This document shows positions 1-64,000 of a stretch of DNA of 64,000 bases, in pieces. The notes below the pieces were generated by a model. The model saw only the letters and a list, made by a program, of their open reading frames with translations, searched no databases and had not been told where the DNA came from. The stretch comes from Actinoallomurus spadix (GTDB lineage Bacteria; Actinomycetota; Actinomycetes; Streptosporangiales; Streptosporangiaceae). The DNA lies in NCBI RefSeq assembly GCF_024055725.1, contig NZ_JAMXMX010000012.1, positions 1-64,000 on the forward strand, given 5' to 3'. The position numbers and the translations under genes were made by a program. The stretch's first letter is position 1. The number at the start of each line of letters is the position of its first letter.

Positions 1-48
1 GATGGTACTGCACTGGAGACGGTGTGGGAGAGTAGGACGCCGCCGGAC
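1..48 (+). rRNA. rrf: 5S ribosomal RNA, 3' end (partial)
   Basis: The first 48 bases match the 3' third of an actinobacterial 5S rRNA: ATGGTACTGC, then GGAGAGTAGG and the closing CGCCGCCGGAC. The 5' part lies outside the window. A perfect intrinsic terminator follows 8 nt later, as expected at the end of an rrn operon. The call rests on recognising this conserved 5S tail. Confidence 0.9.
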
Positions 49-56
49 ACTTACAC

Positions 57-90
57 AAAAAGGGCCGCCTTCCGAGGCGGCCCTTTTTGT
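57..90 (+). terminator. rho-independent terminator of the rRNA operon
   Basis: A 14-bp perfect stem (57-70 with 75-88, AAAAAGGGCCGCCT against its complement) closes on a TCCG tetraloop and ends in a T run. This is the strongest classical terminator in the window. It directly follows the 5S tail and isolates the rrn operon from the gene at 146. Confidence 0.95.
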
Positions 91-145
91 ATTTACAGGG
101 CACAATGGAGCCGACAGTGCTCCCCCAGTGAAACGGTTTGATGTG

Positions 146-2233
146 ATGAGCGCGGAACGAGATCAACGCGACGGCGAGGGGCGTGATCGGCGTCCACGGC
201 CGGGACGCCAGGACCGCGCCGGCGGTTCCTCGAGTGGATCTCGTGGCGGTCAGGGCGGTCAGCAGGGATCGTCCGGTGGCTTCGCCGGCCGCAGGGCAGG
301 CCGGCCACGGCGGGACGACTCCGCCGGTGGATACGGTGGCGAGCGTTCGGCCTCCGCAGGCGGTCGCTCCGGCGCCGCCCGTCCGGGCGGCTTCCGGAAG
401 CCCCCCGGGGACCCGCAGCGGCAGCGCGGTGCGCAGCGACCAGGCGGTTTCAGCGCTCGGGACGACGAGACCGAGGGCCGGCCTCAGCCTCGCCGGCCCA
501 AGCCTTTCCGCGGTGACGCGGAGGGCACGGGCGGACGCGGCCGTTTCCAGCGGCGGGATGACTCCGGCGGACGCGGCACCCCCCGGACCGGAGGCGGCCG
601 TCCGTCCTCTGCCGGAAACCGCCGCGACGAGCGCGGTGGACCTCAGAACGGACGGCCAGCCGGCTGGCGCGACAAAGACGGCCGCACGTCCCAGCGTCCT
701 GCCGATCGTTACCCGAGGCGTGACGCCGAAGGGAATGAACGTCGGGAAGAGCGTGACTCCCGTACCCGCGACTCCCACACACGGGACGGCCGCCCGGCCG
801 GACCGCGCGATTCGGGTCGGCGGGACGAGGGCCGGACCGGTGGCCGCGGTGGCTTCTCGCGCGGTGAAGGCACGCAGCGTCGTACGAGTGCGGGTGGCGC
901 TTCGCGCCGAGACGATCGGCCTGCGGGCGGCGCGGGAGGGTTTCGCCGATCCAAGGAGGGATCCGGCCCTCGGGATCGGTCCCAGGAGGGCTCCGGGTAC
1001 CGCGAGGGCGGCAAGGAACGTTTCCAGCGCCGTGACGCGGGTGGAAGCGGGTTCCAGCGCCGTGACGCGGGCGCGAGCGGGGGCCGGCGCCGAGACGAGG
1101 GCGCGAGTGGGTTCCAGCGCCGGGATGAAGGCGCGAGTGGTGGTCCGCGCCGTGAGGGAGGCCGCCGGGACCTCCGCGACAGGCAGGGCGGCGGTCCGCG
1201 CGACGGCCGTGGCGAAGGCCAGAAAGGTGGCTTCCGGCGGCGCGACGACGCTCAAGGCGCACGGGGACCGGCCGAGCGGGGTGCGCGTCGGCCGGGTCGT
1301 GACGGCGGGCCGTCGGATGCTCCGCGACCGCGCCGTGAGCCCGGCCCGCCCGTCCCTGAAGAGGTCACGGGCGCGGAACTCGACGCGGCGGCTCGGGCCG
1401 AGCTGAGGACGCTGTCGAAGGATTTCGCGACAGAGGTCGCCCGCCATCTGGTGATGGCCGGCCGGTTGATCGACGAGGATCCCGAGCTGGCCTACCAGCA
1501 CGCGCTCGCCGCACGTGGACGCGCGGCCCGGGTCGGTATCGTCCGCGAGGCCTGCGGGCTCGCGGCCTACCACGCGGGCCTGTGGTCCGTCGCCTTGTCA
1601 GAGCTCCGGGCGGCGCGCCGCCTGACCGGCCAGGAGGCGTATCTCGCCATCATGGCCGATGCCGAACGAGGGCTCGGCCGGCCTGAGCGCGCCCTCGACC
1701 TGGCCAAGTCGGACGAGGCGCGCCGTCTCCCACAGGCCGAGGCGATCGAGATGCGCATCGTCGAGTCGGGGGCTCGCCGCGATCTCGGTCAGCCCGGTGC
1801 GGCGGTCCTCGCACTGCAGGTTCCCGAGCTGAAGGACGACCGGTGGCGGCCGTGGTCGGCCCGGCTGTTCTACGCGTACGCCGACGCGCTCGCCGCAGCG
1901 GACCGGGAGGACGAGGCCGTCGACTGGTTCGCACGGGCCTCTGCGGCCGACCGCGATGGCGAGACGGACGCGGCGGAGCGCTATGCCGAGCTCGAGGGTC
2001 TGGACATCATCGACACCGAGTTCGCCGACACGGACTTCGGCGGAGACGCCGGAGTCGACGCCGATGCGGGTTCGGCGGGGACGCCCGGATCGGGCACCGG
2101 TACGCCGTCCGATGCGGCCGCCCTGGCGGAGACGGACGTGAGCGCCCCGGCGGAGACCGGAGGCGAGCCTGGCGGGGAGCCCGAGGCGGTCGCCGACTCC
2201 GAGGCGCCGCGAGGAGACGCCGAGGGCGACTGA
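146..2233 (+). CDS. disordered Arg/Gly/Asp-rich protein with C-terminal TPR-like domain
   Basis: This 695-residue protein has an unusual build. Residues 1 to about 404 are almost entirely Arg, Gly, Asp, Ser, Gln and Pro with RGG/RRD-like patches, so they are probably disordered and nucleic-acid binding. Residues 405 to about 625 are helical and TPR-like (alternating Ala/Leu helices with AYQHALAARGRAA and ALDLAKS segments). The last 70 residues are acidic. Four near-perfect 10-residue repeats with the core FQRRDAG lie around residues 293-333. I chose ATG 146; GTG 143 and GTG 128 are alternative in-frame starts, and no clear Shine-Dalgarno decides between them. Homologues next to tlyA/nadK/recN are annotated only as TPR proteins, as far as I recall. 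A role in RNA binding or ribosome biology is inferred from composition and from the adjacent rrn operon; the exact function is unknown. Confidence 0.8.
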   Translation: MSAERDQRDGEGRDRRPRPGRQDRAGGSSSGSRGGQGGQQGSSGGFAGRRAGRPRRDDSAGGYGGERSASAGGRSGAARPGGFRKPPGDPQRQRGAQRPGGFSARDDETEGRPQPRRPKPFRGDAEGTGGRGRFQRRDDSGGRGTPRTGGGRPSSAGNRRDERGGPQNGRPAGWRDKDGRTSQRPADRYPRRDAEGNERREERDSRTRDSHTRDGRPAGPRDSGRRDEGRTGGRGGFSRGEGTQRRTSAGGASRRDDRPAGGAGGFRRSKEGSGPRDRSQEGSGYREGGKERFQRRDAGGSGFQRRDAGASGGRRRDEGASGFQRRDEGASGGPRREGGRRDLRDRQGGGPRDGRGEGQKGGFRRRDDAQGARGPAERGARRPGRDGGPSDAPRPRREPGPPVPEEVTGAELDAAARAELRTLSKDFATEVARHLVMAGRLIDEDPELAYQHALAARGRAARVGIVREACGLAAYHAGLWSVALSELRAARRLTGQEAYLAIMADAERGLGRPERALDLAKSDEARRLPQAEAIEMRIVESGARRDLGQPGAAVLALQVPELKDDRWRPWSARLFYAYADALAAADREDEAVDWFARASAADRDGETDAAERYAELEGLDIIDTEFADTDFGGDAGVDADAGSAGTPGSGTGTPSDAAALAETDVSAPAETGGEPGGEPEAVADSEAPRGDAEGD
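1021..1151 (+). repeat. in-frame 30-nt tandem repeat, four copies plus partial fifth
   Basis: Units start at 1021, 1051, 1081 and 1111, with a decayed fifth at 1141. The core is TTCCAGCGCCG followed by a GAC/GAT-rich half. The period is 10 codons, so copy-number change keeps the frame. Units 1 and 2 are the most alike; unit 3 has lost the Phe-Gln pair. The array lies within the disordered Arg-rich segment of the surrounding gene. Confidence 0.9.
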
Positions 2234-2289
2234 GACGACGACTGAGACGCGAGGGCCGCCGTCCGTCCCTGCACGGGCGGACGCGGCCC

Positions 2290-3216
2290 TCAGCGTTCGT
2301 CGAGCGCGTGCATGATGCCCGCGACGTTGTTGCGAGCCGAACTGATGATCTCGACCTTCTCCGCCGCCCGCGGGTCGGCGTCCGGCGTGAACGCGTGGTA
2401 CCGGCCCGCCGTGCGCTCGTGGACCATGGCGACCGCGTGGTCCAGGTCCAAGCGCTGGTCGTGGGCCTCGGCGACGAGCTCCACCCAGAGCCGGAGTTCC
2501 TCCACCGACCGGTCGAGCGTCTCGTCGACCGGCTCGACCGGTCCGAAATGGCTGAACAACAGGCGTGACGGCCGTAGCGCGCGGAAGCGCTCCAGCGACG
2601 CCAGGGCGGTGTCCAGGTCGAAGTCCGGAGGCGGCGTCGCCGGGCGCAGGTCGGCGGTCTCCGGGATGTAGACCCTGGCGGCGTCCCCGACGTACAGGTC
2701 TCCGGTGAGTGAGTCCAGCAGGCCGACGTGATGCTTGGCATGCCCGGGGGAGTAGTGGCTCTCCAGCCGTCTCCCGCCGCCGAGGTCGACCTCGCCGATG
2801 TCCTCCACGGCCCGGATGCGTACGGCGTCGGTGGGCTTGAGGTCGCCGAACAGGGTGTCCAATGCGTCGCCCCAGACCATCCGGGCGCTCCGCATCAGCC
2901 GGCTCGGGTCGGCCAGATGGCGGGCGCCCTTCTCGTGGACGACGATCTCGGCGTTGGGGAACATCTCCGCGATGTCGCCGACTCCGCCCGCGTGGTCGAG
3001 GTGGATGTGCGTGACGACGACGGTGGCCAGGTCCGCCGGGCCGACCCCGGCGGCCGCCAGCGCGTCACGTACGACCGGGGCGGAGTTGCCCGCGCCGGTC
3101 TCCACCAGGCAGGGCCGGTCGGAGCGGATGAGATACCCCGCGGTGATCCCCGTATATCCGGCCATCCTGGTATCGATCTCGAAGACGTCGTTGCCCAGGT
3201 CGGTGATCGAGTCCAC
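2290..3216 (-). CDS. metallo-beta-lactamase-fold hydrolase
   Basis: This 308-residue protein carries the MBL zinc motif HIHLDH at residues 70-75 (HxHxDH), followed by the downstream ligand regions SPGHAKHH and FSHFGP. It is expected to be a cytosolic binuclear metal-dependent hydrolase. The family includes glyoxalase II, lactonases and phosphodiesterases, and the substrate cannot be read from sequence. The start is GTG 3216, chosen because GGAGG lies 5 nt upstream; the open frame continues to 3429 without a better site. It is transcribed away from the SSB-like gene at 3334, so the 117-bp gap probably holds divergent promoters. Confidence 0.85.
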   Translation of the reverse strand: MDSITDLGNDVFEIDTRMAGYTGITAGYLIRSDRPCLVETGAGNSAPVVRDALAAAGVGPADLATVVVTHIHLDHAGGVGDIAEMFPNAEIVVHEKGARHLADPSRLMRSARMVWGDALDTLFGDLKPTDAVRIRAVEDIGEVDLGGGRRLESHYSPGHAKHHVGLLDSLTGDLYVGDAARVYIPETADLRPATPPPDFDLDTALASLERFRALRPSRLLFSHFGPVEPVDETLDRSVEELRLWVELVAEAHDQRLDLDHAVAMVHERTAGRYHAFTPDADPRAAEKVEIISSARNNVAGIMHALDER

Positions 3217-3333
3217 GTGTGCCTCCGGTTTTCCACAGATGCGAGGGGCGGGGTTACGCCGTCCTGACCGATCGCCCCATCGTAAAGACAGCGCCACGGG
3301 CATACCGCGTGGCGGTCGCGAGGGGAGCAGGTC

Positions 3334-3768
3334 ATGGATCAGAGCGAGAGGCCACTGCCGCAGGGCGGCACGCCCGATGTCGTCGCGACGGGCTCCGGCC
3401 CGCACGGCGCCGCCGACGCGGTGGCGCACGTCAACGAGATCATTCTGGTCGGGCGGCTCTCCGGCGCGCCGGAGTGCAAGCCGTTACCCGGAGGCGGGCA
3501 GGTCGCGGTCTGGCGGCTCATCGTCGAGCATCGGGATGCCCGGTCGCCCCAGGACGCCATCGACACGATCCGTTGCGTCACCTATGACCCCTCGGTTCAG
3601 GAGGGTGTCCGTGACTGGCGGCACGGAGACGTCATCGAGGTCCGCGGAGCCCTGCGCCACCGTTTCTGGCGTGGCCCGGACGGCGGCCCCCGGGGGCTGT
3701 ACGAAGTGGAGGCAACGGTCGCGCTCCGCCGCGACGGCAGGGGCCCCGGCGACGCGGTGCCGGTGTGA
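3334..3768 (+). CDS. single-stranded DNA-binding protein, short OB-fold paralogue
   Basis: This 144-residue protein has an SSB-like OB fold: NEIILVGRLSGAPECKPLPGGG at its start, then VAVWRLIVEH, RCVTYD and DVIEVRGALRHRFW. That resembles the beta strands of bacterial SSB. It lacks the long acidic C-terminal tail (DDxxPF) that recruits partners in the housekeeping SSB, and ends in an Arg-rich then GDAVPV segment. It is therefore more likely an accessory SSB-like protein than the essential ssb. ATG 3334 follows a GGGAG motif. It is preceded by the divergent MBL hydrolase. Confidence 0.75.
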   Translation: MDQSERPLPQGGTPDVVATGSGPHGAADAVAHVNEIILVGRLSGAPECKPLPGGGQVAVWRLIVEHRDARSPQDAIDTIRCVTYDPSVQEGVRDWRHGDVIEVRGALRHRFWRGPDGGPRGLYEVEATVALRRDGRGPGDAVPV

Positions 3769-3878
3769 CGGCGAGCCCGCCGCGCCCCGTCCGCGCGCGG
3801 CGGGCGACGCCGAAGCCCGAGGTGAACGGTGGTCTCGGCGTTTCATTGCACGCCCGGCGCAGGATTTAGATCACTTTT

Positions 3879-3925
3879 CAAGATCATCAAAGGGCCTCCG
3901 AAAGATGATCTTGCTCGTCTAGCCT
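3879..3925 (+). promoter_or_regulatory. inverted-repeat operator with leaderless-type -10
   Basis: A perfect 10-bp inverted repeat (CAAGATCATC at 3879-3888, GATGATCTTG at 3904-3913, 15-nt spacer) lies just upstream of a TAGCCT hexamer (3920-3925, TANNNT type). Seven bases later comes the ATG of the serine hydrolase at 3933, with no Shine-Dalgarno. The geometry suggests a leaderless transcript and a repressor or activator site covering the -35 and spacer region. The surroundings are noticeably AT-richer than the genome average. Confidence 0.55.
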
Positions 3926-3932
3926 GTCGATC

Positions 3933-5375
3933 ATGCACATCTCCCGCCTATGTAACCGGGGCGTGGTCGGTCTCCTGGCAGCCGGCGCGTTGCTGGGATC
4001 GTCCATGGCACCGGCCCGGGCCGATACGGACCCGCCGCCCATCAGCGCCATCGCGGACAAGCTTCAGCAGACGATGGACGGCCTGCGGCTCCAGGACGTC
4101 CTCGACACCGACCCGGTGACCACGACCGCCGCGGCCCGTACCCTCACGGCGAACGCGGTCGACAAGGACGCGCAGACGCCGAAGCAGCAGGCGCGGCTGC
4201 TGGCCGCCGCCGCGGACGCCCAGCCGATCTCCCAGCAGCCGCAGCTCGACGCCACCGTCATCGAGCTGGACGAGCAGAACCGGCCGATCTCGTCGGGCAC
4301 AGTGCTGATGAGTCCGCAGTACCCGCACGGCAAGGTCGTCCCGGTCGACCGGAACTTCCACACCAGCGACGTGCGCTGGCGGCAGTGGGACGACTCCGGC
4401 TGGTACACCAACCACGGTCAGGGCACGATCGACGTGGTTCCGGGGCGGGAGAACGCCTCGACCGACTTCATGCTGCCCTACCCGGCCTCGGTCCTGAAGC
4501 TGATGATCAACTTCGGGGTGCTGCGGCTGGTGGACAAGGGCGTCGTCAAGCTCGACGACACCTACGCCTACAACCCGACCAGCATCAGCTCCCTGTGCGG
4601 CGGGGCGAGCAGCGACACGATCCGCAACTACATCGACGCGTCGCTGACCTGGTCCTCCAACGGGGCCTCGTGCGCGCTGCTGAAGATGCTGTGGGACCAC
4701 GACGCGGTCAGTGACCTGAACCAGACGTTCCAGGACCTGGGTCTGGAGACGCTGCAGGTCAAGGAGACCAACCCGGCCAACGGCGGGCACTGGAGCAACC
4801 CGGTCACGATGAGCTCCCTGGACACCGCCAAGCTCCTGGCGCTGATCAACGGCGCGCCCGGTACGGTCTGGACCACCCCGAACGGCAAGGCGGTCACCAG
4901 CGACGTGCTCAGCCCCGCCTCACGGGAGTTCTTCAAGAAGGAGCTCGCCCAGCAGGGCATGAACGACGTCCTGTCGACGGTGAACTGGTGCGGCGCGGAC
5001 TACCCGGCGCCCGGGATCCCGCAGCTCGTCCCGTCCCGGTGGATCGCCGCGGACGGCACCGTGACGGTCGACGGCGACGCCTACCAGCACGACGTGCGGC
5101 CCTGCAACGCCAAGGCCGAGGTGACGTTCGCCCACAAGACCGGCCTGGTCTCCAACTCCGGTAGCGACGCCGGCATCGTCCGGTCACTGCCCGGCAAGAC
5201 CGCCCGCAACTACATCATCGTGGTGTTCTCCAACCTGGGGAACCAGTACATCGACCCGAACCGCCCGCCGACCGCGCCGGGCGCCCACCCGGTCGCCTAC
5301 AGCGAGAAGTACGCCCAGCTCGGGCTGGCCATCGACCAGTACGAGGCTCGGCACTACTTCGCTTCGCGGCGCTAG
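3933..5375 (+). CDS. secreted beta-lactamase-related serine hydrolase
   Basis: This 480-residue protein starts with a signal peptide (hydrophobic core VVGLLAAGALLGSS, cleavage near ARA at 29-31). It contains the three landmarks of penicillin-recognising serine enzymes: SVLK at 186-189 (catalytic Ser and Lys), SSN at 241-243 (SxN) and KTG at 402-404. This points to class A beta-lactamase or D-alanyl-D-alanine carboxypeptidase/endopeptidase chemistry outside the membrane. The long spacing between SxN and KTG and the 150-residue N-terminal extension are unusual for a resistance enzyme, so a peptidoglycan or self-modifying role is more likely. There is no ribosome-binding site; a TAGCCT box 7 nt upstream suggests leaderless expression. 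Confidence 0.8.
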   Translation: MHISRLCNRGVVGLLAAGALLGSSMAPARADTDPPPISAIADKLQQTMDGLRLQDVLDTDPVTTTAAARTLTANAVDKDAQTPKQQARLLAAAADAQPISQQPQLDATVIELDEQNRPISSGTVLMSPQYPHGKVVPVDRNFHTSDVRWRQWDDSGWYTNHGQGTIDVVPGRENASTDFMLPYPASVLKLMINFGVLRLVDKGVVKLDDTYAYNPTSISSLCGGASSDTIRNYIDASLTWSSNGASCALLKMLWDHDAVSDLNQTFQDLGLETLQVKETNPANGGHWSNPVTMSSLDTAKLLALINGAPGTVWTTPNGKAVTSDVLSPASREFFKKELAQQGMNDVLSTVNWCGADYPAPGIPQLVPSRWIAADGTVTVDGDAYQHDVRPCNAKAEVTFAHKTGLVSNSGSDAGIVRSLPGKTARNYIIVVFSNLGNQYIDPNRPPTAPGAHPVAYSEKYAQLGLAIDQYEARHYFASRR

Positions 5376-5380
5376 CCGAC

Positions 5381-5413
5381 GGACCCCGGGCCGGCCCGCC
5401 CGGCCCGGGGTCC
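5381..5413. terminator. GC-rich hairpin between convergent genes
   Basis: A 14-bp perfect stem (5381-5394 with 5400-5413) closes on a 5-nt loop immediately after the serine hydrolase stop codon. There is no T run, as is common for actinomycete terminators. The position between convergent genes fits bidirectional termination. Confidence 0.65.
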
Positions 5414-5432
5414 AGGTCCAGGGTCCCCGCCC

Positions 5433-5468
5433 GGTCCAGGCCCAGGGCCCGGTCCAGGCCCAGGGCCC
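5433..5468. repeat. 18-nt direct repeat, two exact copies
   Basis: Two adjacent identical copies (5433-5450, 5451-5468) of GGTCCAGGCCCAGGGCCC are followed by degenerate GGCCCC runs. They fill the spacer between the convergent serine hydrolase and DUF1015 genes. No coding function is evident. Confidence 0.85.
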
Positions 5469-5514
5469 GGCCCCGGCCCCACCGGCCCCGGCCCGGGGAC
5501 TCTGGTTCGCCCCG

Positions 5515-6768
5515 TCAGCCGGCGGCGAAGGTCCGCATGACCAGGCCCGTACGAGGCTTCGGCCCGAAGGACGTGGACTTGCGCGGGACCTTCTCGCCGT
5601 TCGCCGCGACCGCCAGCACGTCCGGGACCTTCAGCGGATTGAGGATCACCGCCGTGCCGCCGTCGCGCCGGGCCTTCGCGACGGCGCGGGCGGCGTCGTG
5701 GTGAACGATCCGCACGTTGCGCTCGTCGTCCTCGACGCCCCACACCCGGGAAATCAGCAGCCGATGCAGTACGGCGGTGTCCAGCCGCCGCCACCGGTCG
5801 GAGGACCCCTCCGGCATGGAGCGTTCCACCTGGGCCGGATCCGGGTCGGTGAGCAGGACGAACTCCCCATCACCGCCCAGCAGGAACGCGGTGTCCTCGT
5901 GGGCGGCGAGCCGTTCGAGCCCGGCCGCCAGGTCGGGCCCCACCGGCTCGGCGCGGAACGCCGCCTTCGCCCGCCGTACCGCCTCCGGAAGCGGGAGCCC
6001 GGGCAGCACCCGGTGGATGGCGCCCAGCCGCGGCGGATACTCGACGGAGTCCACGAGCAACGCCAGGCCGTAGTCCCAGGGACCCGGCCCGTCGTGCCGG
6101 CGGCGGAGCGCCTGGTAGGTGGCGTAGCGGTGGTGGCCGTCGGCGATCAGCGCCTGCCGTCCGCGCAGGTCTTCGGCGATCTTCGCCTGTTCGGCGGGGT
6201 CGCGGATCGCCCACAGCCGGTGCCGCACGTCATCACCGGTGCTCGCCTCCAGCACCGGAGGCAGGGACGACGCCACCTCGTCGACGATCCGGGCGGCCTC
6301 CGAGCCGGCACCGCCCTCGTACAGCAGGAAGATCGGCTCGAGGTTCGCCTCGGTCGCCGTCATCAGGGCGAGCCGGTCCCGTACCGGACCGGGATAGACG
6401 TGCTCGTGCGGGAGGATCACACCGGACCCGTCCTCGTGTACGGCGACCGCGCCGATCAGGCCACGCTGGACGACCGCCCCGGAGAGCTCCTCGTAGACGT
6501 ACAACGCGGGTTCGCCGTCGACGGTGAGGATGCCGGACGCCAGCCAGGAGCGCAGCGTCTTCGCGGCGTCGCGGTAATCGGCCTGCGGAAGGATCAGCCG
6601 GACCACGTTGTGCGGCTCCTCGGCCATGAACCGCGCCAGTGACTCCTCGTCGATGAGGTCGTACGGGGGAGACGTCACGGCGGCGAGCGAGTTCACTCGC
6701 GCGGTGTCGTACCGCACGGCTCGGAACGGACGAAGTGTAAGTCCGGGATCAATCGTCACATCGGGCAT
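5515..6768 (-). CDS. DUF1015 family protein
   Basis: This 417-residue protein reads through typical DUF1015 landmarks: TLRPFRAVRYD and SPPYDLIDEE near the start, the central LIADGHHRYATYQ, then the aspartate-rich end. It is a soluble protein of the usual family length (about 400-430). Biochemical function is not established for the family, although it has been linked to HTH/SerC-type neighbourhoods in other bacteria. The start is ATG 6768 (MPDVTIDPG), where similarity begins; a longer frame to 6825 would run over the divergent promoter region. It is transcribed away from the TPR gene at 6824. Confidence 0.85.
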   Translation of the reverse strand: MPDVTIDPGLTLRPFRAVRYDTARVNSLAAVTSPPYDLIDEESLARFMAEEPHNVVRLILPQADYRDAAKTLRSWLASGILTVDGEPALYVYEELSGAVVQRGLIGAVAVHEDGSGVILPHEHVYPGPVRDRLALMTATEANLEPIFLLYEGGAGSEAARIVDEVASSLPPVLEASTGDDVRHRLWAIRDPAEQAKIAEDLRGRQALIADGHHRYATYQALRRRHDGPGPWDYGLALLVDSVEYPPRLGAIHRVLPGLPLPEAVRRAKAAFRAEPVGPDLAAGLERLAAHEDTAFLLGGDGEFVLLTDPDPAQVERSMPEGSSDRWRRLDTAVLHRLLISRVWGVEDDERNVRIVHHDAARAVAKARRDGGTAVILNPLKVPDVLAVAANGEKVPRKSTSFGPKPRTGLVMRTFAAG

Positions 6769-6823
6769 GTTAGATACCGCGTCGTTGTTGGGACACAAGT
6801 GGAGTCGACGAACGGAGTCACAC

Positions 6824-7231
6824 ATGGTTCAAGGTGCGGATCACGGTCCTGATTCCCCGGGTGTCCCGGCCGGCGGCGTCTACGAGTGGTACCAGCGCGG
6901 TCTCGAACTCCTCAATGGTGGCAGCCCGGCCGCCGCGATCCAGCTCCTTGAGCACGCGGCGGCCGCCGAGCCGTCGTCCAGGAGCGTCCGGGAGGCGCTG
7001 GCACGCGCCCAGTACGGCGCGAAGCGGTACGCCGACGCCGCCGCCAACTTCCGTATGATCGTCGAGGCCGATCCGGCCGAGGACTACGCGCTGTTCGGCC
7101 TGGGCATGGCCCTGACCCGGACGGGAGACCTCACGGGGGCGGTCGAGCACCTGGCGCTCGCCTGCGCGATGCGCCCTGACAACAAGCACTACGCGACCGC
7201 GCTGCGGCACGCGCGAGCCCGGAAGGGATGA
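6824..7231 (+). CDS. small tetratricopeptide-repeat protein
   Basis: This 135-residue protein contains about three TPR helix pairs (YEWYQRGLELLNGGSPAAAI, ALARAQYGAKRYADAAANF, ALFGLGMALTRTGDLTGAV). It probably acts as a cytosolic protein-protein adaptor. ATG 6824 has CGGAG 7 nt upstream. It overlaps the AT-rich divergent promoter region shared with the DUF1015 gene. Its stop is separated from the HAD phosphatase start by one base, so the two are cotranscribed and probably translationally coupled. The partner is unknown. Confidence 0.85.
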   Translation: MVQGADHGPDSPGVPAGGVYEWYQRGLELLNGGSPAAAIQLLEHAAAAEPSSRSVREALARAQYGAKRYADAAANFRMIVEADPAEDYALFGLGMALTRTGDLTGAVEHLALACAMRPDNKHYATALRHARARKG

Positions 7232-7232
7232 G

Positions 7233-8213
7233 ATGCGAGGCAGTGACCGGCCGCTCGCCGAGGTCTATGACGTGGCGGTCCTCGACCTGGACGGCGTGAT
7301 CTACATCGGCCACGACCCGGTTCCGGGTGCCGCCGACGCGCTGGCCAAGGCACGGGCGGAGGGCATGCGCCTGGCGTTCGCGACCAACAACGCGTCACGG
7401 ACGCCGAGCGCGACGGCCGCGCTGATCACCGAGGTCGGGGTCCCCGCGGAGGCGGAGGACGTCGTGACGTCCGCGCAGGCCGCCGCGCGCCTCCTCGGGG
7501 AGCGGTTGCCGGCCGGGTCGAAGGTCCTCGTGGTCGGGGGCACCGGACTGCGGCACGCGCTGCGGGCCGCGGGCCTGCGGCCGGTGTCGACGGCCGCCGA
7601 GCGGCCCGTGGCCGTCGTCCAGGGGTTCGCCCCGGGGTTGTCGTACGACCTGATGGCCGAGGGGGGCCGCGCGGTCGCGGCGGGCGCGCTCTTCGTCGCG
7701 TCCAATGCCGACAGCACGATCCCGAGCCCCGGCGGGCCGCCGAGGCCGGGCAACGGATCGCTGGTGCAGGTGATCCGTACCGCCACCGGCGTGGACCCCA
7801 TCGTCACCGGCAAGCCCGAACTGCCGCTGCACCGGGAGACGATCCTGCGCACGGGCGCACAGCGGCCGTTGATTGTCGGAGATCGCCTCGACTCCGACAT
7901 CGAGGGCGCCAACAACGGCGGGGCCGACAGTTTGCTGGTGCTGACCGGCGTCGCCGACGCGCGGGCACTGCTGAGCGCGCCGGAGCGCGAGCGCCCGACG
8001 TACGTCGCCGAGGATCTCACCGGCCTCCTGGTGCCGCACCCGGAGGTGCGGCGGGCCGGCGGCTCGTACGCGTGCGGAGGCTGGACGGTCGGCCCCGACT
8101 TCTCGATGGGAGGCTCGGGGGACCGCATCGACGCCCTGCGCGCGCTCTGCGCGGCCGCCTGGGAGACCGGCGACGCCGCACGGGCGCGGAAGGCGTGGGA
8201 CAGTCTGTCGTGA
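7233..8213 (+). CDS. HAD-IIA family sugar phosphatase (NagD-like)
   Basis: This 326-residue HAD-superfamily hydrolase shows motif I DLDG at 18-21 (nucleophile Asp18, acid/base Asp20), motif II in ATNNASRTP, a class IIA cap, and motif IV GDRLDSDIEGA starting near residue 216. The closest known relatives are NagD/p-nitrophenyl phosphatases and glycerol-3-phosphate phosphatases, which dephosphorylate small sugar or glycerol phosphates with Mg2+. A glycerol-3-phosphate phosphatase role is known for the mycobacterial relative near tlyA; here it is inferred. It follows the TPR gene by one base. Confidence 0.85.
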   Translation: MRGSDRPLAEVYDVAVLDLDGVIYIGHDPVPGAADALAKARAEGMRLAFATNNASRTPSATAALITEVGVPAEAEDVVTSAQAAARLLGERLPAGSKVLVVGGTGLRHALRAAGLRPVSTAAERPVAVVQGFAPGLSYDLMAEGGRAVAAGALFVASNADSTIPSPGGPPRPGNGSLVQVIRTATGVDPIVTGKPELPLHRETILRTGAQRPLIVGDRLDSDIEGANNGGADSLLVLTGVADARALLSAPERERPTYVAEDLTGLLVPHPEVRRAGGSYACGGWTVGPDFSMGGSGDRIDALRALCAAAWETGDAARARKAWDSLS

Positions 8214-8315
8214 CGCGACGGACGCCCGCACGGGCCGCCCGTCCCGCGGAGCGGACGCGGACGGTGACGCGGGCGCGCGGCGCCGGGCGTCTCGCCGGCG
8301 CCGGTTCGGGGTCGA

Positions 8316-8372
8316 TCGAGTGGACCGGTCCGGCCCGGCTCAGGTCGAGTGGACCGGTCCGGCCCGGCTCAG
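8316..8372. repeat. 28-nt direct repeat with 29-nt period overlapping a gene end
   Basis: Two exact 28-nt copies (8316-8343 and 8345-8372) contain the palindrome GGACCGGTCC. The second copy includes the stop codon of the SCP2-like gene (8369-8371) and its last codons. Each copy may fold as a small hairpin between the two convergent genes. Such a perfect non-coding duplication is young or under selection. Confidence 0.85.
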
Positions 8373-8710
8373 AGGATCTTCCGGAGCCGCAGCAGGTCGC
8401 CCAGACTGGCTTCGATCTTGAGGCGGCCCGTCGCCCACGCCTTGGCGACGTGGAGTTCCTCGGTGGCGAGCGCCACCAGGTCGTCGCTGCTCACCGTCAG
8501 CCGTACCTGGGCGGAGTCGGCGTCACCGGCGGTCCGGAAGTCGTCGAGGCCGCCCTGGTGGATCCGGGTGAGGAAGACCAGGCCGAGATCGGGCACGCGG
8601 CAGCTGATGGTCCGCTCGACGACGTGCCTGGCGAGGTCGTCGGCGTCCACCTCGGTGAGCCGGGCGGCGATGCGCTCAAGCGCCGAGCGCGCTTCCTGGG
8701 CGGTGGCCAT
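8369..8710 (-). CDS. SCP2-like sterol-carrier domain protein
   Basis: This 113-residue protein resembles the SCP2 sterol-carrier fold: RTISCRVPDLGLVFLTRI, AQVRLTVSSDDLVALATEE, and a final amphipathic stretch FATGRLK-like (AWATGRLKIEASLGDLLRLRKIL). Such proteins bind lipids or acyl chains in a hydrophobic tunnel. ATG 8710 is preferred; GTG 8740 in frame is possible, and neither has an ideal ribosome-binding site. The gene lies between the HAD phosphatase and the tlyA group and is read in the opposite direction. Its stop codon is within a 28-nt repeat. Confidence 0.7.
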   Translation of the reverse strand: MATAQEARSALERIAARLTEVDADDLARHVVERTISCRVPDLGLVFLTRIHQGGLDDFRTAGDADSAQVRLTVSSDDLVALATEELHVAKAWATGRLKIEASLGDLLRLRKIL

Positions 8711-8814
8711 CGTCTGGTCAGTTCCCCCGTCGTCGTCCACGACACCGCTGTCGTCAGCGGACGGTAGCGTTCTTCTTGAGCCGGACGCGACCGGCGGCGA
8801 AGGGAAGGGTACAG

Positions 8815-8982
8815 GTGAACGGCATCGAAGGGGACACCACGGGCGACGAGCGGGTCGACGCCGCGCTGGCCCGCCTCACCGCACTGGAGCAGGCGTCCCT
8901 GACCGAGCACCCCGCGGTCTTCGCGGACGTCCACCGGCGGCTGCAGGAGGCCCTGACGGGTCTCGACGAGGCGGCTTCATGA
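8815..8982 (+). CDS. small conserved protein upstream of tlyA
   Basis: This predicted 55-residue acidic, helical protein has the core VDAALARLTALEQASLTEHPAVFADVHRRLQEALTGLDE (described in parts: residues 13-52). The start is GTG 8815, chosen because AGGG lies 5 nt upstream; a TTG 39 bp further up is much less likely. I recall similar 50-70 residue proteins next to tlyA in other actinomycetes, with no function assigned. Its stop codon overlaps the ATG of the next mini-ORF (ATGA). Confidence 0.7.
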   Translation: MNGIEGDTTGDERVDAALARLTALEQASLTEHPAVFADVHRRLQEALTGLDEAAS

Positions 8983-9092
8983 CGGGCCGATCCGCGTCCT
9001 CGTCGGGCCGGTCGGCGGCGTCGTCGCTCCGGTCCGCCCGCGTGTCGCCGGGCGCGACCTCGGTGGACCCGGTCTCGGCGGGCGCGCCGTGA
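8979..9092 (+). CDS. 37-residue mini-ORF coupled on both sides
   Basis: An ATG at 8979 overlaps the stop of the upstream small gene (ATGA), and its own stop overlaps the GTG of tlyA (GTGA, 9089-9092). The 37-residue product is Ser/Arg/Gly/Ala-rich with no recognisable domain. Two 4-nt overlaps in a row suggest that ribosomes could pass through it by reinitiation into tlyA. It may be a translation relay rather than a functional peptide. Without it, tlyA would be separated from the preceding gene by 106 bp. Confidence 0.4.
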   Translation: MTGRSASSSGRSAASSLRSARVSPGATSVDPVSAGAP

Positions 9093-9901
9093 GCGCTCGC
9101 AGGCGGCTGGACAGTGAGCTGGTCCGGCGCGGTCTGGCCCGGTCGCGGGAGCAGGCGGTGGACCTGGTCACGGCGGGGCGCGTCACCGTCGCCGGCCGTA
9201 CCGCCGCCAAGCCCGCCACCCAGGTCGAGACCTCCGCGGCGATCGTCGTACGGCCGGCGGAGACCGGCCCCGAGTACGTCTCACGCGGCGGGCACAAACT
9301 CGCCGGGGCGCTCGAGGCCTTCGCCGACCTGCGGGTCGAGGGCCGTCGCTGCCTCGACGCCGGCGCGTCCACCGGCGGCTTCACCGACGTGCTGCTGCGC
9401 GCGGGCGCGGCGCACGTCGTCGCGGTCGACGTGGGATACGGCCAGATCGCCTGGTCGCTGCGCACGGACGAGCGCGTGACGGTCCTGGAGCGCGTCAACA
9501 TCCGCGACCTCGAGCCGGAGCAGGTCGTCTCGGCCGGTGGTGAGCCGCCCGACCTGGTCGTGGCGGACCTGTCGTTCATCTCGCTCCGTCTCGTCCTGGC
9601 CCCGATCCAGCGGTGCGTCGCCCCCGGCGCCGATTACGCGATGATGGTCAAGCCTCAGTTCGAGGTGGGCAAGGAGCGCGTCGGCGCCGGTGGCGTCGTA
9701 CGCGACCCCGCGCTGCGCGCCGAGGCGGTGCGCGACGTCGCCCGGCACGCCGAGACACTCGGCCTGGGAGTGCGCGGAGTGACGGCGAGTCCGTTGCCCG
9801 GTCCATCCGGGAACGTCGAATACTTCCTCTGGCTACGGGCGGGCGCTCCGCCCCTCGACGACGCACGGCTGGACAAGGCCGTGGCAGAAGGGCCCGCATG
9901 A
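9089..9901 (+). CDS. tlyA: TlyA family rRNA 2'-O-methyltransferase / hemolysin homologue
   Basis: This 270-residue protein has the TlyA arrangement. An N-terminal S4 RNA-binding domain (residues 1-60, RLDSELVRRGLARSREQA) is followed by the linker SRGGHKL at 65-71 and an FtsJ-like Rossmann domain with the SAM motif LDAGASTGGFTDVLL. Family members methylate 16S C1409 and/or 23S C1920 and thereby permit capreomycin/viomycin binding. The length is typical. The GTG start overlaps the stop of the mini-ORF. The stop overlaps the ATG of nadK (ATGA), so the two are translationally coupled. Confidence 0.92.
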   Translation: MSARRRLDSELVRRGLARSREQAVDLVTAGRVTVAGRTAAKPATQVETSAAIVVRPAETGPEYVSRGGHKLAGALEAFADLRVEGRRCLDAGASTGGFTDVLLRAGAAHVVAVDVGYGQIAWSLRTDERVTVLERVNIRDLEPEQVVSAGGEPPDLVVADLSFISLRLVLAPIQRCVAPGADYAMMVKPQFEVGKERVGAGGVVRDPALRAEAVRDVARHAETLGLGVRGVTASPLPGPSGNVEYFLWLRAGAPPLDDARLDKAVAEGPA

Positions 9902-10797
9902 CAGACAAGAGATCCGTCCTGGTCGTGACGCACACGGGCCGCAGCGCGGCGGTGCGCAGCTCGCACCTGGTGATCGACCGGCTGAGCGAGGCCGGCATCT
10001 GCGTTCGGGTGCTGGACAGCGAGGCCGAGGACCTGCAGTGCGCCGGCGCCGACGTCATGCCGGTGTCCGCGGCCGCCGCCGAGGGCGCCGAGATGGTGAT
10101 CGTCCTGGGCGGGGACGGCACGATCCTGCGGGCCGCCGACCTGGCCCGGCGGTCCGGCACCCCGCTGCTCGGCGTGAACCTCGGGCACGTCGGCTTCCTC
10201 GCGGAGGCCGAGCGAGAGGACCTCGCCGCCACGGTCGACAAGGTCGCCGCGCGCCGTTACGACGTCGAGGAGCGCATGACGATCGACGTGGTCGTCCGGC
10301 AGAACGGCACCGTCACCAGCACCGGCTGGGCGCTGAACGAGGCGGCCGTCGAGAAGGCCTCCCGGCAGCGGATGCTGGAGGTCGTCGCCGAGATCGACGG
10401 GCGGCCGCTGTCACGGTGGGGGTGCGACGGCGTGGTCTGTGCCACCCCGACCGGGTCGACCGCGTACGCCTTCTCCGCCGGCGGTCCCGTGGTGTGGCCC
10501 GAGGTCGAGGCGATGCTGGTCGTGCCGATCAGCGCGCACGCGCTGTTCTCGCGGCCCATGGTGGTCTCGCCCCGGTCCGTGGTCGCCGTCGAGCTGATCC
10601 CGAACAGCTCGGGCGGCGTGCTGTGGTGCGACGGCAGCCGGCCGATCGACCTGCCCCCTGGCGCGCGCGTGGAGGTCCGGCGCGGAGAGCGGCCGGTCCG
10701 GCTGGCGCGGCTGCACCAGACGCCGTTCACCGACCGGCTCGTCACCAAGTTCGGCCTGCCGGTCGCCGGCTGGCGCGGCCGTGTCCGGGACGAGTGA
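9898..10797 (+). CDS. nadK: NAD kinase
   Basis: This 299-residue protein carries the NAD kinase signatures: GGDGT at 71-75, the NE motif in ALNEAA and the TGSTAYAFSAGGP segment. It phosphorylates NAD to NADP using ATP or polyphosphate in the cytosol. The start is ATG 9898, which overlaps the tlyA stop; the reading frame is open further up inside tlyA, but similarity begins here (MTDKRSVLVVTHTGR). It is usually found between tlyA and recN in actinobacteria. A hairpin follows at 10881-10899. Confidence 0.95.
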   Translation: MTDKRSVLVVTHTGRSAAVRSSHLVIDRLSEAGICVRVLDSEAEDLQCAGADVMPVSAAAAEGAEMVIVLGGDGTILRAADLARRSGTPLLGVNLGHVGFLAEAEREDLAATVDKVAARRYDVEERMTIDVVVRQNGTVTSTGWALNEAAVEKASRQRMLEVVAEIDGRPLSRWGCDGVVCATPTGSTAYAFSAGGPVVWPEVEAMLVVPISAHALFSRPMVVSPRSVVAVELIPNSSGGVLWCDGSRPIDLPPGARVEVRRGERPVRLARLHQTPFTDRLVTKFGLPVAGWRGRVRDE

Positions 10798-10880
10798 CGC
10801 CGCGCCGGACGACCCGCCTCATCCCCTTCGACATGGGATGACTTCCCGTTCGTAGCCTCTGCTGGGGGCGGGACGACACG

Positions 10881-10899
10881 CCCGGAGGTTTCCTCCGGG
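10881..10899. terminator. short hairpin after nadK
   Basis: CCCGGAGG (10881-10888) pairs perfectly with CCTCCGGG (10892-10899) around a TTT loop, 84 nt after the nadK stop and just before the recN promoter. There is no T tract. It could be a weak terminator or part of the recN leader. Confidence 0.4.
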
Positions 10900-10912
10900 G
10901 TGAAGAGCCCTC

Positions 10913-10936
10913 TACGCTGAACCGAACACGTGTTCG
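10913..10936 (+). promoter_or_regulatory. recN promoter with LexA (SOS) box
   Basis: A TACGCT -10 (10913-10918) is followed at once by CGAACACGTGTTCG (10923-10936). That is a perfect dyad of CGAAC-N4-GTTCG, the core of the actinobacterial LexA box TCGAAC-N4-GTTCGA. The box covers the predicted transcription start about 100 bp before recN, which is ideal for repression. recN is a classical SOS gene, so the match is functionally coherent. Confidence 0.85.
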
Positions 10937-11036
10937 CCCGGGGAGGTCCGGTCACGGTCCCGCACAACGCGGCCGACGGGCCATCATGACCGAGTAGCCT
11001 CGGGCGCGCCGGGTGTCTGCGGACAGGAGGGCCTTC

Positions 11037-12764
11037 GTGACCGACGCACCAAGCCGGGTACGGCCCATGGTCGAGGAAGTACGGATCCAGAACCTCGGGG
11101 TGATCGAGGAAGCCGTCCTCGAGCTGTCCCCGGGCTTCAACGTGGTCACCGGCGAGACCGGGGCCGGTAAGACGATGGTCGTCACCAGCCTGGGCCTGCT
11201 GTTCGGCGGCCGCGCCGACCCGCAGCGGGTCCGGCCCGGGGCCGACCGGGCGACCGTCGAGGGCCGCATCGTCCTGAGCGAGGACGGCAAGGTCGCCGCG
11301 CGGGTCGAGGAGGCCGGCGGGGAGCTCGACGACGGCGCGCTCATCCTGACCAGGTCGGTCTCGGCGGAGGGCCGGTCACGGGCCCACGTCGGCGGCCGGC
11401 AGGCGCCGGTCTCGGTGCTGATCAACCTGGCGGACGACCTCGTCGCCGTGCACGGTCAGTCCGACCAGCAGCGGCTGCTGCAGCCCGGCCGCCAGCGGGC
11501 GGCCCTGGACCGCTTCGCCGGTGACGACCTGGCCAAGCCGCTGCGCGCCTACACCGCGGCGTACCGCCGGCACCGCGAGGTCTCCGCGCTCTTGGAGGAG
11601 CTGACGACCCGGTCGCGGGAGCGCGCCCAGGAGGCCGACCTGCTCCGGTTCGGCCTGGACGAGATCGAGAAGGTCGATCCCAAGCCGGGAGAGGACGAGC
11701 TCCTGGCGGCGGAGGAGGAGCGCCTGGCGCACGCCGACGCGCTCCGTACGGCCGCCACGACCGCCCACGAGGCGCTGCAAGGCGACCCCACGGCCACGAC
11801 CGGCGTCGTCGACGCGATCGGGCTGCTGAGCGCGGCCCGCCAGGCCCTGGAGGCCGTCCGCGCCCACGACGAGGCGCTCGCCGGGCAGGCCGACCGGCTC
11901 TCCGAGGCGGTGTACGTCGTGTCGGACGTCGCCGCCGAGCTCGCCGGCTACGCCGAGTCGGTGGAGGCCGATCCCGCACTCCTCGCCAGTGTGCAGGAGC
12001 GCCGCGCGGCCCTCGCCGGGCTGACCCGAAAGTACGGCACGACCATCGGCGAGGTCCTCGAGTGGGCGGAGCGGTCCGCCGCGCGCCTGCTGGAGCTGGA
12101 CTCCGACGACGATCGCATCGACGAGCTGCGCGCCGAGCACGAGGACCTCACCCGCCAGCTCGGCGAGCTGGCCGCCGAGCTGACCGCGCTGCGCACGGCC
12201 GCGGCCGAGCGCCTGTCCGAGGCGGTCACGGCGGAGCTGGCCGCGCTGGCCATGCCGCACGCCGGCGTGGTCGTCGCCGTGACGCCACAGGAGGACTTCG
12301 GCCCGTACGGCGTGGACGAGGTCGAGCTGCGGCTCGCCTCCCACCCCGGCGCGACGCCGCTCCCGCTGCACAAGGGCGCGTCCGGCGGCGAGCTGTCCCG
12401 CGTCATGCTGGCCATCGAGGTGGTCTTCGCCGGTGCCGACCCGGTGCCGACGTTCGTCTTCGACGAGGTCGACGCGGGGGTCGGCGGCAAGGCCGCCGTC
12501 GAGGTCGGCCGGCGGCTGGCGCGGCTCGCCCGGTCCGCGCAGGTGATCGTCGTCACCCACCTGCCGCAGGTCGCGGCGTTCGCCGACCAGCATCTGGTGG
12601 TCGAGAAGTCCAACGACGGGCGTGTGGTCCGCAGCGGCGTCACGGCCCTGGACGCCGGCGGGCGGGTCCGCGAGCTGTCCCGCATGCTCGCGGGCCTGGA
12701 GGACTCCGAGCTCGGCCGGGCGCACGCCGAGGAGCTCCTGGCCATCGCGGCCGCGGAGCGCTGA
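11037..12764 (+). CDS. recN: DNA repair protein RecN
   Basis: This 575-residue SMC-like ATPase acts at double-strand breaks. It shows Walker A GETGAGKT at 39-46, a central coiled coil rich in Ala/Glu/Leu (about 150-360) and the C-terminal signature SGGELSR followed by Walker B VFDEVDAGVGG (Asp476-Glu477). The length fits the family (550-590). The start is GTG 11037 with an ideal GGAGG 6 nt upstream; ATG 11067, where many homologues begin, is the alternative. It is preceded by a LexA box. The envelope genes steA/steB follow after 100 bp. Confidence 0.95.
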   Translation: MTDAPSRVRPMVEEVRIQNLGVIEEAVLELSPGFNVVTGETGAGKTMVVTSLGLLFGGRADPQRVRPGADRATVEGRIVLSEDGKVAARVEEAGGELDDGALILTRSVSAEGRSRAHVGGRQAPVSVLINLADDLVAVHGQSDQQRLLQPGRQRAALDRFAGDDLAKPLRAYTAAYRRHREVSALLEELTTRSRERAQEADLLRFGLDEIEKVDPKPGEDELLAAEEERLAHADALRTAATTAHEALQGDPTATTGVVDAIGLLSAARQALEAVRAHDEALAGQADRLSEAVYVVSDVAAELAGYAESVEADPALLASVQERRAALAGLTRKYGTTIGEVLEWAERSAARLLELDSDDDRIDELRAEHEDLTRQLGELAAELTALRTAAAERLSEAVTAELAALAMPHAGVVVAVTPQEDFGPYGVDEVELRLASHPGATPLPLHKGASGGELSRVMLAIEVVFAGADPVPTFVFDEVDAGVGGKAAVEVGRRLARLARSAQVIVVTHLPQVAAFADQHLVVEKSNDGRVVRSGVTALDAGGRVRELSRMLAGLEDSELGRAHAEELLAIAAAER

Positions 12765-12864
12765 CCCGCCTCGCCCGTACCACCACCGGCGGTGAGCGAA
12801 CGAACACGCCATTTCGGTCGTCGTTACCAATGGCACCGTCCGGGCTCTGGCAGGATTGGCAACG

Positions 12865-14094
12865 ATGAACGACGTCTCCCCGAGGATCAAGAGCGGCGCC
12901 CGGTTGCGGGTGCCGCTTCGGCGCGGGCTGCGCCGTGACCGCCGCGAGGGGGAGCCGGGAATCACCGGCGTCGCCCGCCTCGACGGGCGGACCAAGAAGC
13001 TGACCAAGCGCCTCGAACCCGGCGACATAGCGATCATCGACCACGTCGACCTGGACCGGGTCAGCGCCGAGGCGCTGGCGTCCTGCCAGGTCGCCGCCGT
13101 GGTCAATGTGGCGCGCAGCATCTCGGGGCGTTATCCGAACCTCGGCCCCCAGATCCTCGTCGAGGCGGGGATCGCGCTGATCGACGACGTGGGCCCCGAC
13201 GTGTTCACCAAGGTGCACGAGGGTGACGTCGTCCGCGTTGACGGCGAGGCCGTCTACCTCGGCGAGCAGGTCGCAGCCAAGGGCATCCGGCAGACCGTCG
13301 AGTCGGTCGAGGCGGCGATGACCGAGGCCAGGGCGGAGCTGCCCGCCCAGCTCGAGGCGTTCGCGGCCAACACCATGGAGTTCCTCAAGCGGGAGCGCGA
13401 CCTCCTCATCGACGGCGTCGGTGTGCCCGACATCACGACGAACCTCGAGGGCCGCCACGTCCTCATCGTCGTGCGCGGCTACCACTACCGCGAGGACATC
13501 GCGACGCTGCGGCCCTACATCCGCGAGTACCGCCCGGTGCTGATCGGCGTGGACGGCGGAGCCGACGCGCTGATGGAGGCGGGTTACCGGCCGCACATGA
13601 TCGTCGGCGACATGGACTCCGTGTCGGACGAGGCGCTCACGTCAGGGGCCGAGCTGGTCGTGCACGCCTACCGCGACGGCCGGGCGCCCGGCCTGAGCCG
13701 CGTCCACGACCTCGGGCGGGAGGGCGTCGTCTTCCCTGCCACCGGGACCAGCGAGGACATCGCGATGCTGCTCGCCGACGACAAGGGCGCCACGCTGATC
13801 GTCGCCGTCGGCACCCACGCGACACTGGTGGAGTTCCTCGACAAGGGACGCGCCGGCATGGCCAGCACGTTCCTGACGCGGTTGCGCGTCGGCAGCAAGC
13901 TCGTCGACGCCAAGGGCGTCAGCCGGCTCTACCGCAGCCGCATCAAGGGATCCTCACTGATCCTGCTGATCGCCGCCACGCTCGTCGCGATGGTCGCCGC
14001 GATCGTCTCCTCGCCGGCCGGTGAGGCCTTTGAGCCCGCCGTCGCCGACTGGTGGCACCAATTCGTCTACTGGCTAAACGGACTCTTCACGTGA
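12865..14094 (+). CDS. steA: SteA-type septation protein (thiamine pyrophosphokinase-like domain)
   Basis: This 409-residue protein has a thiamine-pyrophosphokinase-like catalytic fold (VDGGADAL, then GDMDSVSDEAL near residues 232-258). A single C-terminal transmembrane helix lies at about 363-385 (LILLIAATLVAMVAAIV), with a short outside tail. This is the layout of SteA, a divisome-associated protein known from Corynebacterium and Streptomyces that recruits or works with SteB. The helix implies membrane tethering at the septum. The start is ATG 12865 (AGGA 9 nt upstream); a TTG 9 bp earlier is less likely. Its stop overlaps the steB start (GTGA). Confidence 0.88.
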   Translation: MNDVSPRIKSGARLRVPLRRGLRRDRREGEPGITGVARLDGRTKKLTKRLEPGDIAIIDHVDLDRVSAEALASCQVAAVVNVARSISGRYPNLGPQILVEAGIALIDDVGPDVFTKVHEGDVVRVDGEAVYLGEQVAAKGIRQTVESVEAAMTEARAELPAQLEAFAANTMEFLKRERDLLIDGVGVPDITTNLEGRHVLIVVRGYHYREDIATLRPYIREYRPVLIGVDGGADALMEAGYRPHMIVGDMDSVSDEALTSGAELVVHAYRDGRAPGLSRVHDLGREGVVFPATGTSEDIAMLLADDKGATLIVAVGTHATLVEFLDKGRAGMASTFLTRLRVGSKLVDAKGVSRLYRSRIKGSSLILLIAATLVAMVAAIVSSPAGEAFEPAVADWWHQFVYWLNGLFT

Positions 14095-15059
14095 TCGATT
14101 TCCGGTACCACCTCGTCTCCATCATCGCGGTGTTCCTCTCGCTGGCGCTCGGGCTCGTCGTGGGCGCCTCGGCGCTGCGCGGCCCGCTGGTCGACCAGCT
14201 CAAGGAGACCTCCAACCGGCTGAAGAACAACAACGAGACGCTGCGGCGGCAGAAGGACGCGGCCGGCCAGGTGAACACCTACAACGACCAGGTGATCAAC
14301 GCGGCCGCGGGCCAGATGGTCGCCGGCCGGCTCAAGGACGAGAGCGTCGTGTTCGTCGAGGCCCCCGGCGCCGACGACCAGATGCGGGCGCAGACCGCCG
14401 ACATGGTCAGCAAGGCGGGTGCCCGGATCAGCGGCTATGTCACCTTGCAGAGCAAGTACCTCGACCCGAACCAGCAGGCCACGCTGAGCGAGCTGACCGA
14501 CCGGCTCAAACCGGCCGGCCTGACCTTCTCCGCGGACGCGACGTCGGCCGAGCGGACGGCGAGCGAGCTGGCGTGGGTGCTGGTGACGAAGCAGGCGGCG
14601 CGAAGCGGCCAGGAGGACCTTGCGGCTGGACAGGTGCTGCCCGGTTTCAAGGCGGCGGGTTTCCTGACTTACAGCGGGCAGCCGGCCACCCGTGCGACAC
14701 TCGCCATCGTGATCGCGCCCGCCGCCGCGAGCAGCGACAAGAACGCCGATGCCGACAACAAGGCGCTCGGCGCGCTGCCCAAGGCCCTGTCCACGTACGG
14801 CGAGGGCGCGGTCGTGGCGGGTGATGCGGACTCGGCGACCGACGGCGGGCTGATCAAGGCGCTCCGCGACGACGACGTCAAGGGCCACGTCGCCACGGTC
14901 GACACGGCGGACTCCCCGGCCGGGCGGCTGACGGCCGTGCTGGCGCTGGCCGCCGCGAAGCAGGGCAAGGCCGGCGACTACGGCATCGGGTCGAAGGTGG
15001 ACGGCGCGCTGCCGACCCCGGTTCCGACGCCCACGCCGACGATGACGAAGAAGAAGTGA
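14091..15059 (+). CDS. steB: SteB-type membrane protein (MctB/copper-transporter family)
   Basis: This 322-residue protein begins with a short inside segment and one transmembrane helix (LVSIIAVFLSLALGLVVGASAL). A coiled coil with KETSNRLKNNNETLRRQ follows, then a large extracytoplasmic domain and a Pro/Thr/Lys tail. The family is variously called MctB (copper) or SteB (septation, partner of SteA). The direct 4-nt overlap with steA favours the SteB role here. The start is GTG 14091, which gives the conserved IDFRYH opening. The adjacent MraY-like gene begins 6 bp after its stop. Confidence 0.88.
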   Translation: MIDFRYHLVSIIAVFLSLALGLVVGASALRGPLVDQLKETSNRLKNNNETLRRQKDAAGQVNTYNDQVINAAAGQMVAGRLKDESVVFVEAPGADDQMRAQTADMVSKAGARISGYVTLQSKYLDPNQQATLSELTDRLKPAGLTFSADATSAERTASELAWVLVTKQAARSGQEDLAAGQVLPGFKAAGFLTYSGQPATRATLAIVIAPAAASSDKNADADNKALGALPKALSTYGEGAVVAGDADSATDGGLIKALRDDDVKGHVATVDTADSPAGRLTAVLALAAAKQGKAGDYGIGSKVDGALPTPVPTPTPTMTKKK

Positions 15060-15065
15060 GGCGGC

Positions 15066-15977
15066 ATGCGTAAGGCAGTGGCGGGAGCCGCGCTGGGCGC
15101 GGCGGTGGCACGGGCCGCGTACATCGGGCTGACCCGCCGCCCGCCCCGGGACGAGAAGCTCTGGGTGCGGACGAACCACCGCGGTGAGCCGGTGACGCTG
15201 CTCGAAGGGCCGGCGTTCGCGGTCGGCGCGGTCACCGCGATCGCCGTCGTGCCGGGAGTGCCGGCGCGGATGCGGGCCGCCGCGATCGTCGCGGGCGGGG
15301 TCACCGGAGCCCTCGGCGGCTACGACGACCTCGCCGGATCGGGCGACCGCCGGGGATTCAAGGGCCACCTGTCGGCCCTGGCCCGCGGCGAGGTGACCAC
15401 GGGCGCGGTGAAGATCCTGGGCATCGGCGCGGCCGGTCTGACGGCGGCCGTGCTCGCGGGCACCGGCGCGCCGACGCGGCGCGGTGCGGCGCTCGACGTG
15501 CTGATCAACGGAGCGCTCATCGCCGGCACCGCGAACCTGCTCAACCTGTTCGACCTGCGGCCCGGCCGGGCGATCAAGGCCGGGCTGCTGGCGAGCCCGC
15601 TCGTCTTCGCGCCGCCCGCGCCCGGGCTGCCACGCGGCCGGTTCGCCGGTCTGCTCAGCGGGTCGGCGGTCGCCGCCGCGCCGCTCGGCGCCGCGCTCGC
15701 GCTGCTTCCTGAGGACCTGGGCGAGCGGGCGATGCTCGGCGACGCGGGGGCGAACTCCCTCGGCGCGCTCATCGGCCTGGCCGCGACCGGCCTGAGCCGC
15801 CGATCACGCCTGGCCGTTCTCGCCGGCGTCACCGCGCTGAACGCCGCGAGCGAGGTCGTCAGCTTCACCAAGGTGATCCAGGCGACGCCGCCGCTCAACC
15901 GGCTCGACCAGCTGGGCCGCCGGCCCGCGGCGCCGCAGACGCGGCCGGCGGGCACCTCACGACCAGACCCGATGTGA
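15066..15977 (+). CDS. MraY/WecA-like prenyl-phosphate sugar-1-phosphate transferase homologue
   Basis: This 303-residue polytopic membrane protein keeps recognisable remnants of the polyprenyl-phosphate sugar-1-phosphate transferase family: YDDLAGSGDRRGFKGHL (Asp-Asp and GxKGH motif), NLLNLFDLRPGRA (equivalent of NxxNxxDGLDG) and LGDAGANSLGA. It is shorter than MraY (about 350-370) and the Asp-rich second motif is altered, so activity is uncertain. Membership, rather than a specific substrate, is what I can support. It sits between steB and a MurJ-like flippase and overlaps the latter (GTGA), which suggests a lipid-linked glycan pathway. Confidence 0.7.
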   Translation: MRKAVAGAALGAAVARAAYIGLTRRPPRDEKLWVRTNHRGEPVTLLEGPAFAVGAVTAIAVVPGVPARMRAAAIVAGGVTGALGGYDDLAGSGDRRGFKGHLSALARGEVTTGAVKILGIGAAGLTAAVLAGTGAPTRRGAALDVLINGALIAGTANLLNLFDLRPGRAIKAGLLASPLVFAPPAPGLPRGRFAGLLSGSAVAAAPLGAALALLPEDLGERAMLGDAGANSLGALIGLAATGLSRRSRLAVLAGVTALNAASEVVSFTKVIQATPPLNRLDQLGRRPAAPQTRPAGTSRPDPM

Positions 15978-16023
15978 GCAGACCCGATGTGACCGAGCCG
16001 GACGTGACGAAGCCGGACGTGAC
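15964..16023 (+). repeat. 15-nt tandem repeat straddling a stop/start junction
   Basis: Four units (15964, 15979, 15994, 16009) have the forms CAGACCCGATGTGAG/C and (C/G)(G/A)AGCCGGACGTGAC. The first contains the stop of the MraY-like gene and the GTG of the flippase gene. Each unit carries another in-frame GTG (15974, 15989, 16004, 16019). The N-terminus of the flippase is therefore a PDVT(E/K) repeat. Confidence 0.85.
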
Positions 16024-17683
16024 CGGACGGGACGGAGCCGGGCCGGGCGGGACCGAGGGGGCCGGGCCCGCCGCCGCGGGCCGGGGCGCGGGCCTCGCGG
16101 GCGCCGCCGTGCTCATCGGCGTCATCACCGTCTTCGCCCGGGTCGTCGGCTTCTCCCGCAGCCTCGTCCTGTCCCACACGGTCGGCAGTAACTGCCTGAG
16201 CACCGCGTACTTCACCGGCAACCAGGTGACGAACATCCTGTTCGAGGTCGTCGCCGGGGGAGCGCTCGCCGGCCTCGTGGTGCCCGTCCTGGCGGGCCCG
16301 GCGGCGCGCCGGGCGCCCGAGGCCCGCCGGATCGCCTCCGCGCTCATGACGTGGACCGTGCTGATCCTCGTGCCCCTCACCCTTCTCGCCGCGCTGGCGG
16401 CCCGCCCGGTGATCTCGGTCCTGGTCGGTGACCACGTGCCGGGCTGCTCACGGGACCAGGTCGTCGACGCGGGCACCCGGATGCTCGTCGTCTTCGCCCC
16501 GCAGATCCTGTTCTACGGTCTCGCCGTCGTGATGTACGGCGTGCTGCAGGCGCACCGCCGGTTCCTCGGCCCCGCGCTGGCGCCACTCGTGTCGAGCCTG
16601 GTCGTCATCGGCGCGTACCTGATGTTCCTGTCCACCGGCGCGGCCTACCGACAGGTCGCGGACCAGCACGACCTGTCCACCGTGACCCGCTCGGCGGAGC
16701 TGACACTGTCGGTCGGGACGACGCTCGGGGTGGTCGCCCTCGTCGCCACGGTGGTCGGCCCCACCGCCCGGCTGCGGCTCCGGCTGCGGCCGGCCCTGAC
16801 CTTCCCGCCCGGCGTCGCCGTGCGCATCCGGCGGCTGGCACTCGCCGGGCTGGCCACCCTCGTCGCCCAGCAGGCGGCCTGGGGAATCGTGATCGCGCTG
16901 GCCAACCGGAGGGGCGGAGGCGGCGCGCTGCCGGTCTACCAGTACGCCTGGTCGCTCTTCCAGCTCCCGTACGCCGTCCTGGCCGTACCCCTGGCGACCA
17001 GTGCCTTCCCGCTCCTGTCGGCCCGCGCGAGCGAAGGCGACGACGAGACGTTCGACCGCACCGCCGCGAGCACGACCCGGGCGATCCTGCTGCTGTCGTG
17101 CGCCGGCGCGGCCGTCCTGGCCGCGACCGCGCTCCCCGTCGCACGGGTGTTCCTGCTCCACACCAAGGGGCAGGTGCCGCCCATCGACCTGGCGCGTGCG
17201 ATCGTGGCGTTCGCGCCCGGCCTGGTCGGCTACGGGCTGATGGCGCACGTCGGCCGCACGCTGTTCGCCGCCGGCAAGGGCCGGGCCTCGGCGGCCGCCC
17301 AGGTCACCGGCTGGGTCGCGGTGATCGCGGCGGAGGTGACGCTGGTGCTGGCGGCCGGGAGGCGCGACGCGGTCGCCGCCCTCGGGCTGGGCAACTCGAT
17401 CGGCATGACGGTCGCCGGCGTCCTCCTGCTGCTGATGCTGGCACGGACCAGGGGCGGCGGCGCCCTCCGGGGCGTCGGCCGGGCGGCGGTGACGGGGCTG
17501 GCCGGCGCGGTGGCCGGGTACGCCGCAGGAGCGGGTGTGGTCGCCGCCTTCGGGCCGACGGGAACGGCCGGGAGCCTGGGCGTGGGCGTGCTCGCCGCGC
17601 CGGCCGCCGCGGTCGCGTTCGCGGCCGTCGCCTTCCTGGGGGACCCCGGCGATCTACGAGGCCTGATGAGGCGGAGGCTGTGA
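15974..17683 (+). CDS. MurJ/MviN-like lipid flippase
   Basis: This protein of up to 569 residues has 12-14 predicted transmembrane helices and the MurJ/MviN-family opening VFARVVGFSRSLVLSHTVG, then a conserved central LRRLALAGLATLVAQQ-like segment. MurJ-family proteins flip lipid II or other polyprenyl-linked glycans across the membrane. The first 40 residues are a Pro/Asp/Val/Thr repeat followed by Gly/Ala-rich sequence. The main actinobacterial MurJ/MviN usually has a pseudokinase domain and sits elsewhere, so this may be a second flippase for a dedicated glycan. The start is GTG 15974, overlapping the upstream stop; three more in-frame GTGs follow at 15-nt steps. Confidence 0.8.
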   Translation: MSRPDVTEPDVTKPDVTGRDGAGPGGTEGAGPAAAGRGAGLAGAAVLIGVITVFARVVGFSRSLVLSHTVGSNCLSTAYFTGNQVTNILFEVVAGGALAGLVVPVLAGPAARRAPEARRIASALMTWTVLILVPLTLLAALAARPVISVLVGDHVPGCSRDQVVDAGTRMLVVFAPQILFYGLAVVMYGVLQAHRRFLGPALAPLVSSLVVIGAYLMFLSTGAAYRQVADQHDLSTVTRSAELTLSVGTTLGVVALVATVVGPTARLRLRLRPALTFPPGVAVRIRRLALAGLATLVAQQAAWGIVIALANRRGGGGALPVYQYAWSLFQLPYAVLAVPLATSAFPLLSARASEGDDETFDRTAASTTRAILLLSCAGAAVLAATALPVARVFLLHTKGQVPPIDLARAIVAFAPGLVGYGLMAHVGRTLFAAGKGRASAAAQVTGWVAVIAAEVTLVLAAGRRDAVAALGLGNSIGMTVAGVLLLLMLARTRGGGALRGVGRAAVTGLAGAVAGYAAGAGVVAAFGPTGTAGSLGVGVLAAPAAAVAFAAVAFLGDPGDLRGLMRRRL

Positions 17684-18912
17684 TGGACGGTTCGAAGGTC
17701 GCCCTGGTGCTCGCCACGAGCGCCGGCGGCGTGGGACGGCACGTGCGGTCGGTCGCCGACGGCCTGCGGGAGCGTGGCGCGAAGGTCGTCGTGCTCGGAC
17801 CCGCCTCGGCCGACGAGCTGTTCGGGTTCACCGAGTCCGGTGCGAGGTTCGTTCCGGTGGAGATCGCGGACCGGCCGCACCCGCTCGGCGATGTGCGAGC
17901 GGTGGCCCGGATCCGTCGCCTGACCCGGGACGCCGACGTCGTGCACGCGCACGGGCTGCGGGCCGGGGGGCTCGCCGCGCTCGCCCGTCTCCGTACGGCG
18001 CCGGCACCGCTGCGCCTCGGCCCGGCCGCTCCGCCGCTCGTCGTCACCCTGCACAACGCGTCCATCGCGGGTGGTCTGACCGGCGCGGCGTACGCGACGC
18101 TCGAGCGGGTCGTCGCCCGGGGCGCGGCCGAGGTCCTGGCGGTCTCCCCGGACCTGGAGGAGCGGATGCGCGCGCTCGGCGCGCGCTCGGTGGGTCTCGC
18201 GCTGGTGCCCGCCCCGGCCACGCCACCGTCCCCGGACCTCGCGCCGTCCCACGAGCCCGAATCGTCCCAGGACGCCAGGCCTTCCCAGGGCACCGCGGCA
18301 CCGTCCCGGGCGGCCGCGGTGCCGCCGGAGGACCACGCCGCGGCCAAGCGGATCCGCGCCGAGCTCGGCGCCGGGGACGCCCCGCTGATCCTGACGGTGG
18401 CGCGCCTGGCCGACCAGAAGGGGCTGCCCACCCTGCTGGACGCCGCCGCCGGATGGGCCCGGCTGGACCCGCCCGCGCTCGTGGTGATCGCCGGGGACGG
18501 GCCGCTCGAGGCCGGGCTCCGTGACCGGATCGCCGAGGAGAACCTCCCGGTGCGGCTGCTCGGCCACCGTACGGACGTGCCGGCCCTCCTCGCCGCGGCC
18601 GACGTCGCCGTCCTCCCGAGCATCTGGGAGGGCCAGCCGCTGATCGTGCAGGAGGTGCTGCGCGCAGGACGGCCGCTCGTCGCCACCAGGGTGGGCGGAG
18701 TGCCCGTGATGGTGGGCGACGCGGCGCTTCTCGTGCCTCCGGGGGACGCCGGCGAGCTCGAACGCGCGGTGCGCCGGGTGCTGGAGGACCGGGCGCTCGC
18801 CGATCGGCTCGCGTCCGCCGCCGTGGAGCGGGCATCCCGGCTCCCGACGGAGGACGACGCCGTCGATCAGCTGCTGTCGGTGTACGACCGGGTAATGCGA
18901 ACGGTCTTCTGA
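17683..18912 (+). CDS. GT4-family glycosyltransferase
   Basis: This 409-residue GT-B enzyme starts with a glycine-rich loop (VALVLATSAGGVGRHV). The C-terminal donor-binding half has LTVARLADQKGLPTLL, VIAGDGPL and EGQPLIVQE (Glu-x7-Glu), the signature of retaining GT4 enzymes. Residues about 185-222 form a Pro/Ser/Ala/Glu linker between the two Rossmann domains. It should add a sugar, from a nucleotide donor, to a lipid or small acceptor in the cytosol. The ATG overlaps the flippase stop by one base (TGATG), and GGAGG precedes it. Together with the MraY-like and MurJ-like genes it forms a compact glycan module. Confidence 0.85.
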   Translation: MDGSKVALVLATSAGGVGRHVRSVADGLRERGAKVVVLGPASADELFGFTESGARFVPVEIADRPHPLGDVRAVARIRRLTRDADVVHAHGLRAGGLAALARLRTAPAPLRLGPAAPPLVVTLHNASIAGGLTGAAYATLERVVARGAAEVLAVSPDLEERMRALGARSVGLALVPAPATPPSPDLAPSHEPESSQDARPSQGTAAPSRAAAVPPEDHAAAKRIRAELGAGDAPLILTVARLADQKGLPTLLDAAAGWARLDPPALVVIAGDGPLEAGLRDRIAEENLPVRLLGHRTDVPALLAAADVAVLPSIWEGQPLIVQEVLRAGRPLVATRVGGVPVMVGDAALLVPPGDAGELERAVRRVLEDRALADRLASAAVERASRLPTEDDAVDQLLSVYDRVMRTVF

Positions 18913-18947
18913 CGACGTCTCGGGTACGAGGAAGGTTTGCCTTTGTA

Positions 18948-18953
18948 TATAGT
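18948..18953 (+). promoter_or_regulatory. candidate -10 for the terC leader
   Basis: TATAGT sits in a short AT-rich patch (TTTGTATATAGT) 15 bp upstream of the manganese riboswitch. The aptamer would start 7-12 nt after it, as expected for a transcript that opens with the aptamer. No clear -35 was seen. Confidence 0.5.
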
Positions 18954-18959
18954 CGGTTC

Positions 18960-19091
18960 GCAGGAGGGGAGTATTCCTTCGCGGCAGTGTCGTCACCACG
19001 GTCCCAGGAGTCGTATGCGGCCCGGTGCTGTCGGCTCACACCATGGGTGAGGGCGGAAGAGACCTCCGGGGCCGCTGCCTGCCACCGGAGG
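18960..19091 (+). ncRNA. yybP-ykoY manganese riboswitch
   Basis: The conserved elements of this class appear in order. GGGGAGTA occurs at 18966-18973, with GGAGG 18963-18967 as the 5' strand of P1. GTCGTCA follows, then the CCGGTGCTGTCGGCTCAC arm, and GGAAGAGACCTCC at 19055-19067, whose CCTCC closes P1. The motif controls Mn2+ homeostasis genes, and here it sits directly before a TerC-family exporter. CCTCCGG (19063-19069) can instead pair perfectly with CCGGAGG (19085-19091), the ribosome-binding site. Ligand-stabilised P1 would free the site, giving a translational ON switch. The identification is from motif memory, not a covariance search. Confidence 0.85.
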
Positions 19092-19101
19092 AAATGAACT
19101 C

Positions 19102-20286
19102 GTGAACGTCACTTTCTGGGCCTGGGGTCTCACCCTGCTGGGTCTTCTCGCGTTCATACTGTTCGACCTGTGGGTGGTGGACCGCGGAAAGCCGCGTGAT
19201 TTCTCCATGCGGCAGGCGACCACCTGGGTGACGTTCTACGTATTGCTGGCGATCGCCTTCGGCGTCGGCCTGTTGCTGTTCGAGGGCGCCGACTACTCCA
19301 CCCAGTTCTTCGCCGGCTATCTCACCGAGTACAGCCTCAGCGTCGACAACCTGTTCATCTTCTACGTGATCATGGCGCGGTTCGCCGTCCCCCGCGCCAA
19401 CCAGCACATGGTGCTGCTGATCGGCATCATGATCGCGCTGGTGATGCGGGGGATGTTCATCGCGGTCGGAGCCGCCGCGCTGGCCAGGTTCGAGTGGCTG
19501 TTCTACATCTTCGGGGCCTTCCTCATCTGGACGGCCTACGGACTGGTGCGCGGCGAGCCCGACGAGGACGAGTACGAAGAGAACATCCTGGTCCGCTGGA
19601 TCTGCCGAGTCGTCCCGACGACGGAGGACTACCACGAGCACCGGATGACCGTCCGCATCGACGGCAAGCGCCTCATCACACCCATGCTGATCGTGATGAT
19701 CGCGATCGGCTCCACCGACCTGCTGTTCGCCCTGGACTCCATCCCGGCGATCTTCGGGCTCACCAAGGAGTCCTATCTGGTCTTCACCGCCAACGCCTTC
19801 GCGCTCATGGGCCTCCGGCAGCTGTACTTCCTCCTGCGGGGACTGCTCGATCGGCTCGTGTACCTCAGCAAGGGGCTGGCGGTCATCCTGGCCTTCATCG
19901 GCGTCAAGCTCGTCATGGAGGCCCTGCACACGACCTGGTTCGAGAATGTGCCGGAGATCTCCACCCTCATGTCCCTCGCCGTCATCGGCGCGACGATGCT
20001 CGTGACCACGGTGGCCAGCCTCGTCAAGACGCCCCGCCGTTCCGCGCCCGGCGGCTCGGGGGGCACGGCGGCCGGCGACGACGGGCAGGAGCGGGGCCCG
20101 GAAGGGGACGGAGGGCCGGGCGGCACCGGCGAGATCGGTCCCGTTCCCGGCCCCTCCGCTCCGGACGCGGCGGAGCGTGAGCCGGAGGCCGAGTCGCAGT
20201 CACCCGGTCCCGCCTACGGGACGGAGACCGACGCGCACGCCGGCCAGATCGACGCTGACGCGGGAGCGGGACACACCCGGCGCTGA
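19102..20286 (+). CDS. TerC/Alx family membrane protein, probable Mn2+ exporter
   Basis: This 394-residue protein has about nine transmembrane helices and the family signatures EYSLSVDNLFIFYVIM and STDLLFALDSIPAIFG, with acidic residues inside the membrane. Members export Mn2+ (Alx/MeeF type) or help metallate exported enzymes. The residues after about 315 form a Gly/Pro/Glu-rich cytosolic tail that is not part of the core family. The start is GTG 19102, with GGAGG 10 nt upstream; an ATG at 19094 opens only a two-codon frame. The preceding manganese riboswitch strongly supports a manganese role. Confidence 0.9.
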   Translation: MNVTFWAWGLTLLGLLAFILFDLWVVDRGKPRDFSMRQATTWVTFYVLLAIAFGVGLLLFEGADYSTQFFAGYLTEYSLSVDNLFIFYVIMARFAVPRANQHMVLLIGIMIALVMRGMFIAVGAAALARFEWLFYIFGAFLIWTAYGLVRGEPDEDEYEENILVRWICRVVPTTEDYHEHRMTVRIDGKRLITPMLIVMIAIGSTDLLFALDSIPAIFGLTKESYLVFTANAFALMGLRQLYFLLRGLLDRLVYLSKGLAVILAFIGVKLVMEALHTTWFENVPEISTLMSLAVIGATMLVTTVASLVKTPRRSAPGGSGGTAAGDDGQERGPEGDGGPGGTGEIGPVPGPSAPDAAEREPEAESQSPGPAYGTETDAHAGQIDADAGAGHTRR

Positions 20287-20376
20287 GCGCGGGGTGGTGA
20301 CCTCGGGGGCTTTCCGGCGGATCACTCCCCGGCCCCTGTACCGTGATCGCAGGGGATGGATCAGGGGAAGGTTCGC

Positions 20377-20880
20377 ATGCGCTTGCCCTCGGTGGCGCCC
20401 GCGGTGACGCGGACGATCTCGATCGTGCTGGCGGTCGCGGCCGTCGGTGTCCTGGTGGTCACCGCCCTCGCAGACCGGCAGGGCGGCCGGGGCGGCCATG
20501 GAACGGCGGCGGCGCCGTCCCGGCCCGCGACGCCGGTCGCCGAGTCGACGATGCCCGGCAGTATCGACCTGCCGCCCACCAGCGCACCGGCCACGCCACG
20601 GGTGCGGGCCGCCGACGCCAGGACCTGGCTGCGGGCGCTCGCCGGCACGTGGACCCAGGACGCGCGGAAGAACTACTTCGAGTTCCGGCCCGACGGCACC
20701 GGTGAGTGGGTGGCGTTCGGCCAGAAGCTCTGGACCGGTAAGGCCACTCCGCGCAACGCCACGACCTTCGACCTGTCCGACCGGAGCGGGCAGGGCGCGT
20801 CCTATTGGCAGGTCAGGCTGGTGAGCGGGGGGAGGTCACTGTTCTTCGCCGGCACGCAGACGACCTACCACAAGGCGTGA
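20377..20880 (+). CDS. single-pass membrane-anchored protein of unknown function
   Basis: This 167-residue protein has an N-terminal membrane helix (TISIVLAVAAVGVLVVTALA), a Gly/Pro/Thr linker, and an outside domain of about 95 residues (from WLRALAGTWTQDARKNYFEFRPDG to the end). The outside domain looks like a small beta-sheet lipocalin-like fold, but I do not recognise the family. ATG 20377 is chosen because AGGGGAAGG lies 5 nt upstream; ATG 20356 has no useful spacing. A TACCGT box at 20339-20344 is a plausible -10. It faces the MarR gene convergently. Confidence 0.6.
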   Translation: MRLPSVAPAVTRTISIVLAVAAVGVLVVTALADRQGGRGGHGTAAAPSRPATPVAESTMPGSIDLPPTSAPATPRVRAADARTWLRALAGTWTQDARKNYFEFRPDGTGEWVAFGQKLWTGKATPRNATTFDLSDRSGQGASYWQVRLVSGGRSLFFAGTQTTYHKA

Positions 20881-20889
20881 CGGGGGACG

Positions 20890-21354
20890 TCACTCGCCCG
20901 GACTGGCGGCCAGGCTCTCCAGGACGTCCAGCGCCCCGACCAGGGCGGCACGCTGCTCGGGTGAGAGCGTGCCGAGCCGTTCGACCAGGAACGCCGACCG
21001 CTCGGTGCGCAGCCGTTCGAGCTGGCGGCGGCCCTCGGGAGTGATCTCCAGGAGGGTCGCCCGCCGGTCGTCGACGTCGGGAGTGCGGCGGAGCAGGGCC
21101 TGCGCCTCCAGCGAGGCGACCAGCCGGCTCTGCGTGGGCGCGCTGACGCCCTCGTGGGCGGCGAGGTCGCCGAGGCGTACCGGCCCGAGTGCCTCCAGGC
21201 TCGACAGGGTCGACGCCTGGCTCGACGTGAGCGTCCGGGGGCCGTACTGGCGAACGCGACGGCTCAGCCGGCCCAGCGTCATGCGCAGCCGCGCCGCGAG
21301 CTCCACGTCCGTCATGGCCTCGGCCTCGGCCGCCGGCCTGGTCACGCCCGTCAT
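20890..21354 (-). CDS. MarR family transcriptional regulator
   Basis: This 154-residue protein shows the winged helix-turn-helix of MarR proteins. The recognition region is LGDLAAHEGVSAPTQSRLVASLEAQALLRRTPD, followed by the wing DVDDRRATLLEITPEGRRQL. Such dimers bind short inverted repeats and release them on ligand binding. Target and ligand are unknown. The upstream 196 bp on its own strand contains GTGA-N6-TCAC (21541-21554), but this lies at the end of the next gene. ATG 21354 follows AAGGA; ATG 21315 is an alternative. Confidence 0.88.
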   Translation of the reverse strand: MTGVTRPAAEAEAMTDVELAARLRMTLGRLSRRVRQYGPRTLTSSQASTLSSLEALGPVRLGDLAAHEGVSAPTQSRLVASLEAQALLRRTPDVDDRRATLLEITPEGRRQLERLRTERSAFLVERLGTLSPEQRAALVGALDVLESLAASPGE

Positions 21355-21550
21355 AGGTTCCTTATCCGGCTCGCGTCTCCGACGCGCTCGCGCGCGTCTC
21401 CTTCCATCATCCCGTCCTGCGGCGACCGGCGTGCCCGGACGCCCGAGAAACCAGGAGAACGGGCGCCGGTCACACCGAGCCGCGGACGTTAGTGGGATGT
21501 ATCGGGGCGAACGACCGAGGAAGGATGATCGTGGCGCGATGTGATCAGGA

Positions 21551-22204
21551 TCACCATCCCCGGGCGCGCCACTCCGGAAGGTGCGGGCGTTCGCGGCCGA
21601 GGGTGGTGTCCTTGCCGTGGCCGGGGTAGACCCAGGTCTCGTCCGGGAGCACGCCGAACACCCGCTCCTCGAGGTCGCCCATGAGCCGGGTGAACAGCGT
21701 CGCGTCGCCCCAGGTGTTCCCCGGGCCGCCCGGGAACAGGCTGTCGCCGGTGAACAGGTGCGGCGTGTCGCCGTCGTCGTACAGCAGCGCGATCGACCCG
21801 GGCGTGTGACCCCGCAGGTGGATCACCGACAGCGTGTGCTGCCCGACCCGTACGGTGCCGCCGTGCCGCACTGGCTCGGTGACCGGCAGCGGCAGGGCCT
21901 CGGCGTCGTCCGGGTGGGCCACGACCGACGGATGGGTCGCGTCGACGACCGCGCCGAGCGCGCCCCAGTGGTCCTGGTGCCGGTGGGTCGTCACGACCCG
22001 GGAGAGCGGCGCGTCGCCGAGGAGCTCCAGGAGACGCTCCGGCTCACTGGCGGCGTCGATCAGCACCTGCTCCCCGGTGGCCGTGCAGCGCAGGAGATAG
22101 GCGTTGTTGTCGAACGGCCCGACCGCCAGCTTGGTGATGGTCAGACCGGGCAGCTCGCGTACGTCGGGCGGGCCACCGACCTCGACGTTGCCTGTGTAGG
22201 ACAC
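21551..22204 (-). CDS. MBL-fold hydrolase, glyoxalase II-like
   Basis: This 217-residue protein has the complete zinc motif THRHQDHWG (HxHxDH), then LRGHTPGSIAL, LFTGDSLFPGG and YPGHGKDTTLG. This is the ligand set of the glyoxalase II/persulfide dioxygenase group. The likely role is hydrolysis of a thioester or related small substrate in the cytosol. The start is GTG 22204, chosen because GGAGGAG lies 5-6 nt upstream. It is divergent from the degenerate MBL protein at 22333, which is a distant fold relative. Confidence 0.85.
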   Translation of the reverse strand: MSYTGNVEVGGPPDVRELPGLTITKLAVGPFDNNAYLLRCTATGEQVLIDAASEPERLLELLGDAPLSRVVTTHRHQDHWGALGAVVDATHPSVVAHPDDAEALPLPVTEPVRHGGTVRVGQHTLSVIHLRGHTPGSIALLYDDGDTPHLFTGDSLFPGGPGNTWGDATLFTRLMGDLEERVFGVLPDETWVYPGHGKDTTLGRERPHLPEWRARGW

Positions 22205-22320
22205 GCACTCTCCTCCCATCGGTGATCGGATCACCTCACCTGCGTTCCATCCTTTCACTCCGGTGACGCGCCGCGCGGTCCGGCGGACGAGGAGACCACC
22301 GGGCCCGGGCACTCCGGAAG

Positions 22321-22326
22321 TACGCT
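22321..22326 (+). promoter_or_regulatory. leaderless-type -10 box
   Basis: TACGCT ends 6 nt before the ATG at 22333, and no Shine-Dalgarno exists in between. This is the spacing expected when transcription starts at the start codon. The same pattern occurs before the genes at 3933, 31296 and 57209. Confidence 0.5.
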
Positions 22327-22332
22327 TCGATC

Positions 22333-23151
22333 ATGGACGACGAGTTGCCGATCTGCCGCACGTGCGGAGTGCAGTACGCCGCGCCCCGGCCGGACTGCCC
22401 GATCTGCGAGGACGAGCGGCAGTACGTCGGATGGGACGGCCAGCGCTGGACGACCCTGGCCGAGCTGCGCGCCGGCGGGCACCGGGGGAAGGTCGCCGAG
22501 GAGGGGCCGGGCATCGTCGGAATCGGCGCCGATCCGCCCACCTCGATCGGCCAGCGCGCGCTGCTCGTACGGACCCCGGCGGGCAACGTCCTCTGGGACA
22601 TGATCACCTACCTCGACGACGATCTCGTCTCCCAGGTCGCCGGGCTCGGCGGCGTCGACGCCATCGCGATCAGCCATCCGCACTTCTACGGCTCGATGGT
22701 CGAGTGGGCGCACGCGTTCGACGCGCCCGTCTACATCCACGCCGCCGACCGGGAGTGGGTGGCCCGGCCGGACGACTCGATCGTCTTCTGGGAGGGCGAG
22801 ACCCGGGAGATCGGCGACGGGCTGACCCTGGTCAACACGGGCGTGCACTTCGCGGGCGGCCAGGTGCTGCACTGGCGCGACGGGGAGGACGGCAGGGGAG
22901 CGCTGCTCACCGGCGACATCTTCACCGTGGTCTCCGACCGCCGGTACGTCGGCTTCATGTACAGCTATCCGAACCTGATCCCCGAGCGTCCCCGGGTGAT
23001 CCGCCGTGCCCTGCGCAGGATGGAGCCGTTCGCGTTCGAGCGGGTGTACGGGGGCTGGTGGGGCCGGGTCGTCGCCACGGACGGGGTCGGCGCCGTACGG
23101 CGGTCGGCTGAGCGCTATCTCACCCATGCCCTCGACGACGAGCCCGAGTAG
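22333..23151 (+). CDS. zinc-ribbon plus degenerate metallo-beta-lactamase-fold protein
   Basis: This 272-residue protein opens with a four-cysteine zinc ribbon (CRTC at 8-11 and CPIC at 22-25) and continues as an MBL fold. The key metal motif HxHxDH is replaced by HPHFYG at 115-120. Later positions NTGVHFAGGQ and LLTGDIF keep a His and an Asp. A full binuclear site therefore cannot form; the protein may hold one metal, bind without catalysis, or use altered chemistry. I do not know a characterised relative. It lies just upstream of uvrA, on the same strand but with separate promoters, and appears leaderless. Confidence 0.75.
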   Translation: MDDELPICRTCGVQYAAPRPDCPICEDERQYVGWDGQRWTTLAELRAGGHRGKVAEEGPGIVGIGADPPTSIGQRALLVRTPAGNVLWDMITYLDDDLVSQVAGLGGVDAIAISHPHFYGSMVEWAHAFDAPVYIHAADREWVARPDDSIVFWEGETREIGDGLTLVNTGVHFAGGQVLHWRDGEDGRGALLTGDIFTVVSDRRYVGFMYSYPNLIPERPRVIRRALRRMEPFAFERVYGGWWGRVVATDGVGAVRRSAERYLTHALDDEPE

Positions 23152-23189
23152 GCCACCACGGCCTCGGGCGTTTCGGTGGCGATCTGGGT

Positions 23190-23205
23190 TCGAACACGTG
23201 TACGG
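23190..23205 (+). promoter_or_regulatory. LexA (SOS) box upstream of uvrA
   Basis: TCGAAC-ACGT-GTACGG matches the LexA consensus TCGAAC-N4-GTTCGA perfectly in its left half, with mismatches confined to the right half. It is 112 bp upstream of the uvrA start. The central ACGT is the same as in the recN box at 10923. uvrA is a classical SOS gene. Confidence 0.7.
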
Positions 23206-23317
23206 TTTCGGTGCGACGAGGGACCGCCGTGATGGGGCTTTGGAAGAAAACCGGCCTGTCCGCTCGTTAGCCTGAAGCCGACTGCCTCAACCGGGCTCTA
23301 GGGGATAACGATACGCC

Positions 23318-26164
<2,847 letters not shown>

Positions 26165-26307
26165 GGCGTCGCTTGCGGCCCCGTGGGTCGCCGTCTCCCC
26201 GGGAGGGGATCGCTCATCGCCGCCGGGACGAGTGACCGCGCGGAGGAGGCCGCCGGGCGGCAGGCCACGTCGGCGCGCGGTCGCCGCAGGACGGGAACCA
26301 CGCCGTA

Positions 26308-26340
26308 CGGTGCCAGGCCCTGGCGTCGGGCCCGGCACCG
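26308..26340. terminator. hairpin between convergent uvrA and protease genes
   Basis: CGGTGCC-A-GGCCC pairs with GGGCC-C-GGCACCG around a 7-nt loop: a 12-bp stem with one mismatch. It sits in the 218-bp spacer between the uvrA stop and the convergent protease stop. There is no T tract. No other structure was evident in this spacer. Confidence 0.55.
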
Positions 26341-26382
26341 CGGCTGAGGCCGTGACCGCCCTCGTGCGGGAGAACGGAACGG

Positions 26383-27678
26383 CTATTGGGAGGCGCCTCC
26401 GAAGGGTGGGCGACCACCGGGGCCTGGTCCGGGCGCCGGACCGGGTCCGTGGAGGCCGCCCGCGGGGGGAGCGCCGCCGTACGACGGGCCCGTCGCGCCG
26501 GGTGGGGCGGCACCGGCGGGCCCGGCCGGCCCCGCCGGCCTCTTGGGCCGCCGCAGCAGCAGGATTCCGCCGGCGCTCAGCAGGAGGCCGACCACGATGC
26601 CGCCCAGGCCGATCGCGAGCAGCGACTGCTCCATCGGCGCATGCCGTGACTTCTGGGTCCCATCCGGGGCAGCGAGGGTCTTCTTGCCCCGGTACGGCAT
26701 GGGCGCGCCGAGATCCGCGGGCGGCGAGGCGGCTGCGGACACCGCGGCGGCCGCGTTGATCTGCCCGTACCCCACGAGTGCGTCCCAGCCACCGGCCGGG
26801 TGCAGCGCCGTCCGGGTGAGGATCGCCCGGACCTGCGCCGGGGTGATCTTCGGGTTGCGGGATCGCATGAGAGCCACGACGCCGGCCGCCAGCGCGCAGG
26901 CGGGAGAGGTGCCGTCGACCGGCGCGTAGCCGCCGGTGTTCGTCGCACTGACGATGCCGAAGCCGGGAGCGGCGATGGTGTTGTAGGTGTGCACGGTGGA
27001 GAACGCGGCGCGCCGGGGGCCGGGGGCCGTCGCCGCGACCGCGATCACTCCGGGGTACCCCGCCGGGTTCGAGGCGGTGTTGTCGCTCTCATTCAGGTCT
27101 CCGGAGTTGCCGGCGCTGGCGAGGACGGTGACGCCGTGGCTGACCGCGTATGCCATCGCCGAGGCCTCTTCGTCGTTGTAGTCGATGAATCCGAAGTCCG
27201 CAGTGCCCAGGGACATGGAGATCACCTGTGCGCCGTGGTCGACGGCGTACCGGACGGCCTTGGTGATCGGCGTCGGCGGCTTGTGCCAGACCTCCTTGGT
27301 GTTCTTGCGCGCTGGATCCTTCTTGTCGGTAATCGCCCGAATCGACAGGATGTGCGCCTTCGGGGCGACGTGCAGGACGTCGGAGGCCATCGCGGTGCCG
27401 TGTTCGCCCCAGTAGGACATCCCCCGGCGGGCGCTGCTCTGGGCGAAGTCCGGTCCGGTCGTCACCTTGCCCCGCAGGGCCGGGTGGCTGTCGACGACGC
27501 CCGTGTCGATGACGGCGACGGTCACACCAGCGCCCTGCGTGCTCCGCTGGGCCGCGGCCAGCCCGAGGACGGCGTCCTCCCATGCCGGCGCGGCCTGCGC
27601 GGGAGACGCCGCCGCGGCGACCAGTGCGCCGCTCGTCGCGACGGCCGCGAGGGCCGCGCGGATCCTGGGATGCCTCAT
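26383..27678 (-). CDS. mycosin-like subtilisin (S8) membrane-anchored protease
   Basis: This 431-residue protein has a signal peptide (ALAAVATSGALVAAAASPAQA) and a subtilisin triad: Asp58 in VIDTG, His93 in EHGTAMAS and Ser258 in GTSPACA. A single helix follows (about 370-392, LLAIGLGGIVVGLLLSAGGILLL), then a Gly/Pro-rich tail. This is the arrangement of mycosins, the proteases of type VII secretion systems. No other ESX gene is in the window, so it may act alone or with a distant system. ATG 27678 follows AGGGGA and overlaps the stop of the upstream gene (ATGA). Confidence 0.88.
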   Translation of the reverse strand: MRHPRIRAALAAVATSGALVAAAASPAQAAPAWEDAVLGLAAAQRSTQGAGVTVAVIDTGVVDSHPALRGKVTTGPDFAQSSARRGMSYWGEHGTAMASDVLHVAPKAHILSIRAITDKKDPARKNTKEVWHKPPTPITKAVRYAVDHGAQVISMSLGTADFGFIDYNDEEASAMAYAVSHGVTVLASAGNSGDLNESDNTASNPAGYPGVIAVAATAPGPRRAAFSTVHTYNTIAAPGFGIVSATNTGGYAPVDGTSPACALAAGVVALMRSRNPKITPAQVRAILTRTALHPAGGWDALVGYGQINAAAAVSAAASPPADLGAPMPYRGKKTLAAPDGTQKSRHAPMEQSLLAIGLGGIVVGLLLSAGGILLLRRPKRPAGPAGPAGAAPPGATGPSYGGAPPAGGLHGPGPAPGPGPGGRPPFGGASQ

Positions 27679-28517
27679 CAGGTCCCCTTCCGTGCCAGGT
27701 CGGCCAGGTAGACGCCGAATGCCTTGGCCAGGTCGTCGGCGGGGTAGGCCCAGGCCATCCGGTCCTCGCGTCCGGAGTTGGTGGACAGGCGCGCGCCCCA
27801 GGGGGCGGGCAGCCGGGCCGCGCGGCGGCCGTCCGTGGCACCGGCGGTGACGGCGACGGCGTAGGGGATGTCCTCGTCGAACACCTGGCAGGCGGACGTT
27901 CCGTTGCGGGCGTCGTCCGTCCATCGGCTCGCCGGTGTTCCGGGAACGGCGAAGGCCCGCACTCCGAGATCGGGCTCATCCGCGGTCTTCACTTCGCTCA
28001 TGTGCTCGATGACGTTCATCCTGGCGTCGTTCGAGGGCAGGACGATCACCGCGACGGTCGCGACGGCAGAGCCGCTCGGGTCGACGTAGGTGGCGCGGAC
28101 GACCGCCTTGCATCCCTGCCGGGCGGCGAACCCGGCCAGCCCGCCGGTGAGCCCGTTCGCGCAGGAGGTGTTCGGCGCGATGCCGAGTCGGAGCCACTGG
28201 GTGATCTTGGGATCCTGCTGGTCCGTCGTGCCGTTCTCCTTGCCGGCGATCCGTGCGGGGAACAGTTGGTCGGCCGGCTCGTCCCGCCACATCACCGGCC
28301 CATAGGCGTGGGTGTTCGGGATCGTCTGGCGGCTGTTGCCATAGGTGTGCCAGGTCAGTGCGGCCCCGAGGACAAGGGCGAAGACGCCTCCGAGGACCAG
28401 CGGCACGCCGAGGCAGCCCCGGAGGCCGCCTCGGCGTGGGGCGGGCGCCGGCGTAGGACCGAAATGGGGATTCCCCGGGGGCGGAAGGGGCGCACCCGGG
28501 GAGGGGCCGTGATGCAT
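27678..28517 (-). CDS. membrane-anchored protein coupled to the mycosin-like protease
   Basis: This 279-residue protein has a Pro-rich cytosolic start (about 30 residues), one membrane helix (LGVPLVLGGVFALVLGAAL) and an extracytoplasmic domain of about 220 residues. The outside domain has five spaced cysteines that could form disulfides. I recognise no family. It is directly upstream of the mycosin-like protease with an ATGA overlap, so it is probably its substrate, chaperone or complex partner. ATG 28517 has GGAG 5 nt upstream. Confidence 0.75.
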   Translation of the reverse strand: MHHGPSPGAPLPPPGNPHFGPTPAPAPRRGGLRGCLGVPLVLGGVFALVLGAALTWHTYGNSRQTIPNTHAYGPVMWRDEPADQLFPARIAGKENGTTDQQDPKITQWLRLGIAPNTSCANGLTGGLAGFAARQGCKAVVRATYVDPSGSAVATVAVIVLPSNDARMNVIEHMSEVKTADEPDLGVRAFAVPGTPASRWTDDARNGTSACQVFDEDIPYAVAVTAGATDGRRAARLPAPWGARLSTNSGREDRMAWAYPADDLAKAFGVYLADLARKGT

Positions 28518-28726
28518 CGTTCTCCTGTGGTACGGACCGGTGGGGGCATCATGCGCCGTCGCGGCCGAGGCCGGAACCCGGCACTCGGCGGCGACCGACG
28601 GAGGGACTCTCCGAAAAGCGCATAACGGGCGACCGACTTTACCGATCCCTGACTATCGCCGTGTCGGGTTCCCTCTCGGCGCCCGGCGGACGGGGCGGGG
28701 GCGGGGTGCGGGGAGGAACCCGGCGA

Positions 28727-28759
28727 TACCATGGCGGACCAGTACTACGGCGTGTAGTA
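28727..28759 (+). promoter_or_regulatory. candidate promoter with BlaI/CopY-like dyad
   Basis: TACCAT (28727-28732) as -10 is followed by TACTAC-GGCGT-GTAGTA (28743-28759), a perfect 6-bp inverted repeat with a 5-nt spacer just downstream of the predicted start. The TAC/GTA half-sites resemble those of BlaI/MecI/CopY-family repressors. No such regulator gene is adjacent. It precedes the first Rieske gene. Confidence 0.5.
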
Positions 28760-28782
28760 GATGATCTGTTCCGGGGAGATCG

Positions 28783-29202
28783 ATGACTGACGAAGCGGTC
28801 GGCTGCTCACGGCGGCGGTTGCTGGGCACGGCGGGTCTGGCGGGCGTGGGGATGCTCGGCCTGGGGGCCTGTGCGACACGGCCGGCGAAGGCCATCGTGC
28901 CGCCGGGCATCAAAGGCAAGGTGATCGCCCGGACCGGCGAGATCCCCGTCGGCGGCGGCAAGGTCGTCGACAAGTGGAAGATCGTCGTGGCGCAGCCGAC
29001 GCAGGGGACGTTCAAGGCGTTCACCGCGACCTGCACGCACCAGGGATGCACCGTCGGCAGCCCCAAGGACGGGGTGATCACCTGTCCCTGTCACGGCAGC
29101 GAGTTCGACGCGACTGACGGCTCGGTCAAGCAGGGCCCGGCCGGCGCCCCGCTGCAGGAGTTCACCGTACGCGTGCAGGGTGACGGAATCGTCGTCGAGT
29201 AA
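28783..29202 (+). CDS. Tat-exported Rieske [2Fe-2S] lipoprotein
   Basis: This 139-residue protein has a twin-arginine signal (SRRRLLG at 9-15) leading to a lipobox (LGAC, Cys30), so it should be a membrane-attached outside protein. The Rieske cluster ligands are C84-T-H86-Q-G-C89 and C101-P-C103-H104. It probably transfers electrons; small stand-alone Rieske proteins often serve oxygenases or unknown redox partners. ATG 28783 has GGGGAG upstream. A paralogue follows 65 bp later. Confidence 0.9.
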   Translation: MTDEAVGCSRRRLLGTAGLAGVGMLGLGACATRPAKAIVPPGIKGKVIARTGEIPVGGGKVVDKWKIVVAQPTQGTFKAFTATCTHQGCTVGSPKDGVITCPCHGSEFDATDGSVKQGPAGAPLQEFTVRVQGDGIVVE

Positions 29203-29267
29203 CGTTGAACCGAACGGACCCCTCCTCCGTGGAACCCGGATGTAGACCCGAACACGAGGAGGACCAC

Positions 29268-29771
29268 ATGTCGTTCGATCCCTCGATCGCCCCGGCCGGC
29301 GACGCAGACGAGACCACGCCCCGTCCCGAGGCAGGGGCGACGCGGCGCGGAATGCTGCTCGGTGTCGGCCTGGTCGGCGCCGCCGGAGCGCTCGCCGCCT
29401 GCGGGAGTTCCTCGGACGACTCCGACGGCTCGAAGCAGGGCGGCTCCGGGAACGGCGGCGGAGCGACGGCCCCGGCGGGCGGCGACGGCGCGCTCGGCAA
29501 GGCCGCCGACATCCCGGTGGGCGGCGGCAAGGTCTTCAAGGACCAGAAGGTCGTCGTCACCCAGCCCACGCAGGGGCAGTTCGCGGCGTTCAGCGCCGTC
29601 TGCACGCACCGTGGCTGCACGGTCGGCTCGGTCAGCGGCGGGATGATCAACTGCCCCTGCCACGGCAGCAAGTTCAAGATCGGCGACGGGTCCGTCGCCA
29701 ACGGCCCGGCCTCGGAGCCGCTGCCGCGCAAGTCCGTCACGGTGCAGAACGGCGAGATCAAGCTCGCCTGA
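29268..29771 (+). CDS. Tat-exported Rieske [2Fe-2S] lipoprotein, second copy
   Basis: This 167-residue paralogue of the preceding gene has a Tat motif TRRGMLLG starting at residue 25, a lipobox ending in LAACG (Cys45), then a Gly/Ser/Ala-rich linker of about 40 residues. The Rieske domain has C112-T-H114-R-G-C117 and C129-P-C131-H132. The core sequences IPVGGGKV and VTQPTQGQF are shared almost exactly with the first copy, so this is a tandem duplication with a longer linker. ATG 29268 follows GAGGAGG. Confidence 0.9.
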   Translation: MSFDPSIAPAGDADETTPRPEAGATRRGMLLGVGLVGAAGALAACGSSSDDSDGSKQGGSGNGGGATAPAGGDGALGKAADIPVGGGKVFKDQKVVVTQPTQGQFAAFSAVCTHRGCTVGSVSGGMINCPCHGSKFKIGDGSVANGPASEPLPRKSVTVQNGEIKLA

Positions 29772-29950
29772 CGCGTCGGCGCCTTTCCCGCGGCGGGGGC
29801 CCGGTCGCGGAGTTCCTTCGGCCGGCTCCGATTGCCCACTGTGACGTCGGTGGTGACGGACGAATCCCGGCGAACCGGTCATACATGCGCCACCGCGACG
29901 GCGTGGTGACCAGGACGACGGCGACGTGGCCACGGCCGCGGCGGAGTCGC

Positions 29951-29982
29951 GGAGGGGCGGGACGAAGCTCGCCCGCCCCTCC
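29951..29982. terminator. hairpin between convergent Rieske and MscS genes
   Basis: GGAGGGGCGGG (29951-29961) pairs with CCCGCCCCTCC (29972-29982). An inner CGA/TCG pair tightens the loop. It lies in the 294-bp spacer downstream of both convergent genes. The remainder of the spacer shows nothing identifiable. Confidence 0.6.
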
Positions 29983-30065
29983 GGCTCTTGCCCGAACCCT
30001 CCGGTTCTCGGGCGGGCTCCGGAGCGGCCAGGAGCCGGAAGCTCGGGCGGGCCGGTCATCGGGCC

Positions 30066-31142
30066 TCAGGCGTGCGGGGCGGATCTGCCGTCGGTCCACG
30101 CGGCGTTCGACGGGAGGGCTCCCGTGTCGGCGCGGAAACGGGGGAGGGCCGACGGGTACTTCTCCCGGATGAAGGCGATGAGGTGCTCGCGGACGTCGCA
30201 CCGCAGGTCGAAGGCGCTCGCGGAGTCGTGCGCGCTCATCAGCGCCCGTACCTGGACCAGGCCGTTCGGCAGCACGTCGGTCACCTGCAGCACCCAGTCC
30301 TTCTGGTCCCAGAGGGGATGCTCGCGCAGGAACCCGTACAGCTCCGTCCGGAGCTCCTCGACGGGAACGCTCCAGTCGACGTGCAGCAGCACCGTGCCGA
30401 TCACCCGGGCGGTTCGCCGCGTCCAATTCTCGAAGGAGTTGTGCACGAAGTACGACACGGGGAGCACCAGCCGCCGTTCGTCCCACAGCCGCATCACGAC
30501 GTACGTGAGCGTCAGCTCCTCGATGCGGCCCCACTGGCCCTCGACGACGAGGACGTCGTCGATGCGCAGGGCGTCGCTGAACGCCAGCTGCAGCCCGGCG
30601 AAGACGTTGCTGAGCGTCGACTGGGCCGCGATGCCGGCGACGATGCCGGCGATCCCCGCGGAGGCGAGCAGGCCCGCGCCGATCGTCCGTACGGCCGGGA
30701 ACGTGAACAGCATGGACGACACCGCGATGATCACGACGACCGCCGCCGCGGTCCGGCGCAGGAGCATCACCTGGGTGCGCACGCGCCGGGCGCGGACGTT
30801 CCGGTCGCCTTCGATCCGGGTGAGGTGCTCGAGGGCGACGTCGGTCGCGGCGTAGGCCGCCTGGATGATCAGCCAGGTCAGCGACGCGATGACGAGGAGT
30901 GACAGCGTGTGGCGGATGTCGGGCGCGCTCCGTCCCAGGACCTGGTGGGGCGGCAGTCCGGCCGTCGCCCCGGCCGCGAACGCGAGGGTGAAGCCCGGCT
31001 TGACACAGCGCCGGACGATGGGCGGGGCGAGGGGCCAGCGTGAGACGAGCCGGCTCGTGAGCGCGCGGCGAAGGATCTCCACCACCAGCAGGCCGATGAG
31101 TATGGAACCGACCAGCACGGCCAGCGCGGTGACGGTCGACAC
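30066..31142 (-). CDS. MscS family mechanosensitive ion channel
   Basis: This 358-residue protein has four to five N-terminal transmembrane helices. The pore-lining third helix, rich in Gly/Ala (AGLLASAGIAGIVAGIAAQSTLSNVFAGLQL), is typical of MscS. A beta domain (DALRIDDVLVVEGQWGRIEELTLTYVVMRLWD) and a C-terminal alpha/beta part follow. It opens under membrane tension to release solutes during osmotic downshock. GTG 31142 is chosen for the GGGGGA 8 nt upstream; the long frame continuing upstream, opposite uvrC, is spurious. Confidence 0.88.
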   Translation of the reverse strand: MSTVTALAVLVGSILIGLLVVEILRRALTSRLVSRWPLAPPIVRRCVKPGFTLAFAAGATAGLPPHQVLGRSAPDIRHTLSLLVIASLTWLIIQAAYAATDVALEHLTRIEGDRNVRARRVRTQVMLLRRTAAAVVVIIAVSSMLFTFPAVRTIGAGLLASAGIAGIVAGIAAQSTLSNVFAGLQLAFSDALRIDDVLVVEGQWGRIEELTLTYVVMRLWDERRLVLPVSYFVHNSFENWTRRTARVIGTVLLHVDWSVPVEELRTELYGFLREHPLWDQKDWVLQVTDVLPNGLVQVRALMSAHDSASAFDLRCDVREHLIAFIREKYPSALPRFRADTGALPSNAAWTDGRSAPHA

Positions 31143-31283
31143 GAGCAAAATCCCCCTTGATCCGATCGAGTACTGAACCCTGGGCTCCCCGTGAACGCCG
31201 TCGTTCCCACAAATCATCAATCCGCACAAGTGACCCGAGTCACCACAATTCGTCACACAAGCCACGTCGCCGCGTGACGCGAC

Positions 31284-31289
31284 TAGGCT
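31284..31289 (+). promoter_or_regulatory. leaderless-type -10 of uvrC
   Basis: TAGGCT ends 6 nt before the GTG of uvrC, and no Shine-Dalgarno exists. This spacing fits transcription starting at the start codon. The nearby GAAC-N6-GTTC (31190-31203) has the wrong spacing for a LexA box. Confidence 0.55.
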
Positions 31290-31295
31290 TACGGC

Positions 31296-33257
31296 GTGGC
31301 AGATCCGGCGACCTATCGGCCCGCGCCCGGCTCCGTCCCCGAGTCTCCCGGGGTGTACCGCTTCCGCGACGGGACCGGCCGGGTCATCTACGTGGGCAAG
31401 GCGAAGAACCTCCGTGCCCGCCTGAACTCCTACTTCGCCGACTTCGCGGGCCTGCATCCCCGCACCCAGACCATGCTGCAGACGGCCACCGGCGTCGACT
31501 GGACGGTCGTGCGCACCGAGGTCGAGGCCCTGCAGCTGGAGTACTCCTGGATCAAGGAGTTCGACCCGCGGTTCAACGTGAAGTACCGCGACGACAAGTC
31601 CTATCCGTACCTCGCGGTGACCATGCACGAGGACGTCCCGCGCGTGCAGGTGATGCGCGGCGCGAAGAAGAAGGGCGTCCGCTATTTCGGGCCTTACTCC
31701 CACGCGTGGGCGATCCGGGAGACCGTCGACCAGCTGCTGCGGGTGTTCCCGGTGCGCACCTGCTCGGCCGGGGTGTTCCAGCGGCAGCGGCGGATGGACC
31801 GGCCGTGCCTGCTCGGCGACATCGGCAAGTGCTCGGCGCCGTGCGTCGGCCGGGTCACCGAGGCGGCGCACCGGGAGCTCGCCGAGGACTTCTGCGACTT
31901 CATGGCGGGCGACACGGCCCGGTTCATCAAGGCGCTCGAGAAGGACATGAAGGCGGCCGCCGCCGACCAGGAGTACGAGCGCGCCGCCCGGGTGCGCGAC
32001 GACATCCGGGCCCTGCAGCGGGCGCTGGAGAAGCAGTCGGTGGTGCTGGGCGACACGACCGACTGCGACGTCGTCGCCTTCGCCGACGACCAGCTCGAGG
32101 CCGCGGTCCAGGTCTTCTACGTGCGCGGCGGGCGCATCCGCGGCCAGCGCGGCTGGGTGGTCGACAAGGTCGAGGACGTCACGACCGGCGAGCTCGTCGA
32201 GCAGTTCCTGCTGCAGATGTACGGCGAGGCCACGCCGGAGTCCGTGCCCCGCGAGATCCTGGTCCCCGCGCTGCCGCCCGACACCGACGCGGTCGTCGAG
32301 CTGCTCGCCGAGCACCGTGGCGGCCGGGTCGACCTGCGCGTTCCCCAGCGCGGCGACAAGAAGACGCTGCTGGAGACGGTCGAGCGCAACGCCGTCGAGG
32401 CGTTCAAGCAGCACAAGACGCGCCGGGCGACCGACCTGACCACCCGCAGCAAGGGCCTGCAGGAGCTGCAGGACGCCCTCGACCTCGACCAGGCGCCGCT
32501 GCGGATGGAGTGCTACGACGTCTCGAACCTCCAGGGCACCAACGTCGTCGCCTCGATGGTCGTCTTCGAGGACGGCCTGGCGCGCAAGAGCGAATACCGG
32601 CGGTTCTCCATCAAGACGGTCGAGGGCCAGGACGACGTCCGCTCGATCCACGAGGTGATCCGCCGCCGCTTCAAGCGGTACCTGGAGGAGACGGAGAAGA
32701 CCGGCGAGCTGGACGTCCTCGGCGAGTCGGAGGCCGCCGGGCCGATCGACCCGGAGACGGGCCGGCCCCGTAAGTTCGCCTATCCGCCGAACCTCGTCGT
32801 CGTCGACGGCGGTCCTCCCCAGGTCGCGGCCGCCCAGCGGGCCCTCGACGAGCTCGGCATCGACGACGTGGCCGTGTGCGGCATCGCCAAGCGGCTGGAG
32901 GAGATCTGGCTGCCCGGCGAGGAGGACCCGGTCATCCTGCCACGCAACAGTGAGGCGATGTACCTCGTGCAGCGGCTCCGCGACCAGGCGCACGACTTCG
33001 CCATCCGGTACCACCGGACCAAGCGCAGCAAGGGCATGCTCGTCAGTGAGCTCGACGACGTCCCCGGCCTGGGACCGGGCCGCCGCAAGGCTCTGATCAA
33101 GCACTTCGGTTCCGTGAAGATGCTCAAGCAGGCCGGCCCCGACCAGATCGCCGAGGTTCCTGGCATCGGGCGCCGTACGGCTGAGAACATCGTCGCGGCG
33201 TTGCACGCCGACGACGGGGCGGCGGCAGGCGCGCAGGACGGGGGAGGAACAACGTGA
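31296..33257 (+). CDS. uvrC: excinuclease ABC subunit C
   Basis: This 653-residue protein makes the two incisions in nucleotide excision repair. It has the N-terminal GIY-YIG nuclease ([20 protein letters not shown]), a central Cys-rich segment ([13 protein letters not shown]), the UVR motif ([13 protein letters not shown]), the RNase H-like domain ([21 protein letters not shown] to VVVDGGPPQ) and a C-terminal helix-hairpin-helix pair ([26 protein letters not shown]). The start is GTG 31296 and looks leaderless. The stop overlaps the rapZ GTG. Confidence 0.97.
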
Positions 33258-34156
33258 AACCCACAACAGGGGCCAACCTGCCGGGTGGCCCACAGGTGCC
33301 CGACATCGTCATCATCACCGGGATGTCCGGAGCGGGGCGGAGCACGGCCGCCAAGTCGCTGGAGGACCTGGACTGGTTCGTCGTCGACAACCTGCCGCCC
33401 GGCCTGCTCGCCACGATGGCCGATCTCGCCCAGCGCGGCCAGGGTGCGGTGCCGCGCATCGCGGTCGTCGTCGACGTGCGCAGCCGTGCCTTCACGACCG
33501 ACCTGCAGTCGGCGTTCGACGACCTGGAGGCGCGCGGCGCGCACCCCCGGGTGGTGTTCCTGGAGGCGTCCGACGACGTCCTCGTCCGCCGCTTCGAGAG
33601 CGTACGACGGCCGCACCCGCTGCAGGGCGACGGCCGGATCGTCGACGGCATCGCCCGCGAGCGCGAGCTGCTGCGCGACGTCCGCGCCGAGGCGGACCTC
33701 GTTCTCGACAGCAGCGCGCTGAACGTCCACGAACTGCGCGCCAAGATCGTCGAGTTCTTCGGCGGCGAGGCGGGGGAGTCGAGCCTGCGCGCGACCGTCG
33801 TCTCCTTCGGCTACAAGTACGGCCTGCCCGTCGACGCGGACCTGGTCGTGGACTGCCGGTTCCTGCCGAACCCGCACTGGATCCCGGAGCTGCGCCCGCA
33901 GAACGGCCGGGACCCGGCGGTGCGCGACTACGTGCTGTCCCGGCCGGGGGCCAAGGAGTTCCTCGACGCCTACACCGAGGTGCTCCGGCTGCTCGCGGAG
34001 GGGTACGAACGCGAGGGCAAGCACTACGTCACGCTCGCCGTCGGCTGCACCGGCGGCAAGCACCGCAGTGTCGCGATGGCCGAGCAGTTCGGCGCCCGGC
34101 TCGCCGACGAGGGGCTCGAGGTAAGGGTCGTCCACCGGGATCTCGGACGGGAATAA
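33254..34156 (+). CDS. rapZ: RapZ-type nucleotide-binding protein
   Basis: This 300-residue protein has a P-loop GMSGAGRST (23-31) and an N-terminal kinase-like half. Its C-terminal half contains [23 protein letters not shown] and the closing [14 protein letters not shown]. That is the family signature. In E. coli RapZ binds a small RNA and controls glucosamine-6-phosphate synthase; in Gram-positives the role is less clear, but it is always next to yvcK and whiA. The GTG overlaps the uvrC stop. Confidence 0.93.
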
Positions 34157-34162
34157 CGACAG

Positions 34163-35140
34163 GTGTCTTCCCCCAAGGTCGTCGCCCTCGGCGGAGGGCA
34201 CGGATTGTCCGCCTCACTGTCCGCGCTGCGCCGGGTGACCGACCAGGTCACGGCCGTCGTGACCGTCGCCGACGACGGCGGCTCCAGCGGCCGGCTGCGC
34301 AGGGAGCTCGGCGTCCTGCCGCCGGGGGACCTGCGCATGGCGCTGGCCGCGCTCTGCCGTGACGACGACTGGGGACGCACCTGGAGCGAGGTGGTGCAGC
34401 ACCGCTTCCGCAGCGAGGGCGAGCTGCACGGGCACGCGGTGGGCAATCTGCTCATGGTGGCGCTGTGGGAGCTGCTCGACGATCCGGTCGCGGGCCTGGA
34501 CTGGATGGGACGGCTGCTGGGCGCGCAGGGCCGGGTGCTGCCCATGGCGTCCGTGCCGCTCGACATCGTGGCGGAGGTCCGCGGCGCAGACCCGGAGTGC
34601 CCGCAGGAGATCACCCACGTGCGGGGTCAGGTCGCCTGTGCCAAGACCGCCGGGCAGGTCCTGAGCGTCTCGCTGGTGCCGCCGGACCCGCCCGCGTCCC
34701 CCGAGGCCCTGCGCGCGATCGAGGAGGCCGACTGGGTCGTCTTCGGCCCCGGCTCCTGGTTCACCAGCGTGTTGCCCCACCTGAAGGTGCCGGAGCTGGC
34801 CCAGGCGCTCCTGCGCACGCCGGCCCGGCGGATCGTCGCGCTCAACCTCGAACCCCAGCCCGGCGAGACCGACGACTTCTCGCCGCAGCGTCACCTGGAG
34901 GTGCTCCGCGCGCACGCCCCCGACCTGAGAGTCGATGTGGTCCTCGCCGACCGGAATGTCGTGGAGGAGCCCGATGTCGTGGAAAAGGCGGCGCGTACCC
35001 TCGGGGGGACGCTCGTGCTGGCCGACGTCGCGGCCGGAGATGGATCTCCACGGCATGATCCGGCACGGTTGGCCCAAGCGTTCGCACAGATCTTTGTCAG
35101 CGGCCACTGTCCCCGGCAAGATTCGGCGAGACTGCCCTGA
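34163..35140 (+). CDS. yvcK: YvcK/CofD-like UDP-sugar-binding protein (GluP/CuvA)
   Basis: This 325-residue protein is CofD-like: GGGHGLSASL at the start, VTVADDGGSSGRLR, HAVGNLLMVAL, the YvcK-specific GPGSWFTSVLPHL, and the C-terminal VLADRNVVEEP region. YvcK binds UDP-sugars and couples carbon supply to cell-wall synthesis. The start is GTG 34163, 6 bp after rapZ. It is transcribed with rapZ and whiA, the universal trio in Gram-positives. Confidence 0.93.
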   Translation: MSSPKVVALGGGHGLSASLSALRRVTDQVTAVVTVADDGGSSGRLRRELGVLPPGDLRMALAALCRDDDWGRTWSEVVQHRFRSEGELHGHAVGNLLMVALWELLDDPVAGLDWMGRLLGAQGRVLPMASVPLDIVAEVRGADPECPQEITHVRGQVACAKTAGQVLSVSLVPPDPPASPEALRAIEEADWVVFGPGSWFTSVLPHLKVPELAQALLRTPARRIVALNLEPQPGETDDFSPQRHLEVLRAHAPDLRVDVVLADRNVVEEPDVVEKAARTLGGTLVLADVAAGDGSPRHDPARLAQAFAQIFVSGHCPRQDSARLP

Positions 35141-35173
35141 CGGGATGATGGCTACAGGGGGAGGATCACATCC

Positions 35174-36154
35174 ATGGCGATGACCGGCGTGGTGAAGGAC
35201 GAGCTGAGCAGGCTGTCCGTCATGAAGCCGTGCTGCCGCAAGTCCGAGGTGTCGACGCTGCTGCGTTTCGCCGGGGGACTGCACATTGTCAGCGGGCGCA
35301 TCGTGATCGAGGCGGAGCTCGACACCGGAGCCGCGGCGCGACGCCTGCGCAAGGACCTCGCGGAGGTCTTCGGGCACAGCTCCGACGTGGTGGTGCTGGC
35401 ACCGAGCGGACTCCGCAAGGGCAACCGGTACGTCGTCCGGGTGTTCCGCGACGGTGAGTCGCTGGCCCGCCAGACCGGCCTGATCGACAACAACGGACGC
35501 CCGGTCCGGGGCCTGCCCCGGCACGTCGTGGCCGGCGGTGCCTGCGACGCCGAGTCGGCGTGGCGGGGCGCGTTCCTGGCGCACGGCTCGCTGACCGAGC
35601 CCGGCCGGTCGATGTCCCTGGAGGTGACCTGCCCCGGGCCGGAGGCGGCCCTGGCCCTGGTCGGCGCGGCGCGGCGGCTGAGGATCCACGCCAAGGCGCG
35701 CGAGGTGCGCGGCGTGGACCGCGTCGTCGTCCGCGACGGCGACGCGATCTCGGCGCTGCTGACCCGGCTCGGCGCGCACGACTCGGTGCTCGCCTGGGAG
35801 GAGCGCCGGATGCGCCGGGAGGTCCGCGCGACCGCGAACCGGCTCGCCAACTTCGACGACGCGAACCTCCGCCGCTCCGCGCGGGCGGCGGTCGCGGCCG
35901 GGGCACGGGTCGCGCGCGCCCTGGAGATCCTCGCCGACGACGCCCCGGAGCACCTCGTGGCCGCCGGCCGGCTGCGGCTGGAGCACAAGCAGGCGTCGCT
36001 GGAGGAGCTCGGCCAGCTCGCGGACCCGCCGCTGACCAAGGACGCCATCGCCGGCCGCATCCGGCGTCTGCTGGCCATGGCCGACAAGCGCGCGATGGAC
36101 CAGGGCATCGCCGGCACCGAGGCGAACGTCACCGCGGACATGCTCGCGCCCTGA
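35174..36154 (+). CDS. whiA: sporulation/cell-division transcription factor WhiA
   Basis: This 326-residue protein has an N-terminal LAGLIDADG-like domain ([43 protein letters not shown]) and a C-terminal helix-turn-helix ([29 protein letters not shown]). In Streptomyces it acts with WhiB to switch on division genes during sporulation. Its presence fits a filamentous or sporulating actinomycete, although whiA is widespread. ATG 35174 has GGGGAGG 9-10 nt upstream. Confidence 0.95.
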
Positions 36155-36301
36155 TCGCGCGGACGCGCTCGCGCCCTGAGGCGGGCGGGCCCGGCCGGCG
36201 TCCGCGGCGCCCGGGGGAGGGCCCGCGTCGCCGGGAGCGCTCACGGGCGCGTCGCCGTGACGATCGGTTCGCGCGGTCCGGCGGCCGGCCGGCGGACCGG
36301 C

Positions 36302-36344
36302 GTGACGGGGATCACTTACCCACGAAAGCCGCGTTCTGTATCGA
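36302..36344 (+). promoter_or_regulatory. CRP-like site and candidate gap promoter
   Basis: GTGA-CGGGGA-TCAC (36302-36315) is the core of a CRP/GlxR site (TGTGA-N6-TCACA). It directly precedes TTACCC (36316-36321) and TATCGA (36339-36344), which are 17 bp apart. The site centre would be near -42 relative to a start around 36351, a class II activation geometry. GlxR control of gapA is known in Corynebacterium. Confidence 0.45.
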
Positions 36345-36345
36345 T

Positions 36346-36373
36346 TTGGTCTAGACCATTAGGTCTAGACCAA
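36346..36373 (+). promoter_or_regulatory. tandem DasR-type (dre) operator
   Basis: TGGTCTAGACCA (36347-36358) is a perfect match to the dre core bound by the GntR-family regulator DasR. A second copy, AGGTCTAGACCA, lies at 36361-36372 with one mismatch. The two form a larger perfect 12-bp inverted repeat (36346-36357 / 36362-36373). The operator covers the predicted start of the gap promoter, suggesting repression relieved by glucosamine-6-phosphate. Confidence 0.7.
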
Positions 36374-36548
36374 TTACCCTGGCCATGGTCCGCCGTCCGC
36401 CAATCGGATGTTGGCTCCCGGCAGGGCGGCGGACCGGTCGTTCCGGCCCGGTGGTTACAGTCACATCACGACGGGTTCGGTAGGGTCGACCACGAGAGCA
36501 CACATCAGGTTCACAGGCCCCCGGGCGCTCCCGGGGGCGCAAGCATGA

Positions 36549-37565
<1,017 letters not shown>

Positions 37566-37650
37566 GCCGAGCGGTGGGCGGCACCGGCCACCGGCCCCGG
37601 CGGGCCGTGCGCCCGTGAGCCGCCGCCCGGCCCGGTGACGGCGAACACAC

Positions 37651-37689
37651 GAACGAGCGCAGCAGGTCCCGGACCTGCTGCGCTCGTTC
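37651..37689. repeat. 39-nt near-perfect palindrome between gap and pgk
   Basis: The 19-base arm at 37651-37669 is perfectly complementary to 37671-37689, with a single base between. In RNA this makes a stem of about 17 bp with a short GC loop. It lies 86 bp after gap and 23 bp before pgk, and no T run follows. It may be an attenuator, RNase processing site or transcript stabiliser, or a binding site in DNA. Confidence 0.9.
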
Positions 37690-37712
37690 CGACACGACCA
37701 GGAGTGCGATCA

Positions 37713-38909
37713 ATGAGCATGTCCACGATCGACGATCTCGGCGACGTGCGCGGCAAGCGGGTGCTGGTCCGCTCGGACCTCAACGTTCCGCTGCAGGACG
37801 GCGTGATCGGGGATGACGGCCGGATCCGGGCCAGCGTCCCGACCATCAACAAGCTCGCCGACAAGGGCGCGCGCGTCATCGTCTGCGCCCACCTCGGCCG
37901 CCCCAAGGGGCAGGTGAAGCCGGAGTTCTCCCTCGCCCCCGTCGCCGAGCGCCTGGGCGAGCTGCTGGGCCGCGAGGTCCGCTTCGCCACCGACACCGTC
38001 GGCGACTCCGCGCGGGCCACCGCCGACGCCCTCCAGGACGGCGAGGTCGCCCTCCTGGAGAACCTCCGCTTCGAGGCTGGCGAGACCAGCAAGGACGACG
38101 CCGAGCGCGGCGCGTTCGCCGACCGCCTCGCCGCCCTCGCCGAGCTGTACGTCGGCGACGGCTTCGGCGCGGTGCACCGCAAGCACGCGAGCGTCTACGA
38201 CGTGCCGCAGCGGCTCCCGCACGCCGCCGGTGGCCTCATCGCCGCCGAGGTCGACGTGCTGCGCCGCCTCACCGGCGAGCCCGCCCGGCCGTACGCCGTC
38301 GTCCTGGGCGGCGCGAAGGTCTCCGACAAGCTCGGCGTCATCGCCAACCTCCTCGGCAAGGTCGACCGCCTCATCGTCGGCGGCGGCATGGCGTACACCT
38401 TCCTCAAGGCCCAGGGCCACGAGGTCGGCAACTCGCTGCTGCAGGAGGACCAGCTCGACCAGGTCCGCGGGTTCATCGAGGAGGCGGCCAAGCGCGACGT
38501 CGACCTGGTGCTGCCGGTCGACGTGCTCGCGGCCACCGAGTTCGGCCCCGACGCGCCGCACGAGGTCGTCGACGCCACCGCGATCCCGGCCGACCGCGAG
38601 GGCCTGGACATCGGCCCGCGCACCCGCGAGCTGTTCGCGAGCAAGCTCGCCGACGCCGCGACCGTCTTCTGGAACGGCCCGATGGGCGTGTTCGAGTTCG
38701 ACGCCTTCTCCGGCGGCACCCGCGCCGTCGCCGAGGCCCTGATCGCCTCCGGCGCGTTCACCGTGGTCGGCGGCGGCGACTCGGCCGCGGCCGTACGCAG
38801 GCTCGGCCTGCCCGAGGACGGCTTCTCCCACATCTCGACCGGTGGCGGCGCGAGCCTCGAGTACCTCGAGGGCAAGACGCTGCCCGGCCTGTCCGCACTG
38901 GAGGACTGA
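37713..38909 (+). CDS. pgk: phosphoglycerate kinase
   Basis: This 398-residue enzyme makes ATP from 1,3-bisphosphoglycerate. Landmarks are [21 protein letters not shown], the central [16 protein letters not shown], and the C-terminal nucleotide site [11 protein letters not shown] and [16 protein letters not shown] 37713 follows AGGAG by 8 nt. The frame is open upstream to 37635, but that extension crosses the palindrome and is not conserved in type. tpiA follows after 2 bp. Confidence 0.97.
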
Positions 38910-38911
38910 TC

Positions 38912-39712
38912 GTGGCATCGAAACCCGCGTCGCAGCAGCGGAAGCCGCTCATCGCCGGCAACTGGAAGATGAACCTCACGCACTTCGAGGGCATCGCGCA
39001 CGTCCAGAAGGTCGCCTTCGGCCTCAAGGACGCCGACTACGAGGCGGTGGACGTCGCGATGCTGCCGCCGTTCACCTTCATCCGCAGCATCCAGATGCTG
39101 GTGGACGCCGACAAGCTCAAGCTCGTGTACGGCGCGCAGGACATCTCGCCGCACGAGAAGGGCGCCTACACCGGTGAGATCTCCGGCGCGATGCTCGCCA
39201 AGCTCGGCTGCGCCTACGTCCTGGCCGGGCACTCCGAGCGCCGCCAGTACCACAACGAGGACGACGCGCTCGTCAACGCCAAGGTGAAGGCGGCCCTCAA
39301 GGAGGACCTGATCCCGATCCTGTGCGTCGGTGAGGGCCTGGAGGTCCGCAAGGCCGGGGAGCACCTGTCCCACACGCTCGCCCAGGTCGAGGGCGGCCTC
39401 CAGAAGGTCCCGGCCGACCAGGCGCAGCGCGTCGTGATCGCGTACGAGCCGGTCTGGGCGATCGGCACCGGCGAGGTCGCGACCCCCGAAGACGCGCAGG
39501 AGGTCTGTGGCGCGATCCGCACGCGGCTGGCCGAGCTGTACAGTGGAGACCTCGCCGATCAGGTCCGCGTCCTCTACGGGGGCTCCGTCAAGGGCGACAA
39601 CATCGCCGGCATCATGGCGAAGCCGGACATCGACGGAGCACTCGTCGGCGGAGCGAGCCTGGACGCCGGGGAGTTCGTCAAGATCTGCCGGTATCGCGAG
39701 CTGCCGGTGTGA
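38912..39712 (+). CDS. tpiA: triosephosphate isomerase
   Basis: This 266-residue TIM barrel interconverts dihydroxyacetone phosphate and glyceraldehyde-3-phosphate. The substrate Lys is in GNWKMN, the electrophile His107 in AGHSERR, the catalytic Glu179 in [11 protein letters not shown], and the phosphate grip in [12 protein letters not shown] 38912 is 2 bp after the pgk stop, and its GGAGG lies in the end of pgk. Confidence 0.97.
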
Positions 39713-39762
39713 TCTTGCGCATCAGACTGCGCGTTTCTGCTGAACCACGCGGTAGAACGTCG

Positions 39763-39816
39763 TACCCTCGGTAGCGGATGACCTGAATACGCGAACATTC
39801 CCCGCGAGCAGCGGGG
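39763..39816 (+). promoter_or_regulatory. candidate secG promoter and leader hairpin
   Basis: A TACCCT -10 (39763-39768) with a possible TGAACC -35 16 bp upstream is followed by a CCCCGC/GCGGGG hairpin (39800-39805 with 39811-39816) in the leader. secG may thus be transcribed separately from tpiA. The assignment is tentative. Confidence 0.4.
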
Positions 39817-39841
39817 TGAATCACGAAAGCGCTGAACTGCT

Positions 39842-40084
39842 GTGATCATCACAATCTCCATCGTGCTCATCCTGACGAGCGCGCTGATGGTGCTGCTCGT
39901 CCTCCTGCACAAGGGGAAGGGTGGTGGCCTGTCGGACCTGTTCGGCGGCGGTATCAGCTCGTCGCTCGGCGGGTCGTCCGTCGTCGAACGGAACCTCGAC
40001 AGGTTCACGATCGGCACGGGCGTGATCTGGTTCGCGTCGATCATCGCGCTGGGTCTGCTGCTCAAGCACGGCCACCACGGCTGA
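39842..40084 (+). CDS. secG: preprotein translocase subunit SecG
   Basis: This 80-residue protein has two membrane helices (ISIVLILTSALMVLLVLLH and GVIWFASIIALGLLL) joined by the loop KGKGGGLSDLFGGG, the signature of SecG, the small accessory subunit of the SecYEG channel. GTG 39842 has only weak upstream complementarity. It follows tpiA, as in many actinobacteria. Confidence 0.93.
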   Translation: MIITISIVLILTSALMVLLVLLHKGKGGGLSDLFGGGISSSLGGSSVVERNLDRFTIGTGVIWFASIIALGLLLKHGHHG

Positions 40085-40162
40085 GTACGACGAAGACCCG
40101 CAGTGTGTTGACGGTCGCCGCGCGCCTCGCGCCGCGGCGGCCAAGGAAACGAGGAGTAGTCC

Positions 40163-40534
40163 GTGGGTAGTGGCAACGCTATTCGAGGCAGTCGCGTCGG
40201 CGCCGGCCCGATGGGAGAGGCCGAGCGTGGTGAGGCGGCCCCGCGCGTCTGGGTGAGCTTCTACTGCGCGAACCGGCATGAGTCCCGGCCGAGTTTCGCG
40301 ACCGATGTCGCGGTTCCCGACCAGTGGGACTGCCCCCGGTGCGGGTTCCCCGCCGGTAAGGACCCGGAGAACCCGCCGGCGCCGCCGCGCAACGAGCCGT
40401 ACAAGACGCATCTCGCCTACGTGAAGGAGCGGCGCAGCGACGCCGACGGCGAGGCCATCCTCGAGGAGGCGCTGGCCAAGCTGCGCGCCGAGCGCGCCGC
40501 GATCCAGGCGGCGATGCAGCGCGCCCGCAACTAG
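40163..40534 (+). CDS. rbpA: RNA polymerase-binding protein RbpA
   Basis: This 123-residue protein matches actinobacterial RbpA: an N-terminal GSAIRGSRVG-type tail (here NAIRGSRVGAGPMGE), a small beta-barrel (VSFYCANRHESRPSF to WDCPRCGFPAG, with paired cysteines) and a C-terminal sigma-interaction helix (KTHLAYVKERRSDADGEAIL). It stabilises open complexes of the principal sigma factors. The start is GTG 40163 with GAGGAG upstream. It is found only in Actinobacteria, which supports the taxonomic call. Confidence 0.95.
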   Translation: MGSGNAIRGSRVGAGPMGEAERGEAAPRVWVSFYCANRHESRPSFATDVAVPDQWDCPRCGFPAGKDPENPPAPPRNEPYKTHLAYVKERRSDADGEAILEEALAKLRAERAAIQAAMQRARN

Positions 40535-40552
40535 CTCCGCGCATCGCAGCAG

Positions 40553-40594
40553 CGATCGGCCCGGTCCCCGCCACGGCGGGCGCCGGGCCGATCG
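40553..40594 (+). terminator. rbpA terminator
   Basis: CGATCGGCCCGG (40553-40564) pairs perfectly with CCGGGCCGATCG (40583-40594), with an inner CCCGCC/GGCGGG pair. It starts 18 nt after the rbpA stop and ends before the ZTP riboswitch. A strong stem without a T tract. Confidence 0.75.
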
Positions 40595-40629
40595 CGTTGC
40601 ACCTCCCGATCATCGGCTGCGCGGTCCGT

Positions 40630-40711
40630 TAGGATGTGGATCGCGACTGGCGCATGAGGTGGAGTTCACCACCGGGGAGCGAAGAGATCTGGCACCGCGC
40701 GCCTGGGTGCT
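40630..40711 (+). ncRNA. ZTP/ZMP (pfl) riboswitch
   Basis: The conserved pfl elements occur in order: GCGACTGGCGC (40642-40652), the GGTGG...CCACC helix, ACCGGGGAGC (40671-40680), and the downstream CGCGCGCCTGGGTGC block (to 40710). A TAGGAT -10 sits at 40630-40635. The class senses ZTP/ZMP, which builds up when 10-formyl-THF is short, and activates one-carbon genes. The next gene is glyA, a classic target. GCCTGGG and the downstream CCGAGCC region may form the expression platform. Confidence 0.88.
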
Positions 40712-40738
40712 GGGAGCCGAGCCTGTAATGGAGGCCCC

Positions 40739-42004
<1,266 letters not shown>

Positions 42005-42021
42005 CCCGCCCCTGCGTGAGG

Positions 42022-42062
42022 AAGGACCCGGCAGCCGACGGAATGCCGGGTCCTTTCTTTTT
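42022..42062 (+). terminator. rho-independent terminator of glyA
   Basis: AAGGACCCGGCA (42022-42033) pairs with TGCCGGGTCCTT (42044-42055), followed by TCTTTTT. It lies 17 nt after the glyA stop. With the rRNA terminator it is one of only two classical T-tract terminators here. Confidence 0.93.
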
Positions 42063-42157
42063 GCCGCGGAGGTGCTGATCCGGTGGAAACGACCACGTAG
42101 CGGCCCCGTAACAGTGATGCGGGAGGCTTTCCGCGTTCAGTCGCCGAAGGGGATGAC

Positions 42158-43366
42158 ATGCCGCTGCTCCGCGTACGCACCGAGATCGACGACCGGCCGG
42201 GCCGGCTCGCCGTCCTGACCGCCGCCCTGGCGGCGCAGGGCGCGAACATCCTCGACCTGTCCGTCCAGGTCGACGCGGACGGCGTGGTGGACGAGTTCGT
42301 CGTGGACGTGCCCACCGGAGTCACCGCGGAGGCGCTCACCGCGGCCGTCGCGGCCGCGTCGGGTCGCCGGACCAGCGTCGTTCCGGCGACCCCGCAGGAA
42401 CTGATCGACGAGCCGAGCCGTGCCCTCTCCCTCGCCGTACGGCTGCGGTCGAACCCGCGTGCTCTGCCGGAGATCCTCGCCGAACTGCTCCGCGCCGACA
42501 GCGCGGAGTGGGCGGCCGGCCCCGCCGCCCTCGGCGACCACCCGGATCCGTCGGCGGTCACCATCGCCGCGGGACACCACGGGGTCCTCCTGCGCCGCGA
42601 CGGGCTGCCGTTCACGCTCACCGAGATCGCCCGCGCCAACGCGCTCGTCCGCTCGCTCCTCCCGTCCCACGGCCCGGCCCCGACCCGGCAGCGGCTGGTC
42701 CTCGGGGACGGCACCGAGATCACCGTACGGCCGCTGACGCCGCTCGACGCGGAGGAGGTACGGGATCTGCACGCCCGGTGTTCGCCGGAGAGCCGCCGGC
42801 GGCGCTACTTCAGCGCGCGCCACGACATTCCCGAGCGGCTCCTGCGGGTCTTCTGCGACCGGGCGCACGGCCTCACCATGGCCGCCGAGGGCCCCGACGG
42901 GTCGATCCTCGCGCTCGCCCACCTGATGTACACCCTCGACCCGGGAGTCGGTGAACTCGCGTTCCTCGTCGAGGACGGGTGGCAGGGCAGAGGCATCGGG
43001 TCGGCACTGGCGCGTCATCTGGTCGCCGTCGCCGACGAGCGGGGGCTGGCCGAGGTCCGCGCCACGATGCTCGCCGGCAACTCCCGCATGCGCGGCCTCC
43101 TCGGCGGTCTCGGCGCACGGTTCCGCGCGTCGGACGACCCGCGGCTGCTCGAAGCGCGGCTCGCCCTCGGCCCCGCCCGTACGGACGACCCGCAGCCGGT
43201 CGTGGTCCGGGACCGTGCGCAGGGCCCGCGGCCGGTCGTGGTCCGGGACCGTGCGCAGGGCCCGCGGCCGGTCGTGGTCGGGAACCGTGCGGAGGGCTCG
43301 CGGCCGGTCGTGGTCCGGGATCGTGCGGAGGGCTCGCGGCCGGTCCGGGTGCGATCGGTGGGGTGA
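42158..43366 (+). CDS. ACT-domain GNAT acetyltransferase with repeat tail
   Basis: This 402-residue protein has an N-terminal ACT domain (1-75; DRPGRLAVLTAALAAQGANIL), a middle helical segment and a GNAT domain (about 185-330). The acetyl-CoA loop is Q276-G-R-G-I-G281. ACT-GNAT proteins of actinomycetes are known as amino-acid-controlled protein lysine acetyltransferases, acting on acetyl-CoA synthetase. The final 57 residues are a 12-residue repeat (PVVVRDRAQGPR) with no known function. ATG 42158 follows AAGGGG. The ClpP-like gene comes next, with its own Shine-Dalgarno. Confidence 0.82.
   Translation: MPLLRVRTEIDDRPGRLAVLTAALAAQGANILDLSVQVDADGVVDEFVVDVPTGVTAEALTAAVAAASGRRTSVVPATPQELIDEPSRALSLAVRLRSNPRALPEILAELLRADSAEWAAGPAALGDHPDPSAVTIAAGHHGVLLRRDGLPFTLTEIARANALVRSLLPSHGPAPTRQRLVLGDGTEITVRPLTPLDAEEVRDLHARCSPESRRRRYFSARHDIPERLLRVFCDRAHGLTMAAEGPDGSILALAHLMYTLDPGVGELAFLVEDGWQGRGIGSALARHLVAVADERGLAEVRATMLAGNSRMRGLLGGLGARFRASDDPRLLEARLALGPARTDDPQPVVVRDRAQGPRPVVVRDRAQGPRPVVVGNRAEGSRPVVVRDRAEGSRPVRVRSVG
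43193..43360 (+). repeat. 36-nt in-frame tandem repeat, four copies plus partial
   Basis: Units start at 43193, 43229, 43265 and 43301, and a truncated one at 43337. Units 1 and 2 are almost identical; 3 and 4 share GAGGGCTCG instead of CAGGGCCCG. Each encodes 12 residues, charged then hydrophobic (PVVVRDRAQGPR). Copy-number variation would keep the frame. Confidence 0.92.
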
Positions 43367-43375
43367 GGCGGCGGC

Positions 43376-43381
43376 TATCGT
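43376..43381 (+). promoter_or_regulatory. candidate -10 of the ClpP-like gene
   Basis: TATCGT lies 28 bp before the ATG at 43410, 10 bp after the stop of the acetyltransferase gene. The start has a good GGAGG (43400-43404 region), so this would be a normal leadered transcript. Confidence 0.4.
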
Positions 43382-43409
43382 CGTAGGGAGCCCGCGAAGG
43401 AGGTGCCCG

Positions 43410-44084
43410 ATGACGATGCCGCCCGTTCCACCGGAGTTCCCCGGCGACCCGGCCCGCCCATCAGGGCCGTCGGTGCCGTCGGTGCCGTCCTGGCCGAGGC
43501 CGCCGTTCCCGCCCGGCGGGCCGTCGCCACCGGGCGGGTCGTCCGCACCGGATGAGGCCGACCCGCTCCGTGACCGGCTGCTGGAGCACCGGATCATCCT
43601 GGCCACCGGGCACTTGGACGGCGCGCGCGCCTCGGAGCTGTGCGCGCGACTCGTGACGCTCGACGCCGCGGGGGAGGAGCCGGTCCGGCTCCACCTGCAG
43701 ACCCCGGACGGTGAACTCGAGGCGGCCTTCGCCGCCGCGGACACCGTGGGCGCGCTCTCCTGCCCGGTCCACGTCGTCGTCATCGGCCAGGTCGGCGGGC
43801 CACCGCTCGCCGTGCTGACCGCCGGGCGACGGCGTGAGATGACGCCCCACGCGGTGCTGCGGCTGGCCGAGCCGCGAGCGAGCCTTCCGGCCGGCGGGGC
43901 CTCGGCCGTCGCGGCGCGGGAGGAGGAGCACCGGCGCCTCGTCGACGCCTTCTACGACCGGATCGCCGAGACGACCGGCCGCGCGGTCGGCGAGATCCGC
44001 GCGGACGCGCGCGAGGACCGTCTCCTCACCGCCGACGAGGCGGTCGCCTACGGCCTGGTCGACGCCGTCGTGGCCCGGCCGTAG
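43410..44084 (+). CDS. ClpP-like protein lacking catalytic Ser and His
   Basis: This 224-residue protein has a Pro/Gly/Ser-rich start (about 45 residues) and then a ClpP fold (RLLEHRIILATGHLDG, LHLQTPDGE, VVIGQ, LTADEAVAYGLVDAVV). Aligned by eye to E. coli ClpP, the active-site Ser falls on Gly130 (GQVGGPP in place of GQAASMG), the His on Ala153 and the Asp on Asp199, which is kept. It should not cut peptides by the usual mechanism. It may be a ClpR-like structural subunit or a peptide-binding regulator. GGAGG is 6 nt upstream of the ATG. It follows the ACT-GNAT gene. Confidence 0.8.
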   Translation: MTMPPVPPEFPGDPARPSGPSVPSVPSWPRPPFPPGGPSPPGGSSAPDEADPLRDRLLEHRIILATGHLDGARASELCARLVTLDAAGEEPVRLHLQTPDGELEAAFAAADTVGALSCPVHVVVIGQVGGPPLAVLTAGRRREMTPHAVLRLAEPRASLPAGGASAVAAREEEHRRLVDAFYDRIAETTGRAVGEIRADAREDRLLTADEAVAYGLVDAVVARP

Positions 44085-44107
44085 GCACTCGCCCTCCACG
44101 CCCGGTC

Positions 44108-45322
44108 TCAGGCCTCGGCCGGGGCGCGGGAGTCGCCCACGGCCGTCCAGGTCCCGTTCCGGCCCGCGCTGCGCGTGACGGCGTCGAGGACCTCCTGGAC
44201 CTGCAGGCCGTCGGCGAAGGACGGCGACGGGTCGGTCTCCGTGCCGATCGCCTCGAGGAAGTCCTTCGCTTGATGCGTGAACGTGTGCTCGTACCCGAGC
44301 AGATGCCCGGTCGGCCACCAGGCGCCGGCGTACGGATGGACGGGCTCGGTGACCAGGATCCGCCGGAATCCGGCGGTCTCGGAGTCCTCGGTGCCGTCGT
44401 AGAAGTACAGCTCGTTCATCGACTCGAGGTCGAACGCCAGGCTGCCCGCCGATCCGTTGATCTCCAGGCGGAGCGCGTTCCGCCGTCCGTTCGCGAAGCG
44501 GGTGGCCTCGAACGACGCGAGCGCCCCGCCCGACATGCGGCCGATGAAGAGCGCCGCGTCGTCGACGGTGACCCGGCCGCGGCCGCGGTCGCCGGCCGGG
44601 GCGGCACCGAGGCCGGCGGAGGCGTCCGCCAGGGGGCGCTCCTCGACGAAGGTCCCCATCAGCGCGGAGACGCCGAGGATCTGCTCCCCGGTGACGAACT
44701 GGGCGGCGTCGATGATGTGCGCCCCGATGTCGCCGAGCGCCCCCGAGCCGGCCTTGTCCTTGTCGAGCCGCCAGACGAGGGGGAACTCCGGATCGACGAT
44801 CCAGTCCTGCAGGTACTGCGCGCGGACGTGCCGGATCGTGCCCAGCCTGCCGTCGGCGACGAGCTTGCGGGCGAGGGTGAGCGCGGGCACCCGGCGGTAG
44901 CTGAAGCCGACCATCGAGCGCACGCCGTCAGTCCGGGCGCGCTCGGCCGCCTCCGCCATCGCCACGGCCTCCTCGACCGTGTTGGCGAGCGGCTTCTCGC
45001 AGAGCACGTGCTTGCCGGCCTCGAGGGCCGCGATGGCGATCTCGGCGTGCGTGTCGCCCGGCGTGCAGATGTCGATGATGTCCACGTCGTCGCGTCGGAT
45101 CAGCTCACGCCAGTCCGTCTCCGCGGAACGCCAGCCGAGCCGGTCGGCGGCCGCGACGGCCCGCTCGCGCGAGCGGCCGGCGAGCGCGACCATCGCGGGG
45201 ACGCGGGGGAGGTCGAAGAAGGCGCTGACGCTTCGCCAGGCGTGTGAGTGGGCCCGTCCCATGAAGGCGTGGCCGACCATGCCGACGCCGAGCGTCGTCC
45301 GTTTTCCATCCGTCATGGCCAT
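44108..45322 (-). CDS. Gfo/Idh/MocA family oxidoreductase
   Basis: This 404-residue NAD(P)-dependent enzyme has the Rossmann start LGVGMVGHAFMGRAHSHAW, CTPGDTHAEIAIAALEAGKHVLCEKPLA with the catalytic-region Glu-Lys-Pro, and the C-terminal GALGDIGAHIIDAAQFVTG sheet domain. The family acts on sugars, inositols or related polyols; the substrate is not evident. ATG 45322 follows CGGGAC; ATG 45316 is two codons later. The upstream FhuF-like gene is on the same strand, 47 bp away. Confidence 0.88.
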   Translation of the reverse strand: MAMTDGKRTTLGVGMVGHAFMGRAHSHAWRSVSAFFDLPRVPAMVALAGRSRERAVAAADRLGWRSAETDWRELIRRDDVDIIDICTPGDTHAEIAIAALEAGKHVLCEKPLANTVEEAVAMAEAAERARTDGVRSMVGFSYRRVPALTLARKLVADGRLGTIRHVRAQYLQDWIVDPEFPLVWRLDKDKAGSGALGDIGAHIIDAAQFVTGEQILGVSALMGTFVEERPLADASAGLGAAPAGDRGRGRVTVDDAALFIGRMSGGALASFEATRFANGRRNALRLEINGSAGSLAFDLESMNELYFYDGTEDSETAGFRRILVTEPVHPYAGAWWPTGHLLGYEHTFTHQAKDFLEAIGTETDPSPSFADGLQVQEVLDAVTRSAGRNGTWTAVGDSRAPAEA

Positions 45323-45369
45323 ATTGTCCCGTTCTGCGGGTGCAGCCGCGTCGTCCGCCGATTGCGGAA

Positions 45370-46170
45370 TCACTGATCGCCGACGCACCGTGCCGTCGTT
45401 GTGGCCTGCTCGGCGTCGACGTTGCCGGGCGGGTGACCGATTCGCCGGTCTTGGGACGTCACAGGCGGCGTCACAGTGGCCGTCGACAGGAGGGCGCAGT
45501 CGGCGCATTTGCCGCCGCCGGGGACGCGGTAGTACAGGCAGCAGCTACGGCGGCGGAAGCCGTACGGGCCGAGGTCGCCGGCCGCCCTGAGCGGCGGCGT
45601 CGCCAGGAGTTCCCCGACCAGCCGGGACGCCGCGGCCGAACGCTCCGGGCGGGCCAGGGCGAGGACGGTGAGCGCGCCCGCGAGGGCGGAGGCCGCGTTG
45701 CCCCACAGCAGGCCCTCCGCGACCGGCGTCACCGCGCGGACGGCGCGCACCAGCGGGACCAGGTGGCCGTCCACGATGACCCGCCGCAGCGCGGCCGCGT
45801 CCGCGGCGGAGGCCGGCGCGCCCGGTGCCGCCAGCAGGACCGGGCCGGGGGAGGCGGCGCGCCAGTACGTCGAGGCCGGGTCCAGCTCCGGAACGCGACC
45901 GTGAAGGACGGCGGTCGCCAGAGCGGGAGACCACAGGCGGCCCGCGACGCCCTGGAACAGCAGGGACGCCGCCACCCGCTCCTCGGCCGTGCCCAGGCGC
46001 ACGCGCACGGTCGCGATCTGGTCGGGCAGCGCCGGGCCGTACAGCGCGGTCAGCGGCCGCCACAGCGGATGGTCTGCGATGCCGGGGTCGGTGCCGACGG
46101 CGAAGTACGGCCCGACCCGGGCCACGTCGGCCAGGGCGTCGTCCATCGTCACGTCTTCGGGGCGCTTCAT
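45370..46170 (-). CDS. FhuF-like ferric siderophore reductase, C-terminal [2Fe-2S] protein
   Basis: This 266-residue protein ends in the FhuF-type iron-sulfur motif RRSCCLYYRVPGGGKCADCAL (CC-x10-C-x2-C). The upstream part is helical with few motifs. FhuF proteins reduce ferric siderophores in the cytosol. The last 40 residues beyond the motif are an unusual extension. The ATG 46170 start lacks a Shine-Dalgarno, but a TTGACC/CAGGCT promoter fits leaderless expression. Confidence 0.78.
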   Translation of the reverse strand: MKRPEDVTMDDALADVARVGPYFAVGTDPGIADHPLWRPLTALYGPALPDQIATVRVRLGTAEERVAASLLFQGVAGRLWSPALATAVLHGRVPELDPASTYWRAASPGPVLLAAPGAPASAADAAALRRVIVDGHLVPLVRAVRAVTPVAEGLLWGNAASALAGALTVLALARPERSAAASRLVGELLATPPLRAAGDLGPYGFRRRSCCLYYRVPGGGKCADCALLSTATVTPPVTSQDRRIGHPPGNVDAEQATTTARCVGDQ

Positions 46171-46178
46171 CGCCGCCG

Positions 46179-46207
46179 AGCCTGCCGGGCACGCCCCGCC
46201 CGGTCAA
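46179..46207 (-). promoter_or_regulatory. candidate promoter of the FhuF-like gene
   Basis: On the minus strand, TTGACC (46207-46202) and CAGGCT (46184-46179) are 17 bp apart, and the ATG at 46170 begins 8 nt later. This is a leaderless arrangement with the best -35 seen in the window. It faces the methyltransferase gene at 46243. Confidence 0.5.
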
Positions 46208-46242
46208 ACCACGCCGCTCCCCGCGTCTGGGAGCATGGGGAT

Positions 46243-47007
46243 GTGATCTACGACCATCCATGGGTGTACGAGCTGGCCTGTTCGTTCCGTGACGTGCGCG
46301 CCGAGGTCGACGTGCTGCGGCGCTGGGCCGGTGACGCGCGTAACGTCCTCGAACTCGCGGCGGGGCCGGCCGAGCACGCACGGGAGTTCGCCCGCCGGGG
46401 CGTGGCGGCGACCGCCCTCGACCTCAGCCCGGCGATGTGCGCCTACGCCCGGGAGCGGGGGAGCGGGCTGCCGCTGGAGGTCGTGGAGGGCGACATGACC
46501 GACTTCCGGCTCGGACGCCGCTTCGACCTCGTCATCACCATGCTGGACTCGACGGCGCACCTGATGACCCTGGACGCCTTCGTCGCGTACCTGCGCTGCG
46601 TCGCCGCTCACCTCGCCGACGACGGGCTGGCGGTGATCGAGATGAGCCATCCGGCCGACCGGCTCAGCGAGACGCCCCGCGTCTCCGGGGCGTGGGCGGT
46701 GGAGAAGGACGGCGTCAGCGCCCGCGTGCGCTGGGGCGAGCCGTCGGACGAGATGGACCCGATCACGCAGATCGTGCACGACCACGTCACGATCGCGATC
46801 GACGGCGGGGACGTGATCCAGGGCGTGGTGCCCTATCGGTTCTGGACCGCGACAGAGTTGGACGCGGCCCTCCGCCTCGCCGGAGGACTGACGGTGGAGG
46901 CGCAGTTCGGCGACTTCGACCCGGGCGTGCCGCTGAACTCCTCCGAGGCCTGGCGCATGCTCACGCTGCTGCGCAGGGCACCGGGCGCGGGGTCCTCATC
47001 CGGCTGA
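46243..47007 (+). CDS. SAM-dependent methyltransferase
   Basis: This 254-residue protein has the class I methyltransferase fold: SAM-binding LELAAGPAEHAREFARRG, the acidic ribose-binding loop ALDLSPAMCAYAR, VVEGDMTDF and the post-motif DLVITMLDSTAHL. The substrate is unknown; small molecules are typical for this subtype. GTG 46243 is chosen with GGGG upstream; the longer open frame before it is antisense to the FhuF-like gene. Confidence 0.83.
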   Translation: MIYDHPWVYELACSFRDVRAEVDVLRRWAGDARNVLELAAGPAEHAREFARRGVAATALDLSPAMCAYARERGSGLPLEVVEGDMTDFRLGRRFDLVITMLDSTAHLMTLDAFVAYLRCVAAHLADDGLAVIEMSHPADRLSETPRVSGAWAVEKDGVSARVRWGEPSDEMDPITQIVHDHVTIAIDGGDVIQGVVPYRFWTATELDAALRLAGGLTVEAQFGDFDPGVPLNSSEAWRMLTLLRRAPGAGSSSG

Positions 47008-47034
47008 GCACCGGAAGAGGACCCCTGCCCGTGA

Positions 47035-47811
47035 TCACGGCGAGGCGATGCGGCCCAGCCCGGGCGGCAGCTTTCCCGCGGCCGTCCGGTCGAGCAGGAA
47101 CAGCGTGCGCTGCCGACCGCGAGCGCCCGCGCCGGGGACCTGGACGGGCCCGGCGTCGGACAGCGCGAGGTGGACGGCGCCGGCCTTCGACTCGCCCGCC
47201 GCGATGACCCAGACCTCACGGGCCGTGTGGATCGCGGGCAGCGTCAGGCTGATACGGGTCGGCGGCGGCTTGGGCGCGCCGTGCACGGCGACGACCGGGC
47301 GCTCCTCCTCGTACAGCGCGGGCATGCCGGGGAACAGCGAGGCCACGTGGGAGTCCGGGCCCAGGCCGAGCATCAGCACGTCGAACGACGGGACGACCCC
47401 GTGGTCCTCCGGCCGGGTCGCCGCCCGCAGCTCGGCGGCGTACTGCTCGGCCGCGTCCTCCGGGCTCAGGCCCGAGTCCGAGGAGGGCATGGGGTGGATC
47501 CGCTTCGGATCGATGTCGACGTGGTCGAGGAGGGCCTTGCGGGCGCCCGTCTCGTTGCGCTCCTCGTGCCCCGTGGGCAGGTAGCGCTCGTCGCCCCACC
47601 AGACGTCCAGGTGACCCCAGTCGATCGCGTCCCGCGCCGGGGCCGCCGCGAGCTCTTCCAGCACGGCGGTGCCGACACCGCCGCCGGTGAGGACGAGGTG
47701 CGCCCCTCCGGTGGCGGCCTGGGCGTCGACCAGGCGGGTCACCAAGCGGGCGGCGACGGCCTTGGCCAGCAGCGACTGGTCGTGGTGGACCAGTACGGAC
47801 GGGGCGGTCAC
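47035..47811 (-). CDS. pgl: 6-phosphogluconolactonase
   Basis: This 258-residue enzyme hydrolyses 6-phosphogluconolactone in the oxidative pentose-phosphate pathway. The DevB/Pgl family landmarks are LTGGGVGTAVLEEL, WWGDERYLP, FDVLMLGLGPDSHVASLFPG and VWVIAAGESKAGAV. GTG 47811 overlaps the opcA stop (GTGA), so the two are translationally coupled. It is the last gene of zwf-opcA-pgl. Confidence 0.95.
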   Translation of the reverse strand: MTAPSVLVHHDQSLLAKAVAARLVTRLVDAQAATGGAHLVLTGGGVGTAVLEELAAAPARDAIDWGHLDVWWGDERYLPTGHEERNETGARKALLDHVDIDPKRIHPMPSSDSGLSPEDAAEQYAAELRAATRPEDHGVVPSFDVLMLGLGPDSHVASLFPGMPALYEEERPVVAVHGAPKPPPTRISLTLPAIHTAREVWVIAAGESKAGAVHLALSDAGPVQVPGAGARGRQRTLFLLDRTAAGKLPPGLGRIASP

Positions 47812-48866
47812 GACTTCTTGCCCCTGCCGCCGCGCGGGGCCTTGGCCGGCGCGGCCGCGGCCTCGGTGGTCTTGCCGGCCGCACCGCCGCCCTTGGCCGC
47901 ACCGCCGCCGGCCTCGGCCTCGCCGCCGGCCTCCTCGGCCTCGGGCGTGGTCTGGGCGGGCCCGTCGAGACCCTTGGCGAACCGCAGGACGGCGTCGCGG
48001 TACACCTCGTCCGGGTCGAGGCGGCGCAGCTCCTCCGCCAGCAGCTCGGACGTCGGCCGGCGGTGCAGCGCGACCTGGCGGTCCGGCTGCTCGGGACGCG
48101 ACAGCGTCGCCACGCGGCCGTCGGGGCGCGTGATGGCGATGTCGCCGACCGTGGTGGTGAGGCGGACCCCGGTGATGCCCGGCCCGTGCGACTCGGTGAC
48201 CGTGCACGGCACCGCGAGGCGGTCCGACAGCCACGCGGCGAGCAGCGCGGCGCTCGGGTTGTGCGGGTCGGCCTCGACCCGGGCCCCGGTGATGTCGTCG
48301 TGCGGCTGGTCGAGCGTCGCGGCCAGCAGCGTGCGCCACCCGGTGATGCGGGTCCAGGCGAAGTCGGTGTCGCCCGGTTCGTACGCCTCGGCCAGCTTCT
48401 TCAGCGTACCGAGGGGGTCGCTGCCGCCCCGCGCGTCGGTGACGCGACGCTGGGCCAGCGCGCCGAGCGCCTCTTCGGCGGGCTTGTCCGGGGCGATGCC
48501 CGGCCACCAGGCCACGACGGGCGTGTCGGGCACGAGCAGGGGCAGCACCACCGAGTCGGCGTGCTCGATCAGCTGGCCGTACAGCCGCAGCACCACGGTC
48601 TCGCCCGGGCCGGTCTCACCGACCCGGACCTCCGCGTCCAGCCGGGACTCCCCGTGCGGGCTGCGGCCGATGACGACGATGATCCGGCAGGGATGCTCAC
48701 GGGCGGCCTCGGTCGAGGCGCGCACGGCGTCGTACTGGGACGCCTCCTCGGTCAGGACGACGAGGGTGAGGACCTTGCCGGTGGCGGGGCCGCCCATCCG
48801 GTGCCGCGCCGCGCTGAGCGCGTCCAGGACCTTCCGGGTCGTGGTGTTGGTGAGGTCGATGTTCAT
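47808..48866 (-). CDS. opcA: glucose-6-phosphate dehydrogenase assembly protein OpcA
   Basis: This 352-residue protein matches OpcA: TRKVLDALSAARHRMGGPATGKVLTLVV at the start, then PLLVPDTPVVAWWPG and RITGWRTLLAATLDQP. OpcA is an allosteric activator needed for full Zwf activity in cyanobacteria and actinobacteria. After about residue 305 it becomes an Ala/Gly/Lys/Glu-rich low-complexity tail not needed for the core. It starts 1 bp after the zwf stop. Confidence 0.95.
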   Translation of the reverse strand: MNIDLTNTTTRKVLDALSAARHRMGGPATGKVLTLVVLTEEASQYDAVRASTEAAREHPCRIIVVIGRSPHGESRLDAEVRVGETGPGETVVLRLYGQLIEHADSVVLPLLVPDTPVVAWWPGIAPDKPAEEALGALAQRRVTDARGGSDPLGTLKKLAEAYEPGDTDFAWTRITGWRTLLAATLDQPHDDITGARVEADPHNPSAALLAAWLSDRLAVPCTVTESHGPGITGVRLTTTVGDIAITRPDGRVATLSRPEQPDRQVALHRRPTSELLAEELRRLDPDEVYRDAVLRFAKGLDGPAQTTPEAEEAGGEAEAGGGAAKGGGAAGKTTEAAAAPAKAPRGGRGKKS

Positions 48867-48867
48867 C

Positions 48868-50403
48868 TCAGAGTCGCCTCCACGCCCGGCCGTCGCGGGC
48901 CATCATCTCGTCCGCAGCCTTCGGTCCCCAGCTGCCCGCCTTGTACAGCTCGGGCTTGCCGTGCTTGTCCCAGTACTCCTCGATCGGGTCGAGGATCTCC
49001 CAGGACAGCTCGACCTCCTCCTGCCGGGGGAACAGCGGCGGGTCGCCGATCAGCACGTCGAGCAGCAGGCGTTCGTACGCCTCGGGGGAGGACTCGGTGA
49101 ACGATTCGCCGTAGTCGAAGTCCATGTTGACGTCCCGGACCTCCATGGAGGTGCCGGGGACCTTCGACCCGAAGCGCATGGTGACGCCCTCGTCCGGCTG
49201 CACGCGGATGACCAGGGCGTTCTGGCCGAGCTCCTCGGTGTCGGTCGCGGCGAACGGCAGGTGCGGGGCGCGCTGGAACACCAGGGCGACCTCGGTGGCG
49301 CGCCGCGCCAGCCGCTTGCCGGTCCGCAGGTAGAACGGCACGCCCGCCCAGCGGCGCGTGTCGACGTCCACCCGGACGGCGGCGTACGTGTCGGTACGGG
49401 AGTTCGGCGGGATGCCCTCCTCCTCGTGGTAGCCGCGCACCTTGACGCCGCCCTGCCAGCCGGCGGAGTACTGCCCGCGCACGGTGTTGGCGCCCAGGTC
49501 CTTGGGCAGGCGCACGGCGGACAGGACCTTGGCCTTCTCCGCGCGCACGGACTCGGCCGCGAACGACACCGGCTCCTCCATGGCGGTCAGCGCCAGGAGC
49601 TGCAGCAGGTGGTTCTGGATCACGTCACGGGCGGTGCCGACGCCGTCGAAGTAGCCGGCGCGGCCGCCGATGCCGATGTCCTCGGCCATCGTGATCTGCA
49701 CGTGGTCGACGTAGGAGCGGTTCCAGATCGGCTCGAACAGGTTGTTGGCGAAGCGCAGCGCCAGGATGTTCTGCACCGTCTCCTTGCCGAGGTAGTGGTC
49801 GATCCGGAAGATCGACTCCTCGGGGAAGACCTCGTGCAGGATGGCGTTCAGCTCCTGCGCGCTGGCCAGGTCGTGGCCGAACGGCTTCTCGATCACCACG
49901 CGGCGCCAGGAGCCCTCCGACGGCTGCGACAGGCCGCTGGCCTGCAGCTGCTGGACGACCTCCTGGAAGAACTTCGGCGGGATCGACAGGTAGAACGCGT
50001 AGTTGCCGCCGGTGCCGCGCTGCTCGTCCAGCTCCTTGACGGCCATCGCCAGCGCCTCGAACGCGCCGGGGTCGTCGAACGTGCCGGGGACGAAGTGAAT
50101 GCCCTCGGCGAGCTGGTTCCAGACGTCCTCGCGGAACGGCGTACGGGCGTGCTCCTTCACCGCGTCATGCGCGAGCTGCCGGAAGTCCTGGTGCTCCCAG
50201 TCGCGGCGGGCGAAGCCGACCAGGGAGAAGCCCGGTGGCAGCAGGCCGCGGTTGGCCAGGTCATAGATGGCGGGCAGCAGCTTCTTGCGGGACAGATCAC
50301 CGGTGACGCCGAACAGCACGAGCACACACGGCCCGGCCACTCGCGGCAGCCGCTTGTCCCTGGGGTCGCGGAGGGGGTTCAGCGGCTGTGGGCCCGTGTT
50401 CAT
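48868..50403 (-). CDS. zwf: glucose-6-phosphate 1-dehydrogenase
   Basis: This 511-residue enzyme makes NADPH in the first oxidative pentose-phosphate step. The coenzyme loop FGVTGDLSRKKLLPA, the active-site signature RIDHYLGKE and the preceding EKPFG are intact. ATG 50403 has GGAGA 6 nt upstream. It is followed by opcA and pgl. Confidence 0.97.
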   Translation of the reverse strand: MNTGPQPLNPLRDPRDKRLPRVAGPCVLVLFGVTGDLSRKKLLPAIYDLANRGLLPPGFSLVGFARRDWEHQDFRQLAHDAVKEHARTPFREDVWNQLAEGIHFVPGTFDDPGAFEALAMAVKELDEQRGTGGNYAFYLSIPPKFFQEVVQQLQASGLSQPSEGSWRRVVIEKPFGHDLASAQELNAILHEVFPEESIFRIDHYLGKETVQNILALRFANNLFEPIWNRSYVDHVQITMAEDIGIGGRAGYFDGVGTARDVIQNHLLQLLALTAMEEPVSFAAESVRAEKAKVLSAVRLPKDLGANTVRGQYSAGWQGGVKVRGYHEEEGIPPNSRTDTYAAVRVDVDTRRWAGVPFYLRTGKRLARRATEVALVFQRAPHLPFAATDTEELGQNALVIRVQPDEGVTMRFGSKVPGTSMEVRDVNMDFDYGESFTESSPEAYERLLLDVLIGDPPLFPRQEEVELSWEILDPIEEYWDKHGKPELYKAGSWGPKAADEMMARDGRAWRRL

Positions 50404-50788
50404 CGCATGTCTCCGTTCCCGTGGGCTTCATGTGTCCCAGTGGGCCATCTCATGCCCAAGGTTCCCCGTCCTTCCTAGTGGCGCGCCGGACGGCGCTCCG
50501 GCCGGGCGGCGGGCCGCTCGGCGTACGTATTCTCTCTCGCTTCGAGACCGGTCATCCGCGTCGGTGACGAGACGACGGCCACCTTCGGTAACCGGCGTAC
50601 GGTGCGCGATCTTCCCATCACCGGAGGATTCACACGGTCCGTATTCGGCTCCTCGCCTGCTTCATTCTCCGCCGGAGGCCCGGTGAACCGAAATGACGCG
50701 ATGCTTCGATCGTTCCAGAAGACGCCGGGAAGCAGCCGATGGACCCGCGTACCCCGATAGATCCCAGGATCGCACGCCGGGGTCCGCC
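50404..50788. other. 385-bp spacer between pgi-like and zwf genes
   Basis: The spacer should carry the zwf promoter (minus strand), but I see no convincing -10/-35 pair. A 47-codon ORF on the minus strand (50618-50475; MGRSRTVRRLPKVAVVSSP start, Arg/Pro-rich end) lacks a ribosome-binding site and is not claimed as a gene. A few short inverted repeats are present. The region is AT-richer near 50530-50700. Confidence 0.5.
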
Positions 50789-52423
50789 TCAGTCGCCGAG
50801 GGCGCTCTCCAGCCGGGCGAGACCCGCGGCGCGGTCCCGCAGGTGCAGCCGTACGGCCGTGCGGCCACGGGAGCGCAGCGCCCGCAGGTCGCCGAACGCC
50901 TGGGCGAGCTGCAGCGCCGACAGGCCGTACGGCCGGCCGGGCACGGGCACGTCCTCGTCCGCCGCGCCGGTGAGCTGCAGGACGACGGTCCCGGGAGGAC
51001 CGTCCATGTGCGCCTGGCCGGTGGAGTGCAGCACCCGCGGACCCCATCCGAAGGCGACCGGGGCCGTGCGCAGCCGCCGGGCGAGCAGCGGCCGCAGGCG
51101 CTCGGCCGCCGCGTCCGCGACCCGGTCCAGGTGGGCGGCGACCGCGAGATGGCCCCGCTCGGGAACCGCGCGGAGCACCGCGTCGAGGGCGCCGCGCAGG
51201 TCCTTGACCCCGTGGAACAGCTCGGCCGGGCCGTGCACCTCGACGTCGCCGTCCACCAGCGCGGGCTCCCCGGCGACCGGTGTGGGGGCCGTGCCGTCCC
51301 CCGTGCCGCGGAGCAGCGCCGCTACGGCGGTATGGGTCTCCCGGAGCGCCGGCTCGTCGAACGGATCGACGCCGATCACCCGGGCCGCCACCGCGACGGC
51401 GAACTGCCACAGCGCGAGCTGAGCGCCGAGTGGCCCGGCGACCGCCAGCCCGGTGTCCGGTGCGGTGCCGCCGGAACGGCCGCCCAGGATCAGCGGCAGC
51501 CGATCGCCGGCCGCCTCGGCGCCCGGCGCGGCCGGATCCTCGAGGACGACCGGCACGAGACCCTTGCCGTCCTTCCCCGTCACCGCCGCGACCAGCTGCT
51601 CGACCCAGCCACCGAGCCCGGGAAGCTCCCCATCGCCTTCCGCGATGATCAGCTTGTCCCTGCCGTGGGTCGCGGCCGCGCCAAGCGCGGCGCCCAGGGC
51701 CAGGCCCGCGTTGTCGTACGGCAGCCGGAGCGCGGGGAGGACCGCGGCGGCCTCCTGCAGCAGCCGTTCCACGTCCACGCCGCACAGCGCGGCCGGGAGG
51801 AGCCCGGCCGCCGACAGCGCACCGAACCGGTCGTTCATCTCCGGATCGGACGGGACCACCCGGTAGCCGAGCTCTTTGGCCGTCGCCTCCAGCGGCGAAC
51901 CCGGGTCCGTGACCACGACGATCCGCTCGGCCGGGCCGGCGCCCGCGGCCCGGAACGCGTGCTCGAAGATCCGGCGCAGCGCGTCGGCCTCGATCGAACG
52001 GCCGCTCGCGTCCGGCACGACCAGGCCCGTGCGATCCGGCCGGTCGTCCAGCACGCGGCGTGCCTCCTGCGGGTCGGCGCCGTCGAGAACGGTCAGGTCC
52101 GCGCCGTGCGCCCGTGCGACGATCTCGGCGGCGCGCACCGCACCGCCCGTGCCCACCAGCACGACGCGGTCCAGACCCGCGAAACGACGGGCCGCCTCGG
52201 ACAGTTCGGGAAGCAGGCGGCGGGACGTCTCCGGCGCGTTCACCCACCCGAGCCGCCCGGCCGCCCGGCCCGCCGCGTCGGGCCCCCAGAGGCCGGCGTT
52301 CCCGGCCATCAGCGCCGCCGGCACCCCGTCGTACGTGAGGCGGTCCAGCGCCTCCTCGGTGGGCGCGACGGCGTCGCCTCGTATGGTCACGGACAGCTGT
52401 CCGGCGGTCACTCGCAAGGTCAC
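50789..52423 (-). CDS. glucose-6-phosphate isomerase homologue, active site altered
   Basis: This 544-residue protein has the two-SIS-domain layout of phosphoglucose isomerase (LVGTGGAVRAAE, VVTDPGSPLEATAKELGYRVV, DRFGALSAAGLLPAALCGVD, WVEQLVAAVTGKDGKGLVPV, VIGVDPFDEP). Several hallmarks have changed. The usual ESTGK, whose Glu is the catalytic base, reads AVTGK (Ala280). GGRFS reads NDRFG, and the WE of the FxRWE-type helix reads WQ. Catalysis as a normal isomerase is therefore doubtful. The start is GTG 52423 with GGGAG upstream; the frame is open to 52570. It sits between tal and zwf. Confidence 0.8.
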   Translation of the reverse strand: MTLRVTAGQLSVTIRGDAVAPTEEALDRLTYDGVPAALMAGNAGLWGPDAAGRAAGRLGWVNAPETSRRLLPELSEAARRFAGLDRVVLVGTGGAVRAAEIVARAHGADLTVLDGADPQEARRVLDDRPDRTGLVVPDASGRSIEADALRRIFEHAFRAAGAGPAERIVVVTDPGSPLEATAKELGYRVVPSDPEMNDRFGALSAAGLLPAALCGVDVERLLQEAAAVLPALRLPYDNAGLALGAALGAAATHGRDKLIIAEGDGELPGLGGWVEQLVAAVTGKDGKGLVPVVLEDPAAPGAEAAGDRLPLILGGRSGGTAPDTGLAVAGPLGAQLALWQFAVAVAARVIGVDPFDEPALRETHTAVAALLRGTGDGTAPTPVAGEPALVDGDVEVHGPAELFHGVKDLRGALDAVLRAVPERGHLAVAAHLDRVADAAAERLRPLLARRLRTAPVAFGWGPRVLHSTGQAHMDGPPGTVVLQLTGAADEDVPVPGRPYGLSALQLAQAFGDLRALRSRGRTAVRLHLRDRAAGLARLESALGD

Positions 52424-52591
52424 GGCGTCTCCCGGCCCCGATCCTTCCGCCACGTCCGCGCGGTGCCGCCGCCCGGGAGCCACCGGGCGGGTCGCGCGCA
52501 CCGCCGGTCGTGACGTGTCCTGGTCGCTCCTTCGCGTCGGGCGATACCCGGCCCGGCGCGTGTCACTCACGGCACGGCGGTGAACGCGAAA

Positions 52592-52635
52592 GTGCCCGGC
52601 CGGTCACCCGCCGTGAGGCGGGGCCGGCCGGGCAC
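52592..52635 (-). terminator. tkt-tal operon terminator
   Basis: GTGCCCGGCCGG (52592-52603) pairs perfectly with CCGGCCGGGCAC (52624-52635), with an inner CCCGCC/GGCGGG stem. On the minus strand it ends in CTTTCGCG, a short T run, 26 nt after the tal stop. It separates tkt-tal from the pgi-like gene. Confidence 0.8.
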
Positions 52636-52661
52636 GTCGGCGCAGGGCACCTCGGAGGTGC

Positions 52662-53756
52662 TCAGGCCTTGTCGCGCAGCTCGCCCTTGACCGTGTCGAG
52701 CAGCTCGGTCCAGGACGCCTCGAACTTCTCGACGCCCTCCTCCTCCAGGACCCGGACGACGTCGTCGTAGTCGACGCCGGCCTCCTTGAGCGCGGCCATG
52801 TGCGCCCGCGCGTCCTCGTAGGAGTGGACCGTGTCGCCGGTGATCTCGCCGTGGTCGGCGGTCGCGTCGAGAGTCGGCTCCGGCATGGTGTTCACGATGT
52901 TCGAGGCGACCAGTTGATCGACGTACATCGTGTCTGAGTAGTCCGGGTTCTTCACGCCGGTCGACGCCCACAGGGGACGCTGGACGCGGGCGCCCGCGTC
53001 CTTGAGTGCCTTCCAGCGGTCGGTGCCGAACTTCTCCTCGTACAGCGCGTACGCGAGCCGGGCGTTGGCGATGCCCGCCTTGCCGGCCAGGTCGGAGCGG
53101 CCCGCCTTGTCGAGACGCTTGTCGATCTCGCTGTCGACGCGGCTGACGAAGAACGACGCGACCGACGCGATCTTCGACAGGTCGTGGCCGTTCTCGCGCG
53201 CCTTCTCCAGGCCCGCGAAGAACGCGTCGATGACCTGGCCGTAGCGCTCCAGCGAGAAGATCAGCGTGACGTTGACGCTGATGCCCTGCGCCAGCGTCTC
53301 GGTGATCGCCGGCAGGCCCGCGAGGGTCGCCGGAATCTTGATCATGGTGTTCGGCCGGTCGACCAGCCACCACAGCGCCTTGGCCTCGGCCGTGGTCTTC
53401 TCGGTGTCGTGCGCCAGCCGCGGGTCCACCTCGATCGACACGCGGCCGTCGAGGCCCTCGGTGCGGTCGTAGACGGGGCGCAGCACGTCGGCGGCCCAGC
53501 GGATGTCGTACGTCGTGATGGCCCGGACGGCCTCCTCGAGGTCGACGCCGCGGACGCGCAGCTCACGGACCTGCTCGTCGTACGCCGAGCCCTGGCTCAG
53601 CGCCTTCGAGAAGATCGTGGGGTTGGAGGTCACGCCCACGACCTGCTTGTCGCGGATCAGGGACTCGAGGTTGCCCGTGCGGAGACGCTCCCGGCTGATG
53701 TCGTCCAGCCAGATGGAAACGCCCTCGTCAGAGAGCTTCTTCAGGATGTCGCTCAT
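52662..53756 (-). CDS. tal: transaldolase
   Basis: This 364-residue TIM barrel moves a dihydroxyacetone unit between sugar phosphates in the non-oxidative pentose-phosphate pathway. The first conserved segment is [13 protein letters not shown]; the Schiff-base Lys lies in [12 protein letters not shown]; then [11 protein letters not shown] and [14 protein letters not shown]. This is the longer actinobacterial type. ATG 53756 follows GGAGAG and begins 8 bp after the tkt stop. Confidence 0.96.
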
Positions 53757-53764
53757 CTCTCTCC

Positions 53765-55885
53765 TCAGTTGCCGGTCGTCGAACCCCGGCCGCCGGCGTT
53801 CGCCCTCGTGATGCTGGCGCGCGCGGCCGCGACGACCCGCTCGGCGGTGAAGCCGAACTGCTCGTACAGCGTCTGGTAGTCGGCGGAGGCCCCGTAGTGC
53901 TCGAGGCTCACGCTCTCGCCGGCCTCGCCGACGTAGGCGCGCCAGCCGAGCGCGATGCCGGCCTCGACGGACACGCGGGCGCGCACGCCCGGGGGCAGCA
54001 CCTGCTGCTTGTAGGCGTCGTCCTGCTCCTCGAACCACTCGACGCACGGCATGGACACGACGCGCGTCGGCGTGCCGTCGGCCTCGAGGATCTCGCGGGC
54101 CGCGACGGCGATCTGCACCTCGCTGCCGGTGGCGATGAGGACGACCTCGGGCTGCCCGTTGGAGGCGTCGACCAGGACGTACCCGCCCTTGGCGACACCC
54201 TCCGCGGAGGCGAACTCGCCGCGGTCGAACGTCGGCACCTTCTGGCGGGTCAGCGCCAGGCCCGCGGGACGGTCGGTGTGCTCCAGGACCGTCCGCCAGG
54301 CCACCGCGGTCTCGTTGGCGTCGGCCGGGCGGACGACGTCGAGACCGGGGATGGCGCGCAGCGCCCACAGGTGCTCGATCGGCTGGTGCGTGGGGCCGTC
54401 CTCGCCCAGGCCGATCGAGTCGTGCGTCCAGACGTAGGTGACCGGCAGCTTCATCAGCGCGGCGAGCCGCACCGACGGGCGCATGTAGTCGCTGAACACC
54501 AGGAACGTGCCGCCGTACGGGCGGGTGCCGCCGTGCAGCGTGATGCCGTTCAGGATGGCGCCCATGCCGTGCTCGCGGATCCCGAAGTGCAGGGTCCGGC
54601 CGTAGCGGCCGCCGGGGAACGCCTTGGTCTGGTACTCGTCGGGGATGAAGGACGGCTCGCCCTTCATCGTCGTGTTGTTGCTCTCCGCCAGGTCGGCCGA
54701 GCCGCCCCACAGCTCCGGCAGCACCGGGCCGATGGCGCTCAGCACCTCGCCGGAGGCCGCGCGGGTCGCCAGGTCCTTGCCCGCCGGGAACTCCGGCAGC
54801 TTGGCGGTCCAGCCGTCCGGCAGCCGCCGCGCGCGGATCCGGTCGAACTCCGCGGCGCGCTCGGCGTTGGCGGCCCGCCACGCCTCGTACGCCTGCTCCC
54901 ACTCGGCGCGGGCCGCGCGGCCCCGCTCGATCACCTTGCGGGCGTGCTCGAGCGTGTCCTCCGGGACCTCGAAGGTCTTGTCCGGGTCCCAGCCGAGGAT
55001 GCGCTTGGTCGCGGCGACCTCGTCGGCGCCGAGCGCCGAGCCGTGGATCTTGCCGGTGTTCTGCTTGTTCGGCGCGGGCCAGCCGATGATCGTGCGCAGC
55101 GCGATGAACGACGGCCGGTCGGTCACCTCGCGGGCGGCCTCGATGGCGCGGTAGAGCGCCTCCGGGTCCTCCTTGTACTCGCCGTCGGCGGTCCAGTCGA
55201 CCGTCTGGACGTGCCAGCCGTACGCGGCGTACCGCGCCGCCACGTCCTCGGACTTGGCGATGTTGGTGTCGTCCTCGATCGAGATGTGGTTGTCGTCGTA
55301 GATGACGACGAGGTTGCCCAGCTTCTGGTGGCCCGCGAGCGCGCTCACCTCGTGGCTGATGCCCTCCTCGATGTCACCGTCGGAGACGATCGAGTAGACG
55401 TAGTGGTCGAACGGGCTCTCCCCGGCCGCCGCCTCCGGGTCGAACAGGCCGCGCTCACGGCGCGCCGCCATCGCCATGCCGACGGCGTTGCCGAGGCCCT
55501 GGCCGAGCGGACCGGTGGTGGTCTCCACGCCGGCGGTGTGCCCGTGCTCGGGGTGACCCGGCGTCAGGCTGCCCCACTTGCGCAGGCGCTTCAGGTCGTC
55601 AAGGGTGAGGCCGTAGCCCGACAGGTACAGCTGGATGTAGAGGGTCAGGCTCGAGTGGCCGGCCGACAGGACGAACCTGTCCCGGCCGGTCCAGTCGGGG
55701 TCGGTCGGGTCGTGGCGCATCACCCGCTGGAACAACAGGTAGGCGGCGGGGGCGAGGCTCATCGCGGTGCCCGGGTGACCGGAGCCCGCCTCTTCCACCG
55801 CGTCCATGGCCAGCACGCGGACGGCGTCGACCGCCCGCCCGTCCAGGTCGGTCCACTCGAATGATTTATCGGATTGCGTACTCAC
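53765..55885 (-). CDS. tkt: transketolase
   Basis: This 706-residue TPP enzyme transfers two-carbon units between sugar phosphates. Signatures are [19 protein letters not shown], the TPP loop [20 protein letters not shown], and [11 protein letters not shown], with the pyrimidine-domain part [17 protein letters not shown] 55885 is chosen for the GGAG 6 nt upstream and for length; the frame is open to 56092. It is divergent from ctaB, a conserved neighbour in Streptomyces, and leads tkt-tal. Confidence 0.97.
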
Positions 55886-56247
55886 GAGACGCTCCAGGCT
55901 CCTCTCGACTTCTTCATGTCCCCAGACCCGATCCCCAGCTGAAAAAGAGCCTGTGACCAGGCCACGCCGGGGGCCCGAATGCGAGCCTATCGCCCGCCCC
56001 CCCGCCCCTTTGACAGGTGCTCCTCTATAGGAACACCGCGACCTTGTCCCGAATTTCCCGCATGCGCCCGGCGTTAACCCGTTCTGCCGCACCCACCCCC
56101 GGTGACGGGGTACACGGGGACCGGCACTACAGTGATTGCGCGGTGGAGCCCACGTGGCCGGTGCCCGATCAGAGCCGACTGGCGGCAGGAAATCCGAGGA
56201 TCAGACACAGTGTCCCTTAACGTCGTGAACGCGCAGGTGAACATCCG
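55886..56247. other. 362-bp divergent promoter region tkt/ctaB
   Basis: For tkt (minus strand), candidate -10s are TAGGCT (55989-55984) and TATAGA (56029-56024). For ctaB, TACAGT (56128-56133) is plausible. Also seen is a run of C at 55992-56008 and TTGACA (56010-56015) on the plus strand without a properly spaced -10. No ORF, RNA gene or riboswitch was recognised. Confidence 0.5.
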
Positions 56248-57192
56248 GTGACGGTGGTCATCAACCGTCCGGCGAGGACCCCTGCGCCGCCCGCGCCCGG
56301 CCGCCGACCGCTCGGCGCACTCGTGCGCGCCTATGTCGCGCTGACCAAGCCGCGCATCATCGAGCTCCTGCTGATCACGACGATCCCGGTGATGTTCCTG
56401 GCCGCCGGGGGCCTGCCGCCCCTGTGGCCCGTCATCGCCACCCTCGTCGGCGGCATGCTGTCGGCGGGCAGCGCCAACGCGCTGAACTGCTACATCGACC
56501 GGGACATCGACGCGAAGATGCGCCGGACCCGCCGCCGGCCCCTGCCGATGGTGCAGGTCACGCCGAAGGAGACCCTGGTCTTCGGGATCACCCTCGCCGT
56601 CGCCTCCACCGTCTTCCTCGCCCTCGCCGTCAACCCGCTGTCCGCGGGCCTGTCGGTGTTCGCGATCCTGTTCTACGTCTTCGTCTACTCGATGGTGCTG
56701 AAGCGGCGGACGAAGCAGAACGTCGTCTGGGGCGGGATCGCCGGCTGCATGCCCGTCCTGATCGGCTGGTCCGCCCTCACGAACAGCGTGTCCTGGACCC
56801 CGATCGTGCTGTTCCTGGTCGTGTTCTTCTGGACGCCGCCGCACACGTGGACGCTGGCGATGCGCTACCGCGAGGACTACGCGGCCGCCAACGTGCCGAT
56901 GCTGCCGGTCGTGGCCACCGAGCGCCGCGTCGCCGTCGAGGTCATCGCCTACACCTGGATCACGATCGCGTGCTCGCTGGCGCTGTGGCCGATCGCGCAC
57001 ACCACGGTCTTCTACCCGATCGCCGCGGCCGTCCTGGGCGCCGCCTGCCTCGTCGAGGCGTACCGCCTCCTCGGCCGGATCCGCGCGGGGATCACCGGCG
57101 CGGTGCTCAAGCCGATGCGATACTTCCACCTGTCCAACGCCTACCTGGCGCTGCTCTTCCTCGCGGTGGCGATCGACCCGCTGCTGCACTGA
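56248..57192 (+). CDS. ctaB: protoheme IX farnesyltransferase (heme o synthase)
   Basis: This 314-residue membrane protein has about nine helices and the UbiA-type motifs [21 protein letters not shown] and [11 protein letters not shown]. It adds a farnesyl group to heme b to make heme o for cytochrome oxidase. GTG 56248 is preferred (AGGTG 8 nt upstream). The next gene appears to use its own leaderless promoter. Its place opposite tkt is conserved. Confidence 0.95.
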
Positions 57193-57196
57193 CGGT

Positions 57197-57202
57197 TAAT
57201 CT
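57197..57202 (+). promoter_or_regulatory. leaderless-type -10 of the PrsW-like gene
   Basis: TAATCT ends 6 nt before the ATG at 57209, and there is no Shine-Dalgarno. It starts 4 bp after the ctaB stop, so the gene can be transcribed independently of ctaB. Confidence 0.55.
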
Positions 57203-57208
57203 CGCGGC

Positions 57209-58675
57209 ATGGCGCGTGTCGATCCCAAGGCGATCCTCGAAGGGCGGATGCCCGGCCGGGCACCGGTCGGCCTGATCATCGGCCTGGTCGTCTCGTCGGC
57301 CTGCGCCATCGTCGTCCTGGGCCTGGACGCGATGAACGGAGCGCCGTTCCTCGTCGGCCTAGTCCTGGCCATCCTGCCCGTCCCGCTGCTCGTCGCGCTC
57401 GTCCTGACCCTGGACCGGCTCGAACCCGAGCCCTGGCGGGCCCTGGTGTTCGCCTTCATGTGGGGCGCGGGCGTGGCGGTGCTCGGCGCGCTCATCCTCA
57501 ACACCGCCGGATACGAGCTGCTGACCAAACCGGTCTTCGGTCAGCGCGGTGAACTCGTCACGGCGTCCGTCGGTGCGCCCCTGGTCGAGGAGTCGCTGAA
57601 GGGCGCGGTGCTCTTCGGGTTCCTGTGGTTCCGGCGCAACGAGCTGGACGGCCTGACCGACGGCATCATCTACGCCGCCATGGTCGCCCTCGGCTTCGCG
57701 ATGATGGAGAACGTCGGCTACTACATCCGGGCCTTCCACCAGCACAACCTCGAGGCCGTGTTCATCATGCGCGGGGTGATCTCGCCGTTCGGGCACCCGC
57801 TGTTCACCTCGATGACCGGGCTGGGCGTCGCGTACGCCGCACTGCACCGGGGCGCCGCCCGGGTCGCGGCGCCCGTCGCCGGGCTCTGCACGGCGATGCT
57901 GCTGCACGGCGCGTGGAACTTCTCCACCGCCTTCGGGCTCAAGGGCCTGATGATCGCCTACGGCATCGACTTCTGCATCCTGGTCGGGCTGATCGTCATC
58001 GTCCGCTGGGAGCGCCGCCAGACCGTCCGGCTGATCCAGCGGCACCTGCCGATGTACGCCGGCACGGGCCTCGTCACGCCGCAGGACGTCCAGATGCTCG
58101 GCAACCTCAAGCTGCGCCGCCGGGCCCGCCAGTGGGCCCGCATGGCCGGGGGGACCCGGGCGGGCCGGGCGATGGCCGACTACCAGCTCGCCGCGACGGA
58201 GCTGGCGCTGCTGCACCAGCGGGTCGAGCGGCACGTCGCCGAGCCCGCCTGGTTCTACCGGCGCCGCCAGGACCTGCTGAACCTCATGCACCTGGCCCGC
58301 CAGGCGTTCCAGGGCCGTCAGCCGCGGCCTCTCGTCCCGCCGTGGGCCGGGCAGGGCGGCTCCGGGTTCCTGTCCCCGGGCGCGTCCTACGGCCCGCCGC
58401 CGCCGGGCCCCTTCTCCCGTCCCGGGCCGTACGATCCGCCCGCCGGCGGATATGGACCGCCGGGCCCGCCCGGTCCCGCCGGTCCCTACGGCTCGCCGGG
58501 TCCCCATGGCCCATCGGGTTCTCATGGTCCTTCGGGTCCCTACGGCCACCAGGGTCCCGGTACGCCCGGTCCCGCCGGGCCGGGAGGACCCTGGGGCCCG
58601 TCCGGCCCGTCCGGCCCCCACGACGGTCCGGGTGGTCACGGCCCTCAGGACCCGCCGGGACCGTACGGGCGCTGA
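57209..58675 (+). CDS. PrsW-family intramembrane protease with collagen-like tail
   Basis: This 488-residue protein has about seven membrane helices and the PrsW (M82) motifs EESLK at 127-131, FAMMENVGYY and HGAWN near 230. PrsW proteases cut anti-sigma factors inside the membrane. A cytosolic helical part follows the membrane section (VERHVAEPAWFYRRRQDLLNLM). Residues about 375-488 are a Gly-Pro-x-rich, collagen-like tail (GPPGPPGPAGPYGSPG) of about 110 residues. Starts appear leaderless. The substrate is unknown. Confidence 0.85.
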   Translation: MARVDPKAILEGRMPGRAPVGLIIGLVVSSACAIVVLGLDAMNGAPFLVGLVLAILPVPLLVALVLTLDRLEPEPWRALVFAFMWGAGVAVLGALILNTAGYELLTKPVFGQRGELVTASVGAPLVEESLKGAVLFGFLWFRRNELDGLTDGIIYAAMVALGFAMMENVGYYIRAFHQHNLEAVFIMRGVISPFGHPLFTSMTGLGVAYAALHRGAARVAAPVAGLCTAMLLHGAWNFSTAFGLKGLMIAYGIDFCILVGLIVIVRWERRQTVRLIQRHLPMYAGTGLVTPQDVQMLGNLKLRRRARQWARMAGGTRAGRAMADYQLAATELALLHQRVERHVAEPAWFYRRRQDLLNLMHLARQAFQGRQPRPLVPPWAGQGGSGFLSPGASYGPPPPGPFSRPGPYDPPAGGYGPPGPPGPAGPYGSPGPHGPSGSHGPSGPYGHQGPGTPGPAGPGGPWGPSGPSGPHDGPGGHGPQDPPGPYGR

Positions 58676-58773
58676 GGCGGGCGCCGCATCCGGCTCCGCC
58701 CGGTGGTCACCCAGGCGACCAGGAGTCATCACACAACGTGATCGGCTGAAACGCCTGTGACCGATTTTGACCA

Positions 58774-58827
58774 TTGACTCCAGAGTTGCGCGGATTAACA
58801 ATGCCGATAGTCGTGACAACGTTGTCA
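58774..58827 (+). promoter_or_regulatory. promoter and LacI-type operator of the GH92 gene
   Basis: TTGACT (58774-58779) and TAACAA (58796-58801) are 16 bp apart. TGACAACGTTGTCA (58814-58827), a perfect 14-bp palindrome of the LacI/GalR type with a central CG, overlaps the predicted start region about 60 bp before the GTG at 58885. Repression by a LacI-family regulator responding to a sugar is expected. Confidence 0.8.
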
Positions 58828-58884
58828 TGGCGCGCGCGATGGTCCTCCGCCAGCGCAACCGGTGACCTCCCCCGAGGAGCAGCT

Positions 58885-61800
58885 GTGTTCAGACGCGTCC
58901 GCCCCCGACTGGCAGGCCTGCTCGGCCTCGCCTTGACCTCCCTGGCCGTCTCGGCCGTACCGGCCCGAGCGGCCACCCCCGACCTCGCCTCCTACGTGAA
59001 CCCGTTCGTCGGAACCCAGGACGGCGGCCCCGACTTCGGCCACGGCGGCGGCGCCGGGATGGACTTTCCCGGCGCCGTCGCGCCGTTCGGGATGATGCAG
59101 TGGAGTCCCGACACCGTCCGCTCGTCCGGCGGCGGCTACAAGTACGAGGACAACCGCCTGCGCGGCTTCAGCATGACCCACATCTCCGGGCCGGGCTGTA
59201 CGGGCGCGCAGGACTTCCCGGTCATCCCGTTCTCCGGCCCGATCAAGAACTCCCCGGCGACCCACGGCACCGACTACGTGCAGACCTTCAAGCATGAGAA
59301 CGAGCAGGCGTCCCCGGGGTCGTACGCCGTGACGCTCGACAGCGGCGTCAAGACGGAGCTGACCGCGACGCAGCGGGCCGGCGTCGCCCGGTTCACCTTC
59401 CCGACCGACAAGGTCGGCACGCTGCTGCTCAACGTGACGGGGTCGATCAACGGCGCGGACGACGCCGAGGCCACCGTCAAGGGCAACACCGTGTCGGGCT
59501 GGGCCAAGACCGGCGGATTCTGCGGCACCGACGCCAAGTACTACGTCTACTTCACCGCGACCTTCGACCGGCCGTTCCAGACGTACGGCACGTGGAAGAA
59601 CGACTCGGTCGAGCCCGGTGAGGACGCCGTGCGCGGCAGCTCCCCGGCGAAGATCCCGCAGCAGACGCGCAAGACCTTCGGGCGGATCAACAACGGTCCC
59701 GAGGGCCGGCCGATGCCGCAGCGCTCGCTCCAGGCGCAGACCCGCGACGTCACCGTCAAGGGCCCCGGCTCGGGCGTCTACCTGCAGTTCGACACCAGCA
59801 AGGCCAAGCCGGTGCAGATGCGCGCCGCGGTGTCGTACGTGAGCATCGACGGCGCGAAGCAGAACCTCAAGAAGGAGATCGGCGGCCGGGGCTTCGACTC
59901 CGTACGGTCCGCCGCGCGTGCCGCCTGGAACAAGCGGCTCGGGCAGATCACGGTGAGCGGCGGTGCCGCCGACCGGCTGCGCACGTTCTACACGGCGCTG
60001 TACCACGCGCTGCTGCAGCCGTACGTCTTCGACGACGTGGACGGGACCTACACCGGGTTCGACTACCGCACCCACAAGGTCAAGAAGGGCCACCACCAGT
60101 ACGCGACCTTCTCCGGGTGGGACATCTACCGCAGCGAGGCGCAGCTGATCGCACTGCTCGCCCCCGACGTCGGCGCGGACATCGCACAGTCGATGTACAA
60201 CGACGCGCACTCCGTCGGTGACGTATGGGACCGCTGGTCGCACCAGAACACCATCACCGGCGTCATGAACGGCGACCCGTACCACTCGATCATCGCGACG
60301 ATGTACGCCTTCGGCGCGCGGGACTTCGACGCGAACGGCGCGCTGGCCGCCATGGTCAAGGGCGCGAACCGCGTCGGGGAGGACAAGGCCACCGGCTACA
60401 CCGAGCGGCCCGGCAACGCCGACTACCTCAAGCTCGGCTACGTCCCGAGCGACCCGGCAACGACGCTGGAGTACGGCATGGCCGACTTCGGCATCGCCCA
60501 GCTCGCCCAGCGCCTCGGCGACAAGGACACCTACCAGGACTTCATGAAGCGGGCGCACGGCTGGGAGACGATCTACAACCCGCAGAACGACTGGATCCAG
60601 CCGCGCTTCGGCGACGGCTCGTTCCTCACGCCGTTCGACCCCGCCGACTCCAACTGGTACGTCGAGGGCAACGGGTCGCAGTACCACTGGATGGTCTACG
60701 AGGACGTGGCCGGGCTGTTCAACGCCATGGGCGGCCGGGACCAGGCGGCCAAGCGGCTCGACACGTTCTTCACCAAGCTCAACGCCGGCTCGCACGAGGC
60801 GTACGCCTACCTGGGCAACGAGCCGTCCCTGCAGTCACCGTGGCTCTACGCCTGGGCCGGGCAGCCGTACAAGACCCAGGACGTCGTCGCCCGGGCCCGT
60901 AACGAGCTCTTCAAGCCCACCCCGAACGGCCTCGTCGGCAACGACGACCTCGGCACGATGTCGGCGTGGCGGGTGTTCGCCGGACTCGGCATGTACCCGG
61001 CGATCCCGGGCCGTGCCGAGATGGTGCTGAACAGCCCGGAGTTCCCGCAGATCACCGTCAAGCGGTCGAGCGGCCAGAAGATCACGATCAACGCGCCGGG
61101 AGCCTCCGACACGAACAAGTACGTCCAGTCGCTGAAGGTCGGCGGCAAGGCGACGAGCCGCGCCTGGCTGCCCGAGTCCTTCGTGGCCTCCGGCGGGCGG
61201 CTGGACTACACGCTCGGCGCCCAGCCGAACACGACGTTCGGCAGCGACCCGAAGGACGCCCCGCCGTCCTTCGGCACCGGCGCGCGGCCATTCCTGTCCG
61301 CGCTCACGCCGGGCACCGCGTCGGTCGAGCCGGGCGGCTCCACCGAGGCGACCCTGCGCGTGCAGGCCGTCGGCGCGGGTGACACCGTCACCTGGGCAGC
61401 CAAGCCGCCGGCGGGCATCACCGTCACGCCGTCGTCCGGCACACTGAAGATCGCCGACGCCGGGCACGCCGACCAGAAGGTCACCGTGTCGGTGGCCGCC
61501 GACCAGAAGCCGGACTACTACTCGGTGCCGTTCGAGCTGACCGCCTCCGGGCAGTCGGTGGGCGCCACCGGCATCGCGCTGAACGTCGCCAGGCGCGGCA
61601 CCATCGAGTGGTACCAGAACAACGCCGGCATCTCCGACGACGGCAAGGCCGGGACCGCCAACTTCGACGGCGGCGGCTGGAGCTACTCCGCGCAGGCCCT
61701 GGCCGCGGCCGGTCTCAAGCCGGGCCAGCCGGTGGCGTGGAAGGGCTTCACCTTCACCTGGCCGAACCGCACGCCCGGTCAGCTCGACAACGTCCAGGCG

Positions 61801-62175
61801 AACGGCCAGGTCGTCGACCTGCCGGCCGCGCCGAAGGGCGCGTCGCAGCTGGCGTTCCTCGGCGCGGCCGGCAACGGCGACGCCTCGTCGACGGTGAAGA
61901 TCACGTACACCGACGGGTCGACGGCGACGGCCAAGCTGGAGCTCAGCGACTGGGCGCTCGGCGCCGACGCCTACCCGCCGAAGTTCGGCAACGAGATCGT
62001 CGCCAAGACGCCGTACCGGAACACCTCCGACGGTGGCACCCAGAAGCTCAACATCTACGTGTTCGCGGCCACGCCGATCGCACTGGACGCGAGCAAGCAG
62101 GTGCAGAGTGTGACCCTCAACACGCCGTCCAGCGGAGGCTCCCTGCACGTCTTCGCCTGGGCCTTCTCCTCCTGA
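58885..62175 (+). CDS. secreted GH92 alpha-mannosidase
   Basis: This 1096-residue exoenzyme has a signal peptide (LAGLLGLALTSLAVSAVPARA) and the GH92 fold: VNPFVGTQ, GGAGMDFPGAVAPFGMMQWSPD, the E594 region YVEGNGSQYHW and GNDDLGTMSAW (Asp687-Asp688). GH92 enzymes are Ca2+-dependent exo-alpha-mannosidases acting on mannans or N-glycans. Two extra C-terminal modules follow (about 800-1096): a NEW3/Ig-like domain and a beta-sandwich with DWALG. The start is GTG 58885 after GAGGAG. It is controlled by a LacI-type operator. Confidence 0.93.
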   Translation: MFRRVRPRLAGLLGLALTSLAVSAVPARAATPDLASYVNPFVGTQDGGPDFGHGGGAGMDFPGAVAPFGMMQWSPDTVRSSGGGYKYEDNRLRGFSMTHISGPGCTGAQDFPVIPFSGPIKNSPATHGTDYVQTFKHENEQASPGSYAVTLDSGVKTELTATQRAGVARFTFPTDKVGTLLLNVTGSINGADDAEATVKGNTVSGWAKTGGFCGTDAKYYVYFTATFDRPFQTYGTWKNDSVEPGEDAVRGSSPAKIPQQTRKTFGRINNGPEGRPMPQRSLQAQTRDVTVKGPGSGVYLQFDTSKAKPVQMRAAVSYVSIDGAKQNLKKEIGGRGFDSVRSAARAAWNKRLGQITVSGGAADRLRTFYTALYHALLQPYVFDDVDGTYTGFDYRTHKVKKGHHQYATFSGWDIYRSEAQLIALLAPDVGADIAQSMYNDAHSVGDVWDRWSHQNTITGVMNGDPYHSIIATMYAFGARDFDANGALAAMVKGANRVGEDKATGYTERPGNADYLKLGYVPSDPATTLEYGMADFGIAQLAQRLGDKDTYQDFMKRAHGWETIYNPQNDWIQPRFGDGSFLTPFDPADSNWYVEGNGSQYHWMVYEDVAGLFNAMGGRDQAAKRLDTFFTKLNAGSHEAYAYLGNEPSLQSPWLYAWAGQPYKTQDVVARARNELFKPTPNGLVGNDDLGTMSAWRVFAGLGMYPAIPGRAEMVLNSPEFPQITVKRSSGQKITINAPGASDTNKYVQSLKVGGKATSRAWLPESFVASGGRLDYTLGAQPNTTFGSDPKDAPPSFGTGARPFLSALTPGTASVEPGGSTEATLRVQAVGAGDTVTWAAKPPAGITVTPSSGTLKIADAGHADQKVTVSVAADQKPDYYSVPFELTASGQSVGATGIALNVARRGTIEWYQNNAGISDDGKAGTANFDGGGWSYSAQALAAAGLKPGQPVAWKGFTFTWPNRTPGQLDNVQANGQVVDLPAAPKGASQLAFLGAAGNGDASSTVKITYTDGSTATAKLELSDWALGADAYPPKFGNEIVAKTPYRNTSDGGTQKLNIYVFAATPIALDASKQVQSVTLNTPSSGGSLHVFAWAFSS

Positions 62176-62181
62176 CCCGTC

Positions 62182-62207
62182 CCCGGTGAGCCCAACGGCT
62201 CACCGGG
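62182..62207. terminator. hairpin between convergent GH92 and hydrolase genes
   Basis: CCCGGTGAGCC (62182-62192) pairs perfectly with GGCTCACCGGG (62197-62207) around a CAAC loop, 6 nt after the GH92 stop. No T tract. It lies between convergent genes. Confidence 0.75.
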
Positions 62208-62259
62208 AACACGGACCGACGGTGCCGCCTCGTGCTCGTGCGCGGGGCGGCATCGCCGC

Positions 62260-63108
62260 TCAAAAGCGGCTCTTGTCGGCGCTGCGCGGGTCGTCGACCC
62301 GGCGGGCCTCGTACACGTCACCCGCACGGGCCCTCGCCCGCCACGGCCGGGCCTTGTGCAGGGCCACGTCGAGGGCCGGATCGTCCCGATCCAGCTCGAC
62401 GCACACCAGCCCGGGCGCACCGTCCGCCGTACGGCTCCCGAGCCGGTACCCGTGCGGCCCGATCACCCCCGACGGCATGGCGGCGCCGCACTGCGCCGGC
62501 ACGGACACGGATATCCAGACGGTGCAGGCGGCGGCGTGCGCCCGCGCGAGGACCTCGAAGATCGGGTCGTGTGAGTACGAGGAGAAGAGCACGCAGTCGA
62601 CGCCCGAGGCGGCGTAGTCGAGGAAGAGCTCCGGGAAGTTGATCTCGATGCAGAGCGCACAGCCGAACCGGAACCCGTCGACGTCGAAGACACAGGGCTC
62701 GAAGCCGGGGGAGTACCACTCGCCGATCTCGGTGTGCGAGCACCGCCTCTTGTCGTACCGCCCGACCGGCTCTCCGCGGTCGGAGATGACGTACAGGCTG
62801 TTGTGCGGCCGGTTCGGCGGCGTCAGACGGTGGGCACCCCCGACCACCACCCACAGACCGAGGTCACCCGCCAGCGCCGCGACGCGCCCCAGTTGCTCCC
62901 GGATGGCGGCCCAGCCGACGTTCCAGTCGGCCAGGGCCTGCTTCGCCGCCCGATCGCCGGGATAACCGGAGATCGCGCCCTCGGGGAACTGGACGAGCCG
63001 GGCGCCCGCCGAACTCGCCGCCGTCATCATCTCCCGGACGGCCGCGCCGTTCGCCGCTGGATCGCAGCCGACCGGAATCTGCGCGGTGGCGATGGTCAGG
63101 GTGGTCAC
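62260..63108 (-). CDS. nitrilase-superfamily carbon-nitrogen hydrolase
   Basis: This 282-residue protein has the Glu-Lys-Cys triad of the nitrilase superfamily: Glu43 in FPEGAISGYPG, Lys120 in RYDKRRCSH and Cys153 in CIEINFPELF. It is an amidase or amide-forming enzyme of unknown substrate. GTG 63108 overlaps the stop of the response regulator (GTGA), so it is coexpressed with the two-component system. This suggests that the regulator controls its own downstream enzyme, or that they are linked functionally. Confidence 0.85.
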   Translation of the reverse strand: MTTLTIATAQIPVGCDPAANGAAVREMMTAASSAGARLVQFPEGAISGYPGDRAAKQALADWNVGWAAIREQLGRVAALAGDLGLWVVVGGAHRLTPPNRPHNSLYVISDRGEPVGRYDKRRCSHTEIGEWYSPGFEPCVFDVDGFRFGCALCIEINFPELFLDYAASGVDCVLFSSYSHDPIFEVLARAHAAACTVWISVSVPAQCGAAMPSGVIGPHGYRLGSRTADGAPGLVCVELDRDDPALDVALHKARPWRARARAGDVYEARRVDDPRSADKSRF

Positions 63109-63761
63109 TGCGCGGTGGTCACCAGGCCGGTCTCGTAGGCGATGATGACGAGCTGCACCCGGTCGCGGGCGTCCAGCTTGGTCAGCAGCCGGGTCACGTA
63201 GGTCTTGACGGTCGCGATGCTGATGACCAGCTCGGCCGCGATCTCGGCGTTGGACAGGCCGCGCCCGACGAGGGTCAGCACCTCGTGCTCGCGTTCGGTG
63301 ATGCCGTCGAGCGTGCGCCGGGCGGGAACGGGCCCCGGGCGGCCGGCGAACTCCTCGATCAGGCGGCGCGTGACACTCGGCGCGATCAGGCCGTCCCCGG
63401 CGGCGACGACGCGGATGGCGGCGAGGATGTCGTCCAGCGCCATGTCCTTGACGAGGAACCCGGCCGCGCCGGCGCGCAGGGCGCCGTAGACGTAGTCGTC
63501 ATCGTCGAAGGTGGTGAGGACGACGATATGCGTGGAGCCGTGCTCGCCGGTGATCCGCCGGGTCGCCTCGATGCCGTCCATTCCGGGCATGCGGATGTCC
63601 ATCACGACGACATCCGGTTCGAGGCTGCGCGCCAGTTCGACGGCCTCGGCGCCGTTTCCGGCCTCTCCGACGACCTCGATGTCGGGAGCGTCGGTGATGA
63701 CCATCTGCAGTGCGGTGCGCACCAGCGGCTGGTCGTCGGCGAGGACAACGCGGACGGTCAT
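63105..63761 (-). CDS. NarL/LuxR-family response regulator
   Basis: This 218-residue protein has a receiver domain (acidic D9-D10, phospho-acceptor Asp55 in VVVMDIRMPG, Thr in VLTTFDDDDYV, Lys in FLVKDM) and a C-terminal LuxR-type HTH (TEREHEVLTLVGRGLSNAEIAAELVISIATVKTYVTRLL). It is the partner of the kinase that follows. ATG 63761 overlaps the kinase stop. Target genes are unknown. Confidence 0.95.
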   Translation of the reverse strand: MTVRVVLADDQPLVRTALQMVITDAPDIEVVGEAGNGAEAVELARSLEPDVVVMDIRMPGMDGIEATRRITGEHGSTHIVVLTTFDDDDYVYGALRAGAAGFLVKDMALDDILAAIRVVAAGDGLIAPSVTRRLIEEFAGRPGPVPARRTLDGITEREHEVLTLVGRGLSNAEIAAELVISIATVKTYVTRLLTKLDARDRVQLVIIAYETGLVTTAQ

Positions 63762-64000
63762 CGGACTCCTGTCGGCAGGGGAAGGCGGGCGGTGACGCGG
63801 AAGCCGCCCTCGGGTCGTGGTCCGGCGGTGAGGTCGCCGTGCAGCAGGGCGGCGCGTTCGCGCATGCCGACCAGGCCGTAGCCGGTGCCGGGGGTGAGCC
63901 CGTGGCCGCGGCCGTCGTCGACGACCTCGATCGAGATCTCTTCGTCCCGGTGGTCGATCGAGACGGTGCAGGAGCGGGCGCCGGCGTGGCGTACCACGTT
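63758..64000 (-). CDS. sensor histidine kinase, C-terminal part (partial)
   Basis: The last 80 residues of a NarL-system kinase (HisKA_3 type) are visible. Only part of the HATPase domain is seen: the end of the N box (VVRHAGARS), the D box VVDDGRGHG, then the G box GTGYGLVGMRERAALLHG. The start lies beyond 64000. The stop overlaps the ATG of the response regulator (ATGA). Confidence 0.9.
   Translation of the reverse strand, partial: NVVRHAGARSCTVSIDHRDEEISIEVVDDGRGHGLTPGTGYGLVGMRERAALLHGDLTAGPRPEGGFRVTARLPLPTGVR

Follow-up and report, generated by a model that had tools for sequence, protein, structure and literature searches.

A conserved actinobacterial family of ClpP-fold pseudoproteases with a recurrent HigA-like HTH gene partner

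Inactive ClpP proteins are already known as parts of the Clp core in cyanobacteria and plastids. ClpR, which occurs in cyanobacteria, plastids and apicoplasts, has a ClpP fold that lacks a working catalytic triad (PMC7966870), and the same is true of the protein described here, ClpPd, which is encoded in a 64,000-nucleotide stretch of Actinoallomurus spadix DNA (the window). Whereas ClpR belongs to the Clp core, the recurrent genomic partner of ClpPd relatives, which we call pseudo-ClpPs, is an HTH gene. Pseudo-ClpPs also differ from ClpR in that they keep the catalytic Asp (43 of 45 sequences) and have mostly lost a docking aromatic residue. With active ClpP (PF00574), they share the Pfam family, above its cut-off, and the predicted fold, but they lack the Ser and the His, have a degraded SPGG motif and score far below the NCBIfam ClpP cut-offs seen.

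HigA/HipB-like antitoxin operons are a close comparison for the gene pair. Of the solved structures, those of HigA3, HigA and HigA2 come nearest to the partner HTH protein, and in both cases a palindrome lies at the operon start. However, in the operons described here, the HTH gene comes first, the second gene encodes a pseudo-ClpP instead of a known toxin, and fusions of the two occur. In TAC modules such as HigBA-SecB of M. tuberculosis, a HigA-type HTH protein is likewise encoded with a protein of the proteostasis machinery (PMC5105189). In contrast, no toxin gene was seen in the pseudo-ClpP operons, and the companion is a ClpP fold rather than a SecB chaperone; the fusion to the HTH protein is peculiar to the pseudo-ClpP case.

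A ClpP fold without Ser and His

The gene for ClpPd (224 amino acids, ATG start) lies on the forward strand at positions 43410–44084. A sequence-only reading of this DNA had noted the stretch 42158–44084, with a ClpP homologue next to an ACT-GNAT acetyltransferase; the ClpP-like gene takes up only the part from 43410 onwards, and 42158–43366 is a separate gene for an ACT-GNAT protein. The Pfam CLP_protease match of ClpPd is 86.7 bits (cut-off, 20.2), and its score lies below all of the NCBIfam ClpP cut-offs. The same reading held that the family fold is kept, and the AlphaFold model (pLDDT 88.0, pTM 0.74) points the same way: it matches solved ClpPs (Foldseek, TM about 0.9), among them M. tuberculosis ClpP1P2 (9p54_d; target TM 0.92, 29% identity), and the long handle helix (residues 164–189) is confidently modelled. 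The ordinary ClpP N-terminus is replaced by a Pro-rich stretch of low confidence (residues 1–50, positions 43410–43559, pLDDT 50–70 in ten-residue blocks); the N-termini of relatives are also Pro-rich.

Alignment with five ClpPs from the same genome confirmed the proposed assignment of the active-site residues. Gly130 (43797–43799) occupies the catalytic Ser position, Ala153 (43866–43868), which is followed by Glu154-Pro155, occupies the His position, and Asp199 (44004–44006) occupies the Asp position. Those five other ClpPs, ClpPd and one C-terminal fragment make up the seven PF00574 matches in the window genome. One of the paralogues (L004, G000:C10:67649-68188) has Ala at the Ser position and retains the His and Asp. 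The fragment (L007, G000:C55:50952-51077) has an open frame of 62 residues and lies directly 3′ of an intact ClpP gene. Upstream of the ClpPd gene, we noted by eye a TATCGT sequence on the forward strand (43376–43381) that is a possible −10 box; by eye, it is common to the window, L038 and L040, and absent in L039.

We compared 45 non-redundant pseudo-ClpP sequences with 37 other ClpPs. In a draw of 120 genomes from the same family as the window, clear relatives (called at E ≤ 1e-32) occur in 19 genomes, including that of the window, and the next match drops to 1e-21. Scanning contigs of named genomes yielded 26 loci, some of which are on the same contigs; they come from Streptosporangiaceae MAGs, a Mycobacterium MAG, Mycolicibacterium, Nocardia, Nonomuraea, Thermoactinospora, Bailinhaonella and the Actinoplanes group. 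In a class-wide draw of 393 other genomes, 12 had matches with E ≤ 1e-38; 11 were examined, and L128 was left out. In a phylum-level draw of 396 genomes, with at most 8 candidates scored per genome, the 29 best non-window loci were ClpP sequences with Ser and His.

The catalytic losses are uniform across this set. The Ser position is Gly in all 45 pseudo-ClpPs and Ser in 36 of the 37 other ClpPs, the exception being the window-genome paralogue with Ala. His is found at its position in none of the 45 and in all 37, and the following residue is Glu in 36 of 45 compared with Gln in 37 of 37. The first Gly of the SPGG (oxyanion) motif survives in only 7 of 45, against 37 of 37, and the Asp position is still Asp in all but two pseudo-ClpPs. 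Pro155 and Arg142 are present in all 45. No alternative Ser or His is conserved among the 45 sequences: the best Ser column reaches 22 and the best His column 25. A shifted catalytic Ser was rejected, as only nine of the sequences have a Ser one residue ahead of the original position. Decay confined to one strain was also rejected, as relatives from the same genus and the 45 sequences as a whole lack Ser and His. The Ser and His changes are conserved across genomes, the point that the sequence-only reading had proposed to check, and neither observation that it had named as fatal, a conserved Ser and His elsewhere or sister species with an intact triad, was made.

In the tree, the pseudo-ClpPs form one side of a branch that separates them from the 37 other ClpPs (support, 100/100); the tree was rooted by midpoint, has some long end branches and was built without cyanobacterial ClpR sequences. 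Six pairs of close relatives from other genera than that of the window have a dN/dS of 0.09–0.16, values that show purifying selection and point to a retained function. With PF00574 membership and the fold present and the Ser-His-Asp triad absent, the family is, as judged from sequences and predicted structure, one of conserved actinobacterial pseudo-ClpPs that have lost Ser and His and kept Asp.

Neighbouring genes in the window and in relatives

The immediate upstream neighbour of ClpPd is the ACT-GNAT protein (402 amino acids, 42158–43366, forward strand), which exceeds the cut-offs of GNAT Pfam models and falls just under that for ACT (25.8 versus 27). Its pairing with the ClpP homologue had been read as meaningful, which its distribution does not support, and we rejected it as a functional partner. 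Among the inspected loci of 18 relatives, the two genes adjoin in only one besides the window genome, that of the sister genome G091. In G025, they are about 2 kb apart with other genes intervening, and in G052 and G115 the ClpP relative occupies the same glyA-side place without an ACT-GNAT gene. The ACT-GNAT gene is found in 75 of the 120 family genomes (some matches are partial), but in only 5 of 19 with a pseudo-ClpP compared with 70 of 101 without one (Fisher p = 6e-4, uncorrected for kinship). At window positions 43189–43345, 4.4 copies of a 36-base tandem repeat extend the C-terminus of the ACT-GNAT protein, and the relative in G091 was called at 355 amino acids compared with 402 in the window.

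The recurrent neighbour is a different gene. Upstream of the pseudo-ClpP gene, 24 of the 45 loci have a small XRE/HigA-like HTH gene; the family draw accounts for 14 of these (among its 18 relatives), the non-redundant loci of the contig scan for nine more and another family for one (L120). The HTH gene is directly upstream or fused in 23 loci, and a single gene intervenes in L046. Strong matches to the HTH protein (E ≤ 1e-33) occur in 15 of the 120 genomes, and in 14 of these a pseudo-ClpP gene lies alongside (with one gene between in G026); in the fifteenth, G017, the contig ends just past the apparent start of the pseudo-ClpP gene. Co-occurrence of the two genes in the 120 genomes gives a Fisher p of 2.5e-13, uncorrected for kinship. 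When the first available start is taken, the genes overlap by 1–22 bases in 15 of the 24 loci, and they are fused in frame in L055 (on the same contig as L061) and L059. As the ClpP parts of L055 and L059 are 96% identical, these fusions may represent one event in two assemblies. In addition to its nearness to HigA-type structures, the HTH profile matches TIGR03070 (couple_hipB), below the cut-off. The pair also occurs on a Nocardia plasmid (NZ_CP109567.1; L153, 4579–5495), where the two genes overlap by 4 bases and have an integrase and an IS5 transposase close by; the ClpP relative there, which is not among the 45 sequences, lacks Ser and His by eye.

A palindrome similar to TATCTC-N6-GAGATA lies just 5′ of the HTH start. 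A pattern search that was given 25 HTH loci yielded a sequence for 24 and found the palindrome in 19. By eye, four of the remaining five have looser forms and L120 has a different palindrome. The right arm merges into TAYCGT, by eye a plausible −10 box. In 10 of the 15 HTH genomes, an exact match is found beside the HTH gene. However, each of 10 genomes that lack a strong HTH match also contains the palindrome one to five times, so that its position ahead of the HTH start is the only informative feature. A wider palindrome regulon was rejected, as the remaining matches are roughly as common as in those 10 genomes. In L049 (9900–10045), there is no HTH gene, yet the right half of the palindrome and a likely −10 box directly precede the pseudo-ClpP gene.

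The 21 pseudo-ClpP loci without a nearby HTH gene comprise the window genus (four), L020, six loci of the Actinoplanes group and ten loci of two further families, for which the search covered gene calls, made with a simple in-house script, in flanks of at most 1.5 kb. The HTH-less Actinoplanes and f91 pseudo-ClpPs are under strong constraint (dN/dS of 0.09–0.155); therefore, the protein has some task in those lineages without the HTH partner. Judged from the midpoint root, pairing with the HTH gene may have arisen after the pseudo-ClpP family.

A probably orphaned copy in the window genus

The window genus nests beside the HTH-bearing L014 (support, 99/96), within the HTH-bearing part of the tree, and none of its four genomes (G000, G052, G091 and G115) has a strong HTH match. 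Given this position, loss of the HTH gene in the genus is the simplest reading. Pseudo-ClpPs of the window genus have a dN/dS of 0.41–0.42, compared with 0.09–0.16 in the six other pairs. For the pair of the window and G091, ten neighbouring genes have values of 0.07–0.26, all below that of the pseudo-ClpP; for the other pair from the genus, six neighbouring genes range over 0.15–0.41, so that the pseudo-ClpP again has the highest value, although opcA reaches 0.41. The names glyA, zwf and opcA are presumed for the neighbouring genes from their sequences. In the G091 protein (L009/L038), a deletion has removed 15 residues close to the start of the domain. Each of the four genomes found for the genus has an uninterrupted ClpP-like frame. 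On the best reading of these comparisons, the window copy would be an orphaned descendant of an HTH-paired pseudo-ClpP, and its own task is uncertain.

A possible regulatory role and its alternatives

We consider it somewhat probable that, over much of the range of the family, the pseudo-ClpP works with a self-repressing HTH protein as its partner or co-regulator, and that the window copy has been orphaned. Across much of the family, the pseudo-ClpP gene is second in a small operon that opens with the XRE/HigA-like HTH gene. The HTH protein would bind the palindrome and repress its own operon, and the pseudo-ClpP, probably still oligomeric, would bind the HTH protein and alter its stability or its DNA binding, in the role of a partner or co-regulator rather than that of a protease. 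The window genus would have lost the HTH gene, and its pseudo-ClpP would have been carried to the glyA-side site, where constraint is weaker. The operon arrangement, the gene overlaps, the fusion and the palindrome together make such a role the most likely one in the HTH-bearing lineages. More tentatively, the emptied active site could sense peptides or proteolytic stress, with the pseudo-ClpP perhaps forming a ring that displays or sequesters an autorepressing HigA-like HTH protein and, in some lineages, the two being one polypeptide; we regard this more detailed version as possible but less likely than not.

Inactive ClpPs are established as core subunits (PMC7966870), and a pseudo-ClpP could similarly join the rings of the real ClpPs of the genome to tune or assemble the Clp core; a role as assembly partner had also been suggested by the sequence-only reading. 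Possible ring partners are encoded in the window genome, which has further ClpPs, and the fold and handle helix predicted for ClpPd would be suited to this. However, the column that we take to match E. coli Tyr62, in the docking site, holds Tyr or Phe in 28 of the 37 other ClpPs, whereas 41 of the 45 pseudo-ClpPs have His or Glu there. In Streptomyces ClpP2, mutation of the pocket residues S94, Y96 and Y116 abolished ATPase-driven degradation (PMC9765437); Y96 probably corresponds to this column. Further pocket columns discriminate poorly and vary among ordinary ClpPs too. The changed aromatic, read with the Streptomyces mutants, makes a ClpR-like role less likely, and the recurrent neighbour is the HTH gene and no Clp gene, in a family carried by only 19 of 120 genomes. 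We regard such a structural role as unlikely. That the pair is instead a toxin–antitoxin-like module, with the HTH protein as HigA/HipB-like antitoxin and autorepressor and the pseudo-ClpP as an effector that, for example, poisons Clp cores by mixing in, seems highly unlikely, although the HTH profile (HigA3, HigA, HigA2 and, under its cut-off, couple_hipB), the compact overlapping operon with a palindrome at its start and the plasmid pair near an integrase and an IS5 transposase would fit. An antitoxin-like HTH gene, a palindrome and a compact operon, which are features of type II toxin–antitoxin systems, were found by sequence in the relatives and not in the window. Nearly half of the pseudo-ClpP loci (21 of 45) have no nearby HTH gene, and some of these copies are strongly constrained, which would be odd for a toxin; in-frame fusion is unusual for a labile antitoxin; and the window protein matched no known toxin family and had no PADLOC match.

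For the window genus itself, the raised dN/dS, the deletion in G091 and the loss of the HTH partner could mean that the gene is now functionless and drifting towards loss. Yet dN/dS is well under 1, the frame is intact throughout the genus and the core without Ser and His is kept, so that we find drift distinctly unlikely. Far more remote is the idea that the pocket has taken up other chemistry or another ligand, as in the wider crotonase-like fold: the near-constant Glu154, Pro155 and Arg142 surround the lost site, and two relatives have weak enoyl-CoA hydratase matches, far below the cut-off, but most members have lost the oxyanion Gly-Gly, and the family conserves no other catalytic pair throughout. 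A phage or defence origin was rejected, with the window protein lacking a PADLOC match and the phage matches being less than 60% identical among the matches listed.

Implications

In searches of an open-licence library, we recognised no description of an HTH-linked inactive ClpP; subscription papers lay largely outside this scope. At least one family member, that of the Nocardia plasmid, is publicly annotated as an ‘ATP-dependent Clp protease proteolytic subunit’. The comparisons made here suggest that a protease fold may have been reused for regulation. If the operon and fusion tie of this conserved actinobacterial family to a DNA-binding protein holds, it would place a pseudoprotease in gene regulation.
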